In this document: positions 1-31,169 of the stretch, one piece after another
Position numbering within the stretch: position 1 is the stretch's first letter
How the letters are laid out: the number at the start of each line of letters is the position of its first letter
DNA from: a virus
DNA length: 31,169 nt
Strand: one strand, 5' to 3'
Virus record (IMG/VR): IMGVR_UViG_3300005470_000015
Span: 1-31,169 of that record
Notes under the pieces: model-generated
The model's database searches: none
The model's input: only the letters and a program-made list of their open reading frames with translations
Told to the model about the DNA's origin: nothing
Program-made: the position numbers and the translations under genes

Positions 1-270
1 TCGCGGTGTGGTGGCCGCTGGTTGGGCCGGGGGAGTTTCGTCCGCAGGAGGTTCGTCCGCAGGAGGTTCGTCCGCAGGAGGTTCGTCCGCAGGAGGTTCG
101 TCCGCAGGAGGTTCGTCCGCAGGAGGTTCATCAACATTAATCACTTCAATCAAATCAATTGATTCAAAGCTTTTAATCTGTGATTCCGTAAGGCTTTCAA
201 GCTTTTGACCCTCAAAAACATTACCCAATACAGGACTAACAAAATCACGTTTTGCTTTGTATTTTTTCAT
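1..270 (-). CDS. Small head-region protein with DEPPA repeats, N-terminal part (runs off the window)
   Basis: The gene starts at an ATG at 270-268, preceded by a GGAGAA ribosome-binding site, and is still open at base 1. The first 47 residues (beginning MKKYKAKRDFVSPVLG) form a short domain. Six copies of a five-residue acidic, proline-rich unit (DEPPA) follow, then a degenerate version ending TTPR. It lies directly downstream of the major capsid gene, where HK97-type phages often carry small head or decoration proteins; that role is inferred. The 31034-31169 segment on the same strand ends in the same repeat and is very probably the C-terminal half of this gene. Joining the two window ends directly would break the frame, so 2+3n bases are missing at the junction. 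Confidence 0.75.
   Translation of the reverse strand, partial: MKKYKAKRDFVSPVLGNVFEGQKLESLTESQIKSFESIDLIEVINVDEPPADEPPADEPPADEPPADEPPADEPPADETPPAQPAATTPR
36..125 (-). repeat. 15-bp tandem repeat, six units (encodes DEPPA)
   Basis: The plus-strand unit GTTCGTCCGCAGGAG is repeated six times head to tail, the first copy differing at one base. It is in frame on the minus strand as Asp-Glu-Pro-Pro-Ala. The same unit recurs at the right window edge. It is GC-richer than its surroundings and the copies are near identical, which suggests recent expansion or slippage. Confidence 0.95.
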
Positions 271-299
271 GACATTCTCCAAACACAGGCCTAGTAACT

Positions 300-311
300 A
301 CCAGGCCTGGT
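300..311. promoter_or_regulatory. Palindrome ACCAGGCCTGGT (leader copy 1)
   Basis: A perfect 12-bp palindrome between the major capsid gene and the DEPPA gene, ending 29 bp upstream of the latter's start codon. A partial copy (ACAGGCCTAG) lies at 285-294. It is one of six perfect CCAGGCCTGG cores in the window; the function is unknown. Confidence 0.6.
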
Positions 312-319
312 TAGTTAGA

Positions 320-1417
320 TTAAGCTGTTAGAGCACCACCAACAAATGATGCAGGACGATAAATAGCAAGTGCAGCACGTAAGTCCGCCTTGACTGTCAT
401 CATGCCTTGCTTGAAGTTGTCGCCATCTGAATCAGACAGGCTAATAGCCACGCCACGACGGTTCCAAACTTGAGCACCCATTGCAAAATCACCTAGCAAG
501 AACTTACCAGAAGTAATAGAGTTTGACTTAACCACATTTAAACCCCAAGGATTTACCGCCATATCGCGACGGAAGTGGCCATCTGAACCTTGATCTAAAT
601 CAAGCGCTTCAACGTCTGCTGGATTTAGAACAATACCATTTGCAAAGTATTCAGATTGCTCTAACAACGTCATAGCTTTACGAATGTTCTCCAGCTTGTT
701 AGAGCTTGCCACAGGTGTAAACACAGTATGATTTCCTGTATTTAATAAGCCTGAGATATTTGCACCCGCACCATTACCCGCTAACAGCTGCATTTCTTTA
801 CGCAATAAAGCAGCATACTGCATACGCCCATCAATATAAGATGCAAGCATTGGTGCATCTTCAATTACTTGCTGAGACACAGGCATTGTGTGACCAATTG
901 TTGCAACCTTAGCCGTTTCTAAAGTGAATGTAATTTCTGATTCACCGTAACTTGTTGCACCTTCTGCTTTTTCTGCAGCGGCACTTGTAAAGGTGTTTTC
1001 ACGCGTGTACTCAACTGAGTTGCTTGATGTCTCACCAGAAGCCAGTAAATCTTCTAAACGGAGAATACGTCCATTAGGACCGACAATACCCGCTTGACGA
1101 TCAGGCGCAACCGTTGCATCTGAACCCGTTACCGCAGCTGCTTGAACTTCAAACGTTGCTTTATTTGCTGAACCACTTGCAAAAGCCTGGAACGCTGCAG
1201 AATTTACAAACTCCATACCCATTGACTGTGCTTCATCAATCTTTAGCTTGCCACCTTCTTTTTGCTCCAAATCCAGGATTTGAGCAGCGATAGTACCAAT
1301 CTTATCCTCTAATCCATCGAGTGCTTGTTTGTTGTTTTCATTACCCGCTTGAATTGCGGCTTTTACTTGCTGGTCAATGTTTGCTAATCCAGCTTCAATT
1401 TGTGCTTTTACATCCAT
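320..1417 (-). CDS. Major capsid protein, HK97 fold
   Basis: A 365-residue protein placed directly after the prohead protease, as in HK97-like phages. Residues 1 to about 60 are charged and helical (MDVKAQIEAGLANIDQQV onward), resembling the delta or scaffolding domain that the protease removes during head maturation. The remainder has features of the HK97 fold, such as the segment around NGRILRLEDLLASGETSSNS and the late AIYRPASFVGGAL strand. The ATG is preceded by GGAGAA. The gene is separated from the protease gene by 3 bp, consistent with co-translation. Many copies would form the icosahedral shell. Assignment rests on sequence character plus gene order. Confidence 0.9.
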   Translation of the reverse strand: MDVKAQIEAGLANIDQQVKAAIQAGNENNKQALDGLEDKIGTIAAQILDLEQKEGGKLKIDEAQSMGMEFVNSAAFQAFASGSANKATFEVQAAAVTGSDATVAPDRQAGIVGPNGRILRLEDLLASGETSSNSVEYTRENTFTSAAAEKAEGATSYGESEITFTLETAKVATIGHTMPVSQQVIEDAPMLASYIDGRMQYAALLRKEMQLLAGNGAGANISGLLNTGNHTVFTPVASSNKLENIRKAMTLLEQSEYFANGIVLNPADVEALDLDQGSDGHFRRDMAVNPWGLNVVKSNSITSGKFLLGDFAMGAQVWNRRGVAISLSDSDGDNFKQGMMTVKADLRAALAIYRPASFVGGALTA

Positions 1418-1420
1418 GAG

Positions 1421-2224
1421 TTATTCTCCAATTGTGAATGTGTTTAATAAGTTGATTGCCGCTTTTGCTGACTCATCATCGACCGCATCTCGCTGAATGA
1501 TTTGCTTAGCAGAAGCCACCAGGACTTTGGCCGCTTCTCTTGAAAACCCACCTGCATCACGCAGAGTGCTTTCTAATTCTTTTAGTGATTTAATTTCACC
1601 AATTTGGTTTTTGGCTGTTTTCTCGGTTAGCGCTTGAGGCACTTGGCCAAAGTGTTTTACAAAGTCTTTTGATAGTGCTGCCACTTTCATTGATTCTGAC
1701 ATTGATGTTGCAAACCCTTGCGCTAATGCTGCTTTAGCATCTAGCCAAGTTTCTGCCGCCATCATGGATTCAATTTCACTTGAATCAATACCAGTTTCAC
1801 GCACATACATATCTACTAGCATTTGCTGAAACTGATCTAAAGTGTCTGCCGCTTTTCGCATCTCTTCTGAATCACCCATGACACCAGACCAGGGATTGTG
1901 AATCATTAAAAAGGTGTCTTCTGGCATAACGCGCTCATCACCCGCCAAAAAGATGACCGATGCCGCACTCGCCGCAATACCTTCAACACGAGTGACCACT
2001 TTGGCGCTGTGATTTTTTAAAGCATTAAACATGGCCACACCATCAAACAGACTGCCACCAGGTGAATGAATACTGACCTCAATTTCTGACACATTGGTTT
2101 GCGCGTTGATCTCTGCTATAAAGTCGGAGGCTGAAACGCCCCACATACCAATCTCGTCATGGATAGCAATCTGCATTTTGTTTTCTGCCAGTGCTTTGAC
2201 TTGGTACCATTTACGATTATTCAT
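1421..2224 (-). CDS. ClpP/S49-type prohead protease
   Basis: A serine protease of the ClpP family, the type many HK97-like phages use to mature the prohead. Seen directly: SIHSPGGSLFDGVAMFNAL (oxyanion-type glycine-rich segment), GIAASAAS carrying the probable catalytic serine near residue 86, and MIHNPWS carrying the probable catalytic histidine near 109. I chose the ATG at 2224 because AGGGG lies six bases upstream; an ATG at 2230 would leave no spacing. The start overlaps the end of the portal gene. The C-terminal 80 residues are helical and may bind the capsid scaffold domain, which is inference. Confidence 0.9.
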   Translation of the reverse strand: MNNRKWYQVKALAENKMQIAIHDEIGMWGVSASDFIAEINAQTNVSEIEVSIHSPGGSLFDGVAMFNALKNHSAKVVTRVEGIAASAASVIFLAGDERVMPEDTFLMIHNPWSGVMGDSEEMRKAADTLDQFQQMLVDMYVRETGIDSSEIESMMAAETWLDAKAALAQGFATSMSESMKVAALSKDFVKHFGQVPQALTEKTAKNQIGEIKSLKELESTLRDAGGFSREAAKVLVASAKQIIQRDAVDDESAKAAINLLNTFTIGE

Positions 2225-3413
2225 TTGCATCCCCTAGCTTTGAAAGTGTTGTCATATTGAGCGGGCTAATTAATTGATCACCACCCACAACAGGCGGTAG
2301 GTTTTCGCGCTTACGCGCTTCGTTAATGGTCATAGTTGGTGAGCCAACCATTTTGCTGTAATACTCTGAACGGCCTGCGGTATCACCACGCAACAAGCCT
2401 TCAAAATTAAACTCTATTTTGTATTTGCGACGGTCTGCCACATTAAACAGTGTGTGTTGCAGCTCTTGTTCCCACCGGGTTAGATATGGACGCAAATTTA
2501 GCTGGTAAAAACCCAACATCATTTGTTCTATACCACTACCCCATGAGGTGGTTTTGGTTGTGTCATTAATGAGAAAACCTGGCACACCAAAGAAGCGGGC
2601 AATGTCCTCTGTTTGAAAGCGGCGGGTTTCTAGCATTTGCATATCTTGCGGATTGATTTGAACTTGCTCGTACTTCATGCCGCCCTCAAGAATCATGAGA
2701 CGGTGGGCGTTTTCATTGCCGCTATTGAGCGAACTAAAATGCTTACGCACCAGACCACGCTGTTCATCTGTCAACACCTTGTCTAGCGTTAATACGCCAC
2801 CAGGCTTACCACCGTTTTGATAGAACTTTGAGCCGTACTCTTCTGCACCCATTGCTAAACCAATTGAGGTTCTGGCATAGGCCAATGGACTTAAACCAAT
2901 TAAGCCATTACCAAACAGCTTTATGTGCAGCATATTTTCTTTGGCAATGACCGCCACATCACGGTCTTGCTCATAGGCATAGATTTGTGAACCATCATCA
3001 AGCAAAGTGGTTTTAACCTGTCTTGCTGGCAACGGATTTAAACCCACCACATCACCCCTGGCATTGCGCTGCAGTTCTGCATACGCATTACCATGCAATA
3101 TTAGGTTTAGCATCATGGTTTCACGAAAAACAACGCTGGTCATATAGCGATTTGGTTTATCATGCAACAAATTATAAATAGGCAAATCTTTTACAACCTT
3201 GCGGCCATCAGGCGTATCAACAAATACATTAAGCGGCAAGCTTGCTACCGTTTCAGAAAGTAAACGAACACATGCCCACACCGCACTGACTTGCAACGCG
3301 GACTCTTCTGTAACAGCCTTTGGTGAACTTACCCCATGTGCTGTTGGGTCTGAGCTTTGCTCACCTGTTGCTTTTTCTGTTGCCTTGCGACCCCAAAACT
3401 TTAGATTCCACAT
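2217..3413 (-). CDS. Portal protein, HK97 gp3 family
   Basis: A 398-residue portal, the dodecameric ring at the head vertex through which DNA is packaged and ejected. Recognisable segments are SALQVSAVWACVRLLSETVASLPL near the N terminus, a KPNRYMTSVVFRETMMLNLILHGNAY-type core, and FFGVPGFLIND with TTSWGSGIEQ near residues 275-295, all typical of this family. It lies between the large terminase and the protease in the canonical order. The gene begins 5 bp after the terminase stop, with a weak ribosome-binding site, suggesting translational coupling. Confidence 0.93.
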   Translation of the reverse strand: MWNLKFWGRKATEKATGEQSSDPTAHGVSSPKAVTEESALQVSAVWACVRLLSETVASLPLNVFVDTPDGRKVVKDLPIYNLLHDKPNRYMTSVVFRETMMLNLILHGNAYAELQRNARGDVVGLNPLPARQVKTTLLDDGSQIYAYEQDRDVAVIAKENMLHIKLFGNGLIGLSPLAYARTSIGLAMGAEEYGSKFYQNGGKPGGVLTLDKVLTDEQRGLVRKHFSSLNSGNENAHRLMILEGGMKYEQVQINPQDMQMLETRRFQTEDIARFFGVPGFLINDTTKTTSWGSGIEQMMLGFYQLNLRPYLTRWEQELQHTLFNVADRRKYKIEFNFEGLLRGDTAGRSEYYSKMVGSPTMTINEARKRENLPPVVGGDQLISPLNMTTLSKLGDANE

Positions 3414-3418
3414 TTGCT

Positions 3419-5110
3419 TTACTCGATTACGATAGGATTATTTAAAAAGTCGTCTAATGATTCTTCTGGCTCAACATTAACCAAAGCACCAAATGCCATG
3501 ATTAACGCCATTGCCGGATCTATCTTTTCTTCGGCTTTTGATTTGTCTGCCTTGATGTTTTCGGCTGGGTCTTTTGTGGCAACGACGTTGCCCATTGCCC
3601 AACTTAAAACGGGGTTGCCGTTGTGCTCTAACTGACCACTTATATAGTTACGCTCCAACTCTTTCATGGCTGGGCTAATGGATTTATAACCCTGCCCCAT
3701 TGAGAGCATATTGATACCGTCATCTAACAGGTCGTTAATGAGTTGGCTTGAGTTCCATCGGTCAAACGCAATGGCTTGAATATTTACCAGGCCTGCTACT
3801 TCGTTTATTGTTTTGCGAATAAAGCTGTAATCTGCCACATTGCCTGGCGTGGTTTCTAAAAATCCACGACTGGCCCAGTGATCGTATGGAACACGCGCTT
3901 GATGCACTCGTTTCATAACGGCATCTTCTGGTAGCCAGTTAATTGAGAACACTCGACGTTTACCATTTGGCAATTCACCCACTAGACCAAGGCTAGTAAT
4001 ATCACCCACGGACGCTAAATCTAACCCACCGTAAACCGTTGTGCATTCGGCCATCTCTTGTAATGAGTAGGCTTGTTCGCACTGGTTCCAGGATTCAATA
4101 TCCACCCAAGACTCGGACACGTTAACGCGCACGTTTAAGTGCTTGGTTAAGAAGTTTGAGCGTTGGCTTGGTATCTCTTTGGCGTGTTTCGCCATGTTGC
4201 GTAAGTAATCAAGTGAGACACTTACCCCAAGATTAGGGTTAGCTTTTCGCCAATTGGCTTCGTCAAAGTAGTCGTCGCCATCGTCAATGGAAAAGATTAC
4301 GGCAAAAAAACTATCATCTTCTACCTGGCCATTGAGCACCGATTCGGCATACGCGTGCAACTGGTCATCTATACCACCGCGAATAAAACCGCTGGTTGTG
4401 ATGTAGGCTAACAACCACTGAGAACGCGCACCAAAAGCGGACTTAATAACATTAACAAGCTCGGCTGTTTTGTGGGCGTGAACTTCATCGACCAAACCCA
4501 TATGCGGGTTCAGTCCGTCTAAGCTATTTGCATCTGCTGAAAGCGGTACGAACTTGCCGGAATTATCATGGTTTAGCATTTCGCCACGGCGAATATCTAA
4601 GCGCTTTTTAAGCTCTCTACTTTGACGCGCCATGTTTTTTGCTTCGTCAAATATCTGTTTTGCCTGATCTCTACGAGTAGCCACAGCGTAAATCTCTGGA
4701 CCGCCCTCACCATCCTTGGTAAGTCCGTAGTTTCCCATGCCAGAAATAATGGTTGTTTTACCGTTCTTACGCGCTACTTTGTTGTAGGCTTCGTTAAATC
4801 TGCGGGTACCGTCGGCCTTTTTCCAACCAAATAGCATGGCAAATAAAAAACACTGCCAACCTTCAAGCACAATTTGCTTACCCGCTAAACTGCCTTTTGA
4901 GTGCTTTAAGAAGCTAAAGAATTGAAAGAAGTGCGCTACCGCAACCTCATCAAACACCAGGCTACGGTCGCCGCCTTTCATTAAATCGTTTAGGTGACGC
5001 TCTACCGCCAACCTTTCATATCTGCCCGTTATAACTTCGACATTGATAACCTCATCAATGTACTGATCCATTGCCTTTAAGCAGTGGAGTGCGTATTGTT
5101 TTGGCTGCAT
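3419..5110 (-). CDS. Terminase large subunit
   Basis: A 563-residue packaging motor with ATPase and nuclease domains. The Walker A-like segment is ARKNGKT at residues 113-119 and the Walker B region is GLVDEVHAH. In the nuclease half, acidic residues are visible in YGGLDLAS, IAFDRWNSSQ and a late KIDPAMALIMAFGA segment. Together with the P27-type small subunit this is the HK97/phiC31-like terminase group. The ATG at 5110 overlaps the last base of the small-subunit stop codon, so the two are translationally coupled. It cuts concatemers and pumps DNA into the prohead through the portal encoded next. Confidence 0.95.
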   Translation of the reverse strand: MQPKQYALHCLKAMDQYIDEVINVEVITGRYERLAVERHLNDLMKGGDRSLVFDEVAVAHFFQFFSFLKHSKGSLAGKQIVLEGWQCFLFAMLFGWKKADGTRRFNEAYNKVARKNGKTTIISGMGNYGLTKDGEGGPEIYAVATRRDQAKQIFDEAKNMARQSRELKKRLDIRRGEMLNHDNSGKFVPLSADANSLDGLNPHMGLVDEVHAHKTAELVNVIKSAFGARSQWLLAYITTSGFIRGGIDDQLHAYAESVLNGQVEDDSFFAVIFSIDDGDDYFDEANWRKANPNLGVSVSLDYLRNMAKHAKEIPSQRSNFLTKHLNVRVNVSESWVDIESWNQCEQAYSLQEMAECTTVYGGLDLASVGDITSLGLVGELPNGKRRVFSINWLPEDAVMKRVHQARVPYDHWASRGFLETTPGNVADYSFIRKTINEVAGLVNIQAIAFDRWNSSQLINDLLDDGINMLSMGQGYKSISPAMKELERNYISGQLEHNGNPVLSWAMGNVVATKDPAENIKADKSKAEEKIDPAMALIMAFGALVNVEPEESLDDFLNNPIVIE

Positions 5111-5556
5111 TAGAAGTCAAAAGAGTCTTGATTCTCTGGCACACCCACTTTTAACTGCAAACGTGCAGGCGGCGTTAAACCTAGTTGCCGTGCAATCTTT
5201 AAGCACTGACCAGTAAGGTCTCGCCAAATAACGTACGCTGGCGACATTTGAATGTAGCCATTTGGCGTGGCCTGGGTCATGCCTTCAATATCCAGTTCTT
5301 TGTCTGCCTGCAACCAACGGGCGTAAGTTTGGCAGTACATCGCTAGAATATCGGCATCAAGTTCATTAATAATTCTGTGTTTGTTGCCCAAGCTTTCTAC
5401 AAGCTCAACCCAATGTTTTTTGGATTCGCCTTTTAAAAAGCGCGGCATTTTTGGCGGAGTAAAAACCGACTGGCTCTCTGACTCCACCTTTTCAGGTGTG
5501 TTTTCTTCAGGGCTAGTTCGGTCAATACGTACCACCTTTGCGGGTGTACTCGACAT
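5110..5556 (-). CDS. Terminase small subunit, P27 family
   Basis: A 148-residue DNA-recognition subunit. The N-terminal 40 residues are low-complexity and charged. The conserved P27-like core runs from PPKMPRFLKGESKKHW through ELDADILAMYCQTYARWLQA to IARQLGLTPPARLQL. The ATG at 5556 has GGAGA upstream. It sits just upstream of the large subunit, with an HNH nuclease gene and a GC-rich cos-like stretch upstream, the arrangement of HNH-associated cos phages. Confidence 0.9.
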   Translation of the reverse strand: MSSTPAKVVRIDRTSPEENTPEKVESESQSVFTPPKMPRFLKGESKKHWVELVESLGNKHRIINELDADILAMYCQTYARWLQADKELDIEGMTQATPNGYIQMSPAYVIWRDLTGQCLKIARQLGLTPPARLQLKVGVPENQDSFDF

Positions 5557-5571
5557 TGCCGAATCTCCTAT

Positions 5572-6042
5572 TTATACAACATGCTTCCATGTCTTATTAT
5601 TTATTACATAATTTATAGTTCTATGATCAACCCCAAAAACCTTCCCCATGTCGCTTTGTGTCAATCCTACAAACTCTTTACTTCTTATTCTAATTACATC
5701 AGCTTCTGTCAATTTTGAGTTTGGGCGGTACCTGCCTAAAACTGTTTCAGAGTGCATGTTATTCTCTTCTCTGGAGCACCACTCTAGATTCTCTAACCTA
5801 TTGTCAGTCTTATCGCCGTTCTTATGGTTTACCGTTTCATCAATACCATCAGGAGCAAATACCCGCATAACCAACCGGTGAACCTTATAAGTCTTTCTAC
5901 TTGGTGAACAAATTACACGAACATATTTATTTTTATCGAAACTTCCCTTTAGGATATTCCCACCAAGAGTCCTCTTAATACGACCCATGTTAGAAACCTC
6001 ATATAGAGGCTCGAAACTAATCCTTTTCCAAATTTCTTGCAT
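5572..6042 (-). CDS. NUMOD4/HNH homing-type endonuclease
   Basis: A free-standing homing-type endonuclease. It opens with a NUMOD4-like module (MQEIWKRISFEPLYEVSNMG), followed by an HNH core (HRLVMRVFAPDGIDETVNHKNGD then NRLENLEWCSREEN), and a C-terminal DNA-binding part (SKLTEADVIRIRSKEF). The ATG at 6042, with GGTGGG upstream, fits the domain start better than an ATG at 6057. The gene overlaps the 3' end of the phage HNH gene by about 26 bp. By eye its base composition is more AT-rich than the terminase genes around it. It separates the two packaging-linked genes, as expected of a mobile insertion. Confidence 0.85.
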   Translation of the reverse strand: MQEIWKRISFEPLYEVSNMGRIKRTLGGNILKGSFDKNKYVRVICSPSRKTYKVHRLVMRVFAPDGIDETVNHKNGDKTDNRLENLEWCSREENNMHSETVLGRYRPNSKLTEADVIRIRSKEFVGLTQSDMGKVFGVDHRTINYVINNKTWKHVV

Positions 6043-6349
6043 TACCAAACCCACCATCGAATTTAACGGTCTTTATTGAGTGGCAACTTTTACAAAGCGG
6101 CTGCCAATTGGACACATCCCAAAAAAGAGACATGTCGCCTTTGTGCGGGATGATGTGATCTAAGTCTGTTGCTGGAGTAATGCGATTTTCTTTTTCGCAA
6201 TGAACGCAAAGCGGGTGCTGCTGTAAAAAAAGTTCTCTGGCTTTTCGCCACTTTGAATTGTAGCCACGGGCGTAAGCTGTTTTTCTTTCTGGCTCAACTC
6301 GATTAGCCTGAACCGTTTTAGCTTTTAGCCCTTTAGGACGTACTGGCAT
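6017..6349 (-). CDS. Phage HNH endonuclease (packaging-associated)
   Basis: A 110-residue HNH nuclease of the kind encoded next to terminase in many cos phages, where it works with terminase in cutting at cos. Seen: CVHCEKE zinc-knuckle half, ATDLDHIIPHKGD with the DH catalytic pair, WQPLCKSCHSIKT with the second cysteine pair and HNH histidine, and the typical FDGGFGN tail. The start is preceded by a run of eight G residues that can act as the ribosome-binding site. The 3' end is overlapped by the NUMOD4/HNH gene, so the final residues (ARNLEKD) may be altered from an ancestral end. Confidence 0.88.
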   Translation of the reverse strand: MPVRPKGLKAKTVQANRVEPERKTAYARGYNSKWRKARELFLQQHPLCVHCEKENRITPATDLDHIIPHKGDMSLFWDVSNWQPLCKSCHSIKTVKFDGGFGNARNLEKD

Positions 6350-6384
6350 TTAATACCCCCCCCTAAAAATTTTGCTGGCATAAA

Positions 6385-6450
6385 AATCAAGTTAAGGAGG
6401 CGGTAACTAAGGAGAGAGGCGTAGACTTTCGACCCGCCCCTCCCCATGCT
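6385..6450. other. Candidate cos region (GC-rich, between lysis genes and HNH)
   Basis: Within the 174-bp gap between the holin stop and the HNH start lies a stretch with AAGGAGGCGG, AAGGAGAGAGGCG and the opposing CGACCCGCCCCTCCCC, far more GC-rich than its flanks. HNH-associated cos phages keep cos just upstream of HNH and terminase, so the position fits. The nick sites cannot be read directly. Confidence 0.35.
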
Positions 6451-6523
6451 AACACCTCAAGAAATTCACGCAGTTTTTAACCCAGACTGCACCTGGGAGA
6501 CTTATCACCTCCTTCAAGGTGAG

Positions 6524-6886
6524 TTAATCATTCTTTTCAGCTTTATCTGGCAACTTAATGCCGTACTTCTTTTCCCACCAATTAAGTGAAACCTGCTCAA
6601 TAAAGTAAATTGAACGGCCTCCCATATGTCCTGCTACACCTGCCGCTGCAGCTGCAATTGCAAAACTATACCCAAGCTCAATGCAAGCTAGCGCTGCCAT
6701 AAACCCAGCAAAACCAGAAACAACCCACTCACCAACCAGCTCAACTATGCTGAATTGCTTATTATTTTGCTTTAACTTTCTGATGTAGTTTGCTGTTCCG
6801 CCCCATAACGCCAAGCACATAAATGCAATCCATGCCCACAAAGTGTGAAACCATCCCAAAGACTGACCACCGCTACCATCTGGCAT
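6524..6886 (-). CDS. Holin-like membrane protein
   Basis: A 120-residue membrane protein with hydrophobic segments at about residues 15-32 (WAWIAFMCLALWGG), 55-67 and 72-85 (an alanine-rich helix), and a charged C-terminal tail (EKKYGIKLPDKAEKND). Phage holins of the LydA-like group look like this. It is the last gene of the lysis cassette, after endolysin and spanins. The ATG at 6886 overlaps the preceding stop as TGATG; a GTG one codon upstream is less likely. Confidence 0.7.
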   Translation of the reverse strand: MPDGSGGQSLGWFHTLWAWIAFMCLALWGGTANYIRKLKQNNKQFSIVELVGEWVVSGFAGFMAALACIELGYSFAIAAAAAGVAGHMGGRSIYFIEQVSLNWWEKKYGIKLPDKAEKND

Positions 6887-7149
6887 CACTCTGTTTCCTT
6901 GTTTACTGCAGAGCGAATAAGCTCTAATCTTGAATTACACAAACCTAACGCATCGTCATAAGCTTGCACATGAAATAAAATATCTTGATTTAACGTGCCA
7001 AAATACTCAGGCGCATCAACACCAGGCGGCACCTCAATACTACAAACATTCTCAACCGCTACTTGCTTAACGGGCGTTGGACAACCCGCGCAACCACTCA
7101 GTAACATAATTGGGATGATGAACAGAGCTCCAATCTTTAAGATTTTCAT
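6886..7149 (-). CDS. Outer-membrane spanin-like lipoprotein (Rz1-like)
   Basis: An 87-residue lipoprotein: positively charged start, hydrophobic signal MKILKIGALFIIPIMLLSGC with lipobox LSGC, then CPTPVKQV. The gene overlaps the end of the upstream inner-membrane spanin candidate by 83 bp in another frame, the arrangement known for Rz/Rz1 pairs. The lipidated product would sit in the outer membrane and join the inner spanin to disrupt it at the end of lysis. It is longer than lambda Rz1 (60 aa), so the function is inferred from the lipobox and the overlap. Confidence 0.7.
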   Translation of the reverse strand: MKILKIGALFIIPIMLLSGCAGCPTPVKQVAVENVCSIEVPPGVDAPEYFGTLNQDILFHVQAYDDALGLCNSRLELIRSAVNKETE

Positions 7150-7447
7150 TAGCCTGTTTCTCCTCTTTAAATAACTTCACCCTGGCAAACGACCTTCTCT
7201 CACGCTCAAGCTTAAGATTCCACATCACACCAAGACCTTTTGAATACCTGGCATGCAAATCAATTTCATTCTGCTTGGCTTTAAGGTTTGCTCTATCAAT
7301 CTCTTCATCCTGCAACTGCAAAGCCGTGTTATAAGACTTATGCAATTCAGCAATCTGCACATCATCAATATTGCCCTTAACAAACCAACCACCAGCAAAG
7401 CTAGACACAACAAAAGAAGCCATCAAAATCAAACTTAAATAACTCAT
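7067..7447 (-). CDS. Inner-membrane spanin-like protein (Rz-like)
   Basis: A 126-residue protein with one N-terminal membrane segment (LSLILMASFVVSSFAGGWFV) followed by a long charged, helical, probably coiled-coil region (ELHKSYNTALQLQDEEIDRA and onward). This is the topology of an i-spanin reaching from the inner membrane into the periplasm. Its start overlaps the endolysin stop (ATGA), and its 3' end overlaps the lipoprotein gene by 83 bp. Confidence 0.7.
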   Translation of the reverse strand: MSYLSLILMASFVVSSFAGGWFVKGNIDDVQIAELHKSYNTALQLQDEEIDRANLKAKQNEIDLHARYSKGLGVMWNLKLERERRSFARVKLFKEEKQANENLKDWSSVHHPNYVTEWLRGLSNAR

Positions 7448-7839
7448 TCGTAATACTCTTCATTCAGCTGAAAATGCGGACTGTCCAAGAAGTCACGCCA
7501 CAAACCGCCCGCTTTAATTTGCACATCCAACTCAATGGCTGCTGTCATCATGGCCTGAATGGCTAATCTAAAATACTTATGCTCCCAAGTAGGCTTGTTG
7601 CCAACCAAAACATACAGATCAACCGCATGAGAATAACCATCCGATTGAGGCAAATGTTTAGAATTTAGCGTTGTGCTCTTCTTATCCGCAACCAACTGTT
7701 TTTGACGCTGGATATTTCTAACGCCTTCGCTCACACCAAAATCAACACGACTAATTTCAATGGCACGTTTAACCACAGCAACCAAATCAGGATGCACGCC
7801 GTCCAACTTATCCAAACTATTTTTAGAGAGCTTAAACAT
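7444..7839 (-). CDS. Endolysin, M15 peptidase (VanY / L-Ala-D-Glu peptidase type)
   Basis: A 131-residue peptidoglycan peptidase. The M15 zinc ligands are visible: KHLPQSDGYSHAVDL gives H71 and D74, and DSPHFQL gives H122. There is no signal peptide, so it would need the holin to reach the wall. The ATG at 7839 has GGTGA seven bases upstream and is preferred to a GTG one codon earlier. It is the first lysis gene, 18 bp downstream of a strong intrinsic terminator, so its expression should require read-through by an antitermination system. Confidence 0.9.
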   Translation of the reverse strand: MFKLSKNSLDKLDGVHPDLVAVVKRAIEISRVDFGVSEGVRNIQRQKQLVADKKSTTLNSKHLPQSDGYSHAVDLYVLVGNKPTWEHKYFRLAIQAMMTAAIELDVQIKAGGLWRDFLDSPHFQLNEEYYE

Positions 7840-7856
7840 CACAAATCACCAGGCAT

Positions 7857-7899
7857 AAAAAAACCCGCCGACCGGGACACTCCCAATCCAAAACGGGTT
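7857..7899 (-). terminator. Intrinsic terminator upstream of endolysin
   Basis: Read on the minus strand: AACCCG, an inner GGGA-GTG-TCCC hairpin, then CGGGTT followed by seven T. It lies directly ahead of the lysis genes, so it cannot be the end of their transcript. Confidence 0.7.
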
Positions 7900-7920
7900 A
7901 TAAACATAAAAAATAGGCAC

Positions 7921-7956
7921 AAAAAAAGCCCGATTCCGTTTCCAAAATCGAGCCTT
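7921..7956 (-). terminator. Intrinsic terminator just after the late promoter
   Basis: Minus strand: GGCTCGATT pairs with AATCGGGCT (with GU pairs) around a 10-base loop, followed by a T7 tract at 7921-7927. It lies about 40 bp downstream of a sigma70-like promoter, recalling the lambda pR'-tR' pair. Confidence 0.75.
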
Positions 7957-7994
7957 ACAATTCTTTTACTTGATGTTCACCAAGCTTGGAAAAA

Positions 7995-8024
7995 ACTATA
8001 GCAGAAGTGTGTCCCTATATGCAA
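7995..8024 (-). promoter_or_regulatory. Candidate late promoter
   Basis: Minus strand: TTGCAT (8024-8019), an 18-bp spacer, then TATAGT (8000-7995). It lies between the putative antiterminator gene and two intrinsic terminators and faces the lysis, packaging and head genes. Confidence 0.65.
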
Positions 8025-8070
8025 ACACATTTTGCAATATTTTTATAAACACCAACCAAACACACCAAAA

Positions 8071-8574
8071 TTAAGCCGCCACAAATCGGTCTGAAAGTGC
8101 CATGTATAAAGCTCTATCGCCATCAATAGACCACTGTAAAATTAATTGGAAAATATTTCGCTCTCTCACATCCCAAGTCTTGTAATAGTTTCTACGATTA
8201 ATACCGACCTCACAAGCCTTATCTGCCTTAGCTATTTCAACACCCAACACCAACTGAGAGATAGCGCAACGCGAAACCCTATCCAACTTCAAACGATAAC
8301 TACTTTTCTGCATACTCTCTTTGCAATACCAGTCAAACACCGCTAAGTTTTGCCTAATCGTCTGCAACAACAACATAACCTCTTTTTCATCACCCAGGCC
8401 TGCTCTAACCTCCAAAGCCAATCTATGTCGATTATCTTCAACCATACCCAATGCCGCCGCAACATCACCTGGCTTCAGGCCATCACGACTCGTTGATGCA
8501 CTAGATGAACTCAACCCAACCGCACTCACACGCAACATATTCAAAAAACGCTCTGTTCTCAAGGTAGATTCCAT
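8071..8574 (-). CDS. Unknown protein, candidate late antiterminator (Q-like by position)
   Basis: A 167-residue protein with no motif I can name. It is rich in arginine and helical, and ends with NRRNYYKTWDVRERNIFQLI, which could be a DNA-binding helix-turn-helix. The ATG at 8574 has GAGGTGG upstream and lies one base after the exonuclease stop, so I prefer it to the longer 8607 start. It is the last gene before a promoter/double-terminator leader, exactly where lambdoid phages carry the late regulator Q. The role is therefore inferred from position only. Confidence 0.5.
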   Translation of the reverse strand: MESTLRTERFLNMLRVSAVGLSSSSASTSRDGLKPGDVAAALGMVEDNRHRLALEVRAGLGDEKEVMLLLQTIRQNLAVFDWYCKESMQKSSYRLKLDRVSRCAISQLVLGVEIAKADKACEVGINRRNYYKTWDVRERNIFQLILQWSIDGDRALYMALSDRFVAA

Positions 8575-8575
8575 A

Positions 8576-9145
8576 TCAAGCCACCTCTTTTTGATTAGCC
8601 AATCCAAGCGCCTGCCAAATCTCGCTTACATACCTGGCCTGATGCTTAGCATCATCTAACGCACTATGCTCAACCCCAACAAACTCAATCGTTTTCTTTG
8701 GATCAATGCCATTAGCGCGCCCAATCTCAACCATTGTTCGCACACAACGCTCATTCCAAAATTCCCACGGCAAATCATAATCCATACGCTCAAAGTGATA
8801 CCCAAGCAATGCCAAATCAAACCCAGGTCCATTACCCCAAACCTGCAAATCACCCTTTGGGCATAAACCATTTAGCCAACTCATAAGTTGCAAAATGCCA
8901 GACCTAACCAGCACATCACCATCAAGCTGCTTACGTGCCTCGTCAGATTTACCCTGCCACCACTCAACAGTATCGCAATCCATTTTAAAGCCAAGCTTAC
9001 AACCATCCTCAACAGACAGCAGAACCTCAAAACCCTTATCAGAAACATGCCCTGTTTTTGGATTAAACTGCACCGCCCCAATACTAGCAATAACCGAATC
9101 AACCCCCGTGCCAAGTGCTTCAATATCAATCATTACGTGTGCCAT
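8576..9145 (-). CDS. DnaQ-fold 3'-5' exonuclease
   Basis: A 189-residue exonuclease of the DEDD superfamily. The first acidic motif is MIDIEALGTG (D7, E9), a middle motif lies in WGNGPGFDLALL, and the last is HSALDDAKHQARYV with the His and Asp of a DEDDh-type site. It most resembles the Rv2179c-like phage exonucleases. It lies between the helicase-loader-like gene and the putative antiterminator, in the replication operon. It could act in DNA recombination or in RNA turnover; the sequence does not decide which. Confidence 0.85.
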   Translation of the reverse strand: MAHVMIDIEALGTGVDSVIASIGAVQFNPKTGHVSDKGFEVLLSVEDGCKLGFKMDCDTVEWWQGKSDEARKQLDGDVLVRSGILQLMSWLNGLCPKGDLQVWGNGPGFDLALLGYHFERMDYDLPWEFWNERCVRTMVEIGRANGIDPKKTIEFVGVEHSALDDAKHQARYVSEIWQALGLANQKEVA

Positions 9146-9889
9146 CTATGCCGCTCCGTGTTTTAAGTTTTTTTTCATTTCAGACAAAAATCGATTTCCT
9201 GTCTCTTTTAAATTTTTTCCCAACAAGGCATCAGAATCCGCCTTGCTCAAAGTTTGCTCAAGCGCCAATTGATTTTTCTCAATGCGCTCTCTCACCCACT
9301 TAGGCGGCTCAAACTGAACACCAAACAACATCGCTTTCTTGCACTCATCGTAAAAACGTCTAACCGAATTCATAGAATTCTTTTTGCTCCACATACGCAT
9401 TTCAGCAATGGGCGTACGCTCATTCGCTTTAGCAATAATCCCCCAATAAATCATGTTTGATTTTTCGCTATAACGCCCCATCATCAAATCTTCATACACC
9501 AAATCAAAATCAGGAATACCCAACGCCTCAGCAAACTTACCCTGGCACAACAAGCCAAACTCTGCGCTCGTAGGCGGCCAAGAAGGGTGCGTATCCTTCA
9601 TCTTGTAAAAAGCCTTCTCAACCGCATCGCGTGACGTTTTACCAACATCAATCGCCCAAATGCGTTTAGCTGCAACCACCTCAGCATCAGTACGCCATTG
9701 GCTCATCCACTTACTGCCATAACGTGCCGTCATAGCCTGCCAAATGTACTCAATACCCTCGTTAGAAGTGGTCATCTGTCGATTTGGTTCCGTACTTGAG
9801 ATTGTGCTCTCTAGATTCTGCGTTGATTCGTCTAATGCGCTGAGCCTCTGTCTCACCTGCATAGCCGTTTGATTGATTGCCATTGCCAT
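9146..9889 (-). CDS. Replication protein, lambda P-like (helicase loader)
   Basis: A 247-residue protein resembling phage replication P proteins, which bring the host DnaB helicase to the origin. The conserved-looking part is YGSKWMSQW, then WPPTSAEFGLLCQ near residues 105-117. I chose the ATG at 9889 because AGGAGGTGG lies just upstream. With this start the gene overlaps the O-like gene by about 128 bp in another frame, unusually long; an ATG at 9778 would nearly remove the overlap but has only a weak site (GGAA). Confidence 0.7.
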   Translation of the reverse strand: MAMAINQTAMQVRQRLSALDESTQNLESTISSTEPNRQMTTSNEGIEYIWQAMTARYGSKWMSQWRTDAEVVAAKRIWAIDVGKTSRDAVEKAFYKMKDTHPSWPPTSAEFGLLCQGKFAEALGIPDFDLVYEDLMMGRYSEKSNMIYWGIIAKANERTPIAEMRMWSKKNSMNSVRRFYDECKKAMLFGVQFEPPKWVRERIEKNQLALEQTLSKADSDALLGKNLKETGNRFLSEMKKNLKHGAA

Positions 9890-10508
9890 AACCACCTCCT
9901 GCTTGCTGATTAGGGTTGCTGTTTTCCCACGTGATAAACTTTTGCTTCCAATTCCTTACCGCCTTACCTGCTGCATCCTTCCAATTACCCGTGTCGTAGT
10001 AATCAAAAAACTTACTAGCCAAATCTTGTCGATTACGCTCAATGGCATAATCCAAGACATCCTGTTCAGTAGGGGCAACAAACTTACTTCTCGGTTCGGC
10101 TTTTTTTGGTTTACTTTTTTTAATAGTGACTGGTTCTAAAGAGTGACTGGTTCTGGGTTCAGAATCTGCACTAGTCATTGGTTCAGATTCTGAACTAGTG
10201 CAGATTTCGACTGGTTCATAATCTGCACTAGTAAATCCACCTTTTTCACCATTAAATTTAATGTAATAACGGTTACTACTTCTACCTGCATTACGAGCCA
10301 TTTTTTTCAAATAACCGTCTTTTTCTAACTGCTTAATATGACCAATTACCGTTGTTCTACCCATCTCACATTGATCAGCTACATTCTGATAACTTGGCCA
10401 GCACACTCCTTCATCATTAGCATTGTCAGCCAACTTAATCAAAACCAACTTACGTCCAGAGTTACCAACTTTTGCACGCATGGCCTTGACCATTAATTCC
10501 ATACTCAT
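9762..10508 (-). CDS. Replication initiator, lambda O-like
   Basis: The N-terminal 80 residues form a winged helix-turn-helix (KLVLIKLADNANDEGVCWPS, then TTVIGHIKQLEKDGYL), typical of phage O-like initiators. The middle region (about residues 90-140) contains repeated short units with SEPM, SEPR and LEPV that reflect DNA repeats in the gene (see the origin entry). The C-terminal half (DVLDYAIERNRQDLASKFFDYY...NWKQKFITWENSNPNQ) is typical of DnaD/O-type ends. The most likely start is the ATG at 10508; a TTG three codons upstream is possible. It would bind the origin and recruit the P-like protein. Confidence 0.8.
   Translation of the reverse strand: MSMELMVKAMRAKVGNSGRKLVLIKLADNANDEGVCWPSYQNVADQCEMGRTTVIGHIKQLEKDGYLKKMARNAGRSSNRYYIKFNGEKGGFTSADYEPVEICTSSESEPMTSADSEPRTSHSLEPVTIKKSKPKKAEPRSKFVAPTEQDVLDYAIERNRQDLASKFFDYYDTGNWKDAAGKAVRNWKQKFITWENSNPNQQAGGGYGNGNQSNGYAGETEAQRIRRINAESREHNLKYGTKSTDDHF
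10125..10232. other. Candidate replication origin: iterons inside the O-like gene
   Basis: Two identical AGTGACTGGTTCT units (10125-10137, 10142-10154) are followed by related copies at 10173-10185 and 10206-10218. Interleaved are AGAATCTGCACTAGT (10161-10175), AGATTCTGAACTAGT (10185-10199) and ATAATCTGCACTAGT (10218-10232). ACTAGTGCAGAT (10194-10205) is an exact inverted copy of the 12-base core of the outer two. Lambdoid phages keep their origin iterons inside gene O in the same way. Confidence 0.6.
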
Positions 10509-10545
10509 AAAATACAATCTACCCTTTTAAAATAGAGACCAAATA

Positions 10546-10815
10546 ATGGAAACCACAATCATCCTGTTTGACGAGATTCGCTGTGAAAACAAGCCAATCA
10601 TTATCGAAACCAACTTAACCCACCTACCAAGAGCAGGTGAATACCTAACCTACCAAGGCAAAGACCACTACATATGCAAAGTCTCATACCTGCTACTAGA
10701 CCAAAAAGACAACCCGCTCAACAACATTGAGCAAGTCGCAAAAATTACGGCCTACCAAATAGAAAAAGAACCCGTAAACCCAATGATTACTCCAAATGAT
10801 GCCCAGACTCACTAA
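10546..10815 (+). CDS. Small unknown protein, divergent from the O-like gene
   Basis: An 89-residue reading frame on the opposite strand to the replication operon, starting 37 bp from the O-like gene. The sequence looks like a real, compact beta-rich protein (PIIIETNLTHLPRAGEYL, then YICKVSYLLLDQK), with no recognisable family, signal or membrane segment. The last 29 bp overlap the convergent gene at 10787. The ribosome-binding site is weak. No function can be assigned. Confidence 0.6.
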   Translation: METTIILFDEIRCENKPIIIETNLTHLPRAGEYLTYQGKDHYICKVSYLLLDQKDNPLNNIEQVAKITAYQIEKEPVNPMITPNDAQTH

Positions 10816-11053
10816 CATCAACAAAGCATCGAGTACGCGCCAACAAGCAATCAATTTGCTCAATTGACTTACTAAGCGGCTCAGACAACTCAGGCGGCAA
10901 AATCAAATTGTTATACATAGCCGTCTGACCTATTTGCTCAGGTTCATAGCCACTTAAACTCTCTGCTACACCAATGTTTCTTAAATGTGCTCTAGCCGCC
11001 ATAAGCTCTTTACGCCAAGCAACCAAATCATCAATATTTACCTTATAACTCAT
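10787..11053 (-). CDS. Small unknown protein
   Basis: An 88-residue helical protein (VNIDDLVAWRKELMAARAHL) in the early minus-strand operon. Its ATG overlaps the stop of the upstream gene by 4 bp, supporting co-translation. I see no known domain. The 3' end overlaps the convergent plus-strand gene by 29 bp. Confidence 0.65.
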   Translation of the reverse strand: MSYKVNIDDLVAWRKELMAARAHLRNIGVAESLSGYEPEQIGQTAMYNNLILPPELSEPLSKSIEQIDCLLARTRCFVDVSESGHHLE

Positions 11054-11259
11054 ACCACCACCTTCAATCGTTCATAACGCATTGGGCTACACACCTCAAG
11101 CACACGCTCACCTAGCCTTAACGCCACCTTATAGCGCTTAACCAAATATTGAGTACCCCACGCCACAACACAAAACTTTTCACCAGTTAAATTGGCACTC
11201 TTCTCAGCACGCTTAACCGCATCAAGTGCATTGCTATAACTCAAATTACCTTTAGCCAT
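11050..11259 (-). CDS. Small unknown protein
   Basis: About 69 residues, starting at the ATG at 11259 with AGGTGA six bases upstream; the start overlaps the end of the CII-like gene by 8 bp. The sequence (FCVVAWGTQYLVKRY, ending MRYERLKVVV) suggests a small alpha/beta fold. No family recognised. It is part of the early leftward operon. Confidence 0.65.
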   Translation of the reverse strand: MAKGNLSYSNALDAVKRAEKSANLTGEKFCVVAWGTQYLVKRYKVALRLGERVLEVCSPMRYERLKVVV

Positions 11260-11782
11260 GACCATTCACCTCACACCCGCTCACTAACGCCGCTTTTGTA
11301 GCTTTAGCACGCTCAATAACATCATCAAGCTCTTTGCCAATTTTTAAGCGTTCGCGTTTATCAAGGCGGTTATCATCCTCAAGGCTCTCAAACACCGTGG
11401 TATTCACATCATTTTGTTCTTTACCCAGCTTAGCCAGCTCAGCCATTACACTGCCATAACTACCAACCTGACCGGCACAATCCGCCTCTCTACCAAGCAA
11501 CCCATCCAGCGAATCCATAAACCGCTCACGGTCACGTTTTGGTACCTTAACCAAAGCAACAAATAACTCCAGCGCACCAAATTTAGCCTGCTTATTGGTA
11601 GGGCAAACCTCATTACCAAGCGAAACCTCACCCGCCTCGCCCATATACCCCATGCGACCAGATAAACTACCTATGCCACCGCCAGAGTGATGAATAAGCT
11701 CATAAATCATCTGCTCAAACATATCCACATTAGCCAATGTCTTATGATCCAATGCGTTTTTAATAGAATCTCGTAAAGGCAT
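11252..11782 (-). CDS. CII-like phage regulatory protein
   Basis: A 176-residue protein that resembles the CII (CP76) type of phage regulator: an N-terminal helical part (IYELIHHSGGGIGSLSGRMG) possibly forming a helix-turn-helix, then GALELFVALVKVPKRDRERF, followed by a charged helical C terminus. It is preceded by AGGAGG and lies a short distance downstream of the Cro-like gene, the position of cII in lambdoid phages. It may activate lysogeny promoters. The match is from pattern recall and is moderate. Confidence 0.6.
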   Translation of the reverse strand: MPLRDSIKNALDHKTLANVDMFEQMIYELIHHSGGGIGSLSGRMGYMGEAGEVSLGNEVCPTNKQAKFGALELFVALVKVPKRDRERFMDSLDGLLGREADCAGQVGSYGSVMAELAKLGKEQNDVNTTVFESLEDDNRLDKRERLKIGKELDDVIERAKATKAALVSGCEVNGHG

Positions 11783-11818
11783 GTTTACCCTCCTTAAAAT
11801 TAAATATTTATAACCCTA

Positions 11819-11828
11819 CCAGGCCTGG
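11819..11828. promoter_or_regulatory. Palindrome CCAGGCCTGG (leader copy 2)
   Basis: A perfect 10-bp palindrome 36 bp upstream of the CII-like start codon, in the gap after the small membrane gene. See copies at 300, 14817, 15935, 16337 and 25502. Confidence 0.55.
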
Positions 11829-11833
11829 CTAAA

Positions 11834-11950
11834 CTAACTGACAAACGCAACCAAAAGACCACAACCAATGCCAACTAACGCCAAACCAAACCCAATCAAA
11901 AACACAAAAGCTACTGCCTTGCGTTCAGTTTTAAATTTTTTAGGCTGCAT
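11834..11950 (-). CDS. Very small single-pass membrane protein
   Basis: A 38-residue frame starting at ATG 11950-11948, which overlaps the last codons of the Cro-like gene by 11 bp, and ending at TAG 11836-11834. It begins MQPKKFKTERK and continues with one hydrophobic helix (AVAFVFLIGFGLALVGIGC), a classic small membrane-protein pattern with positive residues inside. The ribosome-binding site is weak, so it may be translated by coupling to the Cro-like gene. It fills an otherwise empty gap. Function unknown. Confidence 0.5.
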   Translation of the reverse strand: MQPKKFKTERKAVAFVFLIGFGLALVGIGCGLLVAFVS

Positions 11951-12143
11951 CTTTCAGCCACTCACTTGGAATAGTTTTTCCATGCAATCTTGCAGCGCCG
12001 ATAATTGCATTGCGCCTAACGGAATCACCAATAAAACATCCCTTTTTATCAAACCACTGAGACACAGCTTGCGGACTCAAGCCGCAAAGACTTGCAAGCA
12101 CGGTAAGCGATCCAAACAACTTTTTAACTTCTTCTCTTGTCAT
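11940..12143 (-). CDS. Cro-like helix-turn-helix repressor
   Basis: A 67-residue DNA-binding protein of Cro/YdaS type. The helix-turn-helix is visible in LFGSLTVLASLCGLSPQAVSQWF. It is divergent from the CI-like gene and is the first gene of the leftward early operon. The ATG has AGGAGGTC upstream. By analogy it would bind the TGTAAG/CTTACA operators and shut off the repressor promoter. Confidence 0.8.
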   Translation of the reverse strand: MTREEVKKLFGSLTVLASLCGLSPQAVSQWFDKKGCFIGDSVRRNAIIGAARLHGKTIPSEWLKDAA

Positions 12144-12166
12144 AAGACCTCCTGAGTTAAAATGAT

Positions 12167-12182
12167 TGTAAGTCGACTTACA
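12167..12182. promoter_or_regulatory. Operator 1 of the lysis-lysogeny switch
   Basis: A perfect 16-bp palindrome, TGTAAGTCGACTTACA, in the divergent gap, 24 bp upstream of the Cro-like start. It lies just downstream of a possible leftward promoter (TTGTAA, 19-bp spacer, GATAAT on the minus strand). Confidence 0.75.
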
Positions 12183-12224
12183 TTAATTATCAAGCTTTTT
12201 TAAATTACACTTACAATATTATTT

Positions 12225-12240
12225 TGTAAGATGGCTTACA
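12225..12240. promoter_or_regulatory. Operator 2 of the lysis-lysogeny switch
   Basis: TGTAAGATGGCTTACA, ending one base before the CI-like start codon. A further half-site CTTACA at 12210-12215 faces its left half, so a third, wider-spaced site is possible. Its position suggests autoregulation of the repressor and a very short leader. Confidence 0.7.
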
Positions 12241-12241
12241 T

Positions 12242-12676
12242 ATGAAATGGAATGAAGTCGGAACACGAATTGAACAAATAATGAATCAATCAGGCTTGAC
12301 GCTTGCTGGGTTCGGGGTGCTTATTGGAAAAAATAAGCCTGCTGGAAAAAAAATATCTCATGTAACAATTAGAAACTGGATATCAGGATCAGAAATCAAA
12401 AAAGAAAATTGGGATGCTCTTGTTAAAGCCATGATAAAGATAGACCCAACAAAATCAGAAGAATGGCTTAAAACAGGAAAGGAACAAACCAAAACACAAG
12501 AGCCAACTGGAAAATATACCCTATCAGACAAAGAAATTATAAGCCTTCAATCTCAAAATCTTGCTTATAGCGGACACTACCAATATTTAATAGAAGCTGA
12601 AGAAAAAAACCTATTAGATCCAACCGAAAAAGCCATACTTGAGGCGATAAACTTAAAGTATAAGGACAAAGATTGA
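12242..12676 (+). CDS. CI-like repressor without a protease domain
   Basis: A 144-residue transcription regulator with an N-terminal helix-turn-helix (EQIMNQSGLTLAGFGVLIG, then KISHVTIRNWISG). The C-terminal part is helical and lacks the S24/LexA-type Ser-Lys peptidase, so classical RecA-driven self-cleavage is not expected and induction may use another route. It is divergent from the Cro-like gene, with palindromic operators at its start. Its stop overlaps the TTG start of the next gene (TTGA), showing that repressor and downstream genes form one operon. Confidence 0.8.
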   Translation: MKWNEVGTRIEQIMNQSGLTLAGFGVLIGKNKPAGKKISHVTIRNWISGSEIKKENWDALVKAMIKIDPTKSEEWLKTGKEQTKTQEPTGKYTLSDKEIISLQSQNLAYSGHYQYLIEAEEKNLLDPTEKAILEAINLKYKDKD

Positions 12677-13143
12677 AGTCATACCTTGACCAGCGTGGCT
12701 TTTTACCAGAAGGGGTACACAATAAAGATTGGCGCTGGACGGAATCGCTTGTTCTTGATGAATGGCGAAAAACCCTTATTGAACGAGCAAAAGAATTTTG
12801 CCAACAAGAATTTCAAGTTTTTCAAGATATTGAAACAGAGCTTTACCTAGCAGGGAGCTTCTTTAGCGACAAAACACACCCACAGGATATTGAGATACTA
12901 CTGCACCTTCCTAACGACATCAGTAACTACAACCATTACAAGAAATTAGCTTCAATAAACACGCTTCATGATAAAATAGAGGACGATTTAAACCTTGATG
13001 TTTGGATAACAACACCTTCAAACACAAGAAAGGACTTTAGAAAGTTTTTTCAATACATTGGCGAAAAATCTGCCCAGGCAAAAGACCTAAATGCAAAAGA
13101 TAAACGCGGTATTGTAAGGATAATGAAATGGCATCACGCATAG
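12673..13143 (+). CDS. Nucleotidyltransferase-fold protein in the repressor operon
   Basis: A 156-residue protein that starts at a TTG overlapping the repressor stop. Residues 61-77 (GSFFSDKTHPQDIEILL) match the nucleotidyltransferase signature: GS, then D72 and E74 in place of the usual D-x-D, with a possible third acid at D109 in LNLDVWI. The family resembles the small uncharacterised nucleotidyltransferase-like proteins often found in phages and near defence genes. The short gap between GS and the acids is normal for the fold. Target and reaction are unknown. With its downstream partner it would be expressed in the lysogen. Confidence 0.7.
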   Translation: MKSYLDQRGFLPEGVHNKDWRWTESLVLDEWRKTLIERAKEFCQQEFQVFQDIETELYLAGSFFSDKTHPQDIEILLHLPNDISNYNHYKKLASINTLHDKIEDDLNLDVWITTPSNTRKDFRKFFQYIGEKSAQAKDLNAKDKRGIVRIMKWHHA

Positions 13144-14120
13144 AAATCATTGAGGAAAAAGCAGCATTCATACATGAACAAATGCTCAACCTTATCAGAA
13201 TGAATGAAAAGTTTGGCAATAAGTCAGACAAAGACTTCATTGGTGCCATGAACACCTACCAAAAAAGACTGCATAAAATCTATGCAGAAGAGCTGCCGTT
13301 AGCAAAAATGAAGGATAATTCAGACCTGTTAATCAGAGCCATTGGCGTAAACGCAGACCACGAACAACCCATGCTAAAAACCGTGGCATCTTTAGCCGAA
13401 AGAATGCGAGAAAACCTAAACAAACTGACACGCTCAATTTCACCCATGATGAAAAACATAAGCAACCACAAGATTGCCGAAACACCTTGGGTATTCAATG
13501 GATATGCGCCTGGATCAATAATAATGGGGTTTTCATTGCAATCGCCAAGCACAGATAGCTTAACAATTGATTGCGACCTTGAGCTCTACAGAATATTATC
13601 CACTACCGCCCAAAACATTGCCGTAATTCCCTCTTTTCTTGAAGAAGAAAAACTAAATGATGCGCTTGCGGAAGTGATAACAGACCCCGCCATTAGAGAT
13701 ACTGTTTTAATCGCCACACACAACATCAGCCCAAGCTCAAGAAGCGGGCTGCACACCATTGAAGTTGGCGCAAAAACTGGCGAATATGGCGACCTTACAA
13801 ACAAAAGCAGAATGATACTAGGTCAAGAAATAAAACGCCCTCATCTTGTAAAGAAACAAAACGGAAGCTTTACTGGGGTTTTAGAGTCGGCTGATCTAGG
13901 TAAAGAACGCGCAATACTAAGAAATATCATAGAGCAAGACATAGCAGCCATTCGCTGCTTTGTACCGATAGAGCTATCCAGCCAGTTAAAAGCCTGTTTT
14001 GGAGAGTTGGTAACCATAAAAGGTGAGTACGAAGCAGATCACAACGGAAAACCAAGACTGCTTAATGTAAATTCAATCCAAAAATCAAATTCAAAGCAAC
14101 AAAAACTAAAACTACAATAA
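13128..14120 (+). CDS. Unknown 330-aa protein, partner of the nucleotidyltransferase
   Basis: Starts at an ATG inside the end of the nucleotidyltransferase gene (16-bp overlap) with AAGGA upstream. I do not recognise the family. Residues 1-110 are charged and helical (KAAFIHEQMLNLIRMNEKFG). Residues 118-140 hold a striking ETPWVFNGYAPGSIIMGF segment. A mixed alpha/beta part follows, and the lysine/glutamine-rich C terminus (SKQQKLKLQ) looks disordered. There is no signal or membrane segment, so it is cytoplasmic. Its operon position points to a lysogeny-expressed accessory or defence function, which is inference. Confidence 0.75.
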   Translation: MASRIEIIEEKAAFIHEQMLNLIRMNEKFGNKSDKDFIGAMNTYQKRLHKIYAEELPLAKMKDNSDLLIRAIGVNADHEQPMLKTVASLAERMRENLNKLTRSISPMMKNISNHKIAETPWVFNGYAPGSIIMGFSLQSPSTDSLTIDCDLELYRILSTTAQNIAVIPSFLEEEKLNDALAEVITDPAIRDTVLIATHNISPSSRSGLHTIEVGAKTGEYGDLTNKSRMILGQEIKRPHLVKKQNGSFTGVLESADLGKERAILRNIIEQDIAAIRCFVPIELSSQLKACFGELVTIKGEYEADHNGKPRLLNVNSIQKSNSKQQKLKLQ

Positions 14121-14175
14121 CAAAGCACTCAAGATGACCATTTCAAGGCTCTGGTTTTTATTGCTCTAATAAGTA

Positions 14176-14685
14176 TTATCTGGTCATCATCACTGTTACT
14201 TCCTCTTTATCTTTTGATTGGACATTTTTAGTAATGTATCCACCCTGTGGCGACTCATAACATCCAGTATACCTACCGCATTGAGTCACGCTCCATGTAA
14301 CTTTTGACTCTGCAACCCAATTAGCCGTGCCCAACCCAGTTATCTTAAATCTACCATCTCCATCTGCCTGAGCGCACTTGAATGCCTTTTCCCAGCTAGC
14401 GTGGTCAGCAACAAAATAACCCTCTCTAATTTTTTGTTTACGCTTAGACAGATAAGCAATATTTGGCACTAAACAAACCTTTTCACCCGCTCCAAATTTA
14501 GAATCACCACCCTTTGTTCTAAGAAAAACCTGGCCAGTAACAGTTCCAGTGCCTTTTGATAAATATGGCTCTAAATTAGCAGCGTCTGGTTTAGGCATCT
14601 CAAAATAACCTTTAGACTTCACTTGATTACCACCGCAACCACTTATTAACACAGCGACAATCGCCAAAAAAACTAAGTTACGCAT
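14176..14685 (-). CDS. Phage-encoded lipoprotein
   Basis: A 169-residue lipoprotein. The start is ATG 14685, with AGGAGG seven bases upstream. The signal is MRNLVFLAIVAVLISGCGG with lipobox ISGC. The mature part begins with a linker (KSKGYFEMPKP), then looks like a single beta-sandwich (TGTVTGQVFLRT ... FKITGLGTANWVAESKVTW) with two pairs of cysteines. Such a product would be exported and tethered to a membrane. The gene is divergent from the rightward early operon, and its promoter region carries repressor-type operators. Possible roles are lysogenic conversion or superinfection exclusion; neither is shown. Confidence 0.75.
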   Translation of the reverse strand: MRNLVFLAIVAVLISGCGGNQVKSKGYFEMPKPDAANLEPYLSKGTGTVTGQVFLRTKGGDSKFGAGEKVCLVPNIAYLSKRKQKIREGYFVADHASWEKAFKCAQADGDGRFKITGLGTANWVAESKVTWSVTQCGRYTGCYESPQGGYITKNVQSKDKEEVTVMMTR

Positions 14686-14736
14686 AAATAAACCTCCTAT
14701 ATAAATAAGTAAAAAAACCACTATATCAAAAATATT

Positions 14737-14752
14737 TGTAACCTTGCTTACA
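14737..14752. promoter_or_regulatory. Operator 3 (distal switch, lipoprotein side)
   Basis: TGTAACCTTGCTTACA shares the TGTAA/TTACA arms of the switch operators. It lies about 52 bp upstream of the lipoprotein start and just upstream of a TATAGT-like -10 (14725-14720, minus strand). Confidence 0.6.
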
Positions 14753-14759
14753 TTTTTAT

Positions 14760-14788
14760 TTGACTTATTTTGTAAGTTGACTTACATT
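14760..14788 (+). promoter_or_regulatory. Early rightward promoter
   Basis: TTGACT (14760-14765), a 17-bp spacer, then TACATT (14783-14788). An operator (14771-14786) covers the spacer and most of the -10, so repressor binding should block it. It drives the operon that begins at 14857. Confidence 0.7.
14771..14786. promoter_or_regulatory. Operator 4 (distal switch, rightward promoter)
   Basis: TGTAAGTTGACTTACA differs from operator 1 at one of 16 positions, although it lies 2.6 kb away. It overlaps the promoter at 14760-14788. Confidence 0.75.
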
Positions 14789-14816
14789 AAGCAACAGATA
14801 GAAAAAAACACAACCA

Positions 14817-14828
14817 ACCAGGCCTGGT
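14817..14828. promoter_or_regulatory. Palindrome ACCAGGCCTGGT (leader copy 3)
   Basis: A perfect 12-bp palindrome in the leader of the rightward early operon, ending 28 bp before the first start codon at 14857. Confidence 0.6.
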
Positions 14829-14856
14829 CAAACCAAGTCAAAAAGAGGAATAAGCC

Positions 14857-15120
14857 ATGTTAATGAATAACTCAATCAGCTTTAGCACAGAAGGCAAAGA
14901 AGACATTTACACCAGTGCCATAGGCACAGTGCACGATATGACCAAAAAAGGCATCAAGTTCAAGAACTTTGAAACTCGCCATAACACCAGAACAGGAAAA
15001 AACATCTCTAATGGAGATATAAAAGTTGGAGATACAACCATCACCATTCACTTTGCTGACCGCAACGAAATCACAGCATTTTGCACCAAACACAATATTG
15101 AACACAAAGACGGAGTGTAA
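14857..15120 (+). CDS. Small unknown early protein
   Basis: An 87-residue protein, the first gene of the rightward early operon, with AGAGGA seven bases upstream of its ATG. It has alternating strands (DIYTSAIGTVHDMTKKGIKF, then VGDTTITIHFADRNEITAFC) and looks like a compact alpha/beta fold. No family recognised. It is likely expressed when the repressor is absent. Confidence 0.7.
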   Translation: MLMNNSISFSTEGKEDIYTSAIGTVHDMTKKGIKFKNFETRHNTRTGKNISNGDIKVGDTTITIHFADRNEITAFCTKHNIEHKDGV

Positions 15121-15122
15121 CC

Positions 15123-15371
15123 ATGAGCGCAACAAGAGAACAATGGGCCGCAATCATCATGCAAGTTATGCAACTGATCTACCGTCAGCAAGAACGCTAT
15201 AAGCATGTAACGTTTGACCAAGCCAAGCCCTACATTATTGAAAGCCTAGACACCTGGACAATTGGCGAACTCAATCACTTCATTATGGAGAACTTTAGCC
15301 ATGACTCAGCACATAAAGACCATAACGCTGTTTGTAATAGTGCAGGCATTGCTTGTACTTGCATCGACTGA
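15123..15371 (+). CDS. Small unknown early protein
   Basis: An 82-residue protein starting two bases after the previous stop. It is mostly helical (EQWAAIIMQVMQLIYRQQERY) with a cysteine-containing tail (NSAGIACTCID). The last 71 bp overlap a second frame that encodes a small membrane protein. No known domain. Confidence 0.6.
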   Translation: MSATREQWAAIIMQVMQLIYRQQERYKHVTFDQAKPYIIESLDTWTIGELNHFIMENFSHDSAHKDHNAVCNSAGIACTCID

Positions 15372-15402
15372 CCTAAACCCACTTATAAACACACTGCTTT
15401 AA
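15301..15402 (+). CDS. Very small membrane protein overlapping the previous gene
   Basis: A 33-residue frame, ATG 15301 to TAA 15402, with GGAG ten bases upstream. It begins MTQHIKTITLFVIVQALLVL, a single membrane helix, and ends in a short polar tail. It overlaps the 82-aa gene in another frame but also fills the gap before 15413. Function unknown. Confidence 0.45.
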   Translation: MTQHIKTITLFVIVQALLVLASTDLNPLINTLL

Positions 15403-15412
15403 GGATTTTATT

Positions 15413-15817
15413 ATGAGCCTAGAACAACTACCACCGACCACCAAGGCGTTTATTGGTTACACGCCATACATTGAGCCAAAGTTTAACTTAATAGCATCCT
15501 ATAAAAACGGCATGTCTGTCGGCAAAATTGCCATTGAATTAGACATTAGCCCGCAAGCCGCGCAAAAAGAGATAGACAAGCTTATTGAGCAAAACATACT
15601 CGCCAAGCGTGAGGCGCCAAAGCACCTTAAAGCACACATAAAAGCCCAGGCCGTGTACATGATGAAGCTTGGAGCAACGCAACAGCAAGCCGTTGAGTGG
15701 TTAAAAAAAGTAGCAAACCATGCACCAGACAAAAGCCTAATAACCAAATGGAAGCATCAAAAAGCTGTAAAAAACGCGCTGCTAAAAATTGAGCAGAAGC
15801 AATCAACCAAACATTAA
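15413..15817 (+). CDS. Unknown protein with a helix-turn-helix
   Basis: A 134-residue protein with AAGGA upstream. Residues 26-55 (SYKNGMSVGKIAIELDISPQ and onward) look like a helix-turn-helix, and the rest is basic and helical (HLKAHIKAQAVYMMKLGATQQQAVEWLKK). It may be a phage regulatory or DNA-binding protein of the early operon. Target unknown. Confidence 0.65.
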   Translation: MSLEQLPPTTKAFIGYTPYIEPKFNLIASYKNGMSVGKIAIELDISPQAAQKEIDKLIEQNILAKREAPKHLKAHIKAQAVYMMKLGATQQQAVEWLKKVANHAPDKSLITKWKHQKAVKNALLKIEQKQSTKH

Positions 15818-15977
15818 CAAAGCAGACCCAAGCAAACCGTGGGGATATAACGGAAGCAGTTAGAGCATGTAATCCTTACTCCTCAAAACTACATGTGATC
15901 TAACCGACCGCCGTAACGAGAGCGGCACAAATTTACCAGGCCTGGTAACAGGCAATAAATTATATGGAGAAAAAATT
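15818..15977 (+). other. Non-coding leader ahead of the MazG-like gene
   Basis: 160 bp without a convincing gene. It contains two possible hairpins (CATGTA at 15865-15870 with a TACATG partner near 15890, and GCCG...CGGC near 15910-15926) and then the palindrome at 15935-15946. This suggests a structured leader, but I recognise no riboswitch or ribozyme family. Confidence 0.35.
15935..15946. promoter_or_regulatory. Palindrome ACCAGGCCTGGT (leader copy 4)
   Basis: A perfect 12-bp palindrome followed by AACAGG, ending 31 bp before the MazG-like start codon. Confidence 0.6.
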
Positions 15978-16331
15978 ATGAGCATTTCACACCCTGAACT
16001 TGTAGAAAACCTATGTAAACCTGGTGTAGACATTAAGAATGAAATCACACCTAAAGATGCACACCTGTTACATATGGCAGTAGGCATTAGCGGAGAAGCA
16101 GGCGAGCTTTTAGATGCCATTAAAAAAACTACTATCTATCGCAAACCTATTGATACAGAAAATGTAATCGAAGAACTTGGTGACATCGAATTCTATCTGG
16201 AAGGTCTCAGACAACAAATTGGAATTTCAAGACAGCAAACAATCGAAGCAAATATTAACAAGCTAGCAAAACGTTATTCAGGCGGAAACTACAGCGATCA
16301 AGCTGCTCAAGCCCGTGCAGATAAACAATAA
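15978..16331 (+). CDS. MazG-like nucleotide pyrophosphohydrolase
   Basis: A 117-residue all-alpha pyrophosphohydrolase. The metal-binding motif is visible: GEAGELLD (E40, E43) and EELGDIEFY (E66, D69), fitting the E-x-x-E ... E-x-x-D pattern. Family members hydrolyse dNTPs or related nucleotides and, in phages, are thought to adjust nucleotide pools or dampen ppGpp signalling. It has GGAG upstream and a long leader containing the CCAGGCCTGG palindrome, suggesting its own control. Confidence 0.85.
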   Translation: MSISHPELVENLCKPGVDIKNEITPKDAHLLHMAVGISGEAGELLDAIKKTTIYRKPIDTENVIEELGDIEFYLEGLRQQIGISRQQTIEANINKLAKRYSGGNYSDQAAQARADKQ

Positions 16332-16336
16332 CACTA

Positions 16337-16348
16337 ACCAGGCCTGGT
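16337..16348. promoter_or_regulatory. Palindrome ACCAGGCCTGGT (leader copy 5)
   Basis: Six bases after the MazG-like stop, in a 134-bp gap, with AACAGG following exactly as in copy 4. The gap also holds a long imperfect inverted repeat (GCCACATTT near 16366 against AAAGTGTGGC near 16425). Confidence 0.55.
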
Positions 16349-16465
16349 AACAGGTCGTTTTAAAAGCCACATTTAGCGAAAAATGATCTACGGGACCAAC
16401 AGCTATCCTGCTCTGACTCCAGTAAAGTGTGGCGCTTAAAGCGATAAAAAATAAGGAAAAACCAC

Positions 16466-16723
16466 ATGAAAAACTCAATGCAAGACCTAAACAACCATTT
16501 ATTTGCTCAGCTTGAGCGTTTAAATGACGAAGACTTAACCTCAGCTCAGCTAGAAATTGAATGCAATAGAGCAAAAGCAATCTCTAGCTTAGCAAAAAAC
16601 CTAGCGGAAAACGCCAAGATAGAGTTGGCAGCAAGAGAGTTTGCAACTGAAAACTCAGTGGATGAACTACCCAATATGCTGCAACCAAAAAGCCCTGCTC
16701 TGCATGGAGTAAAAACCAAATGA
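16466..16723 (+). CDS. Small unknown helical protein
   Basis: An 85-residue protein with AAGGAAAA upstream. It is mainly helical (NNHLFAQLERLNDEDL, then AISSLAKNLAENAKIELAAR), like small phage proteins of about this size. The stop overlaps the next start (ATGA), so the two are co-translated. No function assigned. Confidence 0.65.
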   Translation: MKNSMQDLNNHLFAQLERLNDEDLTSAQLEIECNRAKAISSLAKNLAENAKIELAAREFATENSVDELPNMLQPKSPALHGVKTK

Positions 16724-17292
16724 AATACAATCAACAACACAAAGATTTTTTGCGAGACAACCAACACTTAACACGCCTGGAACTCACTACAGCATTCAAT
16801 AAAGAGTTTGATACCACCCAAACATATAGCTGCATACATCAAGCCTGCAAGCGGTTTAAGTTTAGAACAAACCGCAACACCAAATTTAAACCAGGCCATA
16901 AAAGCTGGAACGCGGGCAGCAAAGGCCTAACATCAGCCAATAAAACCAGTTTTAAAAAAGGCCAAAAACCCCACAACCACAAACCTGTAGGCCATGAACG
17001 CATTACCGTAGACGGCTACATCGAAGTAAAAACGTCCGAGCCAAAAACCTTTGAACTCAAACACCGGTTAGTGTGGCAACACCACAATGGCAAGCTACCA
17101 AACGATATGATCATCACCTTTAAAGATGGCGATACCACCAATTGTAATATTGAAAACTTAGAGGCCATTACGCGCCAAGAGCACGTAAGGCGTAACAAAT
17201 TAAAAATAAAAAGCTACCCGCAAGAGCTGCAACCAACCATCAAGCTCATTGCCAAAATACAAACCAAAGCAAGCAAGCTTAAGGAGGCCTAA
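16720..17292 (+). CDS. HNH endonuclease, homing type
   Basis: A 190-residue nuclease. The N-terminal 60 residues resemble a helix-turn-helix (FNKEFDTTQTYSCIHQACKR). A linker of F-K-x-G-x-K/Q-x-x-x repeats follows (KFKPGHKSWNAG, FKKGQKPHNHKP), then the HNH core FELKHRLVWQHHNGKLP with DGDTTNCNIENLEAIT. It is the second intron/homing-type HNH in the window and belongs to a different subfamily from the one at 5572. Its ATG overlaps the previous stop. Confidence 0.85.
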   Translation: MKYNQQHKDFLRDNQHLTRLELTTAFNKEFDTTQTYSCIHQACKRFKFRTNRNTKFKPGHKSWNAGSKGLTSANKTSFKKGQKPHNHKPVGHERITVDGYIEVKTSEPKTFELKHRLVWQHHNGKLPNDMIITFKDGDTTNCNIENLEAITRQEHVRRNKLKIKSYPQELQPTIKLIAKIQTKASKLKEA

Positions 17293-17294
17293 TC

Positions 17295-17426
17295 ATGCAA
17301 ACAGTAAACATACTACAAAGTGACCTGCAAGCCATGCTAATACAAGCCGTAAAACGTGGCGCGGCACAAGACATAAAAGCCGCACTAGATAAAACCAAAA
17401 CAACGCCGGCTAAAACAAAGGGTTAA
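17295..17426 (+). CDS. Very small unknown protein
   Basis: A 43-residue frame with an AAGGAGG site (17281-17287) seven bases upstream of ATG 17295, ending at TAA 17426. It begins MQTVNILQSDLQAMLIQAV and ends in a lysine-rich tail. It lies between two real genes with almost no gap, and the ribosome-binding site is one of the best in the region, so I take it as real. Function unknown. Confidence 0.65.
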   Translation: MQTVNILQSDLQAMLIQAVKRGAAQDIKAALDKTKTTPAKTKG

Positions 17427-17429
17427 AGC

Positions 17430-17621
17430 ATGACAAATTCCGAGATGCAAAACAGCTTTGATAGATCATCGACCTACCAACCAAAAGGCTCTATGTGCAT
17501 GACGTGCTCAAAACAAAAACAAGATTGCTCTAATCTACCTTTTGAGTATATGAAAAAGCATGAAATTAAAGATAGTACAGTGATCGTTATCTGCAGTGAG
17601 TTCAGAAAAAAAATAGATTGA
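17430..17621 (+). CDS. Small cysteine-containing unknown protein
   Basis: A 63-residue protein. MCMTCSKQKQDCSNLPFEYM near the middle has a C-x2-C plus a further Cys, and a fourth Cys occurs in VIVICSEF, suggesting a small zinc-binding fold. Similar small proteins are common in phage early regions. It starts four bases after the previous stop. Confidence 0.65.
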   Translation: MTNSEMQNSFDRSSTYQPKGSMCMTCSKQKQDCSNLPFEYMKKHEIKDSTVIVICSEFRKKID

Positions 17622-17659
17622 TTTGGAATAGAAAAACTTAAAACATGTGGAGTTTTAAA

Positions 17660-17962
17660 ATGAGTGTAGTAACCGTAAAACAAGCCGAAACCATAACAGG
17701 CAAAGACCGTGCTTATTGGTCAACCGGCAAAGGCAAACGATTTACCGTTAAGGGAGATGATGGTAATCTATGGGTTTGTTTAGCTAAATTTAATGAGCAT
17801 ATTGAACGATTATGGCAAAGTACCCAGGCGTTAGACAAGCCAGCAAAAGCACCATCGAAATCAGCTTCACCTATTGTGGAGAACGTTTTTTCGAAAAAAT
17901 CAAACTCAAGCCCGACCCTAGCGGATTACGTATTGCCGCAAACTTTAGGGCAGAGATTTTAG
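17660..17962 (+). CDS. Candidate excisionase / recombination directionality factor
   Basis: About 100 residues starting at ATG 17660 with GGAG upstream. The first 55 residues (SVVTVKQAETITGKDRAYWS ... DGNLWVCLAKFNEHI) look like a small DNA-binding domain. The C-terminal 40 residues are low-complexity (serine, proline, lysine) and lie in the 151-bp overlap with the integrase gene. In lambda, xis also overlaps the start of int. Function is inferred from size, basic character and position. Confidence 0.5.
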   Translation: MSVVTVKQAETITGKDRAYWSTGKGKRFTVKGDDGNLWVCLAKFNEHIERLWQSTQALDKPAKAPSKSASPIVENVFSKKSNSSPTLADYVLPQTLGQRF

Positions 17963-18939
17963 CCTCAATAGACAAAGGTACGTTTGACTATGCAGTAAGT
18001 TTTCCACAATCTAAACATGCTGCACGCTTCAAAACCAAATCAAACTCAATTAAGAGTTATTTGCAAAACACTTACCTGCCCAGGTTTGAAAAGTACGGCA
18101 AAGCCAGAACAGTTAAAGCCTATCGCAACATCATCAATAATCAATTAATCCCACCGTTTGGCGATTACGAATTGCACGAGCTGACTATAGCCATTGTTAA
18201 GCAATGGGTAGACACTTTAGATATTACTGCAAAATCAATACGCAATATCTTATCCCCCCTAAAATCAGCACTCAATGAAGCTGTTGAAGATGGGCTTATT
18301 GAAACCAATCCCATTGCCACCTACTCCCCAAAAATCAGAAACAATGCACCCAAGCATGACGACATCGACCCTATCACCTACGAAGAAGAACAAGCTTTAA
18401 TCAAAGCCACCAACCCATCATTTGCCAACCTAATACGCTTTGCACTCTGGACAGGACTAAGACCACAAGAATACCTTGCGCTCACCTGGGATGATGTGGA
18501 CCTAATACACGGCACAGTCAATATAAACAAAGCCAAGTCTGACTTTGTAAACGTAGAGATCACTAAAACAAAAACATCAAACCGAAAACTCAAGCTACTT
18601 GCACCGGCACTAGAAGCAATCAAGGCACAAAAAGAACACACTTACCTTGAGCATCAAGAGGTTTTTAAATTTAACGGCAAGCGATACTCTGGCGTATCTC
18701 AACTAAGAAGATTTGAATGGGATAGAGCCTTTAAAAAATCAGGCGTAAGAAGGCGAACACCAAAACAAACCAGACACTCTTTTGCATCAAGAATGTTATC
18801 TGCAGGTGAACCATTGATATGGGTAAGTAAATACCTAGGGCATGCTGATCCATCAATGACATTAAGAGCCTACGCTCGATTTATGCCAGACGAACAACAA
18901 GCGGCGGGAAGCAAAGCAATTGCAAAATCACAGCAATAA
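17812..18939 (+). CDS. int: Tyrosine-recombinase integrase
   Basis: A 375-residue integrase. It starts with the short arm-binding domain typical of many phage integrases (MAKYPGVRQASKSTIEISFT ... FDYAVSFPQSKHAARF), then a core-binding SAM-like domain (about 75-165), then the catalytic domain. Visible catalytic features are R217 in WTGLRPQEYLAL, TRHSFAS, LGHADPSMTLRAY and the nucleophile Tyr354. It is adjacent to a tRNA-derived att site, as expected. The start is supported by the family's usual N terminus although its ribosome-binding site is weak; it overlaps the candidate excisionase by 151 bp. Confidence 0.93.
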   Translation: MAKYPGVRQASKSTIEISFTYCGERFFEKIKLKPDPSGLRIAANFRAEILASIDKGTFDYAVSFPQSKHAARFKTKSNSIKSYLQNTYLPRFEKYGKARTVKAYRNIINNQLIPPFGDYELHELTIAIVKQWVDTLDITAKSIRNILSPLKSALNEAVEDGLIETNPIATYSPKIRNNAPKHDDIDPITYEEEQALIKATNPSFANLIRFALWTGLRPQEYLALTWDDVDLIHGTVNINKAKSDFVNVEITKTKTSNRKLKLLAPALEAIKAQKEHTYLEHQEVFKFNGKRYSGVSQLRRFEWDRAFKKSGVRRRTPKQTRHSFASRMLSAGEPLIWVSKYLGHADPSMTLRAYARFMPDEQQAAGSKAIAKSQQ

Positions 18940-18941
18940 TA

Positions 18942-19138
18942 AATCGCCACAAAATCGCCACACTAATATACATAAACATACATATATCGCCACAATTTAA
19001 ACTGATAAAATAAAGATAAGTTATTGATTTTAAACAAATTGAATGGTCGGAATGACAGGATTTGAACCTATAACCACCTTGTTTAAAATCAATGAGTTAT
19101 AGATAATCGCCACAATAATCACCACATTTTGTGGTGAT
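18942..19138. other. attP: Phage attachment site attP (tRNA-Pro 3' end) with arm sites
   Basis: The core is at 19044-19070: read on the minus strand it is a tRNA 3' end (AGGTTCAAATCC, then TGTCATTCCG and ACCA). The C1-G72-type acceptor fits tRNA-Pro. It is flanked by a perfect 15-bp inverted repeat (19023-19037, 19079-19093). Outside this are direct copies of ATCGCCACA at 18943, 18954, 18986 and 19106 and a variant at 19118, likely integrase arm sites. Only the tRNA 3' part is present, so no tRNA gene is claimed. Confidence 0.85.
19118..19138. terminator. Hairpin between integrase and the convergent gene
   Basis: ATCACCACA, a TTT loop, then TGTGGTGAT: a perfect 9-bp stem. It lies between the ends of two convergent genes, with T-rich sequence following on the plus strand (TTATCTTTTT). 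It may double as an integrase arm site. Confidence 0.5.
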
Positions 19139-19140
19139 AG

Positions 19141-19551
19141 TTATCTTTTTAAAATGCCATAAACCCTAACTGCGCTGTACATTAATGCTATTTGCCAGTT
19201 TGGTATTTTGTGTTCGGTTAGGGATTGTTTGAATTTTTGATCTGCGTATTTTCTGTTGGGTTGTGACTCTAATAGGTAGTCGTGAATGACTGCGGCTTGG
19301 AAGTATTTTCCGACTCTTGGAAAGAGTGCTGGGGTTAATATTCCGATTAGGCCGATTAGGTATAGCCACTGTATTGTGAAGTGTGCGACTGCGACAATAA
19401 CCAGGCCTGCTATGGCGAACCATCTTGATACGGTTGCACCATCAGTGATAAAACCAACAGGAACAATTACTCCAGCGGATTCTACTGCTTCAAGCGTTTT
19501 GTATTTTGTGGGTTGCCACCAGTGGTTTGGCTGTATGACTTGTACTTGCAT
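19141..19551 (-). CDS. DUF1353-type phage protein with membrane insert
   Basis: A 136-residue protein that fits the DUF1353 family by its segments VPVGFITDGATVSRWF, then FPRVGKYFQAAVIHDYLL and KYADQKFKQSL. An inserted hydrophobic stretch (AIAGLVIVAVAHFTIQWLYLIGLIG, about residues 46-70) makes membrane association likely. DUF1353 proteins often lie at the end of tail or receptor-binding modules; their function is not established. The ATG at 19551 has GTGGG upstream. It is the last gene of the minus-strand tail/DGR unit. Confidence 0.8.
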   Translation of the reverse strand: MQVQVIQPNHWWQPTKYKTLEAVESAGVIVPVGFITDGATVSRWFAIAGLVIVAVAHFTIQWLYLIGLIGILTPALFPRVGKYFQAAVIHDYLLESQPNRKYADQKFKQSLTEHKIPNWQIALMYSAVRVYGILKR

Positions 19552-19560
19552 ATTTACCCA

Positions 19561-20004
19561 CTAAAAGAACGCACTGCGCTTAGTCCAAAACCAAGCAGAG
19601 AATGGTAGGATTGTTGCAGGCGTTAGGTGTAATTTGACTTCTTTGTTGATTTCTAAGTTTGCGCTTAACGCATCGTAATCCGCTTGTGACATAGCACCAA
19701 CGGCTACCAAATCTTTAGCGGCATCAAATCCATTTTTAATTTGCATTAGCCCATTGGCCACTTCATTGGTGAAGGGTACGGTAATATCTGTATCAGCATA
19801 AACCTCGCCTGTTTGTTTGGCGATAGATGCTAGTTCTTCTGCGGTTGGTTCTGGCGGCGGTGGCAGATCCTGCCAGCCGCTTAACTCAACTGACTCAGTT
19901 ACTTGTACAAATAGCTCATTGCTAGCAGGCACAATCGCACCAGTTTTTATATCTTTGTAATCAGCTATACACAGTGCTGATCCATCTAGTCTTTTTGCAA
20001 ACAT
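19561..20004 (-). CDS. Unknown tail-associated protein (tail-fibre-assembly-like)
   Basis: A 147-residue protein starting inside the end of the reverse transcriptase gene (19-bp overlap) with AAGGAAGG upstream. The middle has WQDLPPPPEPTAEELASIAK, a pattern frequent in tail-fibre assembly or tail accessory proteins. The first half looks like a small beta domain. It is co-transcribed with the DGR genes, so it may assist or decorate the variable tail protein. The assignment is tentative. Confidence 0.55.
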   Translation of the reverse strand: MFAKRLDGSALCIADYKDIKTGAIVPASNELFVQVTESVELSGWQDLPPPPEPTAEELASIAKQTGEVYADTDITVPFTNEVANGLMQIKNGFDAAKDLVAVGAMSQADYDALSANLEINKEVKLHLTPATILPFSAWFWTKRSAFF

Positions 20005-20987
20005 AGTCCTTCCTTTTTTAAGTAGTTGAGTAAGTTGTGGCTATCCGCCCATTTTGCGTGGCCTGTAAAACTTGCTGAAAATTGTTTTAATGCTACTGCA
20101 TCGCCTGCTTTTTTATAGCGTTGTATTTTTCGTTTAGCTTTTCTCACGCTGTCTTTTCTGAGCAGTTTATGATTATCCCAAATTCGATACCCTAAAAAGT
20201 TCACACCTCGCTCAATAGGCTGTATAGAGCTTTTGCTAAAAAACAGTCTTAACTGGTAATTGCAATACAGCTCTAAAAAATCTCGCACTATCTCTAAATA
20301 AGCGCGTGAGTGGTGCAGAACAACAATGTCGTCCATGTATCTAAAAAACCATTTAACTTTTAAGCTTTGTGCTAAAAAGCGGTCAACCAATGTGCCGTAA
20401 ACATTTGCCCATAGCTGGCTTGTTAAGTTGCCAATTGGCAAGCCGTCACCATGCCGTGGCGTAAATTGCTCTATAAGCCAAAGCGTATGTTTGCAGCTTA
20501 TTTTCTTTTCAATTTGTCGCCATAAAACCGCTCTGTCAATGCTGTAAAAATATTTGCTAAAATCGGTTTTTAATGCAAAAACAGGCCTGCCTGTTTTCTT
20601 TAATTTTCGGATTGTTGCTTGCGTATCAATTGCACCTTTGTGTGATCCTTTGCCTTTTCTGCAGGCGTAGGATTGTGGCAGCATGCCAGCTTCAAAGATT
20701 GGCATTATGATATTAACCAAAGCGTGTTGTACAATCCTATCTTTAAATGGTAATGCAGTAATTGGCCTTGGTTTTGGCTCATAAACCCAAAACTCGCGTG
20801 GCTTACCTGGTTGATACTGTTTGTTTTTAATACTCTCAATTAATGCCTGCAAGTTAGCTGCATAATTTTCTTTAAAATTTAAGTACCCGCTAGACTTTCT
20901 ACGCCCTGCAGATGCTTTTTGATAAGCGAGTCGAAAATTATTGCTATCCAATATATTGTTAATTAAATTGCGATATTTTCGCCCCAT
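19986..20987 (-). CDS. DGR reverse transcriptase
   Basis: A 333-residue reverse transcriptase of the diversity-generating retroelement type. Visible blocks are RPITALPFKDRIVQHAL (74-90), YACRKGKGSHKGAI (107-120), FALKTDFSKYFYSID (137-151, catalytic D142), GLPIGNLTSQLWANVY (182-197), which is characteristic of DGR and group-II-like RTs, and the YMDD box (217-220). It lies about 150 bp downstream of the template repeat and is preceded by AAGGA. It copies the template RNA into cDNA with errors at adenines, and the cDNA then replaces the variable repeat in the tail gene. There is no fused maturase or nuclease domain, as expected. Confidence 0.96.
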   Translation of the reverse strand: MGRKYRNLINNILDSNNFRLAYQKASAGRRKSSGYLNFKENYAANLQALIESIKNKQYQPGKPREFWVYEPKPRPITALPFKDRIVQHALVNIIMPIFEAGMLPQSYACRKGKGSHKGAIDTQATIRKLKKTGRPVFALKTDFSKYFYSIDRAVLWRQIEKKISCKHTLWLIEQFTPRHGDGLPIGNLTSQLWANVYGTLVDRFLAQSLKVKWFFRYMDDIVVLHHSRAYLEIVRDFLELYCNYQLRLFFSKSSIQPIERGVNFLGYRIWDNHKLLRKDSVRKAKRKIQRYKKAGDAVALKQFSASFTGHAKWADSHNLLNYLKKEGLCLQKD

Positions 20988-21132
20988 AAAATTCCTTAAT
21001 GTTGTGCGCGAGTTTCGATATTTCGCTACTCCTCGCTATCACAAACCGCTAAATGTATTCCCCAAAGGAGGTACAGCATGGCTGACCACAAGTGGTACGC
21101 TTAGATATCCTTAGATAATCTAACGCATTGTC

Positions 21133-21253
21133 GTCACAGACGGCGCGAGACCCGATGTTGTTGTTCGAGTTGCTAGGGGCGTTGTTCCAGTTCGACGCGC
21201 GAGAACCCGCGTTCGCACCATTGCTCCAATTGGCACCGAGTAGCACGGCCGTG
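21133..21253 (-). repeat. DGR template repeat (TR)
   Basis: A 121-bp sequence that matches the variable repeat at 21654-21774 except at 9 positions, every one an adenine in the sense (minus) strand of this copy. It holds 26 adenines, largely in AAC/AAT codons, as in known DGR templates. It lies 19 bp after the Avd stop and upstream of the RT. A 70-codon frame runs through it (start 21261) but is best explained by its similarity to the coding VR. Confidence 0.95.
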
Positions 21254-21272
21254 TTATCCATGTTGCACCCTG

Positions 21273-21617
21273 CTAACGCCTAGATTTTTTAATCCAAGCA
21301 TTTAGCATGCTCCCAACTTCAGCAAGCATAACCATGGCGGCTGTGTGCTGATCGTTAGTAATTAGTCTAGTGCGATGACTGACAGCAAACCTTAATAGCC
21401 ACCTCACTTCTGCAAGCGATGCGTCTATAACGTGCAGCTTGCTGATTTGATTGATTTTGGCAGCCAAGTAAAACTCACCTGGCAATCTCAGTAACGCACT
21501 TAAAAATTTGTCTCTAAACTGGCCATGTCGCTTGGGTATGCCTTGTATTTTTGGATAAATAAAATCCATAAAAACATCATACTTTTCAACAATCGCTAAA
21601 ATCTCAATCCTACTCAT
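21273..21617 (-). CDS. avd: DGR accessory variability determinant (Avd)
   Basis: A 114-residue helical protein of the four-helix-bundle Avd type: EILAIVEKYDVFMDFIYPKI, then KRHGQFRDKFLSALLRLPGE and RWLLRFAVSHRTRLITNDQH, basic overall. Avd forms a pentameric barrel that binds the reverse transcriptase and template RNA and is required for cDNA synthesis in the Bordetella phage DGR. It lies between the target gene and TR, the same order as in that phage. Confidence 0.9.
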   Translation of the reverse strand: MSRIEILAIVEKYDVFMDFIYPKIQGIPKRHGQFRDKFLSALLRLPGEFYLAAKINQISKLHVIDASLAEVRWLLRFAVSHRTRLITNDQHTAAMVMLAEVGSMLNAWIKKSRR

Positions 21618-21632
21618 CGTGTCGCTGTCGCT

Positions 21633-21654
21633 CCACTAATCAAGTATCAAGTGG
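21633..21654 (-). other. Hairpin straddling the target-gene stop codon
   Basis: CCACT (21633-21637) and AGTGG (21650-21654) can pair around a loop that includes the stop codon and an ACTTGAT direct repeat. DGR target genes often carry a small hairpin just downstream of VR that aids homing. This stem is short, so the assignment is weak. Confidence 0.4.
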
Positions 21655-22925
21655 TCACAGACGGCGCGAGACCCGAGGCCGTTGTTCGAGCTGCTAGGGG
21701 CGTTGTTCCAGTACGACGCGCGAGAACCCGCGTTCGCACCACCGCTCCAACTGGCACCGAGCAGCACGGCCGTGCAGCCGCTATGATAAACTGAGCCGCG
21801 GCCATCAGTAATCGCAGCCCATCCTCCGCCTGTATTGCCTTGTATATCAGCTCCCCATTGCCACATGCACCCAGTCGCTTGCTCTACACCGCATGCACTG
21901 CGATAGCCCGCTTGGTATTTCGTGGTTACTGGGTCAGTGCCACATGATTGTTGTTCCACAACGCCGTAAGCTAGAGAGTAAAACTCGAATGTAGTTGGCA
22001 ATCTTTTTCCAGCAGAAGCTGCTAAATCTATTGCTTCATACTGCGAAAATCTGGTATATGTCGCTGTTCCATCACCGCCAAATATCAGTGGTATTTTCGG
22101 CAAGCTTGCGCCATCTGCAATAGTCACATCACCTCGAGAGTACCCATTGATACCGTACTCAGTATCCATCATGTATTCGTCTGACCAAATGCTCTTATCA
22201 ATAGACAGCGTCATCCCACGAGGTGAGCAAGTTGGTCGCCACTTTAAATCCCAAATTGAGCTTGGGTTGATTGTGCCTGTTGTGTGGTAAACATGGAACC
22301 CACCAACCTCAATCGAGTTAGCGGGTGCGGCTGTATCAAACAATTGTGCAGATAACGAGCCATCATTTAACACATAGACTTTATAATCACTAGCGCTAAC
22401 AAGGCCTGGTAACGTTACTGCCGTACCAATTGCAATGCTTAAAATCGTACCGTTAACATTGACCACAATATCTTGATTAAGTGTTAATGCCGAACCAGTT
22501 GTGTTAAACATTACTTGATTGCTGTTTGATTTTTTGAGAGTTGCTGTTGCAAGGCTAAACAAAGCATCTGCTTGTGCTTTATCGTAAGCCTCATTTGGCA
22601 AGCCACTGCCTATGGCGTGCAATATATTGTTTGCATTTACACTCGCCGCACTTGCTGACGCTTCGCCTGCTTGAGTTGTGGCTGTGCTTGCGGCATCTTG
22701 TGCTGCTTGTTTGTTTGTTGCTGTTTCATCAGCATTTTGCTGTGTTGTTAAGATGTCAATTTCTGCCTGACTTAAATATCCATCTAACTGGTTGGCGTAC
22801 CAATATCGAGTATATACCACGCTTAAATCTCTAAGCGTAACGGTATCTTCTGTACTGATCATCCATACTGAAAAGTCTTCTGCATCTTGTTTAACTTTGT
22901 CAAATGTTTCTGAAATCGTGCTCAC
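21636..22925 (-). CDS. DGR target: tail receptor-binding protein with lectin-fold C terminus
   Basis: About 429 residues. I chose the GTG at 22925, with GGAG six bases upstream, over an upstream TTG. Residues 1-120 are a tail-attachment and coiled region (TNKQAAQDAASTATTQAGEA). A beta-rich middle follows. The C-terminal ~180 residues look like the formylglycine-enzyme/C-type-lectin fold used by DGR targets (KRLPTTFEFYSLAYGV, then CMWQWGADIQGN and SVYHSGC). VR encodes the last ~45 residues (from AVLLGASWSGG to SRAVCDHLILD). The variable residues are on the ligand-binding face of this fold, so the protein probably contacts the host receptor. Confidence 0.92.
   Translation of the reverse strand: MSTISETFDKVKQDAEDFSVWMISTEDTVTLRDLSVVYTRYWYANQLDGYLSQAEIDILTTQQNADETATNKQAAQDAASTATTQAGEASASAASVNANNILHAIGSGLPNEAYDKAQADALFSLATATLKKSNSNQVMFNTTGSALTLNQDIVVNVNGTILSIAIGTAVTLPGLVSASDYKVYVLNDGSLSAQLFDTAAPANSIEVGGFHVYHTTGTINPSSIWDLKWRPTCSPRGMTLSIDKSIWSDEYMMDTEYGINGYSRGDVTIADGASLPKIPLIFGGDGTATYTRFSQYEAIDLAASAGKRLPTTFEFYSLAYGVVEQQSCGTDPVTTKYQAGYRSACGVEQATGCMWQWGADIQGNTGGGWAAITDGRGSVYHSGCTAVLLGASWSGGANAGSRASYWNNAPSSSNNGLGSRAVCDHLILD
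21654..21774 (-). repeat. DGR variable repeat (VR)
   Basis: The 3' end of the target gene. Relative to TR the codon changes are CTA to CTG (silent), AAT to AGT, AAT to GGT, AAC to TAC, AAC to AGC, AAC to GGC and ATC to CTC, giving N-S, N-G, N-Y, N-S, N-G and I-L. All nine base changes fall at template adenines. The GC-rich 3' end (GGTCTCGCGCCGTCTGTGAC) is unchanged and is where the initiation-of-homing element should lie. Confidence 0.95.
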
Positions 22926-22926
22926 T

Positions 22927-23415
22927 TTACACTCCAACTAATGGTGATAATGGGTTGATTGTTTCGGCATTTTGTATATCGGTAAGGCCGTATAAATAAA
23001 ACACCTCAATGTACTCAGCCGTTAAGTCTGGATCATCTGCTATAACGTTTGTTTTTTGTAACTCTAAAATCATGGCCACGTGATATAGACTTTCTCCACC
23101 ACTAACCTTGCTTGTGAGCTGTGCTGTTACAGATCCTTCTACAATTCGACATTCTGTCTGTCTATAACCCTCACCTGTTTCTATATTTACCAAAAACCAA
23201 TCCCATGCAGATTTGAGCAAAAACACTTCAAAAACTTGCATTTGCGACGCAGTTAATTTTTGGCTCACATTGAGACGAGTGCGCTGATTGGCTGCACGTC
23301 TCTGTCTTGCGTTTCCATTTTGGAACTGGGTTCGCTTAATGCCTGCATTAAGCTGATAAGCGTAACCGTCCTGCAAAAACGACCCCAAAACAGCTGGATA
23401 TTCGATTACTGCCAT
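22927..23415 (-). CDS. Minor tail protein
   Basis: A 162-residue tail protein between the tail-tip protein and the DGR target. The segment QNGNARQRRAANQRTRL followed by FEVFLLKSAWDWFLVNIETG is of a type found in phages whose tail tip is built from such small domains. The last codons overlap the region just before the target gene. Predicted to link tip and receptor-binding protein; this is inferred from position. Confidence 0.65.
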   Translation of the reverse strand: MAVIEYPAVLGSFLQDGYAYQLNAGIKRTQFQNGNARQRRAANQRTRLNVSQKLTASQMQVFEVFLLKSAWDWFLVNIETGEGYRQTECRIVEGSVTAQLTSKVSGGESLYHVAMILELQKTNVIADDPDLTAEYIEVFYLYGLTDIQNAETINPLSPLVGV

Positions 23416-25121
23416 TATTGGTACACCCTTTCGTCGTAATTAATTCCAGTTAATGTAACTAACTCGTTAGTTGGATTGATGGATGTAATAATCACTGTCT
23501 CAGAGATTCCACTGTCAGAATCGTCAACGGTTACAACATCACCAACGTTAATCATATTTCCCTCCAGCTCAGTATCCCAGGTAATTGTTTTATTTTGATA
23601 TTGTTGTTTTTTATACAAATACATAGCGTGGTTATGTGCCACATTACCGTCTGTACAACCAAACAAATCAACTTGCCTAGGATTCACAGAATTGGCTGGA
23701 TAAGTTGCAAACTGTTCAACCATAGAATCCGCATCAAACCAACGTACCTTAACGCCGTCGTTATCAGTATCTTGCAACAGCCTTAGCTTTGGCTTTATTG
23801 AGTTTTCGACAATATTGCTGTCATCAAACGAAAAATCTACAGCTCTTGCTCTATCAACAAAAAAAGTGGTTTTCCCATCTGCTGACCTAACAGGATAAGC
23901 ACGCGCAATAGCCACAAGTTTTTTTAGCGTATCATGCACACCCAATTGTGTATCTAGCACGCCATTGATTGTTGTTACGTCAGCCGTATCTAATATAGTT
24001 GCATCTAAATCACTTAGGTTTAAACCGGACTTTTGCCAAACATACTCAACAGCTTGACGTACAGTAGAGGCGTTTGGATTGGTTACTTTTGCCATTATTT
24101 TTGTTTCAGCGGCTTTAGCGAGCTCGGCATTGGCCTCAATTCTAAAAAGAGCCCGCCACACATCGTCACTTTGTACCTTAAGAGAATCCATAAACACTTG
24201 TCCAAGATTGCAGCTATTTACCCCGCCAGTTGTGCGATTGTTATCAAGCCGTTCAACCGTTACACCAATTACATCGCCAACAGCAACCGTGGCATTTACA
24301 ACACGATCACTATATAAAGGCTCAACGGTACTCGAACCATTAATAGTGTGTACTGCTTTATGTATTACGGTTTCGGTTTGGTCTGAGTGCTTTGCTACAA
24401 TATAGATATTTATATCTAAACTGTCTGCTACTGGATTACCGCTACTTAATGTGTACAAACCACGCTGACAAATAAAGTTAAGGTAAATATCCACGTTGCC
24501 AGATTGCGTCATTGCAGGGAATAAGTATTCACCATAAACGCCATCGTTATCAGCATCTTTAACCAGCTCAGCACCCGAAACACCATCAATAATGTTAACT
24601 CTGTGATAGACCTTTTCCATGATTGACCCAGAGTCATTTGCAGCAATCCACTCGTATGAGTTTCCGCCGCTCAAACCTGGAGACAAGACCAATGAACGCA
24701 GACCTTTAAAGTTATCAATTGGCGAGTTGCCAACAAAAAACTCAATATTACTTTCTAAGTCACTATTTCCTAACGACATGATGTAATAGGTAATCTCACC
24801 AGACGGTCTGTATCGACGATAAGGCGTGTTGATTATGTCTGGATAAAACTTTACCTCACCAATAATGATAGGGATTGCCCCACCAACACGCGCCTGGTTT
24901 TGCCTAAATTTACTTGAATAGGTTGGACTGCTTGCTGTTGGCAATCTGTTGTAATCTACCGATGGTATGTCAGGCGTTAAGCCCTCTACCGCACCACCAA
25001 TCGCACCACCCAATACTGCGCCACCAATCGCACCAATAGTTGCCGATATACCAAGCGCCGTAGTTACCGTAGCCGAGGCACCAATCAACCCACCAAGAAC
25101 CGCACCAGCCACTACCGCCAT
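23415..25121 (-). CDS. Tail-tip protein (lambda J-like / phage tail protein)
   Basis: A 568-residue tail-tip protein. The ATG at 25121, with GGAGAT upstream, gives a glycine/alanine-rich hydrophobic start (MAVVAGAVLGGLIGASATVT) shared by many J-like proteins; the longer frame upstream is not used. A core follows with YLNFICQRGLYTLSSG and a DxDNDGVYGEY segment, then typical later J-like parts (VEYVWQKSGLNLSDLD, LEGNMINVGDVVTVDD, ITSINPTNELVTLTGI). It is shorter than lambda J (1132 aa), and receptor binding is probably left to the DGR-target protein next to it. Confidence 0.85.
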   Translation of the reverse strand: MAVVAGAVLGGLIGASATVTTALGISATIGAIGGAVLGGAIGGAVEGLTPDIPSVDYNRLPTASSPTYSSKFRQNQARVGGAIPIIIGEVKFYPDIINTPYRRYRPSGEITYYIMSLGNSDLESNIEFFVGNSPIDNFKGLRSLVLSPGLSGGNSYEWIAANDSGSIMEKVYHRVNIIDGVSGAELVKDADNDGVYGEYLFPAMTQSGNVDIYLNFICQRGLYTLSSGNPVADSLDINIYIVAKHSDQTETVIHKAVHTINGSSTVEPLYSDRVVNATVAVGDVIGVTVERLDNNRTTGGVNSCNLGQVFMDSLKVQSDDVWRALFRIEANAELAKAAETKIMAKVTNPNASTVRQAVEYVWQKSGLNLSDLDATILDTADVTTINGVLDTQLGVHDTLKKLVAIARAYPVRSADGKTTFFVDRARAVDFSFDDSNIVENSIKPKLRLLQDTDNDGVKVRWFDADSMVEQFATYPANSVNPRQVDLFGCTDGNVAHNHAMYLYKKQQYQNKTITWDTELEGNMINVGDVVTVDDSDSGISETVIITSINPTNELVTLTGINYDERVYQ

Positions 25122-25122
25122 T

Positions 25123-25491
25123 TTAATCTCCAAACTTATTTGTATTAAGATACACAACCCTGCTAAAGCTGTGCCCACCTATACCTTGTTTTAATACTTG
25201 TTGCTCTGTTAATGCCTGTTGCCCATATTCAGATAGCGTATGTATCAAGCCATCACAATAAAAACCAAAATGATGTATGACATTGCCAATACTCAATAAC
25301 ACAATACAGCCATCACTAGGACTGTCAGCAACACCAAAATACTCAACTAACCGCAAGGCACCACGATGTATCTGCAGCACTTCATTTGGGTTTTCCCCCT
25401 GCTCATCAACTTGACAATCAATCCCCCAGTAAGCCTTGTAACGACGCTTTACCTCGTGCCAGCAATTATTATTACGCACATCAAACTTCAT
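25123..25491 (-). CDS. Tail assembly protein, NlpC/P60-like (lambda K-like region)
   Basis: A 122-residue protein with a probable cysteine-histidine pair: NNCWHEV near residue 10 and VIHHFGFYCDG near 76, with SDGCIVLL between. This fits a trimmed NlpC/P60-type peptidase as in lambda K-like tail proteins. Its ATG overlaps the preceding stop (TAATG). Confidence 0.65.
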   Translation of the reverse strand: MKFDVRNNNCWHEVKRRYKAYWGIDCQVDEQGENPNEVLQIHRGALRLVEYFGVADSPSDGCIVLLSIGNVIHHFGFYCDGLIHTLSEYGQQALTEQQVLKQGIGGHSFSRVVYLNTNKFGD

Positions 25492-25982
25492 TAGCTTTGC
25501 TCCAGGCCTGGGTACTTGTCAGGCTCATATATATCAATAGGGAATTTTTTATTAATAATGTCAGGCCTACGACAATCAAATTGCGCAACAATGCCAGGAA
25601 TTGCCTCACGAGATCTAAATGGCATGACCGCAACTGGCTCAACTAAAGAACCAAGTGCTTTAAGATGACTCTCTAAAAACAGATATAAATCAACATTTAA
25701 CTCTGAAAACCCAAGCGCCATAAGCGGTGCCGTTAGCACATTGTCAACATTGTCTATTGATACTTGGCTGGAAAAATCGCCATTACCCAAGCGCTTTGGC
25801 CACGGGGCCATACATGCCCTAGCAACCAACTCTACTGACTGCCCATCAATTACCGCTGAAAAGTCATAAAGCTGATCTGTAAACCACATGTCAATGTTTC
25901 CACCGCTTACATTGACCCCTAGCAAAATCACATCATCAGACAACCCTTGCAGATAGGCTTGTAAATCAGGGTGTAAACTCAT
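25491..25982 (-). CDS. Minor tail protein, DUF1833-like
   Basis: A 163-residue protein between tape measure and NlpC-like genes, in the position of lambda L or DUF1833-type proteins. It contains VELVARACMAPWPKRLGNGD and SSQVSIDNVDNVL, consistent with a beta-rich tail-distal protein. Its start overlaps the tape measure stop (ATGA). A CCAGGCCTGG palindrome (25502-25511) lies inside its last codons. Confidence 0.65.
   Translation of the reverse strand: MSLHPDLQAYLQGLSDDVILLGVNVSGGNIDMWFTDQLYDFSAVIDGQSVELVARACMAPWPKRLGNGDFSSQVSIDNVDNVLTAPLMALGFSELNVDLYLFLESHLKALGSLVEPVAVMPFRSREAIPGIVAQFDCRRPDIINKKFPIDIYEPDKYPGLEQS
25502..25511. promoter_or_regulatory. Palindrome CCAGGCCTGG (copy inside a coding end)
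   Basis: A perfect core within the last codons of the DUF1833-like gene (coding PGL), 11 bp upstream of the next start codon at 25491. It is the only perfect copy inside a gene, so it may owe its presence to coding. Confidence 0.4.
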
Positions 25983-28033
25983 CTATGTATCCCGTAAGCT
26001 AACTCAAAAGCAGTTCCAACGGATGAGGTTCCATCCATTATCCCCCTTGTAATATTTTGCTCTGCAACCTGAGATGCCACACCAACAATAACCTGGATTG
26101 TGCCGTCATCAAGCACCTTAGCTGTGGCCGTTTCGCCAGAATAGTTATGCACCACAACCCTATCACCAGCACCACCCTTGCCACTTGCAAGATTACGAAT
26201 TACCTCGGCCTGAGCTTTTGGCAATACCATTTCTTTTTCATGGAGCTGGGTAACTGGATTTACCCCTGCTGGAATATCAAACCCACCCTCTGCTGATGGC
26301 GTGAACTGTTGTGAGTTAATAGAGGAAACTTGAGCAAGACCAAACGCCACTGCAGAAGCGGCCGCCGCCGCACCCAGCGCAGGTCCAATAAATGGAATAC
26401 CCGCCATAGCCTTATAAGCACTGGTGGCCATTTGATAGGTGTCAATTGTGGTTTGAACAATGGCAGCCTTTTTACCAATCTCAAACATTTCTTTTGAGTT
26501 GGTATTCATTAAATTGGCAATCATGCCAAAACCTTCACTAGCTGTACTTAGCTGTGCATCTTGATAGTCTTGCTCAATTTGGCTTTTAAGTTTCGCTGCA
26601 CGTTCAACACTTACCGCCTCACGGTCTAACGCATCTTGCACCATGACCAAACGTTCATCACGGAACATGCGCTCACGATCTAACCCTTCGGCATATAAAG
26701 ATTCAAGTGTTTGAATTTGATTTTTAGAGTTGGCTATATCCTGATCAAACAGACCAGTTTGCTCATCCAACATACTGCCCAAATCACCCGTTGCAGATGG
26801 CGTGGCAAATGGGTCTTCTCCAAAGCCAGACGTTTGACTGTCCAACATGGAGCGCCAATCCTCACCTTTAACCGCTTTAGGTTTTGTTGGGGCTTTAGGG
26901 GCTTTAGGCGCTTTAGCCCCTATATTAATACCAGTCGCATGCGGGTCATAACCATTAATCGCTCTAAATTCTGCCGCCAAATTTGGAAACAAAGCACCAT
27001 CACTCATCAATCGATTCGTTTCTGATAGCTCCTTATTCAACTTAGCAACAGGCTTGTCCGCATCATTAAATATAGCAACCCATTCAGAGCCATTCTTCTT
27101 AAGGCCTTCCCAATCTAGCGTCCACATACTGTACAAGGCCGAATACATAATACGGTGATGCTCTACCAGCATTTGCGTACCACGAACCATACCGTACAAG
27201 GTATCTATAACCACTCTACCAACCGCAATAAACTCTTCAGAAGTAGAGCTGACCTGAGTACCTGTATCAACCAATGACTTTAATGCCACCGCCAAATCAT
27301 TAGACAGTGTTGCCGCCGCTTCCATAGCACCTGAATCGGTTGCTATATTATTCATAGCACCTTTAAACGTTTTACCTAAAACGTCCAAATTATCATTAAA
27401 CCGTTGAGCAGAAGCCGCCGCTTTATCATCAAACGCCACACCCAAATCAACGGCTTGTTGTTGTAACTCCTGTATACCACTCGCACCTATAGCCAAAGTG
27501 TTTACCAGGGCAACACCTTCGGTATCAAACAATTTAAACGCCAAGCGCACACGGTCTGACTGCGAACCCACTTGCGACATTTGATCTGCAATCGCTTTAA
27601 ATGCTTGGTCAGGTGACATAGCATTAAGTTTTTGAGCATCCAACCCTAACTCAGCCAACGCATTACGCGCCTCACCTGTACCTTGAGCCGCCTCAGCCAA
27701 ACGACGTGTCATGCGTTGCAACGCTGTATCAAATTGAGTTCCGGTCATTTCTGACGTCTGCTCTACCGCATGCCTTAAACTCGTTAATGCTTCAGTCGTT
27801 AAGCCAAGCTTGTTTGCAGAATGTGCGGCATTATCCATTTCATCCGCAATTAACTTGAGCCCAGCCGCCATACCGGCACCGAGCGCAGCAACCGTACCAC
27901 TAGCAATCTTGGTAACCGCAATAAGCTCATCACCAAACGTCTTAACGCGTTTTGAGCCTTTTGTCATCTCGCTTTGAAACTTAGCGGTATTAGCCGTTAA
28001 ATCGACAGCTAAGGTACTGATTGTTTTTGCCAT
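25979..28033 (-). CDS. Tail tape measure protein
   Basis: A 684-residue tape measure that sets tail length. It begins with the typical STLAVDLTANTAKFQSEMTK segment. Helical and coiled regions follow (SLRHAVEQTSEMTGTQFDTA), with a hydrophobic stretch near residues 545-575 (FIGPALGAAAAASAVAFGLA) that may cross the membrane during DNA entry. The short length predicts a tail of roughly 100 nm. AAGAGG precedes the ATG, and the frameshift chaperone gene lies just upstream. Confidence 0.92.
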   Translation of the reverse strand: MAKTISTLAVDLTANTAKFQSEMTKGSKRVKTFGDELIAVTKIASGTVAALGAGMAAGLKLIADEMDNAAHSANKLGLTTEALTSLRHAVEQTSEMTGTQFDTALQRMTRRLAEAAQGTGEARNALAELGLDAQKLNAMSPDQAFKAIADQMSQVGSQSDRVRLAFKLFDTEGVALVNTLAIGASGIQELQQQAVDLGVAFDDKAAASAQRFNDNLDVLGKTFKGAMNNIATDSGAMEAAATLSNDLAVALKSLVDTGTQVSSTSEEFIAVGRVVIDTLYGMVRGTQMLVEHHRIMYSALYSMWTLDWEGLKKNGSEWVAIFNDADKPVAKLNKELSETNRLMSDGALFPNLAAEFRAINGYDPHATGINIGAKAPKAPKAPTKPKAVKGEDWRSMLDSQTSGFGEDPFATPSATGDLGSMLDEQTGLFDQDIANSKNQIQTLESLYAEGLDRERMFRDERLVMVQDALDREAVSVERAAKLKSQIEQDYQDAQLSTASEGFGMIANLMNTNSKEMFEIGKKAAIVQTTIDTYQMATSAYKAMAGIPFIGPALGAAAAASAVAFGLAQVSSINSQQFTPSAEGGFDIPAGVNPVTQLHEKEMVLPKAQAEVIRNLASGKGGAGDRVVVHNYSGETATAKVLDDGTIQVIVGVASQVAEQNITRGIMDGTSSVGTAFELAYGIHR

Positions 28034-28052
28034 AACAGCCTCTTTAACTTAA

Positions 28053-28363
28053 TTACAACTCAAGCCAACCTACCACTTGAGAATCAGAATCCAACTCTTG
28101 CTTACCTGCATTTTGATTTAACCTATCTGGCAACAAATCCATAGGATTAACCATCTTATTGACCTGTCCTGAAAAGTTCATAATGGTTGCCTGCAACTTA
28201 GCAGACAACATATGCTCTTGAGGATAACCAAACGGCTCTATTAAATAATATTGCCACCATTGGTTTAGCTCTTGCGTTGTCATTCGCTGCTTTAATTCAA
28301 ACAGCGTCATACCCAATTCTTTAGCCAGCCTAAACTTAAAAAGCTCAAACTCACTTTCTAAGA
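28053..28363 (-). CDS. Tail assembly chaperone, T part (made by -1 frameshift from G)
   Basis: The reading frame downstream of G has no good start of its own (its first possible start is a TTG at 28316), but it is open back to the slippery site in G. The fused product would join about 100 residues of G to 103 residues beginning VLESEFELFKFRLAKEL and containing KQRMTTQELNQWWQYY, giving about 203 residues. This is the lambda G/GT arrangement, where GT acts as a chaperone for the tape measure protein. GT is normally made in small amounts. Confidence 0.85.
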
Positions 28364-28663
28364 CTTTGGGTCAGCGAACGCCTCATTGTTGTACTTTAAA
28401 ATTTCTTTTAACACTGGCCCAATAGCTCTGTCAGAAGCGGTTTTAAGCAACTCAAGCGCTTCATCATCCAAAGAAGGCGTGCCATCTTTTTCAACCAAAC
28501 AGGTTTTTAATAAAAAGTTAGAACGCTCAGCTTCTGGCAATGTATTAATTTGCTCACCCTCAGCCACAGAATAAAGGCGAATATGTAGCTTTTCACCCAA
28601 CACTTCTACCTCTTTAACCGATGAATCAACCTGAGCATTTTTAATTAACTGTTTTATGCCCAT
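28358..28663 (-). CDS. Tail assembly chaperone, G part
   Basis: A 101-residue helical protein (IKQLIKNAQVDSSVKEVEVL, then ASDRAIGPVLKEILKYNNEA), in the lambda G position between tail tube and tape measure. It ends at TAG 28358 unless ribosomes shift at the CCCAAAG heptamer. The start overlaps the tail tube gene by 10 bp. Confidence 0.85.
   Translation of the reverse strand: MGIKQLIKNAQVDSSVKEVEVLGEKLHIRLYSVAEGEQINTLPEAERSNFLLKTCLVEKDGTPSLDDEALELLKTASDRAIGPVLKEILKYNNEAFADPKS
28364..28370 (-). promoter_or_regulatory. Programmed -1 ribosomal frameshift site
   Basis: Heptamer CCCAAAG in the phase C_CCA_AAG, two codons before the G stop, of the X_XXY_YYZ type (lambda uses GGGAAAG at the same place). 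After slipping, the frame reads V-L-E-S-E-F into T. Confidence 0.85.
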
Positions 28664-29067
28664 GCAATATCACCTGTCATACGCCCTGTAACCGTTGCTG
28701 TCATAGCAGACTCATTGGACACATCATCAACCGTCCAACCTAATAGCACCATGTCAAACGTAGCGGACTTGCCGTTGGCAAAATTAATCTTAAAGCCAGC
28801 CACATTACCCGCCTTAGCTTCTGCAGCTAATGCCTCTTGGCCTGCATCGGTTTCATCCCACTTAACGGTGATTGATTTTGATTCACCATCGTTAATACCA
28901 GCAATATATTGCTTTGAGGTATCTTCTAAAGAAGTGATATCCACCTCTGGTTTGGTTTGGCCTGTTGCTCCTAATGAATCAACACCATTAATTTGTGTGT
29001 AAGTCGTACCACCATCCGTTGTAATAGAAAGTGTTGTACCCGCACCTAGTTTTGCATTTACCGCCAT
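28654..29067 (-). CDS. Major tail (tube) protein
   Basis: A 137-residue tube protein rich in beta strands (KLGAGTTLSITTDGGTTYTQ, DITSLEDTSKQYIAGI, AMTATVTGRMTGDIAW), the typical pattern of siphophage tail tube proteins of the lambda V/HK97 group. It lies between the tail terminator and the G chaperone. Many copies stack into the tail tube. Confidence 0.88.
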   Translation of the reverse strand: MAVNAKLGAGTTLSITTDGGTTYTQINGVDSLGATGQTKPEVDITSLEDTSKQYIAGINDGESKSITVKWDETDAGQEALAAEAKAGNVAGFKINFANGKSATFDMVLLGWTVDDVSNESAMTATVTGRMTGDIAWA

Positions 29068-29078
29068 TTTGGATTCTC

Positions 29079-29462
29079 CTATTTAATGAGCGTGAAATTC
29101 AAGGAAAGAACATGAGCGTCCAACTCTTCATCAAATGATTCTGACTCAGAATCAAACTTGCAAAGCTGAACAACCGTGTTATTTAAATTACTGTTTATAA
29201 TGTTTAAAGCTTGCTTTAACTGATCTGCAATATCATTGGCATTGGCATAACTCTTATCCACAATATTGGCTTGCACTTGATAACGCTCTAATACTACGTT
29301 GCCTTCTAAATCGTTTTCGTTATCTGAATCAAATCCATACATAATGGCTGGCATGGCTTGGTCTGTTTTACCAACATGCGGAAACACATTCGCACCTACC
29401 AGGCCTGATAAACCAACATGCGCCTTTAAATACGCGTTAAACTCGTTTTTAATGTTTGCCAT
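29079..29462 (-). CDS. Tail terminator / tail completion protein (DUF3168-like)
   Basis: A 127-residue protein, DUF3168-like by its pattern: NEFNAYLKAHVGLSGLVGAN, MPAIMYGFDSD, YQVQANIVDKSYANANDIAD. Members of this group act at the top of the tail (tail terminator). It starts one base after the stop of the neck protein gene. Confidence 0.8.
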   Translation of the reverse strand: MANIKNEFNAYLKAHVGLSGLVGANVFPHVGKTDQAMPAIMYGFDSDNENDLEGNVVLERYQVQANIVDKSYANANDIADQLKQALNIINSNLNNTVVQLCKFDSESESFDEELDAHVLSLNFTLIK

Positions 29463-30065
29463 TTAGACTGCCTTCTCTATTCGTCTTGCCAAATCATCGG
29501 CAAAAACCTTAGTCATATTCTTTTTAGTTACCCTAAAAGCGATGCCAAGAATATCTCTGCCTTTAGTACCTGGATGCAATCGCTTACTTTTAGCACGTTT
29601 ACCCCATCTACCAACCTGCTGATTAATCAACAAAGCCGCCTTGCGTGACATGCCGCTTTTTAAAGAAACATAAGAGGCTGCCCTACGTCTTACCGCCCTC
29701 TTAGAGCCATCGTTTAAATCATGCGAATTAGTACCGCCTGTTACAAACAACCAGTAATAAGCCTTTTTACTGTTAAAGCGAATACGCACTGCCATTGAGT
29801 GATTATCTTGAATACGGCCAACCATTGTTTTGCGTACAATAGACTTTCTTAAAGTGCCTGGAGTACGCTTACCATGCTTTTGCTTGCTATTTAATTTACT
29901 TGGCTTGTAATGACCAATAGGCGTTATAGCCTTGGCCTTTTTAGTGGTTGCTGAGGTTGCTTTCATCATTGCACCGCGCAACGCTTTTTTACCTACCGCA
30001 CTACCAAGCTTGGCCAGCTTTGTATCTAGCTTATCTAAACCATTTAACTCCATACTTACTTGCAT
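29463..30065 (-). CDS. Neck / head-tail joining protein, HK97 gp10-like
   Basis: A 200-residue basic protein of the HK97 gp10 type: GLDKLDTKLAKLGSAVGKKA and ALRGAMMKATSATTKKAKAI with ITPIGHYKPSKLNSKQK. It is rich in lysine and arginine throughout. It sits between the head-tail adaptor and the tail terminator. It would act at the junction of head and tail. Confidence 0.85.
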   Translation of the reverse strand: MQVSMELNGLDKLDTKLAKLGSAVGKKALRGAMMKATSATTKKAKAITPIGHYKPSKLNSKQKHGKRTPGTLRKSIVRKTMVGRIQDNHSMAVRIRFNSKKAYYWLFVTGGTNSHDLNDGSKRAVRRRAASYVSLKSGMSRKAALLINQQVGRWGKRAKSKRLHPGTKGRDILGIAFRVTKKNMTKVFADDLARRIEKAV

Positions 30066-30076
30066 AGCATTACCCG

Positions 30077-30403
30077 CTAATCTACTGACACCGCTACAGT
30101 GATTGATTCATTTTTCATAGATTCGTTTACGCCTGGGCTTTGTGCAGTGTATTCCACACCATCAACCACAATCACATCACCGACCTGAATGGTTTTAGTT
30201 AAACTGGTATAACGAAAAAACACCGTACCAATCATAGTGGATTGATTACCAATCGCCGTGGCACGCTCACCACCCCTTAAGCCAATGAAGCCACACCAAG
30301 CCTTACCAACTTCAAACCAACCATCTACCACACCACCCGCTGGATCGGTTACTTCACCCAACCGTTTGATTCTGGCTTTTTTGTTTAATTTACCTGCTCT
30401 CAT
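30077..30403 (-). CDS. Head closure / head-tail adaptor (SPP1 gp16-like)
   Basis: A 108-residue protein with the family pattern MRAGKLNKKARIKRLGEVTD, WCGFIGLRGGERATA and VFFRYTSLTKTIQVGDVIVV. Proteins of this group close the portal exit. Its start overlaps the last base of the upstream connector stop. Ribosome-binding site GAGTACCGTTCTA is weak, so coupling is likely. Confidence 0.85.
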   Translation of the reverse strand: MRAGKLNKKARIKRLGEVTDPAGGVVDGWFEVGKAWCGFIGLRGGERATAIGNQSTMIGTVFFRYTSLTKTIQVGDVIVVDGVEYTAQSPGVNESMKNESITVAVSVD

Positions 30404-30924
30404 TAGAACGGTACTCGGTAAGATTGAATTAAGGCGTTATAGGCCATTGGCAGCTCTGCTGTGATTGTTCCAGTAACCACGGTTTCACGGTTTGCATACC
30501 AGTGACCCACCAACAGAAAAACAGCCTGACAAATTGTTTTTGGCCATAGTGCTGCACCCACGGTATAGCCGATAGCTACCGACTCATACCCCGCCTTAAC
30601 AGATGGAAAGCTTGAGCCATATTCTGGTTTAATTACCGCCTTGATCGATTTATTATCTAAGTGATAACCTGTCAAAGTTTGCTGAACACCATCAACGTCA
30701 ATATAGGTAATAGACTCAACCGATTTAACCGGGCAAACAGGCAAGGGAATCTCAGGCGTAAAACATGGTAATGCCAGTGTTAATGCCGTTTCATTAAAAC
30801 GGTACTGCGTGTCACTCTCTACTTGCTCAATGGCCGCATCTAACAAACCTTGAATATAGGTGTCTTCGTCCACCCATTCAGGCTCTATGCGTAAATGCGC
30901 TTTTACTTGCAAAAGGTCTAACAT
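30403..30924 (-). CDS. Head-tail connector, HK97 gp6-like
   Basis: A 173-residue connector of the gp6 type (MLDLLQVKAHLRIEPEWVDE, DTYIQGLLDAAIEQVESDTQ, then WPKTICQAVFLLVGHWYANR). It would bind beneath the portal and form the first ring of the neck. It is the first gene of the head-tail joining group after a strong terminator, so it probably has its own transcription start or depends on read-through. Confidence 0.88.
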   Translation of the reverse strand: MLDLLQVKAHLRIEPEWVDEDTYIQGLLDAAIEQVESDTQYRFNETALTLALPCFTPEIPLPVCPVKSVESITYIDVDGVQQTLTGYHLDNKSIKAVIKPEYGSSFPSVKAGYESVAIGYTVGAALWPKTICQAVFLLVGHWYANRETVVTGTITAELPMAYNALIQSYRVPF

Positions 30925-30984
30925 GGTATTGATTCCTTAAAGGGCTTTTTATTTGCAGTACTGCTTTATAAACAAGGGCCACAA

Positions 30985-31014
30985 ATAAAAAACCCCTCGA
31001 TTGTTTGAGGGGTT
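30985..31014. terminator. Strong intrinsic terminator after the DEPPA gene
   Basis: AACCCCTC and GAGGGGTT pair in an 8-bp stem around GATTGTTT, with T/A runs on both sides so that it could work in both directions. It lies between the DEPPA gene and the gp6-like gene. Confidence 0.85.
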
Positions 31015-31033
31015 TTGGTATTTAAAAACAAAC

Positions 31034-31169
31034 TTATTTAGCTGAACGCTTACGAGTCGTTTTTGGTTTTTCTTCTACTGGAAGAGCGTCCGCAGGAGGT
31101 TCGTCCGCAGGAGGTTCGTCCGCAGGAGGTTCGTCCGCAGGAGGTTCGTCCGCAGGAGGTTCGTCCGCA
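31034..31169 (-). CDS. Small head-region protein with DEPPA repeats, C-terminal part
   Basis: Open from the right window edge to a TAA at 31034. It encodes several DEPPA units, then a linker and a basic tail (ALPVEEKPKTTRKRSAK). Strand, repeat unit and position (just before the head-tail connectors) make it the other end of the gene that starts at 270. The basic end and the acidic repeat give the whole protein a strong charge separation. The number of repeat units missing at the junction is unknown. Confidence 0.75.
   Translation of the reverse strand, partial: ADEPPADEPPADEPPADEPPADEPPADALPVEEKPKTTRKRSAK
31084..31169 (-). repeat. 15-bp tandem repeat at the right window edge
   Basis: One diverged unit (31084-31098), four perfect units, and 11 bases of another before the window ends. 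The unit is identical to the repeat at 36-125. Confidence 0.95.

Follow-up and report, generated by a model that had tools for sequence, protein, structure and literature searches.

A BPP-1-type diversity-generating retroelement in a siphophage-like genome, and the tandem G-A hairpin proposed to follow its variable repeat

The 31,169-nt stretch of viral DNA that is analysed here (the "window": IMG/VR record IMGVR_UViG_3300005470_000015, positions 1 to 31,169) almost certainly carries a complete diversity-generating retroelement (DGR) of the BPP-1 type, set in the genome of a temperate, siphophage-like phage. The pattern of differences between its template repeat (TR) and variable repeat (VR), its BPP-1-type proteins, the placing of its variable codons and the variation seen among sister cassettes together lead to the conclusion that the element is an ordinary DGR of BPP-1 type. 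The cassette joins that type as a new member, and the machine itself is of an already known kind. The hairpin that lies just past the VR deviates from the canonical design, and is considered separately.

The cassette and its two repeats

The cassette occupies the minus strand and reads, in order: an Mtd-like tail gene with a terminal VR, avd, the TR, an Rfam Phage_DGR RNA and the reverse transcriptase (RT) gene (Table 1). It thus has the Mtd-type target, the target-avd-TR-RT order and the Phage_DGR spacer RNA by which the BPP-1 (Mtd) type is recognized, and it shares gene order, strand, TR/VR length and spacer RNA family with the BPP-1 DGR itself (mtd-avd-TR-brt). The initial annotation had laid out target gene with VR, avd, TR and RT in this order on one strand, had identified the order as that of the Bordetella phage DGR, and had judged the core parts (YMDD and GLPIGNLTSQ in the RT, a helical Avd, a lectin-fold target) to be intact, all of which is upheld by what follows; every one of the open reading frames is whole. 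The Phage_DGR RNA and the post-VR hairpin were absent from that annotation.

Table 1. Features of the DGR cassette and of the adjoining integration region (positions in the window)
Feature	Position	Strand	Basis or remark
Tyrosine integrase	17812..18939	+	Pfam Phage_integrase E 1e-20, Arm-DNA-bind_2; PHROG 1 E 1e-61
Probable attP core, tRNA-Pro-like 3' end	19044..19068	-	core flanked by ATCGCCACAA repeats
DGR reverse transcriptase, 333 aa	19986..20987	-	YMDD, GLPIGNLTSQ; BPP-1 RT homology; tree
Structured spacer RNA, Rfam RF03022 Phage_DGR	21001..21126	-	between TR and RT, downstream of TR
Template repeat (TR) with IMH*	21130..21253	-	114/124 identity to VR
avd, accessory variability determinant, 114 aa, helical	21273..21617	-	family and structure matches
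Post-VR hairpin GTG-GA-GC-[GACA]-GC-GA-CAC, tandem G-A type (proposed)	21619..21636	-	between target stop and avd start
Target, Mtd-like receptor-binding tail protein	21636..22925	-	Mtd structure, PHROG and AlphaFold matches
Variable repeat (VR)	21651..21774	-	closing codons of target; IMH at VR 3' end

The RT matches the solved BPP-1 enzyme (8ub7 chain A, E 6e-100) and PHROG 1423 (E 4e-109), and is 51% identical to BPP-1 Brt. Avd, 42% identical to its BPP-1 counterpart, scores 87.5 bits against NCBIfam DivGenRetAVD (cut-off 80), and also matches Pfam bAvd (E 5e-21) and the solved BPP-1 Avd (PDB 4dwl and 8ub7_B, E ~1e-20). Searching these two proteins against DGR collections had been proposed in the initial annotation, and both fall where it had placed them. 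The Phage_DGR RNA is matched at full length, scores 84.3 bits where the gathering score is 50, and occupies the position that it has in BPP-1.

The target gene is taken to start with GTG at 22925 in preference to the TTG at 22937 offered by the ORF finder, because GGAG precedes the GTG. Its product begins with a helical part of ~130 residues that differs from that of BPP-1 Mtd; the Mtd domains follow, with the C-type-lectin/FGE-like fold last. Overall identity to BPP-1 Mtd is 37%; all the same, five solved Mtd variants in the PDB match the target (E 9e-55 to 2e-52), and so does PHROG 11262 (tail protein, E 1e-106). The lectin fold that had been ascribed to the target is borne out by the structure prediction suggested along with it: an AlphaFold model (mean pLDDT 63, good chiefly in mid-protein) matches Mtd 1yu2 with E 5e-26 and a TM-score of 0.71 by target length. 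Of the 13 codons that vary in BPP-1 Mtd, alignment shows 12 to be variable in the window's target as well. Mtd homology, variable codons and model match agree in putting the VR inside a C-type-lectin/FGE-like domain.

Nine of the 10 mismatches between TR and VR fall on TR adenines, and only 27 of the 124 TR bases are adenines (hypergeometric P = 2.8e-6). The tenth, G-to-C, is inside the IMH end, and outside that end the score is accordingly 9 of 9. The expected asymmetry of IMH and IMH* is seen: the two repeats have GTCTGTGAC in common at their 3' ends, followed by the G to C change and then by divergence. Codon positions 1 or 2 accommodate 26 of the 27 TR adenines; 16 codons have an A at one of these positions, and in none of them can a change of A generate a stop. 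The window holds no VR copy besides the one in Table 1.

By homology to BPP-1, the TR and spacer RNA would be made as a single transcript; the RT, together with the Avd ring, would copy the TR to cDNA, placing random bases opposite adenines; and the cDNA would then replace the VR, guided by the common IMH end and by the DNA hairpin just past the VR. The outcome would be a fresh randomisation of the tail protein's lectin-fold tip, at up to 16 codons, with the TR left intact. That the variable tail protein binds a receptor is likewise an expectation drawn from its Mtd-like character.

The hairpin after the variable repeat

In BPP-1, a hairpin following the VR is required for efficient homing; the sequence of its stem can be swapped but its structure cannot, and changes to the loop abolished homing. 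Other phage DGRs have GC-rich stems of 7-10 bp with a 4-nt GRNA loop (PMC3240598). How the DGR hairpin acts was unsettled as of PMC12875486. Looking for perfect stems after the VR finds them in BPP-1 and in many relatives, and brings up no convincing one in the window or in the relatives closest to it; it is this failure in the window's own clade that led to the recognition of another form. The window's element has a 3-bp outer stem, tandem G·A/A·G, two G-C pairs and a GRNA loop, where BPP-1 has eight perfect GC pairs. Position after the VR and GRNA loop are common to both, and location, a stem of seven positions and the 4-nt loop are also those of the hairpins described in 2011 by Guo (PMC3240598). 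Those are GC-rich inverted repeats of free sequence and 7-10 bp; the form in the window has a fixed inner part with tandem G-A, so that it agrees with the canonical hairpin in loop and length and departs from it in the stem.

A general pattern (outer stem, GA, inner pairs, GRNA, inner pairs, GA, outer stem) was sought in 58 distinct post-VR stretches. The tandem-GA form is present in 14 of them (0.015 expected from shuffles) and the perfect-stem form in 27; the two are never found together. Among 15 imperfect cases of the hairpin design with 2x2 internal loops, 14 have GA/GA, and in every one of these the inner pairs are GC/GC, which the search did not demand. (A technical note: neither the 58 stretches nor the 2x2-loop set was chosen by means of the 18-mer itself.) A covariation set of 22 distinct elements scores 0.481, against 0.131 when shuffled; none of 500 shuffles scores as high, and slid controls reach at most 0.109. 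The outer pairs of this set vary on both sides (18 cells), and its inner GAGC-GRNA-GCGA is invariant, an invariance that is in part imposed, because some elements were collected by motif search.

Many of the 14 tandem-GA hairpins belong to a single clade, and the RT tree (see below) requires at least five changes between tandem-GA and perfect-stem types. L092, the tree neighbour nearest BPP-1, is of the tandem-GA type, and so is L185, whose RT is only 35% identical and whose hairpin lies 17 nt after its VR. Judged by eye, L002, L018 and L017 have further variants of the design. Of 41 matches to the 18-mer in IMG/VR, 29 are without DGR proteins, several of them representing one recurring, unrelated coding stretch; these have been taken as chance occurrences.

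Support for the hairpin comes from covariation; folding energy alone does not give it: nearest-neighbour DNA folding gives it -1.5 kcal/mol, compared with -11.4 for BPP-1, and in plain DNA folding of the region it is neither the best fold nor part of the centroid fold. 5'-GA-3'/3'-AG-5' steps form sheared, stable G-A pairs, and by this rule the G-A pairs of the hairpin would be sheared and stable too. It is conceivable, if unlikely, that the 18-nt element is no hairpin at all and is instead a direct repeat (AGCGAN AGCGA), the ribosome-binding region of avd, or target coding sequence. AGCGA does occur twice in tandem, GGAG does lie upstream of the avd ATG, and in most relatives the element does encode the target's final AER-stop. 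All three readings are disfavoured by covariation and by variation in the loop. The outer pairs change on both sides; the second loop position is A or G while its repeat partner stays A, just as GRNA predicts; GGAG is ~13 nt from the ATG, and the perfect-stem relatives have no GGAG at that place; and the coding reading fails because the stop codon precedes or meets the first base of the element in the window, in L045 and in L015.

With the hairpin retained as the better reading, we infer that the window's variant serves the function that the perfect-stem hairpin has in BPP-1. We also consider it somewhat probable that DGR target-site hairpins fall into two structural classes. In the second, tandem sheared G-A pairs would adjoin two fixed G-C pairs that close a GRNA loop, and variation would be confined to the outer 3-4 bp. 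Mtd-type DGRs would have acquired or swapped this class on several occasions, with the consequence that the machinery of retrohoming, or else a nuclease of the host, would read the loop-proximal shape (perhaps also the sequence) and not just a stable stem. No description of a tandem-GA hairpin was found in the open literature, many subscription papers lying outside that search.

Relatives: variation, loss and descent

IMG/VR, GTDB species genomes and phage records yielded no near-identical cassette, the closest RT being 69% identical, and no close DNA match to an isolated phage was found. Variation has therefore to be looked for in sister cassettes. In the pair L005/L065, 13 of the 31 TR-A sites of the VR differ, as against one difference in the remaining 2,989 bases, so that 13 of 14 differences are at TR-adenine sites; the proportions are 12 of 20 for L010/L011, 15 of 19 for L062/L063, 19 of 27 for L083/L086 and 8 of 15 for L105/L107. 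These sites are only 22-31 of the ~3,000 compared, and the TR is constant or almost so. VR diversification is thus shown for sister cassettes of the family, at a distance of 69% RT identity or less from the window, and for that family the VR invariance among related phages that the initial annotation had named as counter-evidence does not hold; the DGR of the window phage would, by homology, be active too.

Some relatives have lost the machinery. Marinomonas phage P12026 has an Mtd gene whose product is 60% identical to the window's target over residues 132-432, a hairpin with one change (GTGGAGCGACAGCGAAAC) and an unannotated segment that corresponds to avd residues 7-50. This avd remnant, cut after ~codon 50, runs straight up to the gene that in the window comes after the RT, and the start of that downstream gene is shared. 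The P12026 genome was searched for an RT and gave no match; the TR is gone too, and the other structural genes are weakly similar to those of the window or undetected. L173, a locus from IMG/VR, has an intact hairpin, and its avd start is joined to RT codons 272-326, the TR and most of the RT having been lost. Synechococcus phages S-CBS1 and S-CBS3, similar to the window phage in genome size and likewise endowed with an (annotated) mtd, have the canonical GGCGC-GACA-GCGCC hairpin after mtd, unlike the window, and no RT adjoining it. All four look like cases in which an internal deletion has removed the DGR and left the last tail variant in place.

Might the window's cassette be on the same path: complete, but recently silenced, its VR a frozen variant? 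The deletion fossils P12026 and L173 are among its relatives, and VR differs from TR at only nine of the 27 TR adenines. The idea is nevertheless decidedly unlikely: the reading frames, catalytic YMDD, above-cut-off Avd and full-length Phage_DGR RNA have all survived, every VR change outside the IMH end sits at a TR adenine, and there is no other decay.

An RT of group II intron or other descent, with TR and VR an unrelated repeat, is a negligible prospect, refuted by the tree and the cassette: the best NCBIfam matches of the RT are indeed to group II and DRT models, all of them well under cut-off, and against these stand the phylogeny, PHROG 1423, 8ub7_A, Avd, the Phage_DGR RNA and the adenine-specific TR/VR differences. 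The tree (99 rows, including BPP-1 and a group II intron outgroup; searched quickly, and with a few long branches distant from the window) puts the RT in a 15-row clade (SH-aLRT 99) together with elements on contigs of Methyloprofundus, Lysobacteraceae and Halomonadaceae and with elements from IMG/VR. That clade nests within a larger DGR clade that contains BPP-1 Brt and is separate from the group II intron RTs, which settles the point of placement on which the initial annotation had staked its reading.

The phage, and what the cassette implies

The window encodes a siphophage-type gene set: large terminase, portal, head protease, major head protein, tape measure, major tail protein and connectors. 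Its tail module is unlike that of BPP-1 in consisting of siphophage-type genes. The tyrosine integrase and the tRNA-Pro-like 3' end suggest a temperate phage with an attP close to the DGR, and the ATCGCCACAA repeats may be integrase arm sites. None of 369 genomes sampled from one class contains the exact attP core; near matches, found only in genomes of the relatives' hosts, are tRNA-Pro 3' ends. (A tRNA-Pro gene beside an integrated copy would be expected to end in GGTTCAAATCCTGTCATTCCGACCA.) The temperate siphophage of the initial annotation is in this way supported by gene content, which points to a tail that would be long and non-contractile. Among tail proteins, the nearest relative comes from Marinomonas phage P12026, a kinship that offers a hint, and only a hint, that the host is a marine gammaproteobacterium.

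With this cassette the Mtd-type DGRs gain a siphophage-type genome, and its target keeps the Mtd-type variable positions residue for residue at an overall identity of 37%. Searches for perfect inverted repeats will miss tandem-GA target sites. A natural class of hairpins with a fixed, mismatch-bearing inner stem provides ready substrates for working out a mechanism that is still unsettled. The deletion fossils, for their part, suggest a way in which phages can fix a tail tip once it has been diversified: by shedding the machinery that made it.

Retroelement remnants in related phages

The cultured Marinomonas phage P12026 carries a deletion fossil of a diversity-generating retroelement (DGR), that is, a locus that keeps the target and its hairpin and has lost the machinery; TR and RT are absent from the remnant. 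An IMG/VR contig (L173) provides a second such fossil. In the Synechococcus phages S-CBS3 and S-CBS1, no RT adjoins mtd or its hairpin. In a Mesorhizobium DGR, one TR serves two VRs.

Features of the window and related loci
Locus	Position	Feature
P12026	15703-15900	avd remnant (unannotated) and hairpin, 3' of Mtd-like gene
L173	1300-1650	target and intact hairpin, then avd start joined to final RT codons
S-CBS3	about 3430-3455	DGR-type canonical hairpin GGCGC-GACA-GCGCC, 3' of mtd
S-CBS1	about 3395-3420	same hairpin, 3' of mtd
Mesorhizobium (L020)	8108-8227; 9075-9194	two VRs
Window	19561-20004	gene overlapping RT stop
Window	18943-19138	ATCGCCACAA repeat cluster around tRNA-Pro-like 3' end, adjoining integrase

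Flanking genes and attachment region

The homologue of the window gene that overlaps the RT stop follows the fossil in P12026; the gene has no family match and is possibly tail-related. Ten matches to ATCGCCACAA occur across the window (2.4 expected), half of them in the cluster beside the integrase, which is probably attP with its arm sites.

A second record

Window positions 422-5446 are 100% identical over 5,025 bases to IMG/VR contig 3300001737_000053, a fragment without the DGR; the same phage has therefore been assembled in that record as well.
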